A stretch of 64,000 nt of DNA from an uncultured Thermoguttaceae bacterium. Its GTDB lineage: Bacteria > Planctomycetota > Planctomycetia > Pirellulales > Thermoguttaceae. Made by a program: the position numbers and the translations under genes. The notes below the pieces were generated by a model that searched no databases, was not told where the DNA came from, and saw nothing but the letters and a program-made list of their open reading frames with translations. Location: assembly GCA_937951625.1 (NCBI GenBank), contig CALFBP010000018.1, forward strand, positions 62,001 to 126,000, given 5' to 3'. Of this stretch, positions 1-64,000 are shown one piece after another. Each line of letters opens with the position of its first letter. Within the stretch, counting starts at the first letter, position 1.

Positions 1-1
1 G

Positions 2-3000
2 CTACCCCTTGGCTTCGGCCTCGAAGATGCGATCGAAGCGGGCGCGGGTCTCGCCGGTGAATCGCTCGAAATCCGCCAGAACGGCCTCACTATTCGGGGC
101 GTGGAGCAGGTGAGCCAGTTTGGCCAGCTCGGTGGGATCGTCGGGCAGTCGAGCTCGGGCAGTGGAGTTCATCAGGCGCAATCGGCCCTCGACGGTACGG
201 AGAAAGCGGTAACTTCGGGCGAGGAAATCGGCATCGTTTTGCGGCAGGGCCTCGACTTGAACGAGCGCCTCCAGTGCGGCCAGCGTATTGGGAATGCGGA
301 CGCGGGGGTGGCGACGACCATGCTTCAACTGAAGCATCTGCACTAAGAACTCGATGTCCACGATCCCGCCCGGTCCGAGTTTCAGATTGGCCGACACGCC
401 GGACGCTCCCGAGGCTTGACCCGCTGCGGCCGCGCTCTCTTCCATGCGAAGCCGCATGTGCCGAATTTCCCTGGCTTGCTCCGGACGCCAAGGGTGATCG
501 AACGCCGCACGATGGATGATCCGCATGACAAGCTTGGCCATCCGCGGCGAACCGTAGACGACGCGGGCCTTGCACAATGCCTGGCGTTCCCAAAGCTGTC
601 CGCTGCCCGAGGCGAAGTAACGCGCGAATTCTTCCAAAGAAGTTGCCAGCGCGCCGCTCTTGCCCGTGGGACGCAATCGGGCATCGATCTCATACAGCCG
701 GCCCATCGCGCTGAGGCGGCTTGTGGTCTTGATGATCCGCTGGCCCAACTCGCTGAAGAAATGCTGGTTCGAAGTCGTTTGGTTTCGGGGTGCGAACCGG
801 GTGGGAACGGTCGGGCCGTCGGCTTCGAAGAGAAATACGATGTCCAGGTCGCTGTGGTAGTTCATTTCCCGACCGCCAAACTTCCCCATGCCCACGATGG
901 CCACCTCGCAGGGTTGCCCCTTGCGGGGCCCTTCGCCCACGGTCGGGATGCCGTACTTGGCGACGAGACGGTCGTATTCGCGGGTAGCGATCTGGGCCAG
1001 GCATACTTCGGCGATGTCCGACAACACGCCGGTCACGGCCGACACGTCCTCCTTACCCAAAATGTCGCGCACGCCCACGCAAAGCTGCTGGTCGTGCTTG
1101 AAACTGTGGAGGATCGGCTCCAAGTCCTCGGCTGCTCGACATAACTCGGCCAGCCGCTCTTCCAACCATTCCCGCGTCGGAAGCTTGTCCAACACGAGGC
1201 TGTCCATGAGGCTGTCGATCATGCCCGGGTTGCTGATGAGAATCCCAGACAAATACGAACTGTAGGCACAGACCTCCACACACAATTTGAGCGAGGGCGG
1301 ATTGAAACTGAACAACTCCCAAAGCACCGTTTTGCCGCCCAACGAATCGCTCACCTGATTGAGGTTCACGAGGGTGAAGTCGGGATCGGGCGTGGCGGCA
1401 ATCGCCGCAAGAAGCTCTGGGGCGATGGCCGCCAAAAAGTGCCGGCAACGCCGCGTGGAGAGGAAGCGGATTTTTTCTTCCCCCAAGGCCATGAGGTTGC
1501 GGTAGGCCTGCTTCACGTCGCGGAAGCGATACTTGCCAAGCACTTCGACGATCCGGTCCTCGGGCGGAGAAGGGTCGAGCACCAGGTCCGACTCGGCGTG
1601 GCTGGTGTTGTCCTCGCCGAAGGCGTCGTGCAGCAAGTGATTGAGAATCTTGCGGTTCAGGTCCGTCGTGGTCTGGTAATCGGCCAGGAAGGCGGTTAAG
1701 GCTGGCCGATCTGGCGTATCCATGTAGCCCAAACGCAGGGCTAGCTTGCGGAGTTCCGCGGGTTGCTCGGGGAGGAGGTGGGTTTGAAGATCGAAAAGGA
1801 TTTGCAGGCGGTGTTCGACTTTGCGGAGAAATTGATAATTCCGTTCCAAGATCGTCCGCTCCTGATTATTCAGACAGCCGGCCGCCTCCAGCCGTACGAT
1901 GGCCTCCAAGGTATTCGCAGTCCGCACGCCCGGCAAATCTCCCCCGTTGAGCAATTGGAGGAATTGGATCACGAACTCGATGTCACGGATTCCACCGTGG
2001 CCGGTTTTGACGTCTCGGGCGTTTCCGCCCTCGCGGAGGGTCCTTTGCTCGATCCGCCGCTTGAGCGACTGGATTCCGCTGATGTCGGCCCGACTCAAGT
2101 AACGGCGATAGATCCAGTTTTCCAACTTTGCCAGGAATTCGTGGCCCAGGGCATGGTCGCCGGCCGCAGGCCGGGCCTTGATGTAAGCTTGGCGCTCCCA
2201 CGTCCGGCCGCGAAGATCGTAATACTGGAGCGCGGCGGGTACGCTCAGCACCATGGGGCCCCGCTCACCCTCCGGACGCAGTCGCAGGTCCACGCGGTAG
2301 GCGATGCCCAACTCGGTCGGCGTGGTGAGCAATGAGATCAGCTCGCGAGCCAGGCGGTCGAAGAACTCGGCGTTGGTGATCGGGCGGCGGCCGTCGGTCG
2401 ATCCCTCGACGTCGTAAAGGAAGATCAGGTCGATGTCGCTCGAATAGTTCAATTCCACCCCGCCGAGCTTTCCCAAGGCAAGCACGACGAATCGGGCGGG
2501 CTTGCCGTCGGGCCCGCGGGGCGACCCGCGCTGCTGCTGCACTTTGTTCCAAGCCACGGCCACCGCGGCCTCCAACACGGCGTCGGCCACGTAGGAAATT
2601 TGCGACGCGACCGTGGGCAACGGCTGATCCCGCACGATGTCGCCGTACGCGACCCGCAACATCTCCCGATGTTTGAATCGCCGCAATGCCCGCATCACCG
2701 CCGCCTCGTGCTCCAATGCCGAGACCTCACTGGTCAATTCATCCACAAGATATTGTCGAGCGACAGGTTGGCCCTCGGTCAGACGGAGCAGGTCGAAGCT
2801 CTCCGGATCGGTGACTAACAAGTCGCTGAAGTGCTGGCTGGTGGAAAAAATCTGGACCAGCGGGGCCAGCGCCGTGGGATCGCGTTGAAAAAGAGTGCCG
2901 AGCGATAGCGGATTGCGGGCAGCGGCCACAAAACGGCCCAAGTTGTTCATCGCCATGTCCGGGTCGGGACAGGCGTTCAGACACTTGGCTAACGAATCAC

Positions 3001-3154
3001 ACATCGAGGCCAAGAGATCCAGCGGCATCCCCCGCTCGGCGATCTCGACCAGATTCGCGTGTCCCCGCCGCAAATCGGTCAATCCAAGCGATCGCAACCA
3101 TGCCGCGGCCGCGGCCGCGTCGTCCAGATATCGGCGAAGCTCTGCGAGGTCCAT
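2..3154 (-). CDS. glnE: bifunctional glutamine synthetase adenylyltransferase/deadenylyltransferase
   Basis: GlnE attaches AMP to glutamine synthetase and removes it again, under control of PII and glutamine, so it sets nitrogen assimilation in the cytoplasm. The protein (about 1050 aa; E. coli GlnE is 946) shows the two nucleotidyltransferase halves of the family. The N-terminal half has GKLGGVELNYSSDID near residue 230 and the C-terminal half has GMGKFGGREMNYHSDLD near residue 757; both keep the GG-x-E-x-N-x-x-SD-x-D signature, so both activities should be intact. An ATG at 3154 (MDLAELRR) is preferred; the frame also opens three codons earlier with TTG at 3163. It lies 29 bases behind miaB on the same strand and probably shares its transcript. 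The stop codon sits at the window edge, so the gene is complete. Confidence 0.95.
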   Translation of the reverse strand: MDLAELRRYLDDAAAAAAWLRSLGLTDLRRGHANLVEIAERGMPLDLLASMCDSLAKCLNACPDPDMAMNNLGRFVAAARNPLSLGTLFQRDPTALAPLVQIFSTSQHFSDLLVTDPESFDLLRLTEGQPVARQYLVDELTSEVSALEHEAAVMRALRRFKHREMLRVAYGDIVRDQPLPTVASQISYVADAVLEAAVAVAWNKVQQQRGSPRGPDGKPARFVVLALGKLGGVELNYSSDIDLIFLYDVEGSTDGRRPITNAEFFDRLARELISLLTTPTELGIAYRVDLRLRPEGERGPMVLSVPAALQYYDLRGRTWERQAYIKARPAAGDHALGHEFLAKLENWIYRRYLSRADISGIQSLKRRIEQRTLREGGNARDVKTGHGGIRDIEFVIQFLQLLNGGDLPGVRTANTLEAIVRLEAAGCLNNQERTILERNYQFLRKVEHRLQILFDLQTHLLPEQPAELRKLALRLGYMDTPDRPALTAFLADYQTTTDLNRKILNHLLHDAFGEDNTSHAESDLVLDPSPPEDRIVEVLGKYRFRDVKQAYRNLMALGEEKIRFLSTRRCRHFLAAIAPELLAAIAATPDPDFTLVNLNQVSDSLGGKTVLWELFSFNPPSLKLCVEVCAYSSYLSGILISNPGMIDSLMDSLVLDKLPTREWLEERLAELCRAAEDLEPILHSFKHDQQLCVGVRDILGKEDVSAVTGVLSDIAEVCLAQIATREYDRLVAKYGIPTVGEGPRKGQPCEVAIVGMGKFGGREMNYHSDLDIVFLFEADGPTVPTRFAPRNQTTSNQHFFSELGQRIIKTTSRLSAMGRLYEIDARLRPTGKSGALATSLEEFARYFASGSGQLWERQALCKARVVYGSPRMAKLVMRIIHRAAFDHPWRPEQAREIRHMRLRMEESAAAAGQASGASGVSANLKLGPGGIVDIEFLVQMLQLKHGRRHPRVRIPNTLAALEALVQVEALPQNDADFLARSYRFLRTVEGRLRLMNSTARARLPDDPTELAKLAHLLHAPNSEAVLADFERFTGETRARFDRIFEAEAKG

Positions 3155-3183
3155 GAAAAGCAAAGGTTCCGAATGCGGGCTGC

Positions 3184-4581
<1,398 letters not shown>

Positions 4582-4692
4582 TGAATCGTTACCATGCTTT
4601 TAGCTAGCTGTTGTAATCCGCCAGCAAAGGCCCCGTCGCCTGATGTCCCTCGGGAGTGGTGGCGCGCCTGAGGGTGGTAGGTGCCGGTCGCC

Positions 4693-4884
4693 TCAAGTCG
4701 CCCGAGAGGCCTCGGAAGCGCCGGCGTCGTTACCGTTAGAACGCGAATCACCCCTCGGCATTTGCTCGAGTTCCCGTTGCAGCTCCTCGGCAAGCTGCCG
4801 TCGGCGCCCGTTCATCAGACGAGCCAAGCCGACCACCGCCGCGAAACCGGCTACAACCAACAAAGCAAAATCCCAAGGGTCCAT
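4693..4884 (-). CDS. small single-pass membrane protein, hypothetical
   Basis: A 63-residue frame with one hydrophobic segment at residues 5-24 (FALLVVAGFAAVVGLARLM), then a basic stretch (NGRRRQ), a short amphipathic helix rich in Glu and Leu, and a Ser/Asn/Ala tail. This arrangement suggests an N-terminal membrane anchor with a short cytoplasmic tail. It lies 111 bases upstream of miaB on the same strand and could be the first gene of that transcript. A TACAAT box in the minus direction at 4936-4941 would give a leader of about 45 bases, but no good -35 hexamer goes with it. I do not recognise the family. The gene is supported by position and the clean membrane segment, not by homology. Confidence 0.5.
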   Translation of the reverse strand: MDPWDFALLVVAGFAAVVGLARLMNGRRRQLAEELQRELEQMPRGDSRSNGNDAGASEASRAT

Positions 4885-5219
4885 ACCCGGGGTAACTACT
4901 CCCTGTTTATTTGTTAGTTCGCCCCCGAATTTTCTATTGTAATGCGGGAGTGCATTTTTCCGCGACCCCGCTTCTCACACGCAGAGGCACTCGACCAAGC
5001 CGCTTCAGTCAAGCCAGGATGGAGGAACCGAACGCAATTTGCAAGTCAAGCCGTCGCTGCGAGCTGCCCCCGTTGCCTTATCAAAGAGGCCCAAAGAGTG
5101 CTCGCCTTCTTGACTTTGCGTGGAAAGCGTCTTCACGACTTTCAGATGGTTCCCTGTGGATATCAACGAATACAATACCTATATTCTATCGCGGCAATGC
5201 CCTTTTGAGGGACACAAAG
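4885..5219. other. intergenic region between divergent genes
   Basis: About 335 bases between the minus-strand small membrane protein and the plus-strand gene at 5220. The frame of the plus-strand gene stays open back to 4911, but the encoded peptide looks like translated non-coding DNA. TACAAT at 5171-5176 on the plus strand and TACAAT at 4936-4941 on the minus strand are possible -10 boxes without convincing -35 partners. No hairpin or repeat stands out. Confidence 0.4.
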
Positions 5220-6893
5220 ATGACTCCCCGAAACGAGGGATCGACTCTCCGACCGCGTTATGCTCACGTAGTCGCGTTTTTCATAGGGGTTGGCGTGGCG
5301 GTGGCCTGGGTGTTCTGGTCCGCCGGCGCTGGCGGGGGGGATGGCCGGCTGAAGCTGCCGAGGCCGAAGATCGCGCTCTCCAGGGAAACGACCTTCATCA
5401 CGGAGCCGTTGGCCGAGGACGGCTACATCGATTACCTCGCCGCCCTGAATGCGATCAGCTCTCAAGGCGTTACGCCCGACAACAACGCCGCCGTGCCGTT
5501 TTATCAAGCCTTCGGCCCTAGAGACGTGCTCCAGGAACGACGTGAGCACGTCGCCCGGCTCTTAGGCATTCAACCCCCGCCCGAGCAAGGGAAATACTTC
5601 ATCGACGAGACTTCGTACATCCAGCGAAACCGCAAAGTCGCGTTGCAGGTAGGGGACCATGACGAAGACGTAGACCAACCACTCGAGTCCCAATTCGAAC
5701 TGGCACGCCATCGACCTTGGTTGCCCGACGATTTCCCCCTTGTCGCCGCGTGGTTGAAGGAGAACGAGCAGGCGTTGGAGCTCATCGTTGCAGCCAGCAA
5801 ACGCGAGCGGTTTTACTTCCCTCTGTTTGGCTCGGGCGACCACCCCATGGTGATCGCAGCGTCCCTTCCCATGGTACTGCACGCGAGGAACGCAAGCGGG
5901 GCCCTGATCGCCAGGGCCATGCTTCGGTTGAAGAGGGGGGAAGCCGACGAGGCCTGGGCCGACGTTCTGGCTTGCCACCGCCTGGCTCGCCTGATCCCCC
6001 AAGGGCCCACGCTCATTGAATGTCTGGTAGGGATTGCGATCGAAGGCGCCGCGGCCCACGCCGACGCCGCGATCGCCCATCACGGAGGACTTTCCGCCGA
6101 GCAAGCCCGTCGCCTCGCCGAACAACTGCGGCGGTTGCCGCCCATGCCCAAAATGGTTGACAAGATCCGTACCGGCGAACGATTCATGTTTCTGGACGCA
6201 GTTTCGATGATGGCTCGACGAGGGACCGCCGAAATCCGGCTTTTGACAGGCAGCGGAGGCGACACGAGCGGGCTCGTGGCAGGACTGGCCAATTGGGCGG
6301 GAGCCTGGGCGATCAATTGGGAAGAGCCGCTGCGCATGGGCAACGCCTGGTTCGACCGCTTTGTCGAGGCGTTTGGGAAACCCACCCGAGCCGAACGCGA
6401 CGCGGCGATTGCCCAGATCGAAGCCGACGTCCAACAGTTGGCCCAACAGGCCCGCGATCCGAAGAAATGGCTCGCCGAGCTATTGACGAGTTCTCCAGGA
6501 CGGAGCATGGGTCGCCAAATCGGCAGGATGCTCGTGGCCTTGCTCTTGCCTGCCATCTCGTCGGTGGTTAAGGCGGAGGACCGCGGTGCAGTTTATACGG
6601 CCTTTGGACAGGTTGCTTTCGCGCTGGCCGCGTATCGCGCGGACCACGGTGAGTATCCCGCCGATCTTGCGCAGCTCGTACCCCAATATCTCGCGGCCAT
6701 TCCGGAGGACCCCTTCGCGAACGCTCCCTTGCGATACGAGCGGAAAGGAGCCGGCTGCCTGGTGTACAGCGTCAACATAAATGGTCGGGACGACGGCGGT
6801 GCGAGTTTCACTGTCAATCCCGATGGCAACGCCGGATTGTTTCCCGACGCCGACGATGTCGCGATTTTCATGCCCTGGCCGGAAAAGAAGTGA
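5220..6893 (+). CDS. membrane-anchored hypothetical protein with pseudopilin-like C-terminal segment
   Basis: The ATG at 5220 is chosen because GAGGG (5207-5211) lies eight bases before it and because the product then begins with a proper anchor: MTPRNEGSTLRPR followed by a hydrophobic helix (HVVAFFIGVGVAVAWVFW, residues 15-32). That gives 557 aa. The middle is mostly helical with no motif I can name. The end (near residues 460-540) has AYRADHGEYPADLAQLVP, a pattern like the C-terminal part of GspG-type pseudopilins and of many planctomycete proteins that carry a GspG-like tail without a pilin cleavage site. The protein probably sits in the inner membrane with the bulk outside the cytoplasm. 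Function unknown. It converges on the cyclase gene at 7084. Confidence 0.75.
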   Translation: MTPRNEGSTLRPRYAHVVAFFIGVGVAVAWVFWSAGAGGGDGRLKLPRPKIALSRETTFITEPLAEDGYIDYLAALNAISSQGVTPDNNAAVPFYQAFGPRDVLQERREHVARLLGIQPPPEQGKYFIDETSYIQRNRKVALQVGDHDEDVDQPLESQFELARHRPWLPDDFPLVAAWLKENEQALELIVAASKRERFYFPLFGSGDHPMVIAASLPMVLHARNASGALIARAMLRLKRGEADEAWADVLACHRLARLIPQGPTLIECLVGIAIEGAAAHADAAIAHHGGLSAEQARRLAEQLRRLPPMPKMVDKIRTGERFMFLDAVSMMARRGTAEIRLLTGSGGDTSGLVAGLANWAGAWAINWEEPLRMGNAWFDRFVEAFGKPTRAERDAAIAQIEADVQQLAQQARDPKKWLAELLTSSPGRSMGRQIGRMLVALLLPAISSVVKAEDRGAVYTAFGQVAFALAAYRADHGEYPADLAQLVPQYLAAIPEDPFANAPLRYERKGAGCLVYSVNINGRDDGGASFTVNPDGNAGLFPDADDVAIFMPWPEKK

Positions 6894-7083
6894 GCTCCGA
6901 CGCGGAAGGCAGCGCGGGGGTATGCCACCGTGTGAGGATGCCGGGAGGGCGGGATGGCGAATTCCTGTTGGGGCCAAGCCACGCCTTCTTTTGCCGATCC
7001 CGACGAGGCGTCGCCCCTTTGGCACTCGTCCGGGGTTTCGTTCGGGCGCTGGCGGGGCGTGCGGCTGGGGCGGCCTACGCATC

Positions 7084-8877
7084 CTATTTGCTCTCCAGCG
7101 TGATCACGCCATCCCAGTCTGGCGGGGGCGTGCGTTTGTGCTTAACGATGTACTCGGTCAGGAAATCGGCCACTTCGTCCTCGGCGGGGATGCGGTGGAG
7201 AAGCTCGTAAGCGTTCGACCAGCGGCCCGCCAGGAAAGCGTCCAGGGCCGCTTCGCTGATGGCCAGGTGCTCGTCGGTCAACAGCGGACACTCAGAGATC
7301 GGCGGCACGAGTTCGCTGACCTCGATGGCCGCATCCAACCCATAAGGCCGGACGACGGCCAGTCTCCGCACTCGGGCCACGTGGCGGGGCACCTGTTCGC
7401 GCACGGCGCGAGCCGTGCGGTCGTCCAAGAGGATCGGCGCCCGAAGGATCTTGGTCATGCCTTCGAGGCGAGAGGCGAGATTGACGACCGGCCCGAACAC
7501 CGTGACTTTCACGTGATCGACCGTGCCGATCTTGCCGGCGACGGCCCTGCCCGTGGCCACCCCGATCCCCGCCTGAAACCCAGCCAAAGGGCTGCTGGTC
7601 TGCCGGGCGGCGGAGTCGAACTCGCGACGGATGGCCAGCGCGGCCCGGCAGGTCCGCAGGATCGCGTCATCCTGCGGCAGCGGCCAACCCCAGAAGCCCA
7701 TGGCCGCGTCGCCCTGGAAATCGCCCACCACACCCCCCTGTTCGAGAATATGATGGGTCATTACTCCCAGGGCTTTGCTCACGCGGTTCAGCAGTTCCAG
7801 CAAACTATCGGCGTGGCGCTCGGAATGCCGGGAAAAGCCGCGGAGGTCGCAAAACAACACGGAGACCTCGGTCTCGCGGGGGGCGAGCACGACATCGGGA
7901 TCCTCGATCGAAAGGGTGTTGAGGACCACGGGCGAAAAGAACTGGCTGAGGCTGGCGTGCTGCCGGTTGAGCAATTGCATCTGCCGCAAGGAACCGAGCA
8001 TGGCCGCGACCAACTCGGTGAATTTCACGTCCTCGCGCAGGTCGCTGGGATCGGAGGAGGCTGGCATGGCGGGAAGCTCGACGTTGAAGCGGCCCGCCAC
8101 GTAAAGCACCCAGCCCCGCGAGGCTTCGCCGGGCACGGGAGTGCAAAAAGCCCAATCGAAATTGCCCCGCGCCGTGAACGGCTGGGAAGAGGCTTCCCGG
8201 CCGCGCCACACGTGGAGCACGCTTTGACGTTGGCGCAAGGCCTCCTCCATGAGCCGCTCGCTGGGACGGAAGTCGTCGCTGCTCATCAGACGTTGGTCCC
8301 AATGCATGGTCCGCACTCGGCCGCACCCTTGGGCAACGACGTCCCGTCCCATATCCAGATGGACCACCGCCGCCGCGTCGGCCCGCGGCAGGCCCGCCAG
8401 CAACATGCTCACCAAGCGCACGCACAACTCTTCTTCGCCCGTCGCCCCGGAAATCACCTCCGGCAACCGACTGAGGACCTCCATGCGGTAATCAGGATTT
8501 CGAAAGCGAACTTGCCGGAGGAATTCGGAGCTGAACGTCTGCTGTTGAAACGGTTGCGGGGCGTCGTCAGTGATTCGAGCCTCTTGATCGACCACCGTGA
8601 ACGTGGTTTCGCCGATCACGAAGTGCTCGCCCGGGGCAATGCGAAAACGCGTCGCTTCCCTGCCTTGAAAAAAGATGGGATTGCTGGCCGAGGGCAGGCA
8701 AACCACCTCCAAGGCGCCGTTTCTCCAAACCAGCTCCGCATGGCGTCGCGACACATGATGGTCCCAAGGAACCGCCCAGACGCCTGCCGAGCGGCCGAGG
8801 ATCACCGCCTGACCCTCCGGGAGCGGCCGCCGCCACCGCTGTTGCGAATGTCTGCCTTGGGCTACCAGATCGGCCAT
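7084..8877 (-). CDS. FHA-GAF domain class III nucleotide cyclase
   Basis: 597 aa with three recognisable parts. An FHA domain fills about residues 1-130 (ILGRS and VSRRHAELVW, the GR and SxxH phosphothreonine-binding motifs). A GAF-like domain follows at about 150-330. The class III cyclase domain covers about 340-560: VLFCDLRGFS near 343, GDFQGDAAMGFWG near 385 and GPVVNLASRLEG near 460. The two metal-binding aspartates and the Asn/Arg of the NxxxR motif are present. The Lys usual before the second Asp (KFIGD) is Asp here (GDFQGD), and the Asp usual in GDxVN is Pro (GPVVN), so the base-selecting pair is not canonical. There is no membrane segment. It lies 81 bases behind a Ser/Thr kinase gene; FHA domains bind phosphothreonine, so the kinase is a natural upstream partner (inference). 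Confidence 0.9.
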   Translation of the reverse strand: MADLVAQGRHSQQRWRRPLPEGQAVILGRSAGVWAVPWDHHVSRRHAELVWRNGALEVVCLPSASNPIFFQGREATRFRIAPGEHFVIGETTFTVVDQEARITDDAPQPFQQQTFSSEFLRQVRFRNPDYRMEVLSRLPEVISGATGEEELCVRLVSMLLAGLPRADAAAVVHLDMGRDVVAQGCGRVRTMHWDQRLMSSDDFRPSERLMEEALRQRQSVLHVWRGREASSQPFTARGNFDWAFCTPVPGEASRGWVLYVAGRFNVELPAMPASSDPSDLREDVKFTELVAAMLGSLRQMQLLNRQHASLSQFFSPVVLNTLSIEDPDVVLAPRETEVSVLFCDLRGFSRHSERHADSLLELLNRVSKALGVMTHHILEQGGVVGDFQGDAAMGFWGWPLPQDDAILRTCRAALAIRREFDSAARQTSSPLAGFQAGIGVATGRAVAGKIGTVDHVKVTVFGPVVNLASRLEGMTKILRAPILLDDRTARAVREQVPRHVARVRRLAVVRPYGLDAAIEVSELVPPISECPLLTDEHLAISEAALDAFLAGRWSNAYELLHRIPAEDEVADFLTEYIVKHKRTPPPDWDGVITLESK

Positions 8878-8958
8878 GACGACACGCGCTCAACGAAAAA
8901 CCGAAGCCCTGCCCGGGAACCCCCGGGAGCTTGTTTGTCGTGGGCCGGACGCGGAGAC

Positions 8959-11223
8959 TTATCCCGCTGATTCCGCCGCATCGTTTATCTTCGCCCCCGC
9001 CCGAGCACCCTGCCCGCCATCGTTAAGCAGTGGGGACTGCGCGGCGCTGGTCGGCGTGGTTGCGCTGGCCGAGCGATCGGGGACCGAGCTTGGGGTCAGC
9101 CAGCGTCTCAAGGGCGTCGCACCGTGGAGCATTCGCAGGGCCAGGCCCCACATGCCCAGCAGCACCACGACGATCATTCCCACGGCAACGGCCCCGGCCC
9201 GCAACAACTCGTTGCGCAGGGCGGCAAGCGCCGCACCGATCGTCGTATCATACGACTCCTGGACGATCACGGCCCAGCCCACGTCCTGCCCTGAAACACG
9301 GATCGGCTCAAGCCGGGCCAGCCAATGCCGATCGAAGTCGCGGCCCTCGGGTGTCCGGGCCATCGGGTCTTGATAATTCCGCATTTTCTCCGGCGTGATG
9401 GGAAGGTCTTCCCGGGCAAGGCGAAAGTCCTTCAAATGATCCGGGGGCCTCTGGTTTGCCTGAATGAAGGCATCGAAGAGCGGGTGTTGGAGAATCATCC
9501 CAGAGTGTTCTCCTGGCCGCAAATCGACGAGCACCGCTTGTTGGTCTTCGTCGCCCTCGAGCTTCACAAACCGCGCCGCCCGGACGGTCAACGCCACCAC
9601 GCCCAAAAACTTGTTCGAATCGGCGGGATCGTAGACCGGGGCCGAAATCGCCACGATCCAATACCGGCTCGCTTCGCTGCGAAAAACCGCCGAAAGCGTG
9701 GTGGTCTTCAAGTGATGGCCCGGCGGGGGACGCCAATCCCGCGCCTCATCAGACGGTCCACCGTGAAAAAAACTCCGCCACGCATAGTTCTTGCCGATGG
9801 TCTTCGACTCGGGCACGCGAACCGTGGAAAGGCCCTGGGCATCGCAAAAGAACCAGCTTGCCGCCTCGTACTCCTCTTCGCCGCCCTCGGTCCGTGGGGC
9901 CGGCATCCAAGCGGGAATGATCGCCTCGAATTGTTTCTGGAGCTTTTGACGCTGGTCGAGCTGCCGAAAACGCTCTCGAAGCGGCTCCAACTCTGCCTCA
10001 CTGCGACCTGGTTCGCTCAACGATTGTGCCAGCCTCTTGACCTCTGGCTGCTCCATCATGCTGGCGACGGCGCTAGCGAAATTGGCGGAACTGGCGACTT
10101 GCTCGACCGCGTCGCGGCGTCGCTGCAATTCCTTGGAGGCCGAACCGGCCACGCGCAAGGCGTTCAGGCGATTGTTTTCCAACGCCCGCGTCACCAAGTC
10201 GTTTTCAAAACGGCCCAGCGCCATGCTGAACCCGTGCCACGAAAAGGCCGCGACCACGGCCAATAAGAGCATCGGCCCGAGGGCCCCCACCACCAACATG
10301 GGGCGACGTTGCCTCCGCGCTGCTCTGGCGTCAAGGGCATCGAGCACCACTTGCACATTGGGGTAACGGCGCCGGGGATCCGCGGCCAAGCAACGGTCGA
10401 TGATCTCAGCCAACGCGCGATCCACGCCCGCCACCTGCCGATGACCGCTCGGCGGCGGGGCCTTGCGAATCCGGCGTCGATAGGCCGCCAACCGCTGTTC
10501 CAAATTCGGCAACAAATCGAGTTCGAGCAGCGCCTCCGGCGTCCTGTGAGGTGGATTGCCGGTCAACATGCAATAGGCCAGCGCGCCTAAGGCGTAAACG
10601 TCCCATCGGGCATCGGGCACGGCCTTGATGTCCGCCTGTTCCGGGGCCATGTAGAACAGGGTGCCTAAGGCCGGTATCTGCTCATGCGAGAGCCGCGACT
10701 GTCCGAAATCCGCCAGCCGTGGCTTTCCATCTTGGTCCAACAGGACGTTCGCCGGCTTCAGGTCGCAGTGCAATACCCCCTTCTCATGCGAATGAACCAG
10801 CCCAACGGCCACGTCCCGAAACAGCTCGACCGCCTCGGCTACGGGCAACGGGCCCTCTTGAAGCCGCTCGGCGAGCGACCCCCGCTCCATATATTCCATT
10901 ACGTAATAAGGAGGGTCGGCATCCCAGCCCACGCCGATCAATTGGACCACGTATCGGTCGGCAAACAGAAAGGCCAGCTTTTCGACCTCGCGGGCCAGAA
11001 GGGACCAATCCAGCCCACCTCCCCGGGTGTAGAACTTGACCGCCACCCGGCGTCCGGTGTTTTTTTCCACGGCAACCCAGACCTCCCCGTAGGCCCCCTC
11101 TCCCAGGAATCTTTCGAATTCATAGCCGGGGACCTGGGCGGGTGGGGTGCCGCGACGAACACTCAGTTGCTCGGAAAGGTGTCGTTCCGGATCGCCTTGC
11201 GGAAGCGTCAGATCGTTGCTCAT
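8959..11223 (-). CDS. transmembrane Ser/Thr protein kinase with extracytoplasmic Cache sensor
   Basis: 754 aa from the ATG at 11223; the frame stays open 21 codons further, but that extension looks like translated leader. The cytoplasmic kinase domain has the glycine loop GEGAYGEVW (41-49), VAVKFY, HCDLKPANVLL near 155, DFGQS and APEQ. The catalytic-loop Arg of HRD is Cys, so this is a non-RD kinase, not expected to depend on activation-loop phosphorylation. A membrane helix near 304-326 leads into an extracytoplasmic double-Cache-like domain (ISAPVYDPADSNKFLGVVAL), and a second helix near 671-697 returns to a short Pro/Ser-rich tail. It should sense a small extracellular ligand. A TATACT box (minus strand, 11231-11236) would start a nearly leaderless mRNA. 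The FHA-cyclase gene follows on the same strand. Confidence 0.92.
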   Translation of the reverse strand: MSNDLTLPQGDPERHLSEQLSVRRGTPPAQVPGYEFERFLGEGAYGEVWVAVEKNTGRRVAVKFYTRGGGLDWSLLAREVEKLAFLFADRYVVQLIGVGWDADPPYYVMEYMERGSLAERLQEGPLPVAEAVELFRDVAVGLVHSHEKGVLHCDLKPANVLLDQDGKPRLADFGQSRLSHEQIPALGTLFYMAPEQADIKAVPDARWDVYALGALAYCMLTGNPPHRTPEALLELDLLPNLEQRLAAYRRRIRKAPPPSGHRQVAGVDRALAEIIDRCLAADPRRRYPNVQVVLDALDARAARRQRRPMLVVGALGPMLLLAVVAAFSWHGFSMALGRFENDLVTRALENNRLNALRVAGSASKELQRRRDAVEQVASSANFASAVASMMEQPEVKRLAQSLSEPGRSEAELEPLRERFRQLDQRQKLQKQFEAIIPAWMPAPRTEGGEEEYEAASWFFCDAQGLSTVRVPESKTIGKNYAWRSFFHGGPSDEARDWRPPPGHHLKTTTLSAVFRSEASRYWIVAISAPVYDPADSNKFLGVVALTVRAARFVKLEGDEDQQAVLVDLRPGEHSGMILQHPLFDAFIQANQRPPDHLKDFRLAREDLPITPEKMRNYQDPMARTPEGRDFDRHWLARLEPIRVSGQDVGWAVIVQESYDTTIGAALAALRNELLRAGAVAVGMIVVVLLGMWGLALRMLHGATPLRRWLTPSSVPDRSASATTPTSAAQSPLLNDGGQGARAGAKINDAAESAG

Positions 11224-11696
11224 GACGCCCAGTATACCAAAACGGCGGGCGTTTCGAGCAGAGCGACCGTGGGCCATCATCTCCACCAGCGGCCGTTCTA
11301 TCCGTGTCGGAGCAGCGCTTCTACGCTAAACCGGCTGGAAAACACAACACCGGCTCTTTCCCACAGGTTTTACCTAAGAATCGGGCATCAACTGTTCTTT
11401 GAAATTCTGCATCCGCTTCGAACGGAGGTCCCTCGAAGCCTTCGCAGCAGCTTTGGCTTCTCGCCATGCTCAGGGCACATTTCGAAAGCGGCTGAGTCAC
11501 ATTGGAACCCGAAGCCTTTCGCCTCCGCGGCCCGCGGCCTTTTCGAGGAAAGGGGCCTTCCGGCCACAAGCCTTCCCGACCCCCGAACTCACGGCCTCTG
11601 GCCGTCACACACGGCGATTCAGCCTTCGGGGGGGTTAGCATTCACGAATAGTCTGAATTGACGGGAAAGTCTGGGGTTTTTCAGACAGCCCCCGAC
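11224..11696. other. intergenic region, no gene seen
   Basis: 473 bases upstream of the kinase gene and downstream of the glycosyltransferase gene, both on the minus strand. Short frames exist in several registers but none has a sensible start or composition. A TATACT hexamer (minus strand, 11231-11236) just before the kinase ATG is the only promoter-like element noticed. Confidence 0.4.
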
Positions 11697-12434
11697 TCAT
11701 CGCCGGAAGATGCCTTGGGCTGCCAGCCGCAACAAGACCCAGGCCGAAGTGACCAATTCCCGACCGTTGATCTTCGAATGCCCTTGCCGCCGGTTGATAA
11801 AGGCGATGGGAACCTCGGCGAATCGGGCCCCGAGGCGATGGAGTCGCCAGAGGATTTCTTCCTCGAACGAGTAGCCGTGCGAAAAGATTTTTTGGAAATC
11901 CAGCCGGGCCAGCATCTCCACGCGGTAACAGCGGTAACCGCTGCTGCAATCCTTGGGCGACATGCCCAAGAGCCACCGGGCGACCAGATTGACCGCTCGA
12001 CTCATCAAATGTCGCTTCCAAGGCCAGCCCTCGATCCTCCCCCCCGCGATGTAGCGAGAACCGATCGCCACGTCGACCGGCGTCCCTCCGGGGGAATTCA
12101 TGGCCTCCAGAAGGGCTGGCAGTCGGTCTGGGGGGTGGCTGAAATCCGCGTCCATAGTGACCAAATAGGTGTACTGGTCGCGACGTTGGGCAGCATACTG
12201 CATGGCCATGGCCAACGCGGTTCCCAGCCCAAGCTTGCCGTCGCGACGCAAGCACCGGAGTCGCGGCTCGGTTGCCGCCTTGGACTCGCACCACAGGCTG
12301 GTGCCGTCGGGCGAATTGTCGTCGATCACGAGGATCTCAACATCCGGCGCGTGGCGGAGAATTTCCTCGACCAGTCGAGGTAAGGTGGCAATCTCGTTGT
12401 AGGTGGCGACGGCCACCAACGTTCGATTCGGCAT
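11697..12434 (-). CDS. polyprenol-phosphate mannosyl/glycosyltransferase (GT2, Dpm1-like)
   Basis: 245 aa GT-A fold enzyme that would move a sugar from a nucleotide donor (GDP-mannose or UDP-glucose) to a polyprenyl phosphate on the cytoplasmic membrane face. Motifs in order are VAVATYNE at the N terminus, ILVIDDNSPDGT, the metal-binding DADFSHPP near residue 95, then IGSRYIAGG, KDCSSGYRCYR and FEEEILWR. This set is characteristic of Dpm1-type dolichol/polyprenol-phosphate mannose synthases. No C-terminal membrane helices are visible, so it resembles the short soluble subclass. The reading frame starts with ATG. It is divergent from the MFS gene, and the gap between them holds a good promoter for the latter. 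The donor sugar cannot be told from sequence. Confidence 0.9.
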   Translation of the reverse strand: MPNRTLVAVATYNEIATLPRLVEEILRHAPDVEILVIDDNSPDGTSLWCESKAATEPRLRCLRRDGKLGLGTALAMAMQYAAQRRDQYTYLVTMDADFSHPPDRLPALLEAMNSPGGTPVDVAIGSRYIAGGRIEGWPWKRHLMSRAVNLVARWLLGMSPKDCSSGYRCYRVEMLARLDFQKIFSHGYSFEEEILWRLHRLGARFAEVPIAFINRRQGHSKINGRELVTSAWVLLRLAAQGIFRR

Positions 12435-12471
12435 ATCCGTTCAAGTTGCACGAACCGCGCAACCGATCATC

Positions 12472-12500
12472 TTGTCCTTGAATAACGTTTCAAGTATACT
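12472..12500 (+). promoter_or_regulatory. sigma-70-type promoter for the MFS gene
   Basis: TTGTCC (12472-12477), a 17-base spacer and TATACT (12495-12500) lie on the plus strand. The predicted start point is near 12507, giving a leader of about 27 bases before the ATG at 12534. No Shine-Dalgarno sequence is visible in that leader. Confidence 0.6.
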
Positions 12501-12533
12501 ACTCTACCTTGTTGCGTTTGCGACCCCAATTCC

Positions 12534-13964
12534 ATGCCTTGCTCCTCTCCAACGGCTCCCCCCTGTTCGGGATCTTCTCCTGCTTCCGAGGTTGATACAG
12601 CCGAGAACACGGACGGCTGTAGTCGCCTGTACGGTCCGCGCTTCTGGTACGCCTACGCGGCCAGCACGTTGGTCACCGTGGCCGTCGCCATTTTGTTTCG
12701 TTATGCGGACTTGGTGACGCTTCTCGGTGGCACGGAGCTGCAACTTGGGTGGATTGTGGGGCTGGGCATGGTGGGAAGCCTGCTGGCCCGATTCTCCCTC
12801 GGCGTCGCGATCGACCAACAAGGTCCGAAGCGGATTTGGCTCGGCTCGCTGGTGGTGTTGGCCGGCACGTGCCTGGCACATCTGGCCATTTCCCGTTGCG
12901 ACGGACCCGAAATCTACCTCCTGCGACTGCTGTACTGTACGTCGATCGCAGGCGTTTTCGGGGCTTCGACGACCTTCATCTCCACCGGTGTCAACATTTC
13001 CAGGATGGCCGAGGTCCTCGGCATCCTTGGGACCTCCGGATTTGTGGGCATGATGCTTGGCACGCAACTGGGGGACGCCCTCGCGGGTCCTGGTCCTGCC
13101 GAACGTTGGGTGGTCGACCGCATGTTCATGGCGGCTGGTCTACTGGTTCTTGGGGCAATCCCCTTCGCTTGGCTTGCCACCCGAGGAACCCACCCTCTCG
13201 TCAAGAGGCGTGATCCGGTGACTTGGGAGACCCTCTGGAAGTACCAACCCGGCTTTGTCCTCGTCGTGGGCATGGTGGCCGGCGCCGCACTTTCCCTTCC
13301 GCAAGCGTTTTTGCGGCCTTACGCTGAATTCATCCATGTGCCGCGGATTGGTACCTTTTTCACGGTGGTGGCGGTGACGGCGGTCGCCACCCGGATCGTC
13401 AACCGCTACGTGTTGCAGCGGCTTGGGCTTCAGGTGATGGTCGTCATTGGCTTGGGGCTCTTGGCGCTGGCCCAAGTGCTTTATCTCGCGGTGGATTCGG
13501 AGTGGAAATTCCTTCTTCCCGGTTTGCCCTACGGGATTGGCCAGGCGATTCTGTATCCGGTGGTGGCAGCGTTGGGGACGGCGACGTTCCCGGAGCGTTA
13601 TCGCGGTATGGGAATTACGCTTATCCTGGCTGCCTTCGATGTGGGCCAATTGGTCGCCGGGCCGGCGGCTGGAGGTCTCATCCGGGGGAGCGAGTCGTTC
13701 GGCTTGCCGGGCTATCCAATCCTATTTTTGGCCTCCTCCGCGGCGCTGATTGGCGTGGGTGCCGCTTATTGGTGGTCTTTGCGTAAACCGGCATCGACCA
13801 CAATTCCAGCCCAGGAAATCAAAACTCGCCCCAACATCGTCAGAAAGTGCGATATAAAATCCTTGGTGGGGGTAGGCGTGGTTTGCGAAGTTCCGGTACG
13901 CCAACCCATCACGTCGCGACCACGCGGCGATAATAGTCAATCGATCGCTGTAACCCGTCGATGA
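12534..13964 (+). CDS. major facilitator superfamily transporter
   Basis: 476 aa with about 40 polar residues followed by twelve hydrophobic helices (for example STLVTVAVAILF, GWIVGLGMVGSLLARF, WKFLLPGLPYGIGQAIL). The cytoplasmic loop after helix 2 has DQQGPKR, a version of the MFS loop 2-3 motif (GxLaDrxGrkr). The substrate cannot be read. The last roughly 45 residues, after SLRKPAS, are polar with no membrane segment. The gene runs 56 bases into the 3' end of the epimerase gene on the other strand, so this tail may be a late extension after loss of an earlier stop. The start is supported by the promoter at 12472-12500 rather than by a ribosome-binding site. Confidence 0.88.
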   Translation: MPCSSPTAPPCSGSSPASEVDTAENTDGCSRLYGPRFWYAYAASTLVTVAVAILFRYADLVTLLGGTELQLGWIVGLGMVGSLLARFSLGVAIDQQGPKRIWLGSLVVLAGTCLAHLAISRCDGPEIYLLRLLYCTSIAGVFGASTTFISTGVNISRMAEVLGILGTSGFVGMMLGTQLGDALAGPGPAERWVVDRMFMAAGLLVLGAIPFAWLATRGTHPLVKRRDPVTWETLWKYQPGFVLVVGMVAGAALSLPQAFLRPYAEFIHVPRIGTFFTVVAVTAVATRIVNRYVLQRLGLQVMVVIGLGLLALAQVLYLAVDSEWKFLLPGLPYGIGQAILYPVVAALGTATFPERYRGMGITLILAAFDVGQLVAGPAAGGLIRGSESFGLPGYPILFLASSAALIGVGAAYWWSLRKPASTTIPAQEIKTRPNIVRKCDIKSLVGVGVVCEVPVRQPITSRPRGDNSQSIAVTRR

Positions 13965-14850
13965 GCGACACCTGAGGCTCGTAGGCCAAGAGACGGCGGG
14001 CCAGGGTGATGTCCGCGGTGCTTTCGTAAATGTCCCCCGCTCGAGGCGGGGCGAAGGTGGGGGCGACGCTTGTGCCCATTACTTCATTCAGCCCCGCCAA
14101 CAACTCCAAGAGGGTGATCGAGCGGCCGGTGGCCACATTCATCACTTGGTTCACCGCGGCCGGTGCGTCAGCGGCAAGCAGATTTGCTTGAACTACGTCG
14201 CCGACGTAAGTGAAGTCTCGCGATTGGCCGCCATCCCCGAAAATCACGGGCGGGCGCCCCTCGAGAATCGCCGTGATGAACAACGGAATCACCGCCGCAT
14301 ACGGGTTTTTGGGATCTTGACGCGGACCGAAGACGTTGAAATATCGCAGCGCGACCGTTTGTAGCGGAAAGGTAGCTGCGAAGGCGCCGCAATAGTATTC
14401 CGCCGCCAGCTTGGCCGCGCCGTAGGCCGAGATGGGGGCAGGCAGATCGGTTTCACGCTTGGGGCTGGTTGGCCGATTCCCATACACTGCGCTGGAACTT
14501 GCGTAAACCACGCGTCGGACGCCTGCTCGTCGCGCCGCGTCCAGCAGCGTCACGGTGCCGGTTGCGCACGCCGCGTGGGTCATCAACGGCTGCTCGACGC
14601 TCAACGGCACCGAGGCCAAGGCGGCCTCGTGGAACACGCAGTCCACACCCTCCACCGCCCGGTTCACGGCCTCTTCGTCCAGCAAGTCGGCCTTGATGAA
14701 CTCAATTTTCTCCAAAAAAGGTTCCAGGTTGGAAAGAAATCCCGTGCTGAGGTTGTCGATCACGCGAACCCGATCGCCCCGCCGGACAAGCGCCTCGACG
14801 ATGTGCGAACCGATGAACCCCGCCCCGCCGGTAACGAGAAACGTCCGCAT
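13909..14850 (-). CDS. NAD-dependent epimerase/dehydratase, UDP-glucose 4-epimerase family
   Basis: 313 aa extended short-chain dehydrogenase acting on nucleotide sugars. The Rossmann motif TGGAGFIG (residues 7-14) binds NAD. The catalytic set is Ser119/Ser120 (YASSSAVYG) and Tyr143/Lys147 (YGAAK). PVIFGDGGQSRDFTYVGDVV is the substrate-domain signature of the GalE/WbpP-like branch. UDP-glucose 4-epimerase or a UDP-GlcNAc/uronate epimerase are the likely activities; the exact sugar is open. On the minus strand it follows the lipoprotein gene after 26 bases and may be cotranscribed with it and the methyltransferase. Its 3' end overlaps the MFS gene by 56 bases. Likely role: precursors for surface polysaccharide, which fits the nearby polyprenol-phosphate glycosyltransferase. 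Confidence 0.92.
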   Translation of the reverse strand: MRTFLVTGGAGFIGSHIVEALVRRGDRVRVIDNLSTGFLSNLEPFLEKIEFIKADLLDEEAVNRAVEGVDCVFHEAALASVPLSVEQPLMTHAACATGTVTLLDAARRAGVRRVVYASSSAVYGNRPTSPKRETDLPAPISAYGAAKLAAEYYCGAFAATFPLQTVALRYFNVFGPRQDPKNPYAAVIPLFITAILEGRPPVIFGDGGQSRDFTYVGDVVQANLLAADAPAAVNQVMNVATGRSITLLELLAGLNEVMGTSVAPTFAPPRAGDIYESTADITLARRLLAYEPQVSLIDGLQRSIDYYRRVVAT

Positions 14851-14876
14851 GCAGCACTCTTTTTTTTCTTGGCGGT

Positions 14877-15305
14877 TTATTTGGTGGAGGAATTTTCGTT
14901 GCCCCCGGCTGCGGCAGCCCTCAAGAATGCCCTGCCCAAAGCCCCGGTTATGCCTATCTTTCCAGTCTCCTTACTCGGCGGGGTTGTCATGGAGGAACTG
15001 AAGGGGTCGTCTGAATTGTCTTCTTTGGCGGCGGGCTTTTCGGCCGGTTTGGCGGCGTCCGGCTTTTCGGCCTCGGCCGGCGCGGTGGGCGCCGCGGGCC
15101 CGGCCATGCCAGGCGGAGTCATTGCCGGCCCAGGTTCCCCGGGCGCACCCGGCATGGCTGGACCGCCTGGCGCCCCACCCGGCGCTGCCGGCGGGGCCTC
15201 GGCCGTGGGCGAGGCCGCAGGCGACGGCCCGGGCTCCTTCGATTGGCACCCCCAAATGCCCAGCAACACTGTCAAGCCCAAGGTGGTCAAAATCGTGTTT
15301 CTCAT
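14877..15305 (-). CDS. Pro/Ala/Gly-rich lipoprotein
   Basis: 142 aa from the ATG at 15305, which has GGAGGAA four bases upstream. Residues 1-20 form a lipoprotein signal (MRNTILTTLGLTVLLGIWGC) with the acylated Cys at 20; Trp at -2 is unusual. After it comes a low-complexity stretch made of Pro, Ala, Gly, Met and Glu (GGAPGGPAMPGAPGEPGPAM) with partly collagen-like Gly-x-Pro spacing. A short Ser/Thr tail and a hydrophobic GITGALGRAFLRAAAAGG end complete the protein. No enzyme domain is present; it probably spans the periplasm or acts as a flexible surface tether. A longer frame upstream is not favoured, because the lipoprotein signal and Shine-Dalgarno agree on this start. Family unknown. Confidence 0.75.
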   Translation of the reverse strand: MRNTILTTLGLTVLLGIWGCQSKEPGPSPAASPTAEAPPAAPGGAPGGPAMPGAPGEPGPAMTPPGMAGPAAPTAPAEAEKPDAAKPAEKPAAKEDNSDDPFSSSMTTPPSKETGKIGITGALGRAFLRAAAAGGNENSSTK

Positions 15306-15451
15306 CAGATTCCTCCGCGGTTCTTCAATTGGAAAAAATCGGAGCCAAAGTTCTACATTTTTTGGTTTTACATTTTTCCTCAAGGCACGTTGTCCTCCCT
15401 GAGCACTCCCGAGCCACGCCAGTGGCGACGGACGGCTTGCAGTCAAACGAC

Positions 15452-16087
15452 TCAGCGCTTTCCGAGCACCACAGGCCGCCGCATCAAACACGACCAACCG
15501 AGGTAGCCTTCCTTGCAGAATGGACTCTCGAAACGAAACGGGCGCACCTCGACAAACTCGAAAATACGGCCGAGTTCGCGATGGATTTCCTCCTTGCTTA
15601 CCTGAGGCGGGCCCCCTTCCGCCGTCTCTCCCGTGGCCCCGGCCAAGGTCAGATACAGGGAGCCGGGGCGAGTAACACGCCACAACAGATCCAGCAACCG
15701 ATCGAGCTGGGTTCGCCGAACCGAATGATAAAATCCCACGTCAAACACGAAGTCAAACGTCCCAGCCGTGGCGGCAAACTCGAACACGTCGTCCAGAACG
15801 ATGCGCAGCAGTGCCCCGGCGTTTTCGGCCCGAGTCCGGGCACGCTCGATCGCCGTGGGCGAAGAATCGACCGCCGTGACCTCGAATCCTCGCTGGGCCA
15901 AGAACACGGCGTTGGCCCCCGTCCCGCAACCTAGTTCCAGGGTCGTCGTCGGCTTGATGATTCCCTCATCGACCAGCCGAACCAGCTCAGGGCACGGCCG
16001 GCCCGTTTCCCAAGGCGGAGTCCCGTTCCGATACGCGGCATCCCAATCGATCGCCTCGTTCACCTCGCTCTCGACCATCGGCTTCAC
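15452..16087 (-). CDS. class I SAM-dependent methyltransferase
   Basis: 211 aa with the SAM-binding motif LELGCGTGANAVFLA near residue 50, the acidic end of strand beta-2 (VTAVDSSP) and FDFVFDVGFYHSV as the motif IV region. The pre-core NGTPPWETGRPCPELV is typical of the thiopurine/tellurite-resistance (TPMT/TehB-like) methyltransferases, which act on small or soft nucleophiles. The substrate is unknown. The start is taken as GTG at 16087 because AAGGGGG lies seven bases before it; an ATG three codons later (16078) is the alternative. It is the first of three minus-strand genes (methyltransferase, lipoprotein, epimerase) that may be one transcript, although the 146-base gap to the lipoprotein gene leaves room for a second promoter. 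Confidence 0.88.
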   Translation of the reverse strand: MKPMVESEVNEAIDWDAAYRNGTPPWETGRPCPELVRLVDEGIIKPTTTLELGCGTGANAVFLAQRGFEVTAVDSSPTAIERARTRAENAGALLRIVLDDVFEFAATAGTFDFVFDVGFYHSVRRTQLDRLLDLLWRVTRPGSLYLTLAGATGETAEGGPPQVSKEEIHRELGRIFEFVEVRPFRFESPFCKEGYLGWSCLMRRPVVLGKR

Positions 16088-16377
16088 TCAAGTCCCCCTT
16101 ACCATCTAGTCTGAAGCTTTCGTTCGCGTTTGGCAAGAGGGTTGCCAATTGGTGGGGCGGCGTGGGTAAACACTTGGGAAGGGATTGCGCCGCGGTCCTT
16201 TTACCACCCTAAATGCCTTGGACCGACAATTCTAGGCTGGAGGCCCGGGCAACAATCTTTGTGTCAACGGGGCAAAGGGCCAATTCATGCGGTGCGGCTC
16301 CGTTTTCGTCGGTGGGCCACGACGGAGCGTGGCCCAGTAGAGACGCTTTGGTTGCGGCCGCAGGCCGCCCGCGGTAC

Positions 16378-17223
16378 TTAGCTGCGTCGCCGCTGGCAGT
16401 TGGGGCAATAAAACGTCGATCGCTGGGCTTGCACGATGCGGACGATGCGGCCCCTGTGGCACTGCCGACACGCCTGCCCTGCCCGTTGATATACCAAGTG
16501 CTGCTCTTGAAACCTGCCCGGCTTGCCGTCGGCCGTGCGATACATGCCGTCGCCCAGGGTCGAGCCTTGCATGGCGATGGCTTGGCGAAGGATCGTGCCC
16601 AGGGCAGCGTGAATCCTTTTCCACTGGCGCGGCCGAAGCCGCACGCACGGAGTCGCGGGATGAACCCGAGCGTGGTGGAGAATTTCCGAAGCATAGAGAT
16701 TTCCCACGCCAGCAAGCACGGCTTGATCCATGAGTGCCACTTTGATCGCCCGGCGGCTTCTGGCCAAGCGCTCGCGAAGTTGTTTTGCCGTGATGTCCAA
16801 GGCATCGGGACCGAGCTTGTCCGAGGCGAGGCGAGCGAACTCCTCCGGCGTCAGCATGCGCACGACGCCCAGCCCGCGGACATCCCAGAACATCAATCTC
16901 CCCCAAACATGCCCGAATCGCGACAACTCCAGTACCAGGCGGAGGTATCGTTCGTCGGGTGGATTGGAAAGCAGGAGGCGGCCGGTCATCCGCGGCTCGA
17001 CAACGATTCGCTCGCCGGAGTCCAAGGCGATTACCACCCGCTTGCCCGCTCGGCCCACTTCGACCACCCTCTGCCCGATCGCTTTTCTTCGGAACTCCCT
17101 GATCGGAGGCTCGATCGCAATCGGTTGCAAGTTGCTAGGCGGAATCCTTACCGCTTCGATCCGCGCCCCGAGGATCGAAGCGATTCCACGACGCATCGTC
17201 TCAACTTCAGGCAATTCGGGCAT
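16378..17223 (-). CDS. mutM: formamidopyrimidine-DNA glycosylase (Fpg/MutM)
   Basis: Bifunctional base-excision enzyme that removes 8-oxoguanine and ring-opened purines and nicks the abasic site. The ATG at 17223 is chosen because the mature protein must begin with the catalytic proline: MPELPEVET. The upstream MV- extension would bury that residue. Pro2 (Schiff base), Glu3 and Glu6 are present, a basic GRAGKRVV stretch supplies the conserved Lys, and the H2TH region has AGVGNLYASEIL. The C-terminal zinc finger is complete (CRQC and CPNC, both C-x2-C). The length of 281 aa is normal. It is divergent from the secreted GHL10 gene and otherwise stands alone. Confidence 0.95.
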   Translation of the reverse strand: MPELPEVETMRRGIASILGARIEAVRIPPSNLQPIAIEPPIREFRRKAIGQRVVEVGRAGKRVVIALDSGERIVVEPRMTGRLLLSNPPDERYLRLVLELSRFGHVWGRLMFWDVRGLGVVRMLTPEEFARLASDKLGPDALDITAKQLRERLARSRRAIKVALMDQAVLAGVGNLYASEILHHARVHPATPCVRLRPRQWKRIHAALGTILRQAIAMQGSTLGDGMYRTADGKPGRFQEQHLVYQRAGQACRQCHRGRIVRIVQAQRSTFYCPNCQRRRS

Positions 17224-17495
17224 GACCAATCGAGCACGGTTCCTTCAACTGAGAATGCCCGCCGCCACAAAGGCTGGTGGAAGCCGCTATCCTCCCCAAA
17301 AGTCGGGCCAAGGGAGTTGGTGATGGGGAGTAGTGTACAGAGGCCGTCGGGCGGTTACCATAGGGAGGGCGAGAAACCCTAAGGCTTAGCATTCCTTGCC
17401 CTCGAAATCTGCGTCGCGCGGACGCAGCCTCTCCGGCCGCAAGGCACGAGAGACGGACCCTGCCAAATCCGAAAGATCTGCCGGGAGACCATGCC

Positions 17496-19901
17496 ATGAC
17501 TTGTGCCTTACTCCTTTGGGCTTTTTTAAGCGCCGCGAACGAACAGGTCATCGACCGTTTCGACTATCCGGATTCCGAGGCAGCCGCGAGGGCCTGGGTG
17601 GCCTCAGGCGGCACGCCGCGCGTCCGCGTCGTTGAAGACCAGGGGCGGCGCGTCCTGGAGATGGCGACGCCCTTCGCATCGAACCCCAAGTTAGAACGCA
17701 CGATCTTGGATCGGGCAGTCCAACTCGATCTCTCCGTGCCGGGCGAGTTTCGCCTGGAGATCGGATCCCCCATGGCCGACAAGGTGGGGCGGCTGAGTCT
17801 GTATTTCCGCAGCGGCGAAGGCTGGTATTCGGGCGGGGCGGAGCTGAAGAAAAAAGGCTGGCAGACGCTGCGGTTCTCCAAGGCATCGTTCCGGCCGGAG
17901 GGCAAGCCGACCGGCTGGCACAAAATCGACGGCATTCGCATCTCGATCTGGCGAGGCCCCGCGGCCGACGCCACAGTGAGGCTCGGCGGGCTTGCCGCCC
18001 TGTGGCACGACGTCGCCATCGTGGTTCCCTCGTCAGCAACGCTTCCTGATCGGCACGAGCTTCAGGCGGCGCTGGCGGCGGCGGACGCGGTGGGCGGTTT
18101 CCTCGAACAACTCGGCCTCGGTTCCGACGCCATTGAGGAGCCAGCCGCCGCCCAAGGCGCGCTGGCCCGTCGCCGCGTGGCGATCCTCGCTCACAATCCG
18201 GGTATCGGCCGGGAAACGATCGCGGCCTTGGAGGAGTTTGTCCAGCGAGGGGGCAAGCTCTTCGTTTGTTACAGTCTGTCGCCCGAGTTGGGCAAGCTGC
18301 TCGGGTTTGGGAAAGCCAAGTACGTCCGTCCCTCGCCGCCCGATCAGTTCGCCGAAATCCGCTTCGAGGCCGCCGACTTGCCCGGGTTGCCCAAGGCCGT
18401 GCGGCAGAACTCTTGGAACATCACAACGGCGGAGCCGGTCGGCCAGAATGCCCGGATTATCGCACGCTGGTTCGATCCTCAGGGCCAGCCGACGGGTCAT
18501 GCGGCGATGCTGCTGAGCGATCGCGGGGCGTTTTTTAGCCATATCCTGCTCAGCGACGATCCGGAGGGCAAGCGGCAGATGCTGGCCGCGGTGCTCGGGC
18601 GACTCTGGCCGCCACTTTGGGAGCAGATGGCCAGCGCCAAGCTTGACTCCTTGGGCCGGGTCGGGCATCTGGAGGGCCCGGCGGACCTGGCCCGCTACGT
18701 CAACAAGAGTTCCAACCCCGCCGCCACCAAGGCCCTGGAAGCGGGGACCGCTGCGTACCGCGCGGCCAAACAGCTAACCGAAGCGAAACAGTTTCCCGAG
18801 GCCATCGAAAAGGCCCAGGAGGCGAGGCGACTTCTGGTCGAGGCGTATCTTCGGGCCACGCCCTCGCGCGAGCAGGAAAGTCGGGCGTTTTGGGAACACT
18901 CCGGCCAAGGCGCGTATCCCGGCGACTGGGATCGCACCGCCAAAGAACTGGCCGCGGCAGGCTTCAACATGGTGATTCCCAACATGCTTTGGGGCGGATT
19001 GGCCCATTATGAAAGCGAAGTCTTGCCGCGGAGCAAGGTCGTCGCATCGCATGGGGATCAGATTGCACAGTGCGTGGCCGCCTGTAAGAAGCACGGCTTG
19101 GAGGCCCACATCTGGAAGGTCAACTGGAACCTATCGAACGCCCCTCGCGAGTTTGTCGAAAAGCTCCGCAAGGAGGGCCGCACGCAGGTCTCGGCCCACG
19201 GACAGCCCCACGATTGGCTTTGTCCCTCCCATCCCCAGAACTTCCAACTCGAACTCGACAGCATGTTGGAGGTCGCCCGCCGCTACGACGTGGCCGGCCT
19301 GCACTTCGACTACATCCGCTACCCGGACGGCGATCATTGCTATTGCGATGGCTGCCGCCAGCGATTCGAGGCCGACAGCGGAAAGAAGGTCGCCCGCTGG
19401 CCCGACGATTGCTACCGCGGCGAGCGACGAAACGAGTATCGCGATTGGCGATGCAAACAGATCACCCGGCTGGTCGAGGCGGTCCATCGCGAGGCGAAGA
19501 AGATCAAGCCGCAAATTAAGATTTCCGCGGCCGTGTTCGGGTCGTATCCGGCTTGTCGCGAGTCGGTCGGCCAGGATTGGCCGGAATGGATCAAGGCGGG
19601 CTACCTCGATTTCGTTTGCCCGATGGACTATACAGAAAGCGACTTGGGCTTTATCACGCTGGTCGCCAACCAGCTCGAGTTGGTCGGCGGGCGAATCCCG
19701 ATTTATCCCGGCATCGGGGCCACGGCCTCGCGATCCGCGCTGTCGGTCGACCGCGTGGTCGGACAAATCCACCACGCCCGAGCCCTCGGCGCCAGCGGTT
19801 TCACCATCTTCAACCTCAGCCGCGGCACGATCCAGGACATCGTGCCGGGCGTGGGGCTTGGCGTAGGCAGCCAGCCGGCCGTGCCGCCGCACCGAAAATA
19901 G
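17496..19901 (+). CDS. secreted GHL10-type (DUF187) glycoside hydrolase-like protein
   Basis: 801 aa with a short N-terminal signal (MTCALLLWAFLSAANEQ). A beta-rich carbohydrate-binding-like region follows (about 20-160), then a segment resembling a class I glutamine amidotransferase fold or trimerisation domain (about 170-400, with ALARRRVAILAHNPG). A helical linker leads to the catalytic-type barrel from about residue 465 to the end. The barrel has DWDRTAKELAAAGFNMVIPN, GLEAHIWKVNW, GLHFDYIRYPD and FVCPMDYTES, the hallmark blocks of the GHL10/YngK family. Acidic residues in HFDYIRYPD and PMDYTES are likely catalytic or substrate-binding. A CYCDGC motif could bind metal. It is followed after 156 bases by another secreted carbohydrate-active protein on the same strand, suggesting a two-gene polysaccharide-use unit. 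Confidence 0.85.
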   Translation: MTCALLLWAFLSAANEQVIDRFDYPDSEAAARAWVASGGTPRVRVVEDQGRRVLEMATPFASNPKLERTILDRAVQLDLSVPGEFRLEIGSPMADKVGRLSLYFRSGEGWYSGGAELKKKGWQTLRFSKASFRPEGKPTGWHKIDGIRISIWRGPAADATVRLGGLAALWHDVAIVVPSSATLPDRHELQAALAAADAVGGFLEQLGLGSDAIEEPAAAQGALARRRVAILAHNPGIGRETIAALEEFVQRGGKLFVCYSLSPELGKLLGFGKAKYVRPSPPDQFAEIRFEAADLPGLPKAVRQNSWNITTAEPVGQNARIIARWFDPQGQPTGHAAMLLSDRGAFFSHILLSDDPEGKRQMLAAVLGRLWPPLWEQMASAKLDSLGRVGHLEGPADLARYVNKSSNPAATKALEAGTAAYRAAKQLTEAKQFPEAIEKAQEARRLLVEAYLRATPSREQESRAFWEHSGQGAYPGDWDRTAKELAAAGFNMVIPNMLWGGLAHYESEVLPRSKVVASHGDQIAQCVAACKKHGLEAHIWKVNWNLSNAPREFVEKLRKEGRTQVSAHGQPHDWLCPSHPQNFQLELDSMLEVARRYDVAGLHFDYIRYPDGDHCYCDGCRQRFEADSGKKVARWPDDCYRGERRNEYRDWRCKQITRLVEAVHREAKKIKPQIKISAAVFGSYPACRESVGQDWPEWIKAGYLDFVCPMDYTESDLGFITLVANQLELVGGRIPIYPGIGATASRSALSVDRVVGQIHHARALGASGFTIFNLSRGTIQDIVPGVGLGVGSQPAVPPHRK

Positions 19902-20057
19902 GCCGACTGGGCAACGAGCCACGCTGCGAGTTTTTGGATGTGCCGCCCAGGCGAGTTGATCAAGCGGTTCAACGGGGATACGCTTTTGCTTCATCCAAGC
20001 GACATTCCAAGGCGAGGTAGTCAACGCGCGTTCCCGCAGGACTCAAGGGAGGAATCG

Positions 20058-23000
20058 ATGGTTTACCGGGGTTTTAAGTTGAGTTGCTGGTCTTTTCGGC
20101 ATCGAACGGCGATCGTGGCGATGGGAACCGCCCTGCTGAGCGCTGTGACCTTCGCCGCGGAAAACCTCATCCCCAACCCCGAGTTTCGTGAGGGGGTTAG
20201 AAGGCCGCTCGGCTGGCATCTCTCGGGCGGCGAGGGGCGTTGGATCGATGGCCAGGTCCTCGAAGTGACGGGCACGGGCAAAGGCTCCAATCAATGGCAG
20301 AGCGATCCCGTCTCGCTCGAACCAGGCGGTCTCTACCGCTTCGAGATGCGAGCCCGACAAACCAAGGGTAGCGGTGGGTGCATCATCTCCGGCCCAGCTT
20401 CCGTCAATCGCGATTATGGCGGCCTGCCAGGCGATTGGACCGTCTGCGGCCATGTCTTTCGCGTGCCCGACGGCTCGTCGCGCGAGGTCTTCCGCTTGGG
20501 CCAATGGGAGACCAAGGGAACCATCCAGTTCGATTCGGTGCGACTGGCGAAAGTCATCCCCATCTACAAGCCAGTCGGCACATTGACCTTGGGCGATGGC
20601 GAGAGCATCACGGCAGGCCGCTACCTGTTTGAAAGCCGTTTCGAGGCCGAGGGCAGCAATTCGAGCCGCACACTGGTTCATGCCACCGCCAGCTTCAACA
20701 GCAATCGATGGTGCTTTTACGGCCGGGGAGAAGTGACGTACCGCTTCGGCCTGCCAGGCCATCGGTTGCTGTCCGGCGAAGCCTCGGTCACGGTGGGCTA
20801 CCATACCCGCGGCGCCTGCCAGGTGGAAGTCAGCCGTGATGGCGCCACGTGGCGGGCCGTGACCTCGCAACCGGGCGTTGGCACGGCACAAGCCGCCTTG
20901 CCAGGGGAGTTGTTTCCGGCTGAGGCGATCTTCCTGCGGCTTCGAACCTCCGGCCAGGACGATAACTTCCAGGTCTATCAGCTCCGCTTCGAGGCGCAGC
21001 TCGACGGTCAACCGCCCGAGGGCGTTGGCAAGACTACCTTCGCCGAGGTCGACTGGAAGGGCCAGCCGGCTGAGCTGCAAAGCCTGACGCTCGACGACGA
21101 TTTCGCCTCGGGTCGGGCGGTGTTGCGGGCCGTTGCGAAAAATCCCGGGGCAAGCGGCGCCCCGTTCGTTCTCTCGGCCCGCGTCCGGCCACCGAACGCC
21201 TCGGCCGACCACGAGGCGCTCGTGGTCGAGAATCGGACAACCCTCAAGGGCGGCCAGACAGGACCGTTGGAACTGGAACTGCCCGCCCAGCGTCCCGGCA
21301 AGCATCTGGTTGAACTCACGGCACGCCTCGGCGAGCGGTCGCCGATCCAGGCCCAGTTCCGGCTCGACGTCCCTGCGTTCTACCGCTCGGACTACGGGGA
21401 GATGATCGCAGGCGAACCTGGTAAAACCGCGATCTGGTGGTGCGATGCCACGTGGAAGGTCCCGCGGCGCCGGGCCTTGCCGACGGCCACTGGTCGCGCC
21501 GCGACCTTGTTCGCAGCCAAAAACGACCACGAAGCCGTTCAGATCGTGGTGCGGCCTTCCGAACCACTCGAAGGGCTGACGGCCTCGGTCGGCCCACTGG
21601 TCGGACCCCAGGGAGCGACGATTCCCCCAAAGAATATCAAGGTTCTGCGGGTATATTACCATTACGTGGCCCATCCGAGCGATGCCACTGGGGTGCGTGA
21701 CTGGTGGCCCGATGCCTTGCCGCCGTTCGATAAGCCGATCACCGTGCCCGCCGGTCAGAACCAGCCGCTTTGGGTGTTGGTTCACGTGCCGCACGACGCG
21801 AAAGCTGGGGACTACGAAGGCTCGCTGAGGCTCGAGGCCAAGGGCCTTTCCGTCAAGGTCCCCATTCGGCTGCACGTTTGGGACTTCGCCCTGCCTGAGC
21901 GGAACCATTTGGAGACGGCCTTTGGATTCAACCCGGGAGAAGTCTTCCGCTATCATCAGGCGAAGACCGACGCCGATCGCCGCAAGCTGCTCGACCTGTA
22001 CTTTCAGAGCTTCGCCGAGCACCGCATCAGTCCCTTTGATCCCACGCCGTTGGACCATTTCCGCGTGAAATTCGTGGCCGACGCCAAACCTCCCCGAGCC
22101 GAGATCGACTTCAGCGCCTTCGATCGGGCAATGGCTGCCGCGATCGAGAAATACCGCTTCACCAATTTCCAACTTCGAATCGAAGGAATGGGCGGCGGCA
22201 CATTCCACGCCCGCTGGGAGCCCTCGATCGATCGCTTTGGCGAGCAAACGCCCGAGTATCAGGCCATGTTTTCCAGCCAAGTCCAGCAGATCGAATCCCA
22301 TCTCCGCGAGAAGGGGTGGCTCCAGATGGCCTACGTCTACTGGTTCGATGAGCCTGACCCCAAGGATTACGCCTTCGTGCGCAACGGCATGGAACGGCTG
22401 CACCGCTATGCGCCGGGTATCCAGCGGATGCTTACCGAGGAGCCGGTCGAGGCGTTGGCCGGGGCCGTGGACATTTGGTGCCCCTTAAGCGCCAACTACG
22501 ACCACGCGGCGGCGGAAAAACGGCGCGCTCAGGGCGAGCGTTTCTGGTGGTACGTGTGTACCGGGCCGCGGGCCCCGTATTGCACCCTGTTCATCGACCA
22601 TCCGGCCACGGAGCTGCGTGTCTGGCATTGGCAGACGTGGCAACGGAAGATCGTTGGCACGCTGATTTGGGCCACGAATTATTGGACCTCCGAGGCCGCT
22701 TATCCCGACGCCCCCCAGAACCCCTATGAAGACCCGATGAGCTACGTTAGCGGTTATGACACGCCGAAAGGCACGAGAAATTTCTGGGGCAACGGGGATG
22801 GACGCTTCCTCTACCCGCCCGAGGCCGCCGCCGTGCCGGGCAAATCCGGGCCCGGACCCGTGCTCGAAGGCCCTGTTTCCAGCATTCGCTGGGAAATGCT
22901 CCGCGAGGGCGTGGAGGACTACGAGTTCCTCTGGCTGCTCCGCGATTTGTTGGAGAAGAAGCGATCCCGACTTCGCCCCGAGGACGCGAAACGCTACGAA

Positions 23001-23120
23001 TCGCTCCTCGAGGTTCCCGAGGCGATCACCAAGGACATGACCACTTTTACAGTCGACCCGGCACCGATCTATAACCAGCGTGCCGCCATCGCCGAGGCCA
23101 TCGAGGCACTGTCGCGCTGA
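20058..23120 (+). CDS. secreted DUF4091/GH123-like glycoside hydrolase
   Basis: 1020 aa from the ATG at 20058, picked because a near-perfect Shine-Dalgarno (GGGAGGA, 20047-20053) lies four bases upstream; the frame is open to 19938. The N terminus is a signal peptide (TAIVAMGTALLSAVTFAAE). It is followed by a CBM-like beta-sandwich (NLIPNPEFREG, GWHLSGGEG), further beta domains, and from about residue 450 a catalytic region of the DUF4091/GH123 type. The key block is YVYWFDEPDPKDYAFV near residue 760, where the Asp-Glu pair matches the catalytic pair of GH123 N-acetylgalactosaminidases. EGVEDYEFLWLLRD near the end is the usual DUF4091 closing motif. Substrate is unknown; sulfated or amino-sugar glycans are plausible for this phylum. 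Probably cotranscribed with the upstream GHL10 gene. Confidence 0.85.
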   Translation: MVYRGFKLSCWSFRHRTAIVAMGTALLSAVTFAAENLIPNPEFREGVRRPLGWHLSGGEGRWIDGQVLEVTGTGKGSNQWQSDPVSLEPGGLYRFEMRARQTKGSGGCIISGPASVNRDYGGLPGDWTVCGHVFRVPDGSSREVFRLGQWETKGTIQFDSVRLAKVIPIYKPVGTLTLGDGESITAGRYLFESRFEAEGSNSSRTLVHATASFNSNRWCFYGRGEVTYRFGLPGHRLLSGEASVTVGYHTRGACQVEVSRDGATWRAVTSQPGVGTAQAALPGELFPAEAIFLRLRTSGQDDNFQVYQLRFEAQLDGQPPEGVGKTTFAEVDWKGQPAELQSLTLDDDFASGRAVLRAVAKNPGASGAPFVLSARVRPPNASADHEALVVENRTTLKGGQTGPLELELPAQRPGKHLVELTARLGERSPIQAQFRLDVPAFYRSDYGEMIAGEPGKTAIWWCDATWKVPRRRALPTATGRAATLFAAKNDHEAVQIVVRPSEPLEGLTASVGPLVGPQGATIPPKNIKVLRVYYHYVAHPSDATGVRDWWPDALPPFDKPITVPAGQNQPLWVLVHVPHDAKAGDYEGSLRLEAKGLSVKVPIRLHVWDFALPERNHLETAFGFNPGEVFRYHQAKTDADRRKLLDLYFQSFAEHRISPFDPTPLDHFRVKFVADAKPPRAEIDFSAFDRAMAAAIEKYRFTNFQLRIEGMGGGTFHARWEPSIDRFGEQTPEYQAMFSSQVQQIESHLREKGWLQMAYVYWFDEPDPKDYAFVRNGMERLHRYAPGIQRMLTEEPVEALAGAVDIWCPLSANYDHAAAEKRRAQGERFWWYVCTGPRAPYCTLFIDHPATELRVWHWQTWQRKIVGTLIWATNYWTSEAAYPDAPQNPYEDPMSYVSGYDTPKGTRNFWGNGDGRFLYPPEAAAVPGKSGPGPVLEGPVSSIRWEMLREGVEDYEFLWLLRDLLEKKRSRLRPEDAKRYESLLEVPEAITKDMTTFTVDPAPIYNQRAAIAEAIEALSR

Positions 23121-24122
23121 TGGTCGGATGGCGGGTAGGCCGTCGGCTTCAAAAAGACCAAGACGCCAAACAGTCGTAACGGTCGCACGGGATCAATGTC
23201 AACGCCCGCCAATGGTACCAAGGACGGCGTGCAGGCTGCCACAAAATACAAAAAACACTTTTGCAGGCCTGATCGTGCCACCGCCTGGATCCAATGGGCG
23301 AAAAAGCCATACTCCACATATTGGGGGTGTGGCTGCGACGGATACCTGGCGATAAACGGAATTTGAACCAAAAAGACCCAGCTTCGTTTGCGCATGCTCG
23401 GGGTGGTTGCCAAGCCAACGCCCCCAAACCATGGTCAAACCGGTTCCGCGACCGCGAGTTCGAAAGGGCATCGCTGTTAATCTTGAAAAACATGACTTCA
23501 TTCGGACCGCCAACCAGTATATGATCCCCCGGTTCATCCCACGAGAGGGGAGCGGCCGTTTGTCGCGGCCCCATTTATTCGCTAGATTTGAACATGTTGA
23601 AATCGCATACTTGGGATGTTGAACGTCGCGCCGACGGCGCGGTCCTGGTTCGCGTTCACTCGGCAAACAAGATGGGCGAGCGTTTGCCCGATGCCGTATT
23701 CACTTTCCGTCAGGGCGACCCCCAATATGAGTATTGGGAACGTCAATGGCAGCATAAAACGAGAGGCCAGGCGTCGGAAAGTTGGCTTTAGGTCGGTGTT
23801 TCCGTAACGCCGGATTGCCCAGTCGCGTTGTGTATTTGTCGAAGGTCCGCCCCACTTCAGGGCGTTGTTGATTTGGGCCTGAAATACGTCCAAGTTCGCG
23901 CCAAATGGTATTTTCGAATCAGAGTTCGTCTATAATGAGTGGGGAAAGCCGCGAGTTTTCGCGTACTCGACTGGGTGCTGTGGGCGGCGTGCCGAGCTCC
24001 GTTGTGGCTATGCCAATAAGTGGTAATTACAAACCGTCCATTAGGATGGGCGCCTGTTTTGCAGTTCTTCCTAGGATGCCTAGCTTTTCATGACTGTGTA
24101 TGTGGGGGCATTTCAATTGCCC
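23121..24122. other. 1 kb region without a recognisable gene
   Basis: Several frames of 60-155 codons exist here on both strands, but they overlap each other in several registers, lack ribosome-binding sites and give proteins rich in Arg, Pro and Trp, as expected of non-coding GC-rich DNA. A perfect TATAAT lies at 23931-23936 (plus strand) without a clear -35, followed by a small hairpin (CGCGA-GTTT-TCGCG near 23951). No tRNA, rRNA or classical small RNA was recognised. The GH123-like gene has no evident terminator at its end. Confidence 0.4.
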
Positions 24123-24150
24123 TTGCAGTCGAGGTGTAGCGGTTTATAAT
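24123..24150 (+). promoter_or_regulatory. sigma-70-type promoter for tRNA-Gly and the tig-clpP-clpP genes
   Basis: TTGCAG (24123-24128), a 16-base spacer and a perfect TATAAT (24145-24150). Transcription would begin near 24157, about 67 bases before the tRNA. No terminator is seen between the tRNA and tig, so the same promoter could serve the protein genes. Confidence 0.65.
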
Positions 24151-24223
24151 TCGGGGTCTTGAGGGCTTGCATTACCGGTCGTGCGTTCAATGCACGGCGG
24201 GGGTCATGCCCGATGAATTTGAA

Positions 24224-24296
<73 letters not shown>

Positions 24297-24331
24297 CTTG
24301 ATTTTGCTCTCTTGAAGGATGGCTGCCTGGC

Positions 24332-25864
24332 ATGGCCCGAAGCGACTTTCCAGAACACGATGGTTCCCTGACTGGTTCGGACGACGAGCGCGAGAACGAA
24401 CTCGAGAATGACGAGTTCGATGGCGAGTCAGGCGACGAGGAAAAGCGGCCCCTGAATCTGGAGGTGGACATTCAGTCGCGCAGCGCTTGTGAGCGCCACG
24501 TCGTGGTCAAAGTCTCACGTGAGGACATTGAGCGCTACTTCGACAGGGAGTTTTCGGAAATGGTGACCTCGGCTCAAGTGCCGGGGTTCCGTCCGGGCCA
24601 CGCTCCGCGGAAGTTGATCGAGCGGCGTTATCGTAAGGAGGTCGCGGAACGGGTTAAAACGAGTTTGCTGTTGGATAGCATCCAGCAGATCAGTGAGGAG
24701 CGCGAACTGGCGGCGATCAGCGAACCGAAGTTCGATCTCGAATCGGTCGAATTGCCCGAGGAGGGGCCGATGACCTACGAGTTCGATCTGGAGGTTCGGC
24801 CCGAGTTCGACGTGCCGACGTGGAAGGGCTTGACGATCGAGCGGCCCGTCCGCGAATTCACGGATCGGGATGTGGACGTCGCCCTGCGAAATTTGCTCAG
24901 TCGTTATGGGCAGTTGGCGCCGCATGACGGGCCGGCGGAGATGGGGGATTACATCAGCACGAAGCTGACGTTTACCTACGAGGGCCGCGTTATCTCATCA
25001 TCTCCCGAAGAACTGATCCGCATCCGGCCGGTGCTGAGTTTTCGCGACGGCAAAATCGAGAATTTCGGCGAGGCGATGCTGGGTGTCCGTGCGGGGCAGA
25101 CGCGCACGGCGCAGGCCGTGTTGAGCCAAGATGCCCCCAATGCGGCCCTTCGCGGAAAGACGGTAGTAGCCACGTTCGAGGTGGCTGAGGTAAAACGCCT
25201 CCAGTTGCCGGAGTTGACCCGCGATCTGCTCGATACGATCGGTGGTTTCGAGTCGGAGGCAGAACTCCGGGATGCGGTCCGCGACAATCTCAAACGACAG
25301 CTCGAATATCATCAGCGGCAGCGGGCCCGCGAACAAATCGCGGATGTCTTGACCGCCTCCGCCGATTGGGAACTCCCTCCCGACCTCTTGCGGCGTCAAG
25401 CGCAGCGGGAGCTTGATCGGGCGGTGATGGAATTGCGGCGAAGCGGTTTCAGCGAGGCCCATATTCGTGCTTACGAAAATGAATTGAGGCAGAACAGTCT
25501 GGCGGTGACGGCCAAGGCCCTCAAGCAGCACTTTATCCTCGAACGCATCGCCGAAGACGAGGGAATCGAAGAGACCGAGCAAGATTACGACGAGGAAATC
25601 CAATTGATTGCGGAACAAAGCGGCGAAAGTCCCCGGCGAATCCGCGCTCGGCTGGAAAAAGCGGGGCTGATGGACGTGCTCCGCAATCAAATCATTGAAC
25701 GCAAAGTCATCGATCGGATCCTCGCGCATGCCAAGTTCCGCGACATCCCCTGGGAACCGGAAAGCCTGGAGGCCGAGGCCGTCGAGTGGGCGGCGGGTGG
25801 CGGCGACAAGGGCTCAGAGCTACCCGAGGCGAAACCCGAGGCGCAAACGGATCAGCACCCATGA
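24332..25864 (+). CDS. tig: trigger factor, ribosome-associated chaperone
   Basis: 510 aa. Trigger factor binds ribosomal protein L23 at the exit tunnel and shields nascent chains. The N-terminal domain carries the ribosome-binding signature [13 protein letters not shown] near residue 87. The PPIase-like domain is near 190-280 ([14 protein letters not shown]), and the helical C-terminal arms run to about 470. Odd features are an extra acidic N-terminal tail of about 45 residues ([15 protein letters not shown]) before the usual start, and a charged C-terminal tail. The stop codon overlaps the clpP1 start as ATGA (25861-25864), implying coupled translation. Sits directly behind tRNA-Gly. The protein is longer than the E. 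coli one (432 aa) because of the two tails. Confidence 0.95.
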
Positions 25865-26493
25865 CCAATTCTCCCAGGCCGCCGCTGGTGGATCCTTTGG
25901 CGGCCTATCGCGACTACGAACGGCTCCGCCAGCTCACGCTGGGCGACCTGTTGTTGGAAAACCGGATCATCTTCCTCCAGGGAGTGATCCACGACGCCAA
26001 CGCCAACGAAGTGGTGATGAAGCTCCTCTACCTCCAGAAGGAGAAGAAGGACAAAGACATCCATTTCTACATCAATTCGCCAGGGGGGAGCGTCAGTGCC
26101 ACCCTGGCCATCTACGACACGATGCAATTCGTCAGTTGCCCGGTGGCCACGTATTGCGTAGGACTGGCGGCCAGCGGCGCTGCGGTGCTCCTTTGCGGCG
26201 GCGCCAAGGGTAAGCGGTTCGCGCTGCCCAACGCGAAGGTCATGCTTCACCAGCCTTATGGCCAGGTGGGCGGTCAGGTTTCGGACATCGAAATTCAGGC
26301 CCAGGAAATCCTCAAAACACGCGAAGTCCTCAATCGGATCATTTCTGAGCATACTGGCCAGCCGTTGGAGCGAATCGCAAAGGACACCGATCGTGATTTC
26401 TACATGACCGCCGAAGAAGCTCGGCAGTACGGCGTGGTCGATGAAGTCCTCAGGAAGCAACAACTCAAAGAAGCTGAGGACGAGGAGGATTAG
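25861..26493 (+). CDS. clpP: ATP-dependent Clp protease proteolytic subunit 1
   Basis: 210 aa serine peptidase that forms the proteolytic barrel used by ClpX or ClpA/C unfoldases. The start at 25861 overlaps the tig stop. The catalytic triad is intact and spaced as in E. coli: Ser105 (GLAASGAA), His130 (KVMLHQP) and Asp179 (DTDRDFYM). The strand [11 protein letters not shown] that aligns substrate is conserved. The residue after the catalytic Ser is Gly where most ClpPs have Met, a difference from ClpP2 next door that may change pocket shape. The acidic tail (KEAEDEED) is unusual. The second clpP gene starts two bases after its stop. Confidence 0.95.
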
Positions 26494-26495
26494 CC

Positions 26496-27089
26496 ATGCC
26501 CCTGGTGCCGTACGTCATCGAGAAAAGCGGACGCGAAGAGCGGGCGATGGATATTTTCAGTCGCCTGCTCAAGGACCGCATCATCTTCCTCGGTTCGGCG
26601 ATTACCGACGACGTCGCGAATCTGGTCGTGGCCCAGCTTTTGTTCCTGCAAGCCGAGGATCCGAAAGCTCCCGTGCATCTGTACATCAACTCGCCTGGCG
26701 GCAGCGTGACCGCCGGCTTGGCGATTTACGACACGATGCAGTTCATCAGTTGCGACGTGGCCACTTATTGCGTGGGCCAGGCGGCCTCGATGGCGGCGGT
26801 GTTGCTTTCGGCAGGTACGCGCGGCAAACGCAACGGCCTGCCTAATTCCCGCATCCTCATCCATCAGCCCTTGGCCGGCATGGAAGGCTCCGCCGAAGAC
26901 ATCATGATCCATGCTAAAGAGTTCGCCAAGATCAAGGAACGCCTCAATCACATTCTCATCAAGCACACCGGCCATCCGCTGGAAAAGATCGAGAGGGACA
27001 CGGATCGGGATCGTTTCATGTCGGCCGAAGAGGCCCGTGACTACGGACTGATCGACCAGGTCATCGAACACATCGAAACTCCCAAGTGA
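26496..27089 (+). CDS. clpP: ATP-dependent Clp protease proteolytic subunit 2
   Basis: 197 aa, close to the usual ClpP length, with Ser98 (GQAASMAA), His123 (RILIHQP) and Asp172 (DTDRDRFM) in the normal spacing. GAGGAGG (26482-26488) inside the end of clpP1 serves as its ribosome-binding site seven bases before the ATG. Because both paralogues are made from one transcript, a mixed ClpP1P2 tetradecamer (as in mycobacteria or Listeria) is possible; homomers are the alternative. clpX, often found after tig-clpP in other bacteria, does not follow: the next gene is a lipoprotein after 155 bases. Confidence 0.95.
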
Positions 27090-27244
27090 CTTGTCAGGGT
27101 CGAGCTTGCCGCCCGCCGTTTGCCCTTCAGGGGAATAGAGGGGGACGGGAACGGGGTTGAATGCGAGGACTTGACAGCCGAGCGTGACGCGCGTCCCTGT
27201 GGGTACGGCGGACGCTTGGTCCCTTACGCCAGGGCAAGGACGCC

Positions 27245-28630
27245 ATGGACGTTTGGAAATGGACCGCCATCGCCGCGGCGCTTTGGGCCATCGCCGGTTG
27301 CCATACCCCCCAAGCCATCACTGCCTTGGAGCGGGAAAACCGGATGCTCGAAGACCAAATTTACATGCTCGAAGACGAGCTGAGCCGGGCAGAATCCGCG
27401 CTGGAGGCTTGTCAGAGTGGCAAGGTGATGTCGGCGCGACCGGGTGGTGTTTCTTCCTCTTCCCCCCCAACGCCACCCTCTTTCACTTCACCCTCGCTTC
27501 AGGGACCGCGTTTGCCTGCCGGCGGCCGTGACGTTTCCGATAAGTCTCGCTCCGACCCTACAGAGTTTCGCTTGCCTGAGGTGGAAAGCGGCCGACCGCT
27601 TCCACCCGGCGTGATTCCTGACACCTTGGCCCCGTCCGCGCGTGGCGCGTCGCCCTCGCCGCCTTTAGAGCCGGCGGGCAAGGGAACTCTTTCCCCGCCG
27701 GCGCGTGACGTTTTGCCTAGTCCTGGTAAACCTTCGGCTAACCGAAGCCGACCGCGATCGCCGAAAACGTTCTCGGCACGCAGCGTGGGTCCACGAGGCG
27801 AGGATTTGCGTCGCCCGCCGCCTAGTTCGCTTGGAGCCGTGCAGCGTCGTGCGGCGCCCTTCCCGAGTGGCCGAGCGATTCCCGAAGCAGGGACCAGCGA
27901 ACCACCCAGTGCGACCCGGCATGATTCCAGGCTCGTTGCCGTCCAGGCCATCGCTTTGGATCCTCGGGCCGACAATACGCGAGCCGACCGTATTACACTG
28001 AACCGGTCTTTGACGGGGGGGTATTCACGGGACCCAAGGTTTGGCGATGCGGGGGTTTCGGTGCTGATCGAGCCTCGCGACGTGCATGGACGGCTCGTGC
28101 CTGCGCCGGGGCCGGTCTCCGTTGTGGTCCTCGATCGCGGTCGGTCCGGCGACGCCGCCCGCGTCGCCCGCTGGGATTACTCCACGGAGCAAATCGCCAC
28201 GCTTTACCGCAAAACGCCTTACGGAGAGGGTTTTTATCTGGAAATGCCGTGGCCGGGCAGTCCTCCGACTCGGGGGCACCTGCACCTTTTCGTCCGCTAT
28301 ACGACGCAAGACGGTCGCCACCTAGAAGCCTCGTGCGAACTCGACGTCGTGCTTCCGGACCACCACCCGAAAGCGTGGGTCCCGCTTGTTGGCGCCGCGG
28401 CGGAACCTCGTCCAACGGAAACGGCGGCAGAATGGCGGCCGAAGGCGCGCGAGGATGAATATTCGTTCCCATCCTCAAGTGTGGTCGCCTCGTCGCCGGG
28501 GGCGGGTGGCCCGTCCATGGCATCCTCGACGGTGGTTCCCACTTCTGCGGCCGTTTCCTCGGGAACGGCCGCTCCCCAGCCGCCCGCGGCCCGGCGTCCA
28601 ACTTGGTCGCCATTTCGCCCCGAGGAGTGA
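27245..28630 (+). CDS. lipoprotein with coiled coil, Pro/Ser-rich linker and a conserved beta domain
   Basis: 461 aa. The signal (MDVWKWTAIAAALWAIAGC) ends in a lipobox with Cys at 19. A short coiled coil follows (LERENRMLEDQIYMLEDEL, about 28-60), then about 190 residues rich in Pro, Ser and Arg. A compact domain at about 272-368 contains VSVVVLDRG, STEQIATLY, EMPWPG and LHLFVRYTTQDG. The same pattern occurs in the lipoprotein encoded at 59106-60140, so this is a real domain family (inference from eye alignment). The end is again Pro/Ala/Ser-rich. It probably hangs from a membrane into the periplasm; the coiled coil suggests self-association. Its own promoter is not evident. Confidence 0.8.
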   Translation: MDVWKWTAIAAALWAIAGCHTPQAITALERENRMLEDQIYMLEDELSRAESALEACQSGKVMSARPGGVSSSSPPTPPSFTSPSLQGPRLPAGGRDVSDKSRSDPTEFRLPEVESGRPLPPGVIPDTLAPSARGASPSPPLEPAGKGTLSPPARDVLPSPGKPSANRSRPRSPKTFSARSVGPRGEDLRRPPPSSLGAVQRRAAPFPSGRAIPEAGTSEPPSATRHDSRLVAVQAIALDPRADNTRADRITLNRSLTGGYSRDPRFGDAGVSVLIEPRDVHGRLVPAPGPVSVVVLDRGRSGDAARVARWDYSTEQIATLYRKTPYGEGFYLEMPWPGSPPTRGHLHLFVRYTTQDGRHLEASCELDVVLPDHHPKAWVPLVGAAAEPRPTETAAEWRPKAREDEYSFPSSSVVASSPGAGGPSMASSTVVPTSAAVSSGTAAPQPPAARRPTWSPFRPEE

Positions 28631-28937
28631 CCAAAGGCGAACGTCGAGGCCGGTTTGGCCTGCTGCATGAGGCGTCTGACGGCCTGCGCCCAAACCCTCC
28701 GCTTAGGGAATGCGGTTGTTTCATGAAGAGTAGCCACCGCCGACACTTTGAAAAGGGGGCTTGGAAAGATGGGTAAACTGTGACCATCAGGAACGAATTT
28801 TCAATCCTTTGGCCGAATTGTGGTCTCGAGAAAAAATCCCTGTCAACGCTTTTCCTGTTCTACCGGAATTACCCAAGACGATACAGGAAACATGCGCCAA
28901 CGTACCTCGTGATGGATCTGAAGAGGATGGAGAGGTC
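28631..28937. other. fliW upstream region with inverted repeat and GGA motifs
   Basis: 307 bases without a gene. TTTCCTGT (28851-28858) and ACAGGAAA (28883-28890) are perfect 8-base inverted arms separated by 24 bases, so a stem-loop or an operator can form in the leader. GGA triplets, the core of CsrA sites, occur at least six times before the fliW ATG, one of them (CCGGAATT) in the loop of this hairpin. No confident promoter hexamers were found. Confidence 0.4.
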
Positions 28938-29378
28938 ATGGAAGTCCAGACCACGCGGTTCGGTCCGATTCGCGTTACCGCAGACGATCTGATCCGCTTC
29001 CCCGAGGGATTGCCCGGGTTTGCGGATTGTCGCGAGTGGGTGCTATTGGCCGACGGCAAGAATGCGGCGTTGGCGTGGCTTCAAAGTGTGGAGCGGGCCG
29101 ATGTGGCTTTCGCCGTGGTTAGCCCCCGGCGCTATGTACCTGGCTATCGGCTGCACGTGGCGCGTCAGGAGTTGGAGCCGTTGGAGTTCGATGACCTTCA
29201 ATCCGCCCGCGTTTTGGCCATCGTGGGCCGAAATTCCCATGCGATCACGTTGAATTTGAAGGCCCCGGTGGTCCTCAACTTGGACCGTAGGCTGGGGCGT
29301 CAGGTGATCGCGAACGGCGACTGGTCCGTCCAACACGAGATAGTGCGGAGCGCTATTGCCCGCAAAAAGATCGCTTAA
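28938..29378 (+). CDS. fliW: flagellar assembly factor FliW
   Basis: 146 aa. FliW binds both flagellin and CsrA; when secreted flagellin frees it, it holds CsrA and lifts repression of flagellin translation. Family motifs are FGPIRVTADDLIRFPEGLPG at the N terminus, WLQSVERADVAFAVVSP, and NLKAPVVLNLDRRLGRQVI near the end. The ATG at 28938 is chosen because the protein then begins like other FliWs (MEVQTTRFG). The GAGAGG before it is only two bases away, closer than usual. The frame is open to 28761 but that part has no FliW similarity. csrA follows after 18 bases and flagellin after that. Confidence 0.93.
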   Translation: MEVQTTRFGPIRVTADDLIRFPEGLPGFADCREWVLLADGKNAALAWLQSVERADVAFAVVSPRRYVPGYRLHVARQELEPLEFDDLQSARVLAIVGRNSHAITLNLKAPVVLNLDRRLGRQVIANGDWSVQHEIVRSAIARKKIA

Positions 29379-29396
29379 GTCCCCAAGGAGCCACCG

Positions 29397-29669
29397 ATGC
29401 TGGTCCTATCCCGACAGCGCGACGAAAGCATCATCATCGGCGACAACATCGTCGTCACGATTGTGGACATCCGTGGGGACAAGGTACGCCTTGGGATTCA
29501 AGCCCCGACTGAGATTCCTGTGCATCGTCGGGAGGTCTTCGAGGCCATTCAGCGCGAGAACATGCAGGCCAGCCGAGTTCAGCCCAACGAACTGGGCGAA
29601 TTGAAGCAATCCCCCCCCAAGCCGAAGCATTCCAAAGAACCGTTGAGCCGCCACGACAAACAACTGTAG
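29397..29669 (+). CDS. csrA: carbon storage/translational regulator CsrA
   Basis: 90 aa RNA-binding regulator that blocks ribosome access at GGA motifs, classically on flagellin mRNA. The N-terminal 55 residues are textbook CsrA: MLVLSRQRDESIIIGD, RGDKVRLGIQAP, IPVHRREVFEAI. Arg at the LSRQ position and the IPVHR segment, which form the RNA-binding edge, are intact. The tail (30 residues rich in Lys, Pro and His) is longer than in E. coli (61 aa in total). AAGGAG (29385-29390) is a clear Shine-Dalgarno. The fliW-csrA-flagellin order is the known regulatory trio. Confidence 0.95.
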   Translation: MLVLSRQRDESIIIGDNIVVTIVDIRGDKVRLGIQAPTEIPVHRREVFEAIQRENMQASRVQPNELGELKQSPPKPKHSKEPLSRHDKQL

Positions 29670-30000
29670 CGGTTGTTCGGCTTCTAACGTCGGGTGACTG
29701 AGAAGAACACCTAAAAAACGAGTGAGAAACTTTTGCCTTGCCTAAAGTGCGCAGTCTACTTGATCGATAGGTTTTTTCGAAGGGCGTCAAGGAGGCTCGT
29801 CCCGGCTGTGGCTGCGCGGGTTTTAGTGGCTCACCGGACAAGTTTCTCCTAACGCTGGGAACCATGACCTTGCACTTGGCCAGCGCCGCCAGGGGCGACG
29901 TGGCCCCAGAACACCATGCCGCTGAGCTCGCCCGGATTCGTCGCTCCCCGCGCTCCGGTCAGGCTTTGAACCAACTTTTAACTTGTAGAGGGTATCTCGC
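29670..30000 (+). other. flagellin upstream region and long mRNA leader
   Basis: 331 bases without a gene. After the sigma-28-like promoter at 29743-29770 a leader of about 225 bases precedes the flagellin ATG. GGA motifs lie at 29791, 29836, 29858 and 29934, the first as AAGGA in the CsrA consensus ANGGA. None overlaps the weak AGAGGG before the start codon. A short GC stem (CCCG/CGGG) followed by TTTT near 29801-29824 could pause transcription but is too weak to call a terminator. Confidence 0.4.
29743..29770 (+). promoter_or_regulatory. sigma-28 (FliA)-type promoter of flagellin
   Basis: TAAAG at 29743-29747, then after TAAA a 16-base spacer, then ATCGATAG at 29763-29770, against the consensus TAAA-N15-GCCGATAA. 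Five of eight bases match in the -10 element, including the CGATA core. Its position upstream of the flagellin gene is where a late flagellar promoter is expected. Confidence 0.55.
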
Positions 30001-33000
30001 ATGACCCGCATCAACACCAATGTCAGTTCGCTCAACGCCCAAAAAACGTTGGCGAGAACGAACGCGCAGTTACAGCAGGCATTGACCCGCTTGAGCACCG
30101 GTTTGCGGATCAACGCGGGCAAGGACGACCCAGCCGGGTTGATCGCCAGCGAAATGCTCCGCAGCGACATCGTCGGAGCTCAGAAAGCCATCGCCAACAA
30201 CCAGACCGCTAACCAAATGATCGCCACGGCGGATAGCGCCTTGGGCCAGGTCAGCGCTTTGTTGAACGACATCCGCGGTCTGGTCGAGGAAGCGGCCAAC
30301 CGCGGAGCCTTAAGCGACGCGCAAATCGCCGCCAATCAATTGCAGATCGACTCCTCACTCCAAGCCATTGACCGAATTGCTCAAGTCACACGATTCCAAG
30401 GCCGAGCCCTGCTCGATGGCAACTTGGATTTCGTCACCAAGAACGTCGATGAAACTAGGCTTACCAATCTGCAAGTCAACCAAGCCAATTTCGGCACGCA
30501 GACCCAGATCGACGTCGGCATCAATGTAGCCGCTCAGGCGACCCAGGCCGAATTGGTCTTCAATGGCTCGCAGATCGGCGGCGCAGCCACCGTCGAGATT
30601 GGCGGGACGGCCGGCTTCCAAACATTTAACTTTGGCGCCGGCAGCACGATCCAGCAGATCGCTAGCGCCATCAACCTGGTCTCCGACGCTACGGGTGTCC
30701 AGGCTGTCCTCAATAACCGCGTGGCCACGACGGCCACGCAAGGCGAGTCGAAGCTCGTGAATGTCGGCGGGGTCGAGGGCATCAAGATCACAGCCGATAC
30801 GGCAGGAAGGATTCCCGGCGATTTCACCGTGCGCTACACGAGGGGGGCGACAACCACGGCTTCGTGGACCTCGGGCAGTCCCAACGTGATCGATGTCACC
30901 GTTGCTACTACACAGTGGGCTACCGCGGGTGCTGCCGCCACCCCTGTGAATATCGGCAACGACAACCAACTCACCCTGGCGGCGAGGATCGCCGGAACCC
31001 AGTTCAACGGAGTGGACCTCACGATCGTCAATGGTACGGGAAATACCGCCACCTACGACTACGCGACCAACAGGGTGACCGTCACCCTCACCGTCGCGGG
31101 AAGTACAGCGACCAACGTCGCCAATCTGATCAATCAACAGCTTGGTAATTTGTTCATCGCCACGGCAAGCGGTGCGCAAACCAATGACGTCGTCGCGGGT
31201 ACGTATAACGATTTGTCCAACAACGCGGGCACCGATGGCGGAACCGTCACGGCAACGTTGGCCCAAGTCCGCAGTGCCATCAACACCAGTATTGGAACTC
31301 AGGTCACGGCCACGGACCTTGGCGCCAATTCCGCGACCACCGTCGTTGACGTGATCAATTACTCCGGCGCGATTGGCGAGTTGAACAACGCCGCCGGCGC
31401 TGGTCAGCCGAACAATCGCATTCAGTTGACCGGCACAGACACTGCGGCCCACATGCCCGTGGTCTTCCGCGCGAACGGCGTCAACCAGAGCTTGAGCATC
31501 AGCTTTATCAACAACACGCGTACCAATGGGAAGTCGACCGCGTATCTCCAAGGCGCGAACAGCGTGTTGAAGGTCGAGGCCGTTGCTCAGGGCAGCCAGA
31601 ACGACGGTTGGACGTTCAACATCGTCAACCACGCAACGGAAAGGAGCATTGTTTACGATCGAGCGACCAGGACCGTGACCTACACCGCCAATCTGGCCTC
31701 GACGACAGCCAACGCGATCGCGTCCGAGTTGAATGCGGCGGTGGGAACACAGTTCCAAATCTCGGTCGTATCCGGCGGAACGAACAACTTTGGTTCGGCC
31801 GCATCGTCCGTGACCGCCGATGGCTCGATTTATGACGGTGTCTATGTCAATCTGGCCACCGACGCGAACGGCGTGGTTACCAGCACTGCCAACGAGGTCG
31901 TATCCGCCATCAATGCCAACCCTGCCCTGCAGAGCCTGGGCATCGTGGCCTCGAACGTCACCTACAGCGACGGCTCTGGCGTGGCGGCTACTGGCACGGT
32001 TACGCTGATGGAGGTGGGTAGGACGGCCACGAATCAAGCGGCGTCGGGTACTACCTATGCCGCCAATGGTTCCACCGCTCGAGTCACCGTGACCGCCAAG
32101 AACGCCGGCGCTGCTTACAATGGGGTGAAGATCGCGTTTGCCAACGGCGCCACGGCGGGCAACGAATACGCTACGTATGACGCCGCCAACAAGATCCTCA
32201 CTTTCCACATCGCGGCGGGGGTCACCACGGCGGATGCTCTCGTCACCGCCTTCAACACCGGTTCGGGCACGGCTCAGTCCGTGAAGGACTTGTTCCTCGT
32301 GACAGGTCCGTCGGGCGGCGGTCCTGGTATCGTGACCAGCAACGACATCGGGTGGCTAACGGGCGGTGTGACCTACTCAGGCACCTCGCTCGGCGGCGTC
32401 GACTCCGAGGGGAATTACGACGCCAACCAGGTGATTGGTACGGCCGGCCTGTCGATCAAGTCGATCGAGTACGGTTCCAAGCAGTTCGTTTCGGTGAAAA
32501 CCCTTGCCGGCACCTTCACCACCTACGACTCGACGAATACCGCCTCCCAGCGCGCCAATGGCACGGACGCAAGAGTTCAAGTCAATGGAATCCAGGCGGT
32601 GGCCGATGGGCTGAAGGTGTCGTTAAACACCTCGACGCTAGATCTCAGCTTCGAATTGCTCTCGACCGTCACGGCCGGCACCAATCTCAACTTCCAGATT
32701 GTTGGTGGCGGCGCGTTGTTCCAGATCGGGCCTGATGTGCTCTCTAGCCAGCAAGCTCGTTTGGGCATCGCCAGTGTGAACTCCTCGCGGCTGGGCGGCA
32801 CCGCCGGTCGTTTGGACGAATTGAAGTCCGGCGGAGCCAAGTCACTTACCAACGACATCGTCGGCGCCGGCAAGGTGGTCAACCAGGCGATCGCCACGGT
32901 GGCCACACTTCGCGGGCGGTTGGGGGCCTTCCAGAAGACGACCCTCGACACCAATATCGCCACCCTGAACGATACGCTCCAGGCCCTGACCGACGCCGAA

Positions 33001-33135
33001 AGCTCGATCCGCGACGCCGACTTCGCCGCGGAGACCGCCAGCCTGACGAGGGCCCAAATCCTCAGCCAGTCCGGTTTGAGTGTGTTGAAACTGGCCAACC
33101 AAAGCCCGCAACAGGTCCTCGCCCTGCTGCAATAA
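30001..33135 (+). CDS. flagellin with enlarged, repeat-containing central region
   Basis: 1044 aa, about twice the E. coli flagellin (498). The terminal domains that polymerise are classical. The N-terminal D0/D1 has TRINTNVSSLNAQ, LSTGLRINAGKDDPAGLIAS and RFQGRALLDG. The C-terminal D1/D0 has AESSIRDADFAAETASLTRA and ends in SVLKLANQSPQQVLALLQ. Between them are about 750 residues rich in Thr, Ala, Asn and Val, exposed on the filament surface. Three diverged copies of a roughly 70-residue unit are visible at about 322-390, 521-591 and 693-766. Export is by the flagellar type III system, with FliW (encoded upstream) as chaperone-like partner. A strong terminator follows. Naming it fliC or hag would be arbitrary. 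Confidence 0.95.
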   Translation: MTRINTNVSSLNAQKTLARTNAQLQQALTRLSTGLRINAGKDDPAGLIASEMLRSDIVGAQKAIANNQTANQMIATADSALGQVSALLNDIRGLVEEAANRGALSDAQIAANQLQIDSSLQAIDRIAQVTRFQGRALLDGNLDFVTKNVDETRLTNLQVNQANFGTQTQIDVGINVAAQATQAELVFNGSQIGGAATVEIGGTAGFQTFNFGAGSTIQQIASAINLVSDATGVQAVLNNRVATTATQGESKLVNVGGVEGIKITADTAGRIPGDFTVRYTRGATTTASWTSGSPNVIDVTVATTQWATAGAAATPVNIGNDNQLTLAARIAGTQFNGVDLTIVNGTGNTATYDYATNRVTVTLTVAGSTATNVANLINQQLGNLFIATASGAQTNDVVAGTYNDLSNNAGTDGGTVTATLAQVRSAINTSIGTQVTATDLGANSATTVVDVINYSGAIGELNNAAGAGQPNNRIQLTGTDTAAHMPVVFRANGVNQSLSISFINNTRTNGKSTAYLQGANSVLKVEAVAQGSQNDGWTFNIVNHATERSIVYDRATRTVTYTANLASTTANAIASELNAAVGTQFQISVVSGGTNNFGSAASSVTADGSIYDGVYVNLATDANGVVTSTANEVVSAINANPALQSLGIVASNVTYSDGSGVAATGTVTLMEVGRTATNQAASGTTYAANGSTARVTVTAKNAGAAYNGVKIAFANGATAGNEYATYDAANKILTFHIAAGVTTADALVTAFNTGSGTAQSVKDLFLVTGPSGGGPGIVTSNDIGWLTGGVTYSGTSLGGVDSEGNYDANQVIGTAGLSIKSIEYGSKQFVSVKTLAGTFTTYDSTNTASQRANGTDARVQVNGIQAVADGLKVSLNTSTLDLSFELLSTVTAGTNLNFQIVGGGALFQIGPDVLSSQQARLGIASVNSSRLGGTAGRLDELKSGGAKSLTNDIVGAGKVVNQAIATVATLRGRLGAFQKTTLDTNIATLNDTLQALTDAESSIRDADFAAETASLTRAQILSQSGLSVLKLANQSPQQVLALLQ
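30964..32298 (+). repeat. three degenerate protein-coding repeats inside flagellin
   Basis: The units begin near 30964 (NQLTLAARIAGTQFNGVDL), 31561 (SVLKVEAVAQGSQNDGWTF) and 32077 (ARVTVTAKNAGAAYNGVKI), each about 70 codons. They share x-A-x-x-x-G-x-x-x-x-G followed by a strand ending VN or AN, then YD-x-A-x-[RK]-x-[VL]-T and a helix (ATNVANLINQ, ANAIASELNA, ADALVTAFNT). This looks like a tandemly expanded surface domain. Identity is low, so the copies are old. Confidence 0.6.
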
Positions 33136-33167
33136 CCCCAGCCTTCGACTCTAACCTGGTCGATACA

Positions 33168-33204
33168 AGCGGCCCGCTTCGAAGGAAGTGGGCCGCTGTT
33201 TTTT
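33168..33204 (+). terminator. rho-independent terminator after flagellin
   Basis: Arms AGCGGCCCGCTTC (33168-33180) and GAAGTGGGCCGCT (33185-33197) pair over 13 positions with one G-T wobble around a GAAG tetraloop, followed by GTTTTTT. It lies 33 bases after the flagellin stop. The gene beyond it is on the opposite strand, so it ends the flagellin transcript. Confidence 0.92.
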
Positions 33205-33284
33205 CCAACGCCAACTCAGCGAATTCTCGTTGGCTGAAATTTCGGTCAGGGTGGCCAGAAGTTCAAGGAGCCAACCGACGGCGG

Positions 33285-34631
33285 CTAAGAACTGAATACC
33301 CGATCGCCCTCCATCAAGCACAGCGATGGTTTCCGACCAGGCGTCTCCGTCTCGAAGCGGCCATGACCGCTAAGCGTGAAGACAATGCACTCGCTTCGGC
33401 CCATCTGCCGACATCGCTGTGCCTCGGCGATGGCCGCCGCGATGGCATAGGCCGATTCAGCCGCCGGGACAATTCCCTCCTCATCGGCAAACACCCGGGC
33501 GGCCGCAAGGCAGTCCGCCTCGGCGAGGGCCAACGCTTCGACGATCCCGAGCTTGGCCACGAGGCTCACCAGCGGCGACATCCCGTGGTAGCGAAGACCA
33601 CATGCCCGAATTGCCGCCGGTACATAGTCCACGCCTAGCGTGAACATCTTGAATCGGGGAGTGAGTCTGGCCGCATCGGCATAATCATAGCGGTATGCGC
33701 CGCGAGTCAGGGTGGGACAAGTTTCGGGTTCGACGGCCAGGAGGCGTATCGGCTCGCCGCGGAGCTTGTCTGCGACGAAAGGAGAGGCCATCCCGGCAAA
33801 ATTGCTCCCCCCGCCGACGCACCCGATCACCACGTTGGGGCGTTCTCCAAGGCCTGCCAACTGTCGTTTCGTTTCCAGCCCGATCACGGTCTGATGGAAC
33901 ATCACGTGGTTCAAAACGCTTCCGAAGGCGTATTTCGTCCCCTCACAGGAGGTGGCCGTTTCGATCGCGTCGCTAATCGCCATGCCGATGCTGCCGGGAC
34001 AGTTCGGATCTTCGATCAGCGCACGGCGGCCGGCGGCGGTGTGGGGGGAGGGGCTGGGGACGACCGTAGCGCCATAGCGCTCGATGATCGCCCGAGAACG
34101 TGGCCTTTGCTGGCAACTCAACCGCACCATGAAGACGGTGCAGCTCAAACCGAAGGAGGCACAAGTCATGGCGAGCGAGCGGCCCCACTGGCCTGCTCCC
34201 GTCTCGGTGGTCAATCGCGCCACCCCCTCCTGGCGGTTGTAGTAGGCTTGGGGCACGGCCGTATTCAGTTTATGGCTCCCAGAAGGACTGACACTTTCGT
34301 CCTTGAAGTAGATTCTGGCGGGGGTCTTCAATACCCGCTCCAGATTCCGGGCCCGCACCAACGCTGTCGGTCGCCATTGGGAGTATGCTTCGAGAACCGT
34401 CGCGGGGATTTCGATCCAGCGAGTGCGTGCCCATTCCTGCTCGATGAGTGCCTTGGGCAACAACGGCTCCAGGTCGTGCGGCTGGAGGGGACGATCTTCG
34501 GACGGATGCAGCGGCGTCGGCGGTGGCTCAGGCAAGTCGGCCGCGAGATTGTACCAGGCTGCCGGGCGCTCGCCCGCGTTGGGTTCTGAATCGCTGGAAA
34601 GCACGCAATTTTCCTGATATTCTTTATCCAC
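33285..34631 (-). CDS. tryptophan synthase beta chain, type 2 (TrpB2)
   Basis: 448 aa PLP enzyme that condenses indole and serine to tryptophan, of the TrpB2 type that usually works without a TrpA partner. The internal-aldimine lysine is Lys121 in GSHKLNTA. TTETGAGQWG, PGSIGMAISDAIE, the phosphate-binding CVGGGSNF and AAESAYAI are family motifs. The N-terminal WYNLAADLPEPPPTPLHP is characteristic of TrpB2 rather than TrpB1. The start is probably GTG at 34631, which lies inside a perfect palindrome; a GTG nine codons later is an alternative. No trpA, trpC or trpF is nearby. It is divergent from the lipo-amino-acid synthetase by 89 bases and may serve indole salvage or that pathway (inference). 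Confidence 0.92.
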   Translation of the reverse strand: MDKEYQENCVLSSDSEPNAGERPAAWYNLAADLPEPPPTPLHPSEDRPLQPHDLEPLLPKALIEQEWARTRWIEIPATVLEAYSQWRPTALVRARNLERVLKTPARIYFKDESVSPSGSHKLNTAVPQAYYNRQEGVARLTTETGAGQWGRSLAMTCASFGLSCTVFMVRLSCQQRPRSRAIIERYGATVVPSPSPHTAAGRRALIEDPNCPGSIGMAISDAIETATSCEGTKYAFGSVLNHVMFHQTVIGLETKRQLAGLGERPNVVIGCVGGGSNFAGMASPFVADKLRGEPIRLLAVEPETCPTLTRGAYRYDYADAARLTPRFKMFTLGVDYVPAAIRACGLRYHGMSPLVSLVAKLGIVEALALAEADCLAAARVFADEEGIVPAAESAYAIAAAIAEAQRCRQMGRSECIVFTLSGHGRFETETPGRKPSLCLMEGDRVFSS

Positions 34632-34644
34632 CCGAATGGGTGGA
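34627..34644. promoter_or_regulatory. perfect inverted repeat between trpB2 and the synthetase gene
   Basis: TCCACCC (34627-34633) and GGGTGGA (34638-34644) flank GAAT, forming either an operator dyad or a 7-bp RNA hairpin. It covers the GTG start of trpB2, so binding or folding there could block its initiation. On the other side TACAAT (34690-34695) is a possible -10 for the synthetase gene, without a good -35. Confidence 0.4.
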
Positions 34645-34720
34645 CGGTCATCTTCAAGCCTTTCCCGCCCGCATTGGTCTATTGTAGTTTACAATTCAAT
34701 ACCGCCACTCAAATCCCAAC

Positions 34721-37700
34721 ATGCAGATCCTCGCCCAACCTTCCGCCACCCCCTCGGACTGTCCCCCCGGGCCTCCCCCCGAGCTTAAAACCCTTGTCGA
34801 GATTGCTCGTTGGCGAGCGCGTAGGCAATCGGGTCAGCCGGCGTTCATTTTTTTGGCCGACGGCGAAAAGCAACAGCAGATTCTTACCTACGGGGGATTA
34901 GATCGCCAAGCTTTTGCCCTGGCGGCAGAATTGGCGGCCCGGGGACTCAGGGGCCATCGGGTGTTGCTGGTGATGAGCCCTGGCCTCGATTACGTCGCGG
35001 CGATTTTCGGCTGCCTCTATGCCGGGGTCGTGGCAGTCCCGGTCTACCCTCCCGATCCTTTCCGGGCACACCGCATCTTGCCTCGGTTACAGGCTATTGT
35101 GCGCGATGCGGAGGCGGCCTTGGTACTCACCAACGCAGAAATTCTCTCTTGGGCCGGCTCGATGATCGAAACCCAGTGTGGGGCAGCTACGCTGGCGGTA
35201 GAGGCAACGGAACGGTTCGCCGCCGTAGCTGCGGTCGGATCGAGTCCGCAAGGCTCGGCATCCACGGTCGTCGCCGACACGCCTGATTTCCTACTGGGCG
35301 GTGACGTCGACGATCTCGCGTTCCTCCAATACACCTCGGGTTCGACCGGGGACCCGAAGGGCGTGATGCTCACGCATGGCAACCTGATGCACAATCTGGC
35401 CGCCCTGCACCGTCTGGACAAGCCGGGGGCAACGGCGGTCTCGTGGTTGCCGCCCTATCACGACATGGGATTGATCGGCGGCATCTTGCTGCCGGTGCAT
35501 AGCGGGCGGCCCGTCGTCCTCATGTCGCCGCTGGCCTTTGTGCAGCGGCCGGTCCGATGGCTTTGGGCAATCTCCCGATATCGAGCGTGTACGACGGGAG
35601 CACCGAATTTCGGCTATGAATTGTGTCTTCGGAAAATACGCGAGCAGGAATGCGAGGGATTGGATCTGAGCTGCTGGGAGGTGGCGATCAACGGGGCTGA
35701 ACCCGTCCAGGCCGACACGCTCGATCGCTTCGCCGAGCGGTTTGCTCGCTACGGATTTCGCCGCGAGGCCTTCTACCCGGCCTTTGGCATGGCTGAGTCG
35801 ACCCTATTAGTCAGCGGCGGGCGCCGGGGCGAAGGTCCGCTCTTTGTATCCGTCTCGGCGGCTGCCTTGTCGCAGGGCCGAGTGGAAGAGACGACTTCGT
35901 GCGGCAGCGGAGTCCGGCGGCTCGTGGGTTGTGGCCAGCCGATTCCCGGCGGCGAGATCGTTATCGTGGACCCGCGCACGCGGCGCCCCCTCGCGCCGGG
36001 CACGGTGGGCGAGATTTGGGTCCGTAGCCCCAGCGTGGCCCTCGGTTATTGGAATCGGCCCCAGGAAACGGAAGAGGTCTTCCGGGCCCGGCTGGAGGCT
36101 CCCGCGGGGCCCCCAAGCCAGGCCACCACGGAAATCACGCAGCCCTCGGGAGGCCACGATAACGGTCCGTCGAAAACGTACCTTCGCACCGGCGACTTGG
36201 GCTTTGTCCATCGTGGCCACCTGTTCGTCACTGGCCGGTACAAGGAATTGATCATTCTAGGTGGGCGGAACTTCTTTCCGCACGACATCGAGCGGACGGT
36301 CCAGAAAGTCCATCCCGCTCTGAAATCCGACGGCGGGGCCGCCTTCTCCATCGACGGCGACGCCCAAGAGCGACTCGTCGTAGTCCAAGAGGTCCTCCGA
36401 CCGAAGGGGTTGGACCTGGAGGCGGTCCTCCGCGAAATCCGTCGAGAGGTGACTGAGGAGTACGAGTGGCCGCCCTACGCGGTGGTGTTGATCGGCGCTG
36501 GAAGTTTGCCCAAGACTTCCAGCGGCAAGACTCGCCGCAACTTCTGCCGCGAACTGTTTCTCCGCGGGGAATTGACCCCCTTGGCCGAATGGCGCGTTAA
36601 CGAGACGCTGCCCTCCCAGGGTGAAACCGATCTCGCAATGCACTCTCTGGCAAGTCCGCTCGAACGCAGAATCGCCCAACTTTGGGGCGAGGTGCTTGGC
36701 GTTGATCCGCAAAATCGGAATGCGGACTTCTTCGCCTTTGGCGGCCAATCGCTCCGCGCCGGCCAATTGGCGGGCCGATTGAGCGCGGAGTTCGGCATTT
36801 CCATTCCGATCGATGTGATCTTTGAGCGGCCGACGATCGCCCAGCAGGCGGCATGGATCGAGGGCGCATCGCCGCGGGAAGCGGAATCCAGCGGAGGCAA
36901 CCGCGCTGGCGCTGCCGCTCGACCGGAGGTGGCCGAAACGATCCCACTTATCCGCCGAACTCCTCGTCCCGCGGTGCTTTCCTGTTCCGAAGAGCGGCTC
37001 TGGTTCTTCGACCAGCTCCAGCCGGGCCATCCGTTCTACAACCTGCCCGCCGCGGTTCGCGTTCGCGGACCACTCGATGTCGAACGCCTCCGGGCTGCCC
37101 TGGACCAACTCACCGTTCGCCACGAAATCTTCCGTACCACGTTCCCGGCGGAGCGTGGGCAACCGTTCCGTCGGATCGCTGCGTCGGGCGAGATTCCTTT
37201 CGAGTTCGTGGATATTAAAGCGCTGCCACCCGACGCGCGGCAACCTGCGCTGCACGAGAAACTGCGGTCGGAGGCGGCCAAGCCTTTTGATCTCGCTCAG
37301 GGGCCATTGGTGCGGTGCTTCGTTTACCGCCTCGACGCGATGGACCACGTCGTTCTCTTGGCGATGCACCACATCATCGGCGACGGCTGGTCGCTTGGCC
37401 TGATGCTCCGCGAGCTTCGCGACTTGTGTGTTTCGCCTCATGACCGCGATTTGACCACGCCACGCTCCGAACTGGAGATCGACTACGCCGACTTTGCCGC
37501 CTGGCAGCACGAGCGGGTCGCGTCGGGCGATTTCGAGGAGGCACTTGCTTTTTGGCAACGGCACCTCGGCGGCGATAGCGGCTCAGGCCCGGTACCGCCC
37601 TTGGAACTGCCTACCGATCGACCACGCCCAGCCCGACAGGATTTTGCCGGGGCCTTACGCACTCTCGAGATATCTGCCGAGACGGTTGCCGCCGTGGATC

Positions 37701-40700
37701 GTTTGGCCCGCTGTGCCCAAACCACGCGCTTTGCCGTGCTTTTGGCCGCGTATGAGGTGTTCCTGGGCCGCTATGCCCGGCAAGAGGATTTCGCGGTCGG
37801 GACGATCATGGCCAATCGTCCGCGGCCGGAACTGGAAAACGTGCTGGGGTTCTTTGCGAACACGGTAGCCCTGCGGGCCGACTTGTCGCGCGATCCCAGC
37901 TTTCGGGAGCTTGTTCATCGGGTGCATCGCGCGGCATTGGAAGCTCAGGCCCGACAAGAGGTCCCCTTCAGCAAAGTCGTCGAACGCCTGCAACCCGAGC
38001 GGTGCGGGAACCGGCCGCCATTGTTCCAAGCGGCCTTGGTCTTGGAGAACATGCCGCTGGAGCTCCAAGCGGTCGGACCTTGGCAGATCGAGCGAATGGC
38101 CGTGGACAATGGCACCGCGAAGTATGAACTGGCCTTTCTGCTGTGGGAGGAGGGGAATCGCCTCCGCGGGGAGGTAGAATACGCCACCTCGCTTTTCGAA
38201 ACCGCCACGATCGACGGCATGATCGACGCCTTCTGCACGTTGTTGGCCTCGGCCGCTGCCGATCCCGAGCAGCCGATCTCCTGGCTCCCCACGGTCAGCC
38301 CGACGTTGAAAAAACGCCTTTTTGGAGGTTGGGCTGCCAATGACAATCCCGCCTCCGGTTCGGTTTGCCAACCTTGCGCGACCGCAGCGACTCGCGATAC
38401 CTCCGTCGGCGAAATCGGGCGGAGGGACGCACGCCTTCACGAGCTCTTCGAGCATTGGGTCGCTAAGGCCCCTGAGCGGACGGCGCTGGTCACCGGCGAC
38501 CGCCGCATGACTTACGGAGAATTGGATCGCTTGGCGACAGACCTGGCCGCTCGCCTTCGCGCGCTGGGCCTGCGAACGGAAGAAGCTTTGACCGTGTGCT
38601 TGCCTCGATCCGCGGAATTGGTCGCGGCGGTGCTGGGAGTGCTTAAGGCGGGCGGGGTCTACGTGCCGCTCGATCCTGACCAGCCCACCGAACGACTCGC
38701 TTTCCTTCTCGAAGACGCGCACGCGCGGTTCCTCCTTACGCGACGGGATTTGTGGCCCCGTCTGCCACCTTACCGAGGCCAACTGCTGGCTTGGGAGTCC
38801 CTCGTTGAAGAAGGGGCTGTCGAAGGAGCTTCGGTCGAAGGAGTTTCCCCGAAATCTTTGCTTCAGGAAGCCCCGCCAGAAGGAAGCACGTGGGTGGAAC
38901 CAAGCCGACCCGACGCGCTCGCCTACATCCTGTACACCTCCGGCTCGACCGGACGGCCCAAGGGCGCGTTGATCGAGCATCGCGGCGTGGTGAACTTCGT
39001 GCGGGCGTTCAGCCGGGGACTAGGAATCGTGCCCCACGACCGCGTGTTGCATTGTTTCTCGCCGAGCTCCGATGGTTCGCTCTCAGACATCTTTTCGGCG
39101 TTGGCGAACGGGGCTTGTCTTGTGATCGCTGACCGCGAGACCGTCCTCACACCCGGGGCCTTGGAGGAATTGGTTCGCCGCGAGCGGGTCACGGTCGCCA
39201 CGCTGACACCATCGATGATGACGCTTTTGAATCCCGAGCGGCTGCCCGAGTTGCGCGTCGTGTGCTCCGTGGGCGAACCGATTTCCGCGGCATTGGCCGC
39301 ACGGTGGTCGGTCGGCCGTCGGCTGATCAACGGCTACGGGTTGACGGAGACCTCCATCGGGGTGTCGCTGGCCGATTTGTCCAGCCCAGCGGCGCGGTCC
39401 TGGATCGGCCGCCCCTTGGACAATGTTCAGGTCTACGTTCTCGATCAGTACTTGAACCTTGTCCCCGTAGGCGCCGTGGGCGAGATCTGCATCGGTGGCA
39501 TTCAGGTGGGCCGAGGCTACTGGAACCGCCCCGAATTGACGCGTGAACGGTTTGTGCCCGATCCGTTTCAAAACCGCCGTCCGCTTGCGGAAAGCTCACC
39601 CGATGCGATTCTGCCGTCCGCTTCCACGTTTGCCCCGACGCGGCTGTATCGCACCGGCGACCTGGGCCGCCTCCGCGCCGATGGCGGCATCGAACTTTTG
39701 GGCCGCAGCGACGATCAAGTCAAGATTCGCGGCTTCCGCGTTGAGCCGGGTGAAATCGCCGCGGCCATCGAGGAGCATCCGTTAGTCGACCAGGCCGCGG
39801 TGGTTCTTTGGAAAGATCGGCCCAACGAGGGACAACTCGTTGCCTACGTCGTTCCGATACGGGTCGCTGCCCAGGGTCATCCGGCAGCATTGGATGAGTC
39901 CGCGCTGCGGGCGTACCTGCGGAGACGATTGCCTGAATACATGATTCCGCGACATTTCGTGCTCCTCGACACGCTACCGCGTTCGGTGCAGGGAAAAATC
40001 GATCGTGGGCGATTGCCGCCACCGAGCAGCCCGGCGGTGTCGGCAACGCATCGGCCCCCGCGGGACGAGTTCGAGGCCCTCGTCGCGGAAGTTTGGCGGC
40101 AAGTGCTGGGAGTCGACGCCGTGGGTTGCGACGACGACTTCTTCGCCCTGGGAGGGCATTCGCTGTTGGCGGTTCGGGTGATGGGCGAGATCGAGGGCCG
40201 TACTGGTCGCCGCTTGCCTCTGGCGGCCTTGTTCCAAGAGGCTACCGTCGCCCACCTGGCCCGGCTCCTGCGCGATCCCCAAGGCTGTCCTCCAGAACAC
40301 GCCTTGGTTCCACTTCAACCCCGGGGCGACAAGCGGCCGTTTTTTTGCATCCACCCGGCGGGCGGGACCGTGTTTTGCTATCGGCCCCTGGCAGAACGCC
40401 TGGGCCAAGATCGGCCTTTCTACGGCATCCAAGCGCTGGGCGTGGACGGACAGCATGCCCCGCTCAACAGCGTGGATTCCATGGTCTCGCACTACATCGC
40501 GGCGATCCGCCGGGTGCAGCCTTACGGGCCGTACCTCTTGGGCGGTTGGTCGCTGGGCGGCAATCTGGCCTTCGAGACCGCCCGACAGCTCGCCGAACAA
40601 GGCGAGTCGATCGGCCTGCTGGCCCTCTTCGACGCCGGGGCGTTGTACGCGGATCGCGGTCCCACCGAGGCAGACTTCCTGCCCATGATCATGGCCCTCT

Positions 40701-41098
40701 TCCCCCACGAGCAGAATCTGCCTTTGGAAACACTGCGGCAGCTCGATCCGCAACAGCAACTCGATTTCTTCCTTCGTCGGGCCGTTCAGGCCGAAGTCGT
40801 GGCTGATCGAGCCGACCTCCGCGCCGGACGCCATGTTTTCGAGGTCTTCAAAACCAACATGGAGGCGATCCTAGCCTATCGGCAAAAGCGTTATCCGGGC
40901 AAGGTGACGCTTTTCGCGGCGGAACACCGCGAGGATTGGTTCGGCAGCCGAAGCGACCCGCAGTTGGGTTGGGGCGCCTGGGCCGATGGCGGCGTCGATC
41001 TCTATTCCGTTCCCGGCGGGCACTTGGAAATCGTCCTCGAACCCCACGTGGCCGTGCTCGCCGCGAAGCTGCGGGCGGTGTTGGATCGCTTGGATTGA
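34721..41098 (+). CDS. one-module lipo-amino-acid synthetase: FAAL-ACP-C-A-PCP-TE
   Basis: 2125 aa assembly line. Residues 1 to about 620 are a fatty acyl-AMP ligase (QYTSGSTGDPKGVMLTHGN, FYPAFGMAESTLLVSGG). A carrier domain with pantetheine site Ser677 (FGGQSL) follows. The condensation domain spans about 740-1170 with HHIIGDG (catalytic His884). The adenylation domain spans about 1230-1740 (LYTSGSTGRPKG near 1404, YRTGDLGR, GKIDR). A second carrier has Ser1814 (LGGHSL). The thioesterase ends the protein, with Ser1944 in GGWSLGG and His near 2101 in PGGHLE. Expected chemistry: activate a fatty acid, load one amino acid, form the amide and release an N-acyl amino acid or its ester. All active-site residues are present. 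There is no methyltransferase, epimerase or reductase. Faces an ABC exporter pair and diverges from trpB2. Confidence 0.93.
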   Translation: MQILAQPSATPSDCPPGPPPELKTLVEIARWRARRQSGQPAFIFLADGEKQQQILTYGGLDRQAFALAAELAARGLRGHRVLLVMSPGLDYVAAIFGCLYAGVVAVPVYPPDPFRAHRILPRLQAIVRDAEAALVLTNAEILSWAGSMIETQCGAATLAVEATERFAAVAAVGSSPQGSASTVVADTPDFLLGGDVDDLAFLQYTSGSTGDPKGVMLTHGNLMHNLAALHRLDKPGATAVSWLPPYHDMGLIGGILLPVHSGRPVVLMSPLAFVQRPVRWLWAISRYRACTTGAPNFGYELCLRKIREQECEGLDLSCWEVAINGAEPVQADTLDRFAERFARYGFRREAFYPAFGMAESTLLVSGGRRGEGPLFVSVSAAALSQGRVEETTSCGSGVRRLVGCGQPIPGGEIVIVDPRTRRPLAPGTVGEIWVRSPSVALGYWNRPQETEEVFRARLEAPAGPPSQATTEITQPSGGHDNGPSKTYLRTGDLGFVHRGHLFVTGRYKELIILGGRNFFPHDIERTVQKVHPALKSDGGAAFSIDGDAQERLVVVQEVLRPKGLDLEAVLREIRREVTEEYEWPPYAVVLIGAGSLPKTSSGKTRRNFCRELFLRGELTPLAEWRVNETLPSQGETDLAMHSLASPLERRIAQLWGEVLGVDPQNRNADFFAFGGQSLRAGQLAGRLSAEFGISIPIDVIFERPTIAQQAAWIEGASPREAESSGGNRAGAAARPEVAETIPLIRRTPRPAVLSCSEERLWFFDQLQPGHPFYNLPAAVRVRGPLDVERLRAALDQLTVRHEIFRTTFPAERGQPFRRIAASGEIPFEFVDIKALPPDARQPALHEKLRSEAAKPFDLAQGPLVRCFVYRLDAMDHVVLLAMHHIIGDGWSLGLMLRELRDLCVSPHDRDLTTPRSELEIDYADFAAWQHERVASGDFEEALAFWQRHLGGDSGSGPVPPLELPTDRPRPARQDFAGALRTLEISAETVAAVDRLARCAQTTRFAVLLAAYEVFLGRYARQEDFAVGTIMANRPRPELENVLGFFANTVALRADLSRDPSFRELVHRVHRAALEAQARQEVPFSKVVERLQPERCGNRPPLFQAALVLENMPLELQAVGPWQIERMAVDNGTAKYELAFLLWEEGNRLRGEVEYATSLFETATIDGMIDAFCTLLASAAADPEQPISWLPTVSPTLKKRLFGGWAANDNPASGSVCQPCATAATRDTSVGEIGRRDARLHELFEHWVAKAPERTALVTGDRRMTYGELDRLATDLAARLRALGLRTEEALTVCLPRSAELVAAVLGVLKAGGVYVPLDPDQPTERLAFLLEDAHARFLLTRRDLWPRLPPYRGQLLAWESLVEEGAVEGASVEGVSPKSLLQEAPPEGSTWVEPSRPDALAYILYTSGSTGRPKGALIEHRGVVNFVRAFSRGLGIVPHDRVLHCFSPSSDGSLSDIFSALANGACLVIADRETVLTPGALEELVRRERVTVATLTPSMMTLLNPERLPELRVVCSVGEPISAALAARWSVGRRLINGYGLTETSIGVSLADLSSPAARSWIGRPLDNVQVYVLDQYLNLVPVGAVGEICIGGIQVGRGYWNRPELTRERFVPDPFQNRRPLAESSPDAILPSASTFAPTRLYRTGDLGRLRADGGIELLGRSDDQVKIRGFRVEPGEIAAAIEEHPLVDQAAVVLWKDRPNEGQLVAYVVPIRVAAQGHPAALDESALRAYLRRRLPEYMIPRHFVLLDTLPRSVQGKIDRGRLPPPSSPAVSATHRPPRDEFEALVAEVWRQVLGVDAVGCDDDFFALGGHSLLAVRVMGEIEGRTGRRLPLAALFQEATVAHLARLLRDPQGCPPEHALVPLQPRGDKRPFFCIHPAGGTVFCYRPLAERLGQDRPFYGIQALGVDGQHAPLNSVDSMVSHYIAAIRRVQPYGPYLLGGWSLGGNLAFETARQLAEQGESIGLLALFDAGALYADRGPTEADFLPMIMALFPHEQNLPLETLRQLDPQQQLDFFLRRAVQAEVVADRADLRAGRHVFEVFKTNMEAILAYRQKRYPGKVTLFAAEHREDWFGSRSDPQLGWGAWADGGVDLYSVPGGHLEIVLEPHVAVLAAKLRAVLDRLD

Positions 41099-41166
41099 CA
41101 ACGGCGATCGTTCTCCTGCGCCACGCGGCCCGCGCACGTGTACGACGAGAGCGTTGCCCCCAGGAA

Positions 41167-41832
41167 TCAGGCTACGATCCGGCCGTCCTTCATCTGGATC
41201 GTGCGTTGGGCGAAGGAAGCCAACTCGGGATCGTGCGTGACCATGACGATGGTCATGCCTTGCTCGCGATGCAGTCGAGCCAATAAGCGGAGGATTTCGA
41301 GGGCGTTTTCCGAGTCCAGATTCCCGGTTGGTTCATCGGCTAAAAGCAAGGCGGGCTCGTTGGCCAAGGCCCGGGCTACGGCCACGCGCTGCCGCTCGCC
41401 CACCGAAAGCTGCTTGGGGAGGTGGTTTTGGCGGCCGTCCATTCCCACCAGGGCCAACAGGCGGCTGGCTCTCTCCCGGCGACGCGCCGCGGAACGGATC
41501 GTTTCGAACATGGGAATCTGCACGTTTTCCAAAGCCGTCAGTACGGGCAGGAGATGGAAAGATTGGAAGACGAAGCCCAATTTCCGTGCGCGAAACCAGG
41601 CCAGATCCCCATAGGTTTGAAGGTTCTGGTCCTCGAAGAAGATCGCGCCGGCGCTGGGTCGGTCGAGTCCCCCGAGAAGGTTCAACAAGGTGGACTTGCC
41701 ACTGCCGCTGCGGCCCATGATGGCCACGAATTCGCCGCGCCGGATATCCAGGGAGACTTCAGCCACGGCGTGGATGCGGCCGTCCTCATAGGTCTTGCTG
41801 ACGCGGTCCGCGCGTACGAGCACGTCACTCAT
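41167..41832 (-). CDS. ABC transporter ATP-binding protein, MacB/LolD type
   Basis: 221 aa from the ATG at 41832, which lies eight bases inside the 3' end of the permease gene; the frame continues upstream, but the extension is not ABC-like. Walker A is GRSGSGKST, Walker B ends LLLADEPTGNLDS, and the H-loop is VTHDPE. The signature is LSVGERQRV instead of LSGGQ, a variant found in some MacB/LolD-like proteins. DEPTGNLDS is typical of the MacB/LolD/FtsE branch. With the adjacent permease it should form a type VII (mechanotransmission) transporter working on lipoproteins, lipids, peptides or small exported molecules. It converges on the synthetase gene with 68 bases between them. Confidence 0.93.
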   Translation of the reverse strand: MSDVLVRADRVSKTYEDGRIHAVAEVSLDIRRGEFVAIMGRSGSGKSTLLNLLGGLDRPSAGAIFFEDQNLQTYGDLAWFRARKLGFVFQSFHLLPVLTALENVQIPMFETIRSAARRRERASRLLALVGMDGRQNHLPKQLSVGERQRVAVARALANEPALLLADEPTGNLDSENALEILRLLARLHREQGMTIVMVTHDPELASFAQRTIQMKDGRIVA

Positions 41833-42952
41833 GGCGAAGCCCCTCGGTCGGTGCAATGCGGACCGCGCGCCAGGCGGGAAGCAGCCCCCCGGCGATCCCA
41901 AGCATGAGCGCCAGCACGAATCCTTGAAGCACGACGTCCAGGGCTATCTCGCCCGAAACCAAACGCCCTGTCTGCGGGAGCCGAGCAAGCCCTTGCGTTA
42001 AAAGAATCGCTAAGAGCGTCCCCACCACCGCCCCCGCCGCAGCCAGAAGCACTGCCTCCATGAGGATCATCTGGATGATCCGTCGCTGGCGCCACCCGAT
42101 GGCCTGAAGGATGGCGAACTCGCGCGTCCGCTCGAAGACGGCAGTGAGCATCGTAATCACCATCACGATCGCCGCGATAATCAAGGCGATGGTCGAGGTC
42201 AGCCAGGCCGCGGCCCTAGCCGTGCGAATCTCGACGGAAGTTTCGATGTATTCGCGCATCGGCAGAACATCGAGATTGGGGGCCAAGGCCCGAATCCGCT
42301 CGGCCACTTGCTCCACCGACTGCCGATCCTTGGGCACGGTAATGACCGTGAAATGGGTGACTTCACCTTGGCGGCCCATCAGGCGTTGCAAATCCTTCAG
42401 GGTGAGGATCATGGATCCGTTTTCGAAAACGTTGGAGGCATCGTAAATCCCCACCACGCGGTAAGCGTGCCCCTTGACGACTTCCACCATGTCGCCGACC
42501 TGTTTTCCCAGCCCTTGGGCAAGGATACGACCGAGCAAGACGACGCGCTCATCGCCCGGCTGAAGGTTTCGGCCCGAAACGATCTGCAATCGGCCCAACG
42601 GACCCGGGCCGAGAGGCAGCCCTTGCACGACGATCCCGGTCATGTCGCCGTCCTCGCTGGCAACGACTTCGGCCAGGCCGGGCAAGACCTCGGCCACGCC
42701 GGGCGTCGCCGCGATCTTTTCGCCCAAGCTTTCGTCCAGCACGCTGCTGAATCTTTGTGTGCTCCCGGCACGGACGACCATCAAGTCCACGCCCCGCGAT
42801 TCGTAAACCGCCCGCAACGACCGCTCGAAGCCCCGCGCAATTCCAACCAGGGCTACGACGGCCGCGACCGCCACGGAAACGCCAGCCACGGTCAAGGCCG
42901 ATCGGGCGGGCCTACGGAACACATTTCGCACGACCACGGTGGTTAAATGCAT
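41825..42952 (-). CDS. ABC transporter permease, MacB/FtsX family
   Basis: 375 aa from the ATG at 42952 (MHLTTVVVRNVFRRPARS), the canonical beginning of MacB/LolC-like permeases; 33 further in-frame codons upstream are not conserved-looking. The layout is TM1 near 20-45 (ALTVAGVSVAVAAVVALVG), a periplasmic MacB-PCD-type domain of about 220 residues (LGEKIAATPGVAEVLP, GDMVEVVKGHAYRVVGI), then three C-terminal helices (TSTIALIIAAIVMVITMLTA, AVLLAAAGAVVGTLLAIL, LALMLGIAGGLLPAWRA). The ERTREFAILQAIGW coupling helix contacts the ATPase. It overlaps the ATPase gene by eight bases, so the two are translated together. The substrate is unknown; the neighbouring synthetase product is a candidate. Confidence 0.92.
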   Translation of the reverse strand: MHLTTVVVRNVFRRPARSALTVAGVSVAVAAVVALVGIARGFERSLRAVYESRGVDLMVVRAGSTQRFSSVLDESLGEKIAATPGVAEVLPGLAEVVASEDGDMTGIVVQGLPLGPGPLGRLQIVSGRNLQPGDERVVLLGRILAQGLGKQVGDMVEVVKGHAYRVVGIYDASNVFENGSMILTLKDLQRLMGRQGEVTHFTVITVPKDRQSVEQVAERIRALAPNLDVLPMREYIETSVEIRTARAAAWLTSTIALIIAAIVMVITMLTAVFERTREFAILQAIGWRQRRIIQMILMEAVLLAAAGAVVGTLLAILLTQGLARLPQTGRLVSGEIALDVVLQGFVLALMLGIAGGLLPAWRAVRIAPTEGLRHE

Positions 42953-43316
42953 GGGCAATCGCGGCTCGTCAGGAGGATGGTTCTCTGGCTTCACGAGGAC
43001 CAGGCGAGTCCCCGCTAGGAAGCGGCTTGATTGTGCTGCTGCTCCAGGCAAACTACCGACTGTTTTCCAGACCTTTCAATCTACTCTCCCAAGTTTAGGT
43101 TGAAAGTCGTGGTCCGAATCCGGGCCTGTTGCTCGGCAAAGAGCGAGGAACCGGTCGCCTTGCTTTCGGGCGGCCGCAAAGACGGCAACCCGCCGCGAGT
43201 TCGGCCCGTGGCGGCGATCGACTTGACGGTCGCGTTCCTGGCGTGTTACAGTGGTTTGTTCATCCCAGCTATTTGGGGGAGGAACACTCTGGCTAGCGTG
43301 AGGAGGTCTGGGAACC
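42953..43316. other. divergent upstream region of the ABC permease and purA
   Basis: 364 bases without a gene. The purA promoter lies at 43223-43252. The rest (42953-43222) contains possible leader sequence for the minus-strand ABC genes, but no clear promoter hexamers and no strong hairpin. Confidence 0.4.
43223..43252 (+). promoter_or_regulatory. sigma-70-type promoter for purA-uppS
   Basis: TTGACG (43223-43228), 18 bases, TACAGT (43247-43252), with TG just before the -10 as in extended promoters. The start point would be near 43259, with a leader of about 58 bases that includes the AGGAGG (43301-43306) serving the GTG start of purA. Confidence 0.6.
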
Positions 43317-44609
43317 GTGCCTGCAACGAGCGTCATCGGGCTGCAATGGGGCGACGAGGCCAAGGGCAAAGTCGTCGACTTGCTGACCGAACAACATGAA
43401 ATCGTAGTCCGCTATCAAGGGGGGGCGAACGCGGGTCATACCGTGGTCGCCAATGGCCAAACGTACAAGCTCTCCTTGATCCCCAGCGGCATCTTCAGGC
43501 CCGAGGTACGATGCGTGGTGGCCGCCGGCGTGGTCATTCATCCCGCCACCCTCTTGGCGGAAGTCGAAAATCTGAAAAGTCGTGGCGTGTACGTGGGTTC
43601 GAACCTCATGGTGAGCGAGCGGGCCCACGTGATCTTCCCCTGGCACATTGAAGAGGATCGGTTGTTCAACGACGCTTGCACGGGCGGCGAGGCCATCGGC
43701 ACGACGCTTCGTGGGATCGGGCCCTGCTACCGCGACAAGGCCGGGCGATCCTTCGCCATTCGATTGGGCGATTTATACCGGCCGGGAATTGCGGACCGCA
43801 TCGCTCAGGTCGCCGAATTCAAAAGGAAGACCCTGGCCGGCTTGGGGGCCCACGAGGCGGCAGCCTCGCTGGACCCAGATGGGATTTACAAGGAATACGC
43901 GGGCTACGCCGAACGCCTGCAACCCTTCGTCGGCGACACCACCGACTTCCTTCTTGACGCCTGCGAAAACGAAAAACGCATCCTGCTGGAGGGCGCGCAG
44001 GGAGCTTTGTTGGACATCGACCACGGGACCTTTCCATTCGTTACGGCGAGCAACAGTTCGGGCGTGGGAGTTTCGAGCGGGTCAGGGGTTCCGGGCCGCT
44101 ACGTAACCAAAGTGATCGGCGTGGTCAAGGCTTATTCAACGCGGGTGGGAGGGGGGCCATTCCCGACGGAGCAAGACAATGAGACGGGCCAACACATACG
44201 GCAGCGTGGCAACGAATATGGCACGGTTACCCGGCGACCTCGCCGCTGCGGATGGTTCGACGCCGTGGCCGTGCGCTATACGACCCGGCTCAGCGGCGTC
44301 GACGCATTGGCCGTCATGCTGCTCGATGTGCTCAGCGAATTGCCAGAACTGAGAATTTGCGTGGCCTACGAGTGGAAGGGCAAAACCACCACGCGTTTTC
44401 CCGCCCATGTCGACGAGCTCCGTGAGGTCCAACCGGTCTACGAGACGTTGCCGGGCTGGCAACAAGAAATCAGCCACGTGCGACGGGTGCGCGACTTGCC
44501 GCTTTCGGCTCGGGCCTACTTGGACCGGATCGCATCCTTGGTCGGGCGGCCCATCGAGATCGTCTCAGTGGGACCGGACCGGGAGCAAACGATTTTTGCT
44601 GGGCAGTGA
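43317..44609 (+). CDS. purA: adenylosuccinate synthetase
   Basis: 430 aa enzyme joining IMP and aspartate with GTP hydrolysis, the first step from IMP to AMP. The start codon is GTG, set by AGGAGG ten bases before it and by the normal N terminus SVIGLQWGDEAKGKVVDLL. The catalytic Asp of QWGDE is present; the loop reads GDEAKGK where E. coli has GDEGKGK. NAGHTVV carries the second catalytic residue (His). GTTLRGIGPCYRDK, EGAQGALLDIDHGTFPFVT and TRRPRRCGWFD are further family blocks. Full length. uppS starts four bases after the stop. Confidence 0.96.
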   Translation: MPATSVIGLQWGDEAKGKVVDLLTEQHEIVVRYQGGANAGHTVVANGQTYKLSLIPSGIFRPEVRCVVAAGVVIHPATLLAEVENLKSRGVYVGSNLMVSERAHVIFPWHIEEDRLFNDACTGGEAIGTTLRGIGPCYRDKAGRSFAIRLGDLYRPGIADRIAQVAEFKRKTLAGLGAHEAAASLDPDGIYKEYAGYAERLQPFVGDTTDFLLDACENEKRILLEGAQGALLDIDHGTFPFVTASNSSGVGVSSGSGVPGRYVTKVIGVVKAYSTRVGGGPFPTEQDNETGQHIRQRGNEYGTVTRRPRRCGWFDAVAVRYTTRLSGVDALAVMLLDVLSELPELRICVAYEWKGKTTTRFPAHVDELREVQPVYETLPGWQQEISHVRRVRDLPLSARAYLDRIASLVGRPIEIVSVGPDREQTIFAGQ

Positions 44610-44613
44610 GGAC

Positions 44614-45390
44614 ATGCAACCGGCGGCCGTTTCTGACCAGTCCCCGGCGATCGCAGGCGCCGCTGCGGCCCTGGGCATCCCGCCGGAGAGGTTTCCCCGA
44701 CATATCGCCGTGATCATGGATGGCAACGGGCGGTGGGCCCAACGGCGGGGGCTGCCGAGGGTCGAGGGCCATCGCCACGGGTCCGAGGCCGTGCGCCGGG
44801 TGACCGAGGAATGCGCGCGACTGGGCGTCGAACAGCTTACGCTCTACTGCCTCTCCTGCGAAAACTGGAAACGACCCAAACAAGAACTCGATTTCCTGCT
44901 CGCGTTGCTCCAACAGTACATGATCGAGCAGCGCCCCACCATCCTTCAGCACAACATCCGCGTCTCGGTGATCGGGCGTCGCGAGGGCATCAGCGAGCAA
45001 ATTTGGAGGGAAGTGGACCACTCCGTGGCGCTGAGCCAGTCCAATACAGGGCTTCGCGTTTGCCTGGCGATCAACTACGGAGCAAGGCAAGAGATCGTCG
45101 ATGCCGTGCGGTCCATCGCACGCCGTGTGCGGCAAGGAACCCTCGACCCTGATGCCATCGACGAATCCCTGCTCGCCGCCCACCTCTATACCGCCGGCAT
45201 GTCGGATCCCGACTTGCTGATCCGCACGGCGGGCGAAATGCGACTGAGCAACTTTTTGCTCTGGCAGATCAGCTATGCCGAGATCTGGGTCACCGACCGC
45301 TGTTGGCCGGAGTTCGATGAGGCCTTGCTCCGCCAAGCGATCCGCGACTACGCGGCACGGGACCGCCGTTTTGGCGGGCTGACACGGTGA
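44614..45390 (+). CDS. uppS: undecaprenyl (polyprenyl) diphosphate synthase
   Basis: 258 aa cis-prenyltransferase that extends farnesyl diphosphate to the C55 carrier for cell-wall and surface-glycan synthesis. The catalytic Asp36 lies in IAVIMDGNGRWA; GHRHGSEAVRR, LYCLSCENWKRP and the C-terminal RTAGEMRLSNFLLWQISYAE are the other conserved regions. The ATG at 44614 is taken because GAGG spans the purA stop just upstream and the purA stop is only four bases away; the frame is open further upstream inside purA. Usually uppS neighbours cdsA, but here it is paired with purA. Its product would also feed the polyprenol-phosphate glycosyltransferase encoded at 11.7 kb. Confidence 0.95.
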   Translation: MQPAAVSDQSPAIAGAAAALGIPPERFPRHIAVIMDGNGRWAQRRGLPRVEGHRHGSEAVRRVTEECARLGVEQLTLYCLSCENWKRPKQELDFLLALLQQYMIEQRPTILQHNIRVSVIGRREGISEQIWREVDHSVALSQSNTGLRVCLAINYGARQEIVDAVRSIARRVRQGTLDPDAIDESLLAAHLYTAGMSDPDLLIRTAGEMRLSNFLLWQISYAEIWVTDRCWPEFDEALLRQAIRDYAARDRRFGGLTR

Positions 45391-45476
45391 TCAACCCTCG
45401 TTCCCGCTCGTGGCGACTCTCTAGCGGCTAAAAAAACGCTACTCCTTCGCGGCCAAAAGGCAGAGGCGTCTGCCGA

Positions 45477-48400
45477 TCAGGGCTTGCCAACCACCCGGGC
45501 CCATTGCTGGTCCAACCGTTTAGCAGAGACAGGCACGCAGGTGCCCAGCCGTTGGGCGAAGAGCGAAACGCGATACTCTTCGAGCATCCAGCGGTAGCGG
45601 GTGAGTTCGGCATCGTCGATTCCCATCCGCCGGTTCTCCTCCATTTTTTCACGGCAGGCCAACCATCGCCGTCGGATTTCCTCGCAATGCCTGCGGTCGC
45701 GTTCAATGTCACCGCGAGCCGCGTCGAGCCTGATCACAATCGCCCTGAAATATCGGGGATACTGTTGCAGCCACTCCCAAGGCGTGGCAACGAGAAATCC
45801 CGGGACAACCAGGTGCTCGAGCTGTTGCCGAACATCCTCGGACAGGTAGTGCCACCGCGAGTGGTCCGCCGCTCGACTTGGCTGGAACGTCTGCGCAACG
45901 GCCAAACCCCGGTTGGGATTCGGGAGCGGATGGGACCGAGACCCTGAGGCGGGTTTTGACGCCGTCGTGGCTGGGAGCGATGCCGCCGCCAAAGGAACCG
46001 CTCCCCCTTGGTTTTCCAAGAGACGCTCCAAGGCCAGTCGGGCCTGGTAATGCGTCTCGAGGAGCGGGCCGATGAGTTTGGCGATGTCTTGAACGGCCAA
46101 GCCGATGCGGCTTCGCGCGGTTGCCATCAAAGCCTCGAACTCGGCTTTCGTTCGAGGGATCTGGCCGAGCGCCAGCGCGATTGCTCGCTCGGCGAGCAGT
46201 TCGCCCACGTGGCGCGAGAAGTCGAACTGGGGCAGCAGGCGAGCGTGCAACTCCATGACATCGCGTTGGGGGAGCCAATGGGTCTGCGATTGAAGCTCTT
46301 TTTGGGCGAAAAAGGTAAATAGACGGCGCAACGCGCCGCGAGTCTCCTGCTCAGCCCGTTGTGGCGTTTCCGCCAGACGCAACCCCACCGCGTCGCCCTG
46401 ATCGACTAGCATCGGGAAGGCTTGGATCGTCACGTGGCCGCGGCGGACTTCCACCCGCTCGGGCAAGGCGTCGAAGTCCCAATGCTTCAGGCCGTCACGC
46501 GTCCAGGTCGGATCGTCCAGTTCGCCCACGATCGCCGCCGTCTCCTCCCCGAGTTTCTGTCGGACCGCGTTCAGGTCACGGCCGGAGGCGAGCGTTTGGC
46601 CCGCCGCATCGACCACGCGGAGGTTCATGCGAAGCGCCTCAGGGATTTTGTCTTCCTGAAACGCCTCCGGAGGGATACGCTGGCCCGAGACCCGACCTAA
46701 TGCCGCGGCCGCCGCCTGGAGGAAATCGCCCTCGCCAAATCGCATCCAAGCCAATGCCTTGCGAGCCATTTCAGGAGCGGGAATCAAATGACGCCGAATT
46801 TCCTTGGGCAAGGCCCGGATCAAGGCCACGAGCTTGTGTTCTAACAGTCCGGGTACCAGCCAACCCAGACGCCCAGCATCAAGCTGTCCCAACGCCTCGC
46901 ATGGCACGGCCAACGTCACGCCGTCTTCGGCCGAACCGGGTTCGAAACGATATTCCACGGCACAGACGCGATCCCCGACGGAAATCGTCTCGGGGAATTG
47001 GTGGGGCGGTGCCTCGGCCTCGGGGTCTCGCAGGAGGTCGGCCTTGGACATGAACAAGGCTTGCGGGTTCTTTTTGCGTTCCGCCGCAAGCCACCTCATC
47101 AGACGTTGCCCGTCGTAAACGTCGGGGGGAATTCGCTGGTCGTAGAAGTCGAAGCGATCCCAAGTGGGACGCAGCAAGTCGTTGCGTCGGAGCTTGGCCT
47201 GCAAACGCTCCAATTCTTGGACCAGTCGCTCGTTGTGCTGGAGGAAATCGGCCTTGAGGTCGATTTCGCCCTCGACCAGCCCTTGACGGATCAACAAGTC
47301 CCGACTGGCGGCTGGGTCGATCGGGCCGTAGCGGACCCGGCGGCCCGAGACCAAGACCAAGCCGAACAGCGTCACCTTCTCGAATGCCACGGCCGAGGCG
47401 CTGGCGCGGTCCCAATGCACGTCGCTGTACGAACGATGGACCAGGTGGCCGGCGATCGGCTCGATCCACCGCGGATCGATCGCGGCACAGCATCGCAAGT
47501 AACGGTTGGTGGTCTCGACCACCTCGGCGGCCACGATCCAGCGGGGCCTGGACTGGAAAACGCCCGAGCCTGGCCAAAGGACCGCCCGGCGTCCGCCGGC
47601 TAATAGATAATCCGAGGCGCGGATTGGTCGGCCTCCTGCGGGAACGAAGTCGGCGTCGCGGGCGTTGCCTGGATCGCTTTCTTTGTCTGCATGAAAGACA
47701 GACCCCGGACGCCGAGGATCGGCCCGAACCGCCACGTTCGACAAAAGGCCGTGCAAGATGGCCCGGTGAATCGGAGCGTACTCGTTGCGGCGTGGGCCGG
47801 GCTTCATGCCGGCCTCCTCGGCCAATTGCAAAAGCTGCAAATGGATGTCGGTCCATTCCCGCATCCGCTGGTACGAAAGAAAATGCTGTTGACACGCCTT
47901 GCGGAGCTGATTCCGCGACAGGTTGGCTTTCAGGTCGTGATAAAAATCCCAGAGCTTGAGATAAGAAAGGAAATCCGAATCGGGATCGGCGAATTGGGCA
48001 TGGGCCTGATCGGCCGCCTCCTGCTTTTCCAGAGGGCGTTCGCGGGGGTCCTGGAGTTCCAGCACGGCGGCCAGGATGAGCACCTCGGCCAAACAGTTCT
48101 CCTCATGAGCGGCGAGGATCATGCGCCCGATGCGGGGGTCGAGCGGCAGCCGGGCGAGTTGCCGCCCGATGTCCGTCAGGGCGTGGTTCCGATCCAAAGC
48201 GCCGATTTCGACCAGGGTCTTGTAACCGTCGCGGATGGCGTCGCTCCGCGGCGGATCGAGGAAAGGGAAGCGTTCTATGTCGCCTAGGCGGAGGGCCTTG
48301 GTCTGAAGAATGACCGAAGCAAGGTTGGTCCGCTGAATCTCCGGCGCGGTGAAGCGTTCCCGGTTGGCGAAGTCCTCCTCACTGTAAAGGCGGATACAAA

Positions 48401-49574
48401 TCCCCTCGGCCACGCGGCCGCATCGGCCCGCACGCTGGTTGGCCGAGGCCTGCGAAATCGGCTCGATGGGCAATCGCTGGGTTTTGGTTCGGGCCGAATA
48501 ACGGCTGATCCTCGCCGTGCCCGGATCGATCACATAGCGAATTCCCGGCACGGTCAGGGAGGATTCGGCCACGTTGGTGGCGATGACAATGCGGCGGCCG
48601 CGATGCGGTTGGAAAACCCGTTGCTGCTCGGCCATCGACAGCCGCGCGTAGAGCGGCAAGATTTCCGCTCGATCCACGCGGCCGCGGAGCTTTTTGGTCA
48701 TCTCGTGGATGTCGCGCTCCGTGGGCATGAAGATTAGGATGTCGCCTGGGCCGGCGTGCGTCAGTTCGTCGACCGCCTCGGCGACGGCGTCTTCCCAGTC
48801 CGGCTCGTTACCGTCGTCATCGGGCGTCAAGGGCCGGTAGCGGATCTCCACCGGATAGGTCCGGCCCGAGACTTCGATCACCGGGGCGGCTGCCCGGGCC
48901 GAGGCAAAATGCTCGGCGAACCTCGCGGCGTCGATCGTGGCCGAGGTGATGATGAGCTTCAAGTCGCGCCGCTGCGGCAAGATGCGCTTCAAATAACCCA
49001 AAAGGAAGTCGATGTTCAGCGACCGCTCGTGGGCCTCGTCGATGATGATCGTGTCGTAGTGCTCCAGCAAGGGATCGGTTTGGCATTCGGCCAAGAGGAT
49101 GCCATCGGTCATCAATTTGATGTAGGTGTTCGGCTGGAGCGATTCGGCGAAGCGGATTTTGAATCCCACGGCCTCTCCCAGCGGCGAACCGAGTTCTTCG
49201 GCAATCCTGGCGGCGATGCTCCGCGCGGCGATCCGGCGAGGCTGCGTGTGGCCGATCATGGCCTCCACGCCGCGTCCGAGCTCTAGACAAATCTTGGGAA
49301 TCTGCGTGGATTTTCCCGAGCCTGTTTCTCCGCAAACAATCACTACCTGATGTTCGCGGACCGCGGCGGCGATTTCATCGCGGCGCTGTACCACCGGCAA
49401 GGCCTCGTCGTAGGAGACAGTTGGCAGTCCTTGACGACGGGACTCGCGAAGTGCGATGGACCGCTTCAGGCGTGCTTCCCAATCCATATAACGGCGATCA
49501 ATCCGCTTGCCGCGCGCACTATCGGCAAGGATCGCGCGGAGATCGCGCCTCAAGCGACGCTGATCGATGAGCAT
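45477..49574 (-). CDS. hrpA: ATP-dependent RNA helicase HrpA (DEAH family)
   Basis: About 1365 aa, similar to E. coli HrpA (1300). The helicase core has GETGSGKST near residue 85, TQPRRIAARS, DEAHERSLN near 180, TSATIDA, and in the second RecA domain TNVAESSLTVPGIRYVID and QRAGRCGR. These are the DEAH motifs I to VI. HA2 and OB-fold regions follow, and then the long C-terminal DUF3418 part specific to HrpA. The protein acts on mRNA or ribosome-linked RNA, for example rescuing stalled ribosomes. The start is uncertain: ATG at 49574 (MLIDQRRLRRDL) or TTG at 49616, 14 codons earlier. Single gene, converging with uppS. Confidence 0.94.
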   Translation of the reverse strand: MLIDQRRLRRDLRAILADSARGKRIDRRYMDWEARLKRSIALRESRRQGLPTVSYDEALPVVQRRDEIAAAVREHQVVIVCGETGSGKSTQIPKICLELGRGVEAMIGHTQPRRIAARSIAARIAEELGSPLGEAVGFKIRFAESLQPNTYIKLMTDGILLAECQTDPLLEHYDTIIIDEAHERSLNIDFLLGYLKRILPQRRDLKLIITSATIDAARFAEHFASARAAAPVIEVSGRTYPVEIRYRPLTPDDDGNEPDWEDAVAEAVDELTHAGPGDILIFMPTERDIHEMTKKLRGRVDRAEILPLYARLSMAEQQRVFQPHRGRRIVIATNVAESSLTVPGIRYVIDPGTARISRYSARTKTQRLPIEPISQASANQRAGRCGRVAEGICIRLYSEEDFANRERFTAPEIQRTNLASVILQTKALRLGDIERFPFLDPPRSDAIRDGYKTLVEIGALDRNHALTDIGRQLARLPLDPRIGRMILAAHEENCLAEVLILAAVLELQDPRERPLEKQEAADQAHAQFADPDSDFLSYLKLWDFYHDLKANLSRNQLRKACQQHFLSYQRMREWTDIHLQLLQLAEEAGMKPGPRRNEYAPIHRAILHGLLSNVAVRADPRRPGSVFHADKESDPGNARDADFVPAGGRPIRASDYLLAGGRRAVLWPGSGVFQSRPRWIVAAEVVETTNRYLRCCAAIDPRWIEPIAGHLVHRSYSDVHWDRASASAVAFEKVTLFGLVLVSGRRVRYGPIDPAASRDLLIRQGLVEGEIDLKADFLQHNERLVQELERLQAKLRRNDLLRPTWDRFDFYDQRIPPDVYDGQRLMRWLAAERKKNPQALFMSKADLLRDPEAEAPPHQFPETISVGDRVCAVEYRFEPGSAEDGVTLAVPCEALGQLDAGRLGWLVPGLLEHKLVALIRALPKEIRRHLIPAPEMARKALAWMRFGEGDFLQAAAAALGRVSGQRIPPEAFQEDKIPEALRMNLRVVDAAGQTLASGRDLNAVRQKLGEETAAIVGELDDPTWTRDGLKHWDFDALPERVEVRRGHVTIQAFPMLVDQGDAVGLRLAETPQRAEQETRGALRRLFTFFAQKELQSQTHWLPQRDVMELHARLLPQFDFSRHVGELLAERAIALALGQIPRTKAEFEALMATARSRIGLAVQDIAKLIGPLLETHYQARLALERLLENQGGAVPLAAASLPATTASKPASGSRSHPLPNPNRGLAVAQTFQPSRAADHSRWHYLSEDVRQQLEHLVVPGFLVATPWEWLQQYPRYFRAIVIRLDAARGDIERDRRHCEEIRRRWLACREKMEENRRMGIDDAELTRYRWMLEEYRVSLFAQRLGTCVPVSAKRLDQQWARVVGKP

Positions 49575-49887
49575 CGCCTTGCAAATGTCTTCTTCGTGGG
49601 TTTGGAACGATGACAAGGGACGGATGCCTCGTGCGGTTCGAGAACCACGGACCTTCGTCAGTCCTTGGGTTTCAAACGGGAGAGGAGAAACGGTAATCGT
49701 TCACATGCCAAGCACGACGAATCGGGCAGACAAGGCCTCTAAGGACTTGCATGTCCCCGTCCAACGACGGCCAGGCCGACATGCGAAATCCAAAACGCAT
49801 GGAGGGTAGAAATAGTGCGGAATTCCCTTCACCCTAGCACTCTCTCCCGATCATCGTTGATGCGAGGGTTTTTCAAATCCCCGTTGA

Positions 49888-50151
49888 TCAACCACCCCCC
49901 ATCGAAGGTAGGATGCAGACCTCGCTATCAGGCCGGACTGGGGTGTCAAGCCCCTGGGCTGCAATAGCGCCATCGACTGTGAAGGCCACGTAAGGCTGGA
50001 TCTTGCCGTTGCTGAGGAGTTTAGCCTCCAGGCCCGGGAAGACCCCATCCAACGCCCGAACGACCTCTCTCAGGTTCTCGCCCGACACTTCCGCCCGGCG
50101 AGCCCCGCCAGTCAAATCCTTCAACAACAACGGAATCGTGACCGTCGCCAT
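49888..50151 (-). CDS. MoaD/ThiS-family ubiquitin-like sulfur carrier protein
   Basis: 87 aa beta-grasp protein. The pattern VTIPLLLKDLTGG, LREVVRALDGVFPGLEAKLL, YVAFTVDG and a terminal PSMGGG matches MoaD/ThiS-type proteins, whose C-terminal Gly-Gly is adenylated and carries a thiocarboxylate. Here three glycines end the chain. No MoaE, MoeB/ThiF or thiamin gene lies nearby, so whether it serves molybdopterin, cysteine (CysO-like) or another pathway cannot be said. It lies alone between hrpA and an intergenic stretch of 434 bases. Confidence 0.85.
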   Translation of the reverse strand: MATVTIPLLLKDLTGGARRAEVSGENLREVVRALDGVFPGLEAKLLSNGKIQPYVAFTVDGAIAAQGLDTPVRPDSEVCILPSMGGG

Positions 50152-50585
50152 GCTTCCCCTCGCGTCTCAAAGCGCCTAAAGGAAAACCCTTTCGGCTCAA
50201 GCCTTTTCACGTCAAGGACCGGTCTCAACTGTCCAATCTGTGCCATTTTATCGCCACTCTGGTCAGGGAGCGACACTACCTTGAGAGTGCAATCATTGTA
50301 GCCGTTGGGGTGGTCCAGCAAGCCACTACGTATTTCAAACGAGTTTAGCGAATCCTCCCGGCCTGACCGTATTCACTTTTTGCCGCCTCTTGCCGCGGAA
50401 CAGTCCTTTGTCGCCGGGAATCTTGAGGATATAGAAAAAATAGAGAATATATTCCGAATTCAATCCGCAGAATTAGTAACATCCATGCGATAGGAATGAC
50501 CGATGAAATAGAGAGGATCGCTAAATAGGGGAAACGCATAGGAGAGTGGAATTAAACCACCCTCCAGAGCGTAGGAGGCTAAGTC
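50152..50585. other. intergenic region with AT-rich patch
   Basis: 434 bases between divergent small genes. The part from about 50420 to 50560 is clearly richer in A and T than the surroundings. TTGAGG (50423-50428) with TATATT (50448-50453) is a possible promoter for the gene at 50586, although the 19-base spacer is long. AAATAGAGA occurs twice (near 50439 and 50507). A hydrophobic 64-codon frame on the minus strand is discussed among the rejected items. Confidence 0.35.
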
Positions 50586-50855
50586 ATGACCGTCGGGCCT
50601 CAACCAGAGCAAGTTCGCGAGCTGGTGGTTCGCGTTTTCCAAGACTTCGGGGTTCAGGATTTGCACGCTGGACGACTGAATGAGACCTTGCTCATCAAGG
50701 GCGGCCGCCATGTGGCGCGCACTTATCGAGCGGGGGGGCTGATGGCGATGTGGCTATTGCGGGCAGGGGTGGTGCAGTTCTACGACTCCGACGGAACCAT
50801 GCTCCGCACCGTCAACCTGTTCAAACGAATTCGCCCACGGCCCGTGGCAGCCTAA
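50586..50855 (+). CDS. small conserved-looking hypothetical protein
   Basis: 89 aa, soluble. AGGAGG (50573-50578) lies seven bases before the ATG, the clearest ribosome-binding site in this part of the window, and supports a real gene. The sequence is mixed alpha/beta: EQVRELVVRVFQDFG, LNETLLIKGGRHVARTYRAGG, MAMWLLRAGVVQFYDSDG, ending in a basic LFKRIRPRP. It contains no cysteine, signal peptide or membrane helix. I do not recognise the family. rtcA follows after 55 bases on the same strand and could be cotranscribed. Confidence 0.65.
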   Translation: MTVGPQPEQVRELVVRVFQDFGVQDLHAGRLNETLLIKGGRHVARTYRAGGLMAMWLLRAGVVQFYDSDGTMLRTVNLFKRIRPRPVAA

Positions 50856-50910
50856 ACGCGATCGGCCCTGCCAGACCCGGATATCAGGAACCTCCGAACC
50901 ACGCTCCGAC

Positions 50911-51927
50911 ATGATCGTCATTGACGGGTCGAGCGGCGAAGGCGGGGGGCAAGTTTTGCGAACGTCGCTTGCCCTGTCGCTCGTGACAGGCCGACCGTTC
51001 GAAATGAAACGCATTCGCGCCGGGCGGTCTAAGCCGGGTTTGCAGCGGCAGCATTTAACGGCCGTTCTCGCCGCCGCCGAGGTCGGAAAGGCCGAGGTCC
51101 ACGGCGCCGTGCTGAACTCGCAGCACTTGGTGTTTGTGCCGCAAGGGATCCATGCCGGCGAGTACCAGTTTCCTATTGGCACGGCCGGCAGCGTGAGCCT
51201 TGTCCTTCAGACCGTTCTTCCGGCACTCGCTCTGGCCAACGCCCCTTCCGTGCTTAAGCTCGAAGGCGGCACGCACAATAGCCTCGCCCCGCCCTTCGAG
51301 TTCTTGCATTTAGCTTATTTGCCACTCTTGGCGCGGATGGGACCGCAAATCGAGGCAAGGCTAGAGCGCCACGGTTTTTATCCGGCCGGGGGAGGACGCG
51401 TGAGTGTCTCGATTGTTCCGCAGGCCCCGTGGAGACCGCTGGAACTTCTCCAACGCGGTCAGGTGGTTCGCCGCCACGTTCGGGCGATCGTGTCCCGGCT
51501 ACCCCGGCACATTGCCGAGCGCGAGGTTCGCGCGGTCCTCGGCCGTCTGAACTGGCCGCCCGAATGTGCCTCGGTCGAGGAAGTCGAATCCGCAGGCCCG
51601 GGGAACGCCGTACTGCTCGAAATCGGCTGCGAACACGTGACCGAAGTTTTCACGGCCTTTGGGCAACGTGGCGTCCCTGCCGAGCAAGTCGCTGCCAGCG
51701 CGGCAAGCGAGGCAGAACGCTACTTGGCGGCGGAAGTGCCGGTGGGAGAGCACCTGGCCGATCAACTTGTGTTGCCCCTGGCCATTGCAGGCGAGGGCCG
51801 TTTCCGTACCCTCGCACTCTCCACCCACACGACCACCAACATCGCCACGCTGAAAAACTTCGTCGATGTCCAAGTCGAAGCCGAGGAGCTTGCGCCGGAC
51901 GTTTGGGAAGTGCGCGTGGGCAGATGA
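50911..51927 (+). CDS. rtcA: RNA 3'-terminal phosphate cyclase
   Basis: 338 aa, exactly the length of E. coli RtcA. The enzyme converts an RNA 3'-phosphate to a 2',3'-cyclic phosphate through AMP-protein and RNA-adenylate intermediates, in RNA repair. The N terminus IDGSSGEGGGQVLRTSLALS is the family signature, followed by RAGRSKPGLQRQHL, FYPAGGGRV and EHLADQLVLPLAIAG. The nucleotidyl-accepting histidine is expected at His306 in THTTTNIATLKNF. No rtcB ligase or rtcR regulator is adjacent, so the usual enterobacterial operon is not kept. Confidence 0.95.
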   Translation: MIVIDGSSGEGGGQVLRTSLALSLVTGRPFEMKRIRAGRSKPGLQRQHLTAVLAAAEVGKAEVHGAVLNSQHLVFVPQGIHAGEYQFPIGTAGSVSLVLQTVLPALALANAPSVLKLEGGTHNSLAPPFEFLHLAYLPLLARMGPQIEARLERHGFYPAGGGRVSVSIVPQAPWRPLELLQRGQVVRRHVRAIVSRLPRHIAEREVRAVLGRLNWPPECASVEEVESAGPGNAVLLEIGCEHVTEVFTAFGQRGVPAEQVAASAASEAERYLAAEVPVGEHLADQLVLPLAIAGEGRFRTLALSTHTTTNIATLKNFVDVQVEAEELAPDVWEVRVGR

Positions 51928-52245
51928 CGCCCCAGACTCGCGCCTACGAAGAGACGCCACTCGAGCCTCCCCGTTTGCCTGTTTCGCGGAACGAGGGGCG
52001 GTAGCTTATCCCTAGGCAGATGCGGAGAACGCATCGCTTGTCCTCAAGCCGTGGAATGGCAGGCAGACGAGCTACTTCGTACCACAGGGAGCTGTGAAAA
52101 GCGTCGGGCCGTCGCGGACGAAAACTTTGGGGTTCGAAGGCCGTAAGGCGTGCCGTCAGTACAGGCCGACTTCGCACAACCTAGCTCAAGAACGCCCTCG
52201 CGGTTATCCTGGTCTGCATCCTTGTTAAGCGCGAGAGAGGGGAGC
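51928..52245. other. intergenic region, no gene seen
   Basis: 318 bases between rtcA and the permease gene. The frame of the permease stays open back to 52150 but gives unlikely protein. GGGGAG just before the ATG at 52246 is the ribosome-binding site. No purine-riboswitch-like fold or terminator was found by eye. Confidence 0.35.
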
Positions 52246-53880
52246 ATGAGCCGTTATGCCTGGGCCCGATGGGGCGATGTGAACGCCTTTTTTGGATTGA
52301 TTCTGGACAACGTGGCCGTGATGACGGTGCTGGTGGTGCTGGTTGCGAGCGGCGAGCCAGAGGTCGAACGGCGTTTTTCGCGGGAATTCGTGCTCACGCA
52401 GATGATCCCGGGCACGGTGCTGGGCGTGGTGGTCGGCGATCTGGCCTACACGTGGCTAGCTTTTCGGCTGGCACGGCGGACTGGGCGGTCGGACGTGACC
52501 GCCATGCCCTTGGGGCTCGATACGCCGAGCACCTTTGCCGTCGGTCCGCTGGTGCTTCTGCCCGCGTTGCGCGAGGGCATGACGCGCTACGGCCTCACCC
52601 ACGATCAGGCGATGGTCTTCGCCTGGCATGTGGCCGCTGTCGTCTTGGTGATGGTAGGAATCTTCAAATCGGCGGTCGCGCCGCTGGGAGGGCGCATCCG
52701 GCGATGGGCACCTCGTGCAGGGTTGCTAGGCTCGCTGGCGGGGATCGCCTTGGCCTTGATTGCCTTCTTGCCGCTTTGGAGCCATATCGCCGCGGTGCCG
52801 GTCGTGGGCATGGTGTCGCTCGCCGTGATCCTGGTGAGTCTGGTGGCCCACCGCGCGTTGCCAGGCCATGTTCCCGGCGCCTTGGCTGCGGTGTTGTTGG
52901 GCACGGTGGTGTTCTGGGGTGGTCAACAGCTCGGCGACCTTCTCGACTGGCCGATCGTGCCACCGATCGCTGGCGAGGTAGGCGCTGCCTGGCGAGCGCC
53001 GGATTTGCTACCAGTTTTCGCGCGGGACATTGGCTGGTGGCACCAAGTGCTTTTGGCGGCTTTGGCTAGTCTGCCGGTGATGCTGCCTTTTGCTCTGGCG
53101 ACGGTCGTCGGCGGGATCGATTGCACGGAGAGTGCGGCAGCAGCGGGCGACGAGTATGACACCCGCTCGATCCTTCTGACCGAAGGACTGGCCTCGGTCG
53201 TGGCCGGGCTGTGCGGCGGCGTGATCCAGAACACGCCGTACATCGGCCAACCGGCGTATAAAGCGATGGGTGGCCGTGCGGCCTATACGTTGGCTACGGC
53301 CTTGTTCATCGGGGTGGCTGGGCTGTGCGGTTGGTTCACACACGTCTTTACATGGCTGCCAGCGGCGGCCACGTTTCCCATCCTGATTTTTATCGGCCTG
53401 GAGATCGGTTCGCAGTCGTTTCACGCCACGCCCAAGGCCCACTATCCCGCCGTGGCCCTCGCGATGCTCCCTGCGCTGGCTTATCTCGCTTTGATCCCCG
53501 TGGACCAGGTCTTGGCGGGTAGCACACCGCCGGAACACGTGGCCGCTGCCGTGCAGACACTCCGTTGCTTGTCGAGCGGATTCATCGTCACGAGCCTGCT
53601 GTGGGCCTCGGCCTTGGCTGCGGTGATCGACGGCAAGATGCCTCGGGCGGTTGGGGTTTTGGCCATAGCCGCGGTTTGCAGCCTTTTTGGCGTGATTCAC
53701 TCGCCGCTCGTCCCGGCCGTGATCGCCTGGCCTCATGCCGTGTTCGCCGCCCTGCCCGACGATCCGGCGATCCTTTGCCAGTCGCCGTATCATTGGGCCG
53801 CGGCCTATGGTTTGGCGGCCTTGGTGCTGGCAATCCTCGGTTGGCGCGGCGGCAACCGGGAACGGGCGGTTAGCTTGTGA
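52246..53880 (+). CDS. NCS2/AzgA-like nucleobase permease
   Basis: 544 aa inner-membrane protein with about 13 hydrophobic helices. The ATG at 52246 has GGGGAG three bases before it. GDLAYTWLAFRLARRTGRSDVTAMPLGLDTPS near the N terminus and GGIDCTESAAAAGDEYDTRS, GVIQNTPYIGQPAYKAMGGR in the second half match the inverted-repeat layout of the NCS2 family, where such segments line the substrate site. Cargo is likely a purine or pyrimidine base or a related compound, with proton symport; xanthine, guanine or uracil cannot be told apart here. The branch is unusual, so another cargo is possible. It converges with the sulfatase-like gene. Confidence 0.8.
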   Translation: MSRYAWARWGDVNAFFGLILDNVAVMTVLVVLVASGEPEVERRFSREFVLTQMIPGTVLGVVVGDLAYTWLAFRLARRTGRSDVTAMPLGLDTPSTFAVGPLVLLPALREGMTRYGLTHDQAMVFAWHVAAVVLVMVGIFKSAVAPLGGRIRRWAPRAGLLGSLAGIALALIAFLPLWSHIAAVPVVGMVSLAVILVSLVAHRALPGHVPGALAAVLLGTVVFWGGQQLGDLLDWPIVPPIAGEVGAAWRAPDLLPVFARDIGWWHQVLLAALASLPVMLPFALATVVGGIDCTESAAAAGDEYDTRSILLTEGLASVVAGLCGGVIQNTPYIGQPAYKAMGGRAAYTLATALFIGVAGLCGWFTHVFTWLPAAATFPILIFIGLEIGSQSFHATPKAHYPAVALAMLPALAYLALIPVDQVLAGSTPPEHVAAAVQTLRCLSSGFIVTSLLWASALAAVIDGKMPRAVGVLAIAAVCSLFGVIHSPLVPAVIAWPHAVFAALPDDPAILCQSPYHWAAAYGLAALVLAILGWRGGNRERAVSL

Positions 53881-54010
53881 CTATCGAGCAGTCGCTCAGC
53901 GGTCAACCCCGGGCCGCCGGCCTTGGACGCGATCCCCTCTCTGCCCGACGCTGCTTTTGTACCGCCACGGACATTCAGCCTGGAAGCGCCTACGTGCGAC
54001 GCAATCTTTG

Positions 54011-55225
54011 CTACTCCACGCCGACCAACAGCCGGGGATCGAGCGCCGCTAAGGCCTCCGATCCGTCGGACTTCATCGCTTGATCGTATGCCGACAACGC
54101 GGCGGACATCGCCTCGACAATTTCTGGACACCGATCGGCCACGTCGTTGGCGCACCAGCAATCGTCGGGACGAAGAAAGAGTTCCAAGCGCGATCCTTGG
54201 CGAAAATACCAGGCAGGAGTGACCATGGCCCGTTCTTGGTTTTCGCTCCTGATCCCCACGCACTGCCGCCCACTCTCGCTGTCCTCCTCTGCCAGCCGCA
54301 GCAAGTCGGTCAAGCCAAAAGAGAGATCGGGGGGAACTCCATGCCAATGGCCTAGGGTGGCGGCGAGGTCCGACGGCTGAACGAGGGCGTCGCTACGGTC
54401 CATGGCATCCTTCTGTGAGGGACTGCGATGAATGAGAGGGACACGGGCCAGTTCACTATAAAGGGCGTGATCACAAGGACCGACGCGGAGGTGCTCGCCC
54501 AGCGGAAACCCCCGGGCCGAGGTCACGATGAAAAGCGTGCGTCCCCCTTTTTCGCTCTCGGCGAGCCAATCCAGCATCACGTCCAAACAGGCATCGAGCA
54601 CAGCGACCTGGGCCGCGTAGACCTGCGTGAACTCAAGGACCACGTCGGGATCGTAATCCCGCGGGAGCATGGTCTCCGGGGGGACCACACGCTCGGACGG
54701 CTCCGGGTCGCCCTCATCCCAGACCGCTTGACGAAAATCCCGTGGGGCATCCCAGGCCCTCCCCAAGCTTCCCACGTGGCACCACAGCAGAAAAGGCTCT
54801 GGCACGGAGTCGAGCAGTTCCATCGCCTGGGAGAAATAGCGGCCGAGGAGCGTTTGTTCCAAGGAATCGGCGGGCCGGGTCGGCAATGGCAGGCGGAGAT
54901 TGACGACCTCGCTGAAAGCGGCGGCCAAGGGGTGTTGCGCAACCTCGCGATCGTCGGTCAAGAGCACGGAGTGTGCGCCGCGCTCGACGATCCGCGAAAT
55001 AAGACTTGGCTGGCCCTCGATCGGGGCTTGTGGCCGCATCGCGTGACGCCCCGTCCAACAGGCCGTGCAAAAGTCATGCACATGAGGACTCTCGATGAAC
55101 GCCCCGTCCCAGACGAATCCCTGTGCGGCCAACCGGTCGAAGGCCGGGGTAGGCAGCCACGTGTTGCCGTATGGCCCGAGGTAACCCCAATGGAGCCGAT
55201 CCACGACGAGACAGAGACTATTCAT
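54011..55225 (-). CDS. sulfatase-fold protein lacking catalytic residues
   Basis: 404 aa from the ATG at 55225 (MNSLCLVVDRLHWGYLGPYG). The overall pattern is that of type I sulfatases: an N-terminal VVDRLHWGYLGPYGN, TPAFDRLAAQG, SPHVHDFCTACWTGR, LLWCHVGSLG, and TSARGFPLGEH. Lined up with the consensus, the formylglycine Cys is Val, the following Pro and Arg are Asp and Cys, the metal-binding DD is DR, and the DHG motif is ARG. The scaffold is full length but should neither mature nor bind calcium. There is no signal peptide, so it is probably cytoplasmic. It is the last gene of the minus-strand run after the ECF sigma and anti-sigma genes (206-base gap). Confidence 0.82.
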   Translation of the reverse strand: MNSLCLVVDRLHWGYLGPYGNTWLPTPAFDRLAAQGFVWDGAFIESPHVHDFCTACWTGRHAMRPQAPIEGQPSLISRIVERGAHSVLLTDDREVAQHPLAAAFSEVVNLRLPLPTRPADSLEQTLLGRYFSQAMELLDSVPEPFLLWCHVGSLGRAWDAPRDFRQAVWDEGDPEPSERVVPPETMLPRDYDPDVVLEFTQVYAAQVAVLDACLDVMLDWLAESEKGGRTLFIVTSARGFPLGEHLRVGPCDHALYSELARVPLIHRSPSQKDAMDRSDALVQPSDLAATLGHWHGVPPDLSFGLTDLLRLAEEDSESGRQCVGIRSENQERAMVTPAWYFRQGSRLELFLRPDDCWCANDVADRCPEIVEAMSAALSAYDQAMKSDGSEALAALDPRLLVGVE

Positions 55226-55430
55226 AGTTGTCACTTTTTAGCTCGGAGTAAGGCGGTTCGCCGCGAACGTTTTTTCCGCGGGCGAAGACTGCCGTCGCCG
55301 AGGGCTAGGTGTTTGTGCGGGCGTTGGAATCGTTCCCGCGATCGGTTCCTCAAGGGCCTGGTTGATTGGTCGGTCGGCCGCATGAGTATGTTGCCGACGG
55401 TGGAGGGAAAAGCCTCTCGGCCATGCCATT

Positions 55431-57602
55431 TCATTTTTGGCGGTCAGCACCCATTTGCCGCGCAAGGCGGACCAGTTCCAGGAACTCGGCCCGTTGTGGG
55501 TCGCTGCCTCGCGCTGCCTCGGCGATTCGCTCTACGTCGTCCCACGTGATGTTGCCGCGATGCGGCGAGCAACGGAGGATCTGGCCAAAGGCGGCCACCG
55601 CCGCCGAGAAGCGGAAGTCGGGCGAAGCGGCCTCGAACGATTGGCCTCGATCGATGCCCGGGACTTCCAGCCAACGCGGTTTTTCGCCTCGCGGCTGGAA
55701 GCGCAGACGCACTGTCAGCAGGGTGGTGGCGGGATCGAATACCACGAGATCGCGATCCGACCCGCGCTGGGCCCTGCCGGGACGAGCCTCAACCCGCGGG
55801 GTCTGACCCCTCGAAGTTTGGGAAACGGGAACGACCTCGTACAGCGCCACGACGGTCTGACCTGGCAAAAAGCTCGCACCCCCGATCAGGTCAACGTCCG
55901 CCAAATCATTACGCAAAGGCGGCGAATCGTAACCGATCAAGCGATAGGCGGCCGCCACTTGAGGGTTGAATTGGACCTGCACGCGCACGTCGTTGGCGAT
56001 GGGGAGCGATCGATCAAGGGGCCGGGCCGGCGGAGTGTTATCTGGCTCTAAAACGGGTTGGCTGGAAATGGCGATGCGGACCAAGCGGTGCTCTCCGGCC
56101 CAGGGACATTCTGCCGATTCGACCCGAATGGCAAACCAATTGCCGGGATTCGGCAATGGGTCGTCGTACGCGAAGTCGTTGATCAATTCCTCGATCTGCA
56201 CCTGATCCGGCCGCGGCAGTTGATTGTTTAGCAAACAGCGCCGGACGTGAGCAAACGCGCCGCGATCGACCGCCAAGGAAAACGCCGAATAGGGGAACTT
56301 CGCGGTAGGTAGGAAGTCGTTTTCGACCGGAACCAAAGTCTCGGGCGGGGGATTGTCTGGCGATGTGGCCTCGGCCTGGGGCTCCTTATGTTTTGTTCTC
56401 GCCTTAGTCCGATCCGGACGCGGCTGTCCGTCATGCGATTCGACGTCTCTGGCCGGGCGCATTCCGGGCGGTAGCGCCAAGTGGGATTGGCTGGGCAGCG
56501 ATTTCGCCAGCGTGCCGTTTGGCATTGCACGGATTTCGGACGCAGACGTGTCTTCTCGCGAGGTAGCCGCAGCCCTCTCCCCAGGCTGAGCACTCAAAGC
56601 GCCCGCGTCGCGTCTCTCTTTCGGTTTTGCCGTGGGAGGCAAAGCGGTCAGGTCCGGCGGCGGCGTCGACATATAGACTTCGAGGAAACCGGGTTTCGCC
56701 GCAGCGACATGCCTTGTGCCGCGCGACGCAGCTTGGCCCAAGACGCTTGGCGGTGGATGCAACCTCTCTGCCTTAATCGGAGAGCGTGGCGCCGAGGCGG
56801 CCTTGGATTGCGGTAGCTCGGCATCGGTTGCGATCTGTGACTCCGACCGCGGCGGTTCCTTCGACGGCTCGGCAACGGTTCGTGGCGGGGGATTTTGTGG
56901 GGCGTTTTGCGAGCTGGTCGCTGCGACTTCAGCCGAGGCAGAAGACGCGGAATCACTCGCGGAGGCCGGCGTCGCTGGCGCTGCTTGAGCCTCGGGCACT
57001 GACCGGGCCGGTTGCGGCGTAAGCTCTGCAACCGAGGAGGCCATCGGCCCGCTGAGAGTCTCGGACGTCGATTTCGGGAACGATGCCAAATCCCGGTCTG
57101 CGACAGGCCCGGGGACAGGCGGGGCAAGTCCGCCACCGGCCAATTGCTCCGTCATCCGCTGGCCACGGCCCCAAAACAGGCTGGTCGCGGCGGCCAACAG
57201 GCAGGCGGCAGCCGCTACCGCGGCCCAGCTTCGCCAATCGCGTCGACGTGTCGGGCGTTTCACTTCGATTCGGTCAGGGACCTGGCCCAGGCTCACGGCT
57301 AGAAGGCTCGGGGCTTGTTGCAAGTGCCGGGCGATCGCCTCGCGGAGCGATGGCGATGGCGGTATGACCATCGCGCGATTGGCCGAGCGGAGTCGATCGG
57401 CCCAGCTTTGAATCTCAACGACCTCCCTGCGCGCGGTAGGCGACGTTGCCAATTCGGCCTCGATGCGGGCCTTTTCCACGCCCTCGAGCTGGCCCAAGGC
57501 ATAGGCCGTGAGTTGGGCCTGAAGGACCTCGTCCGCCGGCAGTCGGTCGAGATCTTCATCCGCCGGAAAAGGTCTTTGCGAAGCGTGATGATCGTCGTTC
57601 AT
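55431..57602 (-). CDS. anti-sigma factor fused to YfbK-like scaffold without VWA domain
   Basis: 723 aa. The ATG at 57602 overlaps the sigma-factor stop as ATGA. Residues 1-120 are an anti-sigma-like cytoplasmic part (LTAYALGQLEGVEKARIEAE). A membrane helix follows near 127-147 (AAVAAAACLLAAATSLFW), then about 270 residues rich in Pro, Ala and Ser. From about 422 comes the YfbK N-terminal unit: VENDFLPTAKFPYSAFSLAVD, IEELINDFAYDDPLP, CPWAGEHRLVRIAI. Then, after only about 28 residues, comes the DUF3520 unit (VRVQVQFNPQVAAAYRLIGY, LPGQTVVALYEVVP). In full YfbK relatives a von Willebrand A domain of about 190 residues sits exactly between these two units; here it and its MIDAS motif are absent. 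Likely role: membrane-bound control of the coupled ECF sigma factor. Confidence 0.88.
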   Translation of the reverse strand: MNDDHHASQRPFPADEDLDRLPADEVLQAQLTAYALGQLEGVEKARIEAELATSPTARREVVEIQSWADRLRSANRAMVIPPSPSLREAIARHLQQAPSLLAVSLGQVPDRIEVKRPTRRRDWRSWAAVAAAACLLAAATSLFWGRGQRMTEQLAGGGLAPPVPGPVADRDLASFPKSTSETLSGPMASSVAELTPQPARSVPEAQAAPATPASASDSASSASAEVAATSSQNAPQNPPPRTVAEPSKEPPRSESQIATDAELPQSKAASAPRSPIKAERLHPPPSVLGQAASRGTRHVAAAKPGFLEVYMSTPPPDLTALPPTAKPKERRDAGALSAQPGERAAATSREDTSASEIRAMPNGTLAKSLPSQSHLALPPGMRPARDVESHDGQPRPDRTKARTKHKEPQAEATSPDNPPPETLVPVENDFLPTAKFPYSAFSLAVDRGAFAHVRRCLLNNQLPRPDQVQIEELINDFAYDDPLPNPGNWFAIRVESAECPWAGEHRLVRIAISSQPVLEPDNTPPARPLDRSLPIANDVRVQVQFNPQVAAAYRLIGYDSPPLRNDLADVDLIGGASFLPGQTVVALYEVVPVSQTSRGQTPRVEARPGRAQRGSDRDLVVFDPATTLLTVRLRFQPRGEKPRWLEVPGIDRGQSFEAASPDFRFSAAVAAFGQILRCSPHRGNITWDDVERIAEAARGSDPQRAEFLELVRLARQMGADRQK

Positions 57603-58183
57603 GATGGGACCTCGCTGGCGATTTGCGGCTTGGTTCCCGATTCCGCCCGTGTTTGCTTCGCTGGCCAGCACCGCGACGCCGCGTTTTCCCTCAGGCGTTT
57701 GATCGCCCGATGCATCAGCACTCGAACGTTTCCTTCGGATGTTTCCAGGATGGAGGCGATTTGGCGGTAGGAGAATCCTTCGACCCACAACGAAATGGCC
57801 TCGCGTTGACCCTGCGGTAGATCGTTCATGAGGCGGCCGAGTTGCTGGACCATGTCGCGTTGTTCGGCGGCTGCGGCGGGGTCGGGCTCGTGGCTGGGGC
57901 ATTGGGAAAGCTCCAGATCGCCGGCGTCCGAAGACCGCCTGCGCTGCCGCAGCCAGTCGATCGCCTTATTTCGGCATACCGCAAAAAGCCATTGGGCCAT
58001 CCGACCCTCCAAATCCTCGGACACCTGGTCACACAAACGGAGAAAGACATGCTGCACGATGTCGCGTGCCGCGTGTTCATCTCCCACCAATCGGCAGGCA
58101 AAGCGGACCAGCGGGGCCTCGTAGCGCTCTACCGCCTCGAGCACCCACTCCCGGCGCTGTTCCGGACCAGCGTGCGCGGACAT
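57599..58183 (-). CDS. ECF-type RNA polymerase sigma factor
   Basis: 194 aa from the ATG at 58183; the frame opens ten codons earlier with TTG. Region 2 is seen as YEAPLVRFACRLVGDEHAARDIVQHVFLRLCDQ and MAQWLFAVCRNKAIDWLRQ, and region 4 as LPQGQREAISLWVEGFSYRQIASILETSEGNVRVLMHRAIKRLR, with the helix-turn-helix in the second part. The linker is rich in Pro, Glu and Ala. It belongs to the sigma factors common in planctomycetes that pair with large membrane anti-sigma proteins, and the anti-sigma gene is translationally coupled to it. The target promoters are unknown; autoregulation is common in the class. Confidence 0.93.
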   Translation of the reverse strand: MSAHAGPEQRREWVLEAVERYEAPLVRFACRLVGDEHAARDIVQHVFLRLCDQVSEDLEGRMAQWLFAVCRNKAIDWLRQRRRSSDAGDLELSQCPSHEPDPAAAAEQRDMVQQLGRLMNDLPQGQREAISLWVEGFSYRQIASILETSEGNVRVLMHRAIKRLRENAASRCWPAKQTRAESGTKPQIASEVPS

Positions 58184-58534
58184 CCCTCTTCCCCCGGGGT
58201 GAGGTGCGTCCAAGAAGAATTACGTTTGAACGAACACGACGTTACACCAGACGGCTCGATGCCGATTCATTCGCCGAATACGCCTCCAGTTTAACTTAAT
58301 TTTGCTGACCGATGCCAGTCTGCGGGGCTTGGCTAGGCCCGTTCTGTTTCTGCTGTTTGTAGGGCCAACATTTCAAGATCGAGGGGGGTAAAACCCCAGA
58401 AAATATGACCTGTCTCGGATGGATTTTCGTTATTCAAAGGAATTTGATTTCTCTGGCAACCATGGCATAGGCTGCAAAGGGATTTTCCGATACAATGGGT
58501 AGGGTGATCTCTCTGTGCTGCCGGGGGGTGCGTC
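58184..58534. other. divergent intergenic region between ECF sigma and BON-protein genes
   Basis: 351 bases. GATACAAT (58489-58496) is a possible -10 for the plus-strand gene, without a convincing -35. In the minus direction the sequence GTGTAACGTCGT near 58230-58245 resembles the AAC and CGT cores of ECF-type promoters but with wrong spacing for a confident call. No gene or strong hairpin was found. Confidence 0.35.
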
Positions 58535-59380
58535 ATGTGGATATCGTGTCGATCCATCGTGGTTTTCGTAGCCCTGGTGGTCACGTCGGGTACGGCCTGG
58601 GCCCAGTTTGGCGGACTTTCCAGTTCGTCGGGAATGTTTGGTTCGCGGACGATGGGGCAGGCGATGGGTGGGGCAGCCCGAACTTTCGGCGGAACCAGCC
58701 GAAACAGCGGGATCGGGATCGGAACCGGTCTGGGCTTGGGTACGGGATTGGGTTCCGGCATGGGCATGGGGCTGGGGTCCAGTTCTTTCGGCAATACCCG
58801 GTTCCGCTTCGCTACCCGCCGTCAGGGCGACTTTGTCGGGGCCGATTCAGGAGACATCAACCCTTCCATTCTCGGCGGACTGACGGGGACGACCGGCGGC
58901 GCCAGCGCTTCGGGCGGAACTGCTTACGGCACGGCCGGGTCCACAGCAGTCGGCACGTATGCGGGTAGTGCGCGGCAGGGTGCGGGGACTTATAGAAACT
59001 ACGGACGCAGGTCCGCTCGAGGCAGTTACGGCGCTGAGACTTCGCAAGGCATGGCCGTGGGCCTGGATATGAATTTCGAAGTCGAGTCGTTGCCCGACGA
59101 CAAGCTCAGCGCCGCGGCAACGAAGTCTCTGGCCCAGGCGATGCGACTTGCCCCGGGGGCCCCGGTGGAGGTAACGGTTCAAGCGGGGACGGCGGTGCTG
59201 CGGGGCGTGGTGGCGACGCCCCATGATCGCGCGTTAGCGGAGCAATTGGTACTCCTGGAACCCGGGATCGTCCGGGTGACCAATGAACTCCAGGTGGCCC
59301 CGCATGGCGCGACGCTGGGGAAGGCACGGATGCCGGGGAACTCGCGTTCGGAGGACTTGCCAACGTCCCCGAGGCAGTAG
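58535..59380 (+). CDS. secreted Gly-rich protein with C-terminal BON domain
   Basis: 281 aa with a clear signal peptide (MWISCRSIVVFVALVVTSGTAWA, cleavage after AWA). About 150 residues of low complexity follow, rich in Gly, Ser, Thr and Met, including alternating Gly-x runs (GIGIGTGLGLGTGLGSGMGM). The last third contains a BON-like unit (VEVTVQAGTAVLRGVVATP, AEQLVLLEPGIVRVTNELQV), a phospholipid- or peptidoglycan-associated domain of OsmY-like and secretin-associated proteins. The protein is probably periplasmic or attached to the outer membrane. The 3' 275 bases overlap the lipoprotein gene on the other strand, and the BON domain lies in that overlap. GGGGGG ten bases before the ATG may act as ribosome-binding site. 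Confidence 0.82.
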   Translation: MWISCRSIVVFVALVVTSGTAWAQFGGLSSSSGMFGSRTMGQAMGGAARTFGGTSRNSGIGIGTGLGLGTGLGSGMGMGLGSSSFGNTRFRFATRRQGDFVGADSGDINPSILGGLTGTTGGASASGGTAYGTAGSTAVGTYAGSARQGAGTYRNYGRRSARGSYGAETSQGMAVGLDMNFEVESLPDDKLSAAATKSLAQAMRLAPGAPVEVTVQAGTAVLRGVVATPHDRALAEQLVLLEPGIVRVTNELQVAPHGATLGKARMPGNSRSEDLPTSPRQ

Positions 59381-60140
59381 CGCTCGGTTCGGGACTGAAG
59401 GCCACGGCCGCTGGGGGACCCCCAGAATTGGGCGAGGATGCTGCCCTCCGCTGCTGAAGCCTGCGGAACATGTCGTCGGGAAGCTGGATGGTGGTGCTTC
59501 GCAGAGTGTTTTCGACATTCGGGGCAGAGGGCTGTCCACGGGCTGAGTTCGAGGCCGCGTCGTAAGAGGCCTGCCGCACCATCGGGTCACTGGTATTGAT
59601 CCGTGCGCTGTGGCGTTCTTGGGGCGTTGGGTCTGGCGTGGTTCCATTAAGCACCAGTCGGGTCATTTCCCCCACGACGATCTGACCCGAACGCGGCGCG
59701 AATCGCACGATCAGGCTGATGTCTTTTCGCGGTCCCCCGGCTTCGTCCCAGGGTATCCAAATCGCGTAGGCCGGTCCCACCTTGACTGGATCGTAGCGTG
59801 CGGCGAGCTGTTCGGGGGTGAAGACATACTTTCGATCAGGCCGGGTATTGGCCTCTGTCCGTCCGGTTTCATCGAAGGCATAGACCGAGAGCGTGCCGTC
59901 GACTTTGATCGGCTTGGTGCCCGAGGCGTCGTAAAAAAGGATCCGCCCGGCGTAGCCACGGATCGGCGGTCCGCCAACCTGGTGGACCACCCCCTCGCTC
60001 CAGATGGCCACAATGCTGGACGGCTGTTGAGGCTTTTCGTTTGCGCCAGGCCAAAGCGATGGGGCCTTCGATAGATCGAGCGTGGAGCAACCAACGATTG
60101 CGGTTACGAACATGAAAACGACAGCGTGAGCGGGTTTCAT
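59106..60140 (-). CDS. lipoprotein with conserved beta domain and Pro-rich tail
   Basis: 344 aa from the ATG at 60140, which yields a clean lipoprotein signal (MKPAHAVVFMFVTAIVGC, Cys18). An in-frame ATG at 60227 overlaps the secretin stop as TAATG and would add 29 residues; coupling argues for it, signal-peptide shape against it. Residues about 60-163 form the domain shared with the lipoprotein at 27245: LSVYAFDETG, FTPEQLAARY, AIWIPWDEAG, ISLIVRFAPRSG. The remainder is Pro/Ser/Ala-rich. Its last 91 residues are encoded antisense to the BON protein and look like translated opposite strand, so an original stop was probably lost near 59380. It lies 86 bases behind the secretin gene, so a helper role for the secretin is likely (inference). 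Confidence 0.78.
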   Translation of the reverse strand: MKPAHAVVFMFVTAIVGCSTLDLSKAPSLWPGANEKPQQPSSIVAIWSEGVVHQVGGPPIRGYAGRILFYDASGTKPIKVDGTLSVYAFDETGRTEANTRPDRKYVFTPEQLAARYDPVKVGPAYAIWIPWDEAGGPRKDISLIVRFAPRSGQIVVGEMTRLVLNGTTPDPTPQERHSARINTSDPMVRQASYDAASNSARGQPSAPNVENTLRSTTIQLPDDMFRRLQQRRAASSPNSGGPPAAVAFSPEPSATASGTLASPPNASSPASVPSPASRHAGPPGVHWSPGRSRVPGVPIAPLTRDHGASPPRPAAPPSPLEPLPPPGPPGQVASPGPETSLPRR

Positions 60141-60226
60141 GGCTGATCGCCGAAGATGGGTTTTCTCGCGGCTCGGAGGACTTCCCTGGATCATGAAGCG
60201 ACCGCTTTCGCGAATGAGGTTTGTCA

Positions 60227-63200
60227 TTACCCAGCCGGTTTTGGCGGTGGAGTCCGCTTGGGCGGCGCGGTGGGCGGAGTCGCTCGGGAGGATTCCGGTG
60301 AGGGGGGTGGCACGGGCTCGGGCGGGTGGGGGGCATCGGGGAGCATTCGCGGATCGCCGTCAGGATAGATCGTTTCGACTTGGCTGTCGGGCCACTCGTC
60401 GTTCCGCCCGCGCAGGCCCCCGTCGCCGGTCATCTCGATCACGTCGGCCAGGCACCAGTGCATCCGGGCGGCCTCCATCCGCTTGACCGCTTCCGCGTCC
60501 TCGTTGCTCCGCACGATGTGGGGCGTCATGATAATCAGCAGTTCGCGGCGCTCTGCCACTTTGGCGTCGTAGCGGAACAGGTGGCCAAGGACGGGAATGT
60601 CGCCCAACAGCGGAACCTGGCGGCGGGTCTCGGTAATCTGCTTGCTCAGCAAACCGCCCAGCACCACCGTCTGCCCGTCCGTCGCGCTGACCGTGGTTTG
60701 GGCAAGTTGTTGATTGATCCGCGGCGAGCGAATGATCTGGCCCGAGGCCGACACCGAAATCGGAATGCCCTCCGACTCGGGCCCCACGTCCGAGCGCTGG
60801 GCATCGATCTCCATGACCACGATTCCATCGGGACTGATCCGCGGTGTGACGCCGAGGATGATGCCCGTGTTGATGTAGTCCACGTTGTTCGTCTGGCCGA
60901 ACTGCGTCAGGGTCACGCCGCGAATTTGCGGCACCGATTGGCCGACATTGATGTAAGCCGTCTGATTGTCGAGCGTCTGGATCTGCGGCCGGGCGAGGAT
61001 GTCGATCCGCTGACGCGTTTTCAAGGCGCGGATCAAGACGCTGACGCTCTCGCTGGAGGCCGATAACACCAGCCCACCAAACCCAGCCTGCGTAGTCCTC
61101 CCTAGGCCGAAGTTCGACAGGCTTTGGCCGCCGACGAAGCGGGCGTTCTGCAAGGCCTGGGCGGTGTTGTCGTTGCCCTGAGTGGCGGAGTTGAAGAGGA
61201 ACCCCGGATTGGGCGGCGCCCCACGCTGGAACAGCAGCCCGTCTTGAAGCCCTAGTTCCACGCCGAACTCGTCGTTGTCCGCAAGGTCCACCTCGGCGAT
61301 GAGGACTTGGATCAAGACCATGGGCGGGCGTTTGTCCAGTTCCTCGACGAGCCGTTTGATTTCCTCGAAGTAGCGCGGCGTGGCGGCCACGATCAGCGCG
61401 TTGCTCACCGGCTCGGCCACGACCACGACTTGGCGCTCGATCTGCTCGAAGGGGCTCAAGAGCGCCCCGCCCGTGGTCTGGATGTTCAAGGCCTGCAATT
61501 CGCTGCGGAGGAAATTGTTGATCGCGGTGGCTACGTCGTTGGCCGGGGCATTTTTCAGGCGATAGACGGTGCTGATGCGTTCCTTCACGTCGCCCGAGTC
61601 GAGCCGCAAGAGCATCGCCTCGACCACGAGCAAGTCGCTTTCCGTTCCGGAGGCGAGAATCGTGTTGGTTCGCGGATCGGCGGCGAAGCGCAAGGGGACG
61701 AGAGAACTTTCGCCCTGGCCGGCCGCGGTTTGAATAGCGGGCGCGCCGCCCAATGCGCCCATGGCCCCGAATCCCGCCGTTCCCGTCGTGGTGGTCCCGA
61801 AAAAGTCATTCAGCATCTGGACCAAGGTCGTGGCATCACCGTTGACAATCGTGAAGACCTTGACCAAGGCGCGAACGGCCGGCGGCTGGTCGAGTTGCTT
61901 GATGAGGGCCTCGATGAGCGGCATGCTCTTGGCGGGGGCGGCCACGATGAGTGTGTTCGCCCGCGAATCGTAGGTGATCCGCACATCGGCGAGAATGCCC
62001 GAGCTGATCAGGCGGCGTTTGCCCTCGGCGTCGACGGTGACGAACTGCAACATGCTGGACCGCAGGCCGGTCATGCCCACCTGCGCCGCGCCAGCCGTCA
62101 CTCCCGGTGCCGCGGCGGCCTGGCCGGTTCGCACGCCCAATCGTCCCGCGCCCGCGGCCTGGCTTTGAATGGCGTCGTTGAGGGTTTGGGCCAAATCCGC
62201 GGCCAAGGTATGCGTGAGCTTGAAAACCTGGACCTCGCTGACGGCCGCGATTTCGTCCGTGTCGATGCGGGAGATCATGGCCGCGACTTCGGCCAGGTCG
62301 CGAGGGCTGCCGTGGACGATCAGCGAATTGGAACGGATGTCGGAAGTCACGCGGACAACAGGCGCCAAGCCGGTGGGATCGGCATAGTGCTCTTCGATCA
62401 TCGACTGCACTGTGGCCGCGGCGGCGTGTTGAAGGCGAAAGACCTGGAATTGGGCGTCTGGCTTGACCGGTACATCGAGAAGCTGGGTTAGCGACCGCGC
62501 ACGCTCGACGTTCTCCTTCCGGCCCACCAGCAGCAGCGCGTTCGGTCGGACCAAGGCGATGATCGTTACCGGACCTTGCCGCGGGGCGTAGACTTGGTTG
62601 TAGATTTGCGTGACCAACGTGGACACGGCCGAGCAATCGACCTGGTAGACCGGACAGACTTCAATGGCTGGTTCGGTCTCGACGCTCAGCTTCTCGATCT
62701 GTTGGATGATGTCCACGACCTGTTTCACGTCGCGGGCGTTGCCGCGAATGACCAACACGTCGAGCCCCTCGAGCATCTCGATCTGCACTGGACCGACCAG
62801 TCCACCCTCCTCCGGTCCAGCCGCGGCGTTTGGTGTGGGGTCTGCCAATCCAGCGGCAGGCGGGGCGGCGTTTGGCGCGGCAGCGGCCGGGGCTTGCGTC
62901 TCGGCGACGACCCGCACGGGCGTACGTTTGCCCGGCCGGAGTATCTGGGCGGCCAGCGGCGTTTTTTTGGGATCGAGGTCTGTCTCACCTCGGGCTTGAG
63001 ACGCCGTCGGACCGGAGCCTTGGTTGGAAACGCGGATCGCTTCCACCGTCCGTCTTGCGTCCTCGGCACGCGTGGATTGAAGGGGTACGAGCCGGGTGGT
63101 CTCAGCGCCGGTTTGCCGCGCGTGGTCCAGGACGCGAATCAGCGTCGGGAAGGCCTGCGCGGCTGTGCCCGAGGCCCGATACTGGATTCGGCCCGCCTCC

Positions 63201-63991
63201 CGATCCACGGAAAATGAAACTTCACTGCCATCGGTGAGCCGCAAACGGTACGACGTGGTACCCGGCCCAGTCGCTCCGAGTGACGTCAGCCGATTTCCGA
63301 AGATCGACGTCAACGACGCTTCCAACGACTCCGCAAGGGCGCGGCTCAATTCGATCTGGGCGACACTCTCCGGTTGCTTCGAGGAGGCAGCAGGCGCGAT
63401 GGCGCCGGTTTGCGACGCCGCGGGAAGCCCGGCCGGTGCAACCCCAGCAGGGTCGCCCCCTTGTGCGGACAACCTAGAGGCCAACGCATTTTGCACGTCT
63501 GGGGGGGCCAATACAAGCACTTGGGAGGTCCTCTGATCGGCAACAATCCGGACGCCCGGTAAACGCCCAAATTCATCCTGCAATTGCTTGGCAAGTTCGT
63601 TCGCCTTACCAGCAGGGCTGGAGTACACCTTCAACACTGCTTGGCTCGTGGTTGGCGTGGCGGGGGCGACGTCGTTCGCAGAGGGCTTGTCGAGGGAGGC
63701 CACCACCCGCTGCGCTAACTCCTGCGCGGCCGCCGTCCCTCGCACCAAAATCCGGTTGCCTCTGCGATCAGCGATGATTTCCGTCCCGGCGGGCAACAAT
63801 GGGCTCAAAACACTTTCTACTTGCTCGGCGCGGGAGTATTGCAACGCATAGGACTGGTATTCGTCCGCCGCAGTTGCGGACCAGCCGACATGCTGAAGCA
63901 CCAGAAAAAAAGATACGGTGACCAATCGCCGCCAAACTGCGCCATTTCTCTCAATCCACCACTTTTCCAAAACTTCCATCATTTGAGGCAT
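60227..63991 (-). CDS. very long secretin (GspD/PilQ superfamily)
   Basis: 1254 aa outer-membrane channel protein; typical GspD is about 650 aa. The signal segment is near residues 20-42 (RRLVTVSFFLVLQHVGWSATA). At least six N1/secretin-N-like repeats follow, recognisable by pairs such as QVFRLQHAAAATVQSMIEEH with VTSDIRSNSLIVHG, QVFKLTHTLAADLAQTL with ITYDSRANTLIVAA, and TVYRLKNAPANDVATAI with AEPVSNALIVAAT. The C-terminal secretin domain starts near 905 (PPMVLIQVLIAEVDLADNDE) and ends with VPLLGDIPVLGHLFR, the canonical beta-barrel motif. ATGs at 63982 and 63979 are alternative starts. A Pro-rich tail closes the protein. A lipoprotein gene follows. Type II secretion or type IV pilus use is likely; no other system genes are inside the window. 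Confidence 0.92.
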   Translation of the reverse strand: MPQMMEVLEKWWIERNGAVWRRLVTVSFFLVLQHVGWSATAADEYQSYALQYSRAEQVESVLSPLLPAGTEIIADRRGNRILVRGTAAAQELAQRVVASLDKPSANDVAPATPTTSQAVLKVYSSPAGKANELAKQLQDEFGRLPGVRIVADQRTSQVLVLAPPDVQNALASRLSAQGGDPAGVAPAGLPAASQTGAIAPAASSKQPESVAQIELSRALAESLEASLTSIFGNRLTSLGATGPGTTSYRLRLTDGSEVSFSVDREAGRIQYRASGTAAQAFPTLIRVLDHARQTGAETTRLVPLQSTRAEDARRTVEAIRVSNQGSGPTASQARGETDLDPKKTPLAAQILRPGKRTPVRVVAETQAPAAAAPNAAPPAAGLADPTPNAAAGPEEGGLVGPVQIEMLEGLDVLVIRGNARDVKQVVDIIQQIEKLSVETEPAIEVCPVYQVDCSAVSTLVTQIYNQVYAPRQGPVTIIALVRPNALLLVGRKENVERARSLTQLLDVPVKPDAQFQVFRLQHAAAATVQSMIEEHYADPTGLAPVVRVTSDIRSNSLIVHGSPRDLAEVAAMISRIDTDEIAAVSEVQVFKLTHTLAADLAQTLNDAIQSQAAGAGRLGVRTGQAAAAPGVTAGAAQVGMTGLRSSMLQFVTVDAEGKRRLISSGILADVRITYDSRANTLIVAAPAKSMPLIEALIKQLDQPPAVRALVKVFTIVNGDATTLVQMLNDFFGTTTTGTAGFGAMGALGGAPAIQTAAGQGESSLVPLRFAADPRTNTILASGTESDLLVVEAMLLRLDSGDVKERISTVYRLKNAPANDVATAINNFLRSELQALNIQTTGGALLSPFEQIERQVVVVAEPVSNALIVAATPRYFEEIKRLVEELDKRPPMVLIQVLIAEVDLADNDEFGVELGLQDGLLFQRGAPPNPGFLFNSATQGNDNTAQALQNARFVGGQSLSNFGLGRTTQAGFGGLVLSASSESVSVLIRALKTRQRIDILARPQIQTLDNQTAYINVGQSVPQIRGVTLTQFGQTNNVDYINTGIILGVTPRISPDGIVVMEIDAQRSDVGPESEGIPISVSASGQIIRSPRINQQLAQTTVSATDGQTVVLGGLLSKQITETRRQVPLLGDIPVLGHLFRYDAKVAERRELLIIMTPHIVRSNEDAEAVKRMEAARMHWCLADVIEMTGDGGLRGRNDEWPDSQVETIYPDGDPRMLPDAPHPPEPVPPPSPESSRATPPTAPPKRTPPPKPAG

Positions 63992-64000
63992 TTTTATAGA

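Follow-up and report, generated by a model that had tools for sequence, protein, structure and literature searches.

Two genes lie on the minus strand of the window (the whole 64,000-nucleotide stretch of DNA that was analysed), one encoding a Ser/Thr kinase, P0001, and the other a class III nucleotidyl cyclase, P0002. An earlier note on this DNA had described two minus-strand genes 81 bases apart, and the coordinates, strand, and spacing were all verified, the spacer between kinase and cyclase being exactly 81 bases (8878-8958). The ATG at 11223 as the kinase start is supported by the start M-x-x-D-x-T-x-x-Q that orthologues share. A promoter search gave no sigma-70-type match. The kinase gene had the following features.

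8959..11223, minus strand: sensor Ser/Thr kinase gene (P0001, 754 aa), from the open reading frame and Pfam
11197..11214, minus strand: codons of D4-L-T6-L-P-Q9, candidate pThr FHA-docking motif, from conservation and tail disorder (Thr6 codon, 11206-11208; Gln9 codon, 11197-11199)
10357..11124, minus strand: Hanks-type kinase domain, residues 34-289 (Pfam Pkinase, E 1.9e-41)
10762..10770, minus strand: HCD motif (non-RD kinase), from the sequence
9214..10227, minus strand: extracytoplasmic dCache-like sensor domain, residues ~333-670, from a sub-threshold dCache_1 match and AlphaFold2

The description of P0001 as a membrane Ser/Thr kinase was borne out by the Pkinase match and by two hydrophobic helices at residues ~309-331 and ~671-695. 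P0001 has all of the residues by which Hanks-type Ser/Thr kinases are recognised, namely the catalytic Lys (K63), alpha-C Glu (E81), catalytic Asp (D154), Asn (N159), and DFG (D172). An alignment of 70 kinase orthologues indicated that K63, D154, N159, D172, and E79 were invariant and that E81 was conserved in at least 90%. The closest solved structure detected by Foldseek was M. tuberculosis PknB with GarA (6i2p), and the matches listed with the whole kinase as the query were all kinase domains. The reported replacement of HRD by HCD is real, and P0001 is not an RD kinase: C153, the Cys before the catalytic Asp, was found in 70/70 orthologues. HCD was present in 2 of the ~17 kinases of the genome. 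The activation loop was short and, in the 70-kinase alignment, its sole conserved phosphorylatable residue was the P+1 Thr188. The proposal that HCD reflects an activity set by the sensor is consistent with an invariantly non-RD kinase with a short loop, but a non-RD sequence alone is no proof of sensor control.

Between the two helices, AlphaFold2 confidently predicted a mixed alpha/beta fold (mean pLDDT, 87.3) carried by a long helix. The window kinase matched dCache_1 with 22.1 bits (E 1.3e-4), which is under the Pfam cut-off of 45 bits, and matches at E <= 0.01 were obtained for 19/24 orthologues (best, 7e-8). A PDB sequence search with the ectodomain gave no match. For the double-Cache-like sensor proposed in the earlier note, the analysis found one extracytoplasmic Cache-like domain between two helices; the Cache assignment is weak.

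The N-terminal tail of the kinase is predicted to be disordered, with pLDDT values of <50 across residues 1 to 10 (AlphaFold2), and bears the motif [D/E]-x-Thr6-x-x-Gln9. In an unanchored alignment, T6 was present in 70/70 and Q9 in 69/70 kinases while the remaining tail was variable; the entropies of T6 and Q9 were 0 and 0.11 bits, respectively, versus a mean of 2.2 bits over the other tail positions. TxxQ was detected in 107/109 kinases from cyclase-bearing loci, a count that includes two start sites corrected by eye, compared to 25/109 shuffled tails. No tail motif was found at the other kinases of the window's genome. In a second order the motif was kept in 7/7 kinases, though the flanks were longer and unrelated in sequence. 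FHA domains bind phosphothreonine, and the pThr+3 form is what these domains read. Judged from its residues, the Thr6/Gln9 tail has the arrangement of a putative pThr(+3) FHA docking site. PknG offers a precedent, in that an autophosphorylated Thr in its disordered N-terminus recruits the FHA protein GarA/OdhI (PMC8546545). The motif, which was absent from the earlier note, is a specific candidate site for kinase-driven FHA recruitment. The kinase/cyclase pair resembles PknG and GarA/OdhI in having a Hanks-type kinase, a disordered N-terminal tail with a Thr, and an FHA partner that would dock on it, autophosphorylation being putative in P0001. The systems differ in that TPR domains flank the PknG kinase, which has no ectodomain like that of P0001, and in the FHA partner, which is a small metabolic regulator in the case of GarA/OdhI and a cyclase in the case of P0002. 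The cyclase gene had the following features.

7084..8877, minus strand: FHA / GAF-like / class III nucleotidyl cyclase gene (P0002, 597 aa), from the open reading frame and Pfam
8590..8808, minus strand: FHA domain, residues ~24-96, pThr-site residues R29, S43, H46, and N66 (Pfam FHA)
8092..8529, minus strand: GAF-like middle domain, residues ~117-262, from predicted helix/strand order alone
7408..7881, minus strand: class III cyclase catalytic domain, residues ~333-490 (Guanylate_cyc, 5.1e-12; structural matches)
7720..7722, minus strand: Asp386 at the adenine-reading Lys position, from alignment to OaPAC

A cyclase that opens with an FHA domain was confirmed by the Guanylate_cyc match (5.1e-12) and by an FHA score just above the Pfam cut-off (21.6 versus 20.7 bits), with FHA matches in 23/26 orthologues. 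The earlier note had named a lack of phosphothreonine-binding residues as evidence against its proposal. The canonical site (Gly-Arg, Ser-x-x-His, and Asn; G69, R70, S85, H88, and N107 in Rad53) was present: R29, S43, H46, and N66, which correspond to Rad53 R70, S85, H88, and N107 (PMC5549992), were each found in 117/117 orthologous cyclase loci and G28 was found in 116/117. For the GAF domain of the earlier note, the predicted helix/strand order was GAF-like and no Pfam GAF match was detected among 26 cyclase family members, so that this assignment is weak.

The catalytic domain matched PaCyaB (3r5g), SpCyaC (1wc1), and Cya2 (2w01) with TM(target) values of ~0.8. The two metal Asp residues (D344 and D390) and the transition-state Asn and Arg (N466 and R470) were invariant in 117 orthologous loci, and the protein has the residues and fold of a class III nucleotidyl cyclase. 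P0002 alone in its genome matched PF00211. Asp386 aligned with the base-reading Lys of OaPAC (GGVVGDFQGD versus GGEVTKFIGD) and was present in 117/117 loci; "adenylate cyclase" is an unsafe name because an invariant Asp replaces this Lys. Guanylyl cyclases have Glu at the base-reading position (PMC4215837) and P0002 also departs from this pattern, though both residues are acidic; Thr459 falls within the range observed in guanylyl cyclases. The substrate is uncertain because Asp386 and Thr459 occupy the base-reading positions, and GTP would be a first guess since guanylyl cyclases have an acidic residue there. No characterised precedent for K to D at this position was found in the literature.

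Loss of the base-reading Lys, together with a match of the PADLOC PycC profile to the catalytic domain (E 2.6e-17), could indicate a pyrimidine cyclic nucleotide product and a role in Pycsar-type immunity. We regard this as extremely unlikely: the PycC match spans the shared class III fold alone, no effector-like gene adjoined the pair among the neighbouring open reading frames, and, in contrast to mobile defence systems, the pair appears to have passed vertically through the order. Anti-phage defence, suggested by PADLOC kinase and PycC matches, was rejected because those matches were put down to general homology of fold. The genome examined encodes two PF00027 proteins, and a conserved cyclic-nucleotide receptor was not found. 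A PF00027 protein beside hcp was rejected as the effector, being without the usual FGE...R motif by eye, as was an ABC ATPase-cNMP fusion, which was not co-distributed with the cyclase (11/60 genomes).

Orthologues of each protein were detected in ~250/397 sampled genomes of the order, and the occurrence of the gene pair was therefore far beyond chance. Both genes were present in 237 genomes, the cyclase only in 11, the kinase only in 21, and neither in 128; the corresponding counts by genus were 99, 4, 3, and 42 (148 genera, counted by hand). The genes were adjacent in 37/105 genomes in which both were located, with the kinase always upstream and at least 10 families represented, and the kinase was upstream of the cyclase in 7/11 genomes of the second order. 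Conserved adjacency in relatives, which the earlier note had treated as decisive for its proposal, was thus observed across at least 10 families and two orders. In the largest family, the kinase and cyclase were unlinked and far apart in most genomes, and the two genes are co-inherited even when unlinked. This separation, and the clustering of both-gene presence by lineage, could reflect shared ancestry alone, with two vertically inherited genes having no functional contact. Such an explanation is very improbable given the adjacency with constant gene order in many families and a second order and the joint absence from 42/148 genera, with only 7 genera having one gene alone.

The tail motif was lost in two supported clades of the kinase tree, and the cyclase was absent from both. 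This joint loss is suggestive; the association of motif with cyclase is not statistically decisive because there were only two independent motif losses (two informative events; sign test, p 0.5). The motif was retained in 10/21 kinase-only genomes, most of which were fragmented, and the FHA site was still intact in cyclase-only genomes, where another FHA partner must therefore exist. A motif scan of cyclase loci without the orthologous kinase found no unrelated kinase adjoining in most, and a distant HRD kinase adjoined the cyclase in three. With an intact FHA site in genomes without the orthologous kinase and Thr6 kept in ten genomes without the cyclase, each part can exist alone. The cyclase might hence be an ordinary substrate that the kinase phosphorylates, its FHA domain docking on another phosphoprotein or on a different phosphosite of the kinase and Thr6 serving, for example, kinase self-regulation. 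We consider this rather unlikely, as the tail motif is of the pThr+3 type read by FHA domains, is conserved with the cyclase over two orders, and was lost on both occasions in lineages without the cyclase.

Overall, these results supported the kinase-cyclase relay of the earlier note, in which phosphorylation, binding, and catalysis are steps that we infer. The pair probably forms a relay of the class Planctomycetia running from ligand through sensor kinase, pThr6, and FHA domain to cyclase. As the architecture suggests, the Cache-like ectodomain would be altered by a ligand, or by some condition, on the outer side of the cytoplasmic membrane, and the non-RD kinase, ungated by a phosphorylated activation loop, would autophosphorylate Thr6 in its own tail. 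The cyclase FHA domain may then bind the pThr6-x-x-Gln9 peptide, as indicated by the invariance of the FHA site, the geometry of the motif, and the joint inheritance of the two genes. Class III cyclases need to dimerise, and docking could bring the soluble cyclase to the membrane, align the cyclase dimer, or both. The cyclase, with its metal and transition-state residues intact, would then make a cyclic nucleotide.

The sign of this control is fixed by nothing in the sequences, and FHA binding might instead restrain the kinase or sequester the cyclase, so that the signal turned the cyclase off. In M. ulcerans, PknQ and the FHA protein MupFHA are encoded in one locus and were shown to interact, with MupFHA suppressing PknQ autophosphorylation (PMC4238996). 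MupFHA has been described as an FHA protein and not as a cyclase, and its contact was modelled at the activation loop, where the P0001 family has no conserved Thr/Ser at the corresponding residues. Control in this reverse direction also has no support from sequence and is unlikely.

The earlier note knew of no described bacterial pathway with this exact pair, and no FHA-cyclase/kinase pair was found in the literature searched, several of the searches being narrow and subscription papers lying outside their coverage. Myxococcus Pkn2 and the TOMM kinase/cyclase fusions (TIGR03903) likewise combine a Ser/Thr kinase with a class III cyclase-like domain (PMC1262709; NCBIfam), but in one polypeptide, whereas P0001 and P0002 are encoded by two genes and would be joined through the FHA domain. 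P0001 scored 49.3 bits against the TIGR03903 cut-off of 705.75 bits, over the kinase part only, and is not a TOMM kinase/cyclase. The base-reading pair is Glu/Thr in Pkn2 (PMC1262709) and Asp/Thr in P0002.

As a broader and more tentative reading, the pair may represent an ancestral planctomycete second-messenger pathway in which a transmembrane receptor Ser/Thr kinase uses a single autophosphorylated Thr as an FHA plug, turning on a soluble cyclase of new base specificity (Asp/Thr). If true, bacteria would possess, encoded by two genes, an equivalent of the signalling from receptor kinases to cyclases. In the favoured relay, FHA docking of the PknG kind would be coupled to second-messenger output. 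To our knowledge, planctomycetes have many Ser/Thr kinases, and partners are known for very few of them. For P0001, the prediction names the partner, the one phosphosite, and the output enzyme at once, with natural loss lineages as controls, so that the pathway could be tested using a peptide, a single point mutant, and a single enzyme assay.

P0002 resembles PaCyaB, SpCyaC, Cya2, and OaPAC in fold and in metal and transition-state residues, and it is unlike stand-alone class III cyclases in its FHA and GAF-like N-terminus and in having Asp in place of Lys (cAMP) or Glu (cGMP). An enzyme with Asp386 could widen knowledge of substrate choice by class III cyclases. Neither the Asp386 substitution nor the kinase tail motif had appeared in the earlier note.

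The two genes of the proposed relay both lie on the minus strand, and their positions in the earlier note were confirmed:

8959-11223, minus strand, Hanks-type sensor Ser/Thr kinase (754 aa)
7084-8877, minus strand, FHA/GAF-like/class III cyclase (597 aa)

The kinase has a short cytoplasmic N-terminal tail and a Pkinase domain (Pfam; E 1.9e-41), and hydrophobic helices near residues 309-331 and 671-695 enclose an ectodomain of ~340 residues, which an AlphaFold2 model predicted with confidence. The dCache_1 match to the ectodomain was below Pfam's threshold in the window's kinase; this family matched the ectodomain in 19 of 24 kinase orthologues (E <= 0.01). The FHA domain of the cyclase was barely above the Pfam threshold, the middle domain was assigned as GAF-like on predicted element order alone, and a domain search identified a class III catalytic domain, which Foldseek grouped with PaCyaB, SpCyaC and the guanylyl cyclase Cya2. 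No other class III cyclase was found in the window's genome. In the cyclases of several relatives (loci L021, L023, L024, L027 and L028), the middle domain, which separates the FHA domain from the catalytic domain, contains a variable low-complexity insertion. One cyclase contig (L065), with 68% identity to that of the window, is assigned to Candidatus Nealsonbacteria, most probably because of a binning error.

Using cut-offs of E <= 1e-40 for the cyclase and E <= 1e-60 for the kinase, orthologues were detected in 248 and 258, respectively, of 397 genomes of the order (Pirellulales). Comparison of the lists by hand placed both genes in 237 genomes, the cyclase alone in 11, the kinase alone in 21 and neither in 128; these counts are not independent, as the genomes are related, and the same tally by genus gave 99, 4, 3 and 42. 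Both genes were located in 105 genomes, which are not a random sample because they derive from best matches only. Among the matches listed, the genes were within 1.5 kb of each other in 37 genomes, with the kinase always upstream and both genes on one strand in 36; 12 pairs were farther apart on one contig and 56 were on different contigs; for six pairs in this set, a kinase end absent from the listing was completed by hand. In another genus, three genomes (G065, G094 and G099) likewise had the two genes adjacent. Of 11 genomes examined from a second order within the class Planctomycetia, 7 had an orthologous kinase upstream of the main cyclase copy at a distance of <=3.4 kb; such a kinase was found for 0 of 4 additional copies. 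Both orders thus bear out the neighbourhood in relatives on which the earlier note had made its relay depend, and indicate that the pairing is old. The pattern of adjacency indicated that rearrangement has separated the two genes across much of the largest family, with co-inheritance kept.

The relay had been proposed to operate through FHA binding of phosphothreonine, and the residues for this were found at the sequence level: R29, S43, H46 and N66 were invariant in 117/117 orthologous loci, and their equivalents in Rad53 hold the phosphothreonine peptide (PMC5549992). FHA domains also select the residue three positions after the phosphothreonine (PMC5549992). In an alignment of 70 kinases, the tail contained Thr6 in 70 and Gln9 in 69, with a mean entropy of 2.2 bits at the other tail positions and Asp or Glu two positions before the Thr in nearly all. 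A script found TxxQ in 105 of 109 distinct kinases from cyclase-bearing loci, or 107 if the start codons of L237 and L239 are placed farther upstream, and in 25 of 109 shuffled tails; the last two kinases had TxxL and TxxM. The tail in the second order is longer and otherwise different, and TxxQ was seen by eye in 7/7 kinases, at about equal distance from a conserved Ser21. The other kinases of the window's genome, two weak kinase loci being unparsed, showed no such motif at their starts. Residues 1 to 10 were disordered in the AlphaFold2 model, and in PknG an autophosphorylated Thr in a disordered N-terminus recruits the FHA protein GarA/OdhI (PMC8546545). Thr6 would similarly be autophosphorylated and dock the FHA domain to the kinase tail. 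The individual parts are of known kinds, and no description of their combination, in which a predicted docking site is kept across a bacterial class, was found in the literature searched.

Among the 21 kinase-only genomes, the motif was absent in 11 and kept in 10. The 11 motif-less kinases formed two fully supported clades in the kinase tree, one of eight genomes of one genus and one of three genomes nested among motif- and cyclase-bearing kinases of another genus. These two events of motif loss with cyclase loss are too few for significance (sign test, p 0.5). Most of the ten genomes keeping the motif have fragmented or incomplete assemblies, in which the cyclase may have been missed. In cyclase-only genomes the FHA site was intact. 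One complete genome, G350, has a cyclase (locus L253) and no kinase orthologue; in it, three further large ORFs of 697, 972 and 1481 codons carry FHA domains with 40-47% identity to that of the cyclase, which would fit reuse of the FHA module:

G350:C1 near 831941, FHA-bearing ORF
G350:C1 near 2348000, FHA-bearing ORF
G350:C1 near 7920356, FHA-bearing ORF

The HCD in place of HRD reported for the kinase was confirmed, with Cys153 replacing the arginine in every orthologue. It is not unique to this kinase, as one further kinase in the window's genome has HCD. The activation segment is short, and its sole conserved phosphorylatable residue is Thr188 of the P+1 loop, a pattern that fits a kinase without gating by activation-loop phosphorylation.

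The metal ligands D344 and D390 and the transition-state residues N466 and R470 were invariant in the cyclase. The adenine-reading Lys of OaPAC aligned with D386 (117/117), and the second base-reading position was Thr459 in most orthologues. Five kinase-less genomes (G080, G096, G134, G180 and G350; loci L254, L256, L257, L258 and, for G350, L253) had T459G next to the invariant Asp386, giving an Asp/Gly combination similar to the Glu/Gly of Cya2. The base-reading pair is Lys/Asp in adenylyl cyclases and Glu with a variable second residue in guanylyl cyclases, and an E-G pair is mentioned (PMC4215837). Asp386 could pair with guanine the way Glu does; we infer both the cyclase product and the direction of control between kinase and cyclase.

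No convincing cyclic nucleotide receptor was found among the two proteins of the window's genome with cyclic-nucleotide-binding domains. The only plausible one seen was the L271 fusion, whose distribution does not match that of the cyclase. The features observed were as follows:

L271:1456-2745, minus strand, fusion of an ABC transporter ATPase and a cyclic-nucleotide-binding domain that contains an FGE...R motif
L270:1201-1893, minus strand, CRP/FNR-type regulator, head-to-head with the next gene
L270:1969-3408, plus strand, hydroxylamine reductase (hcp-like) gene
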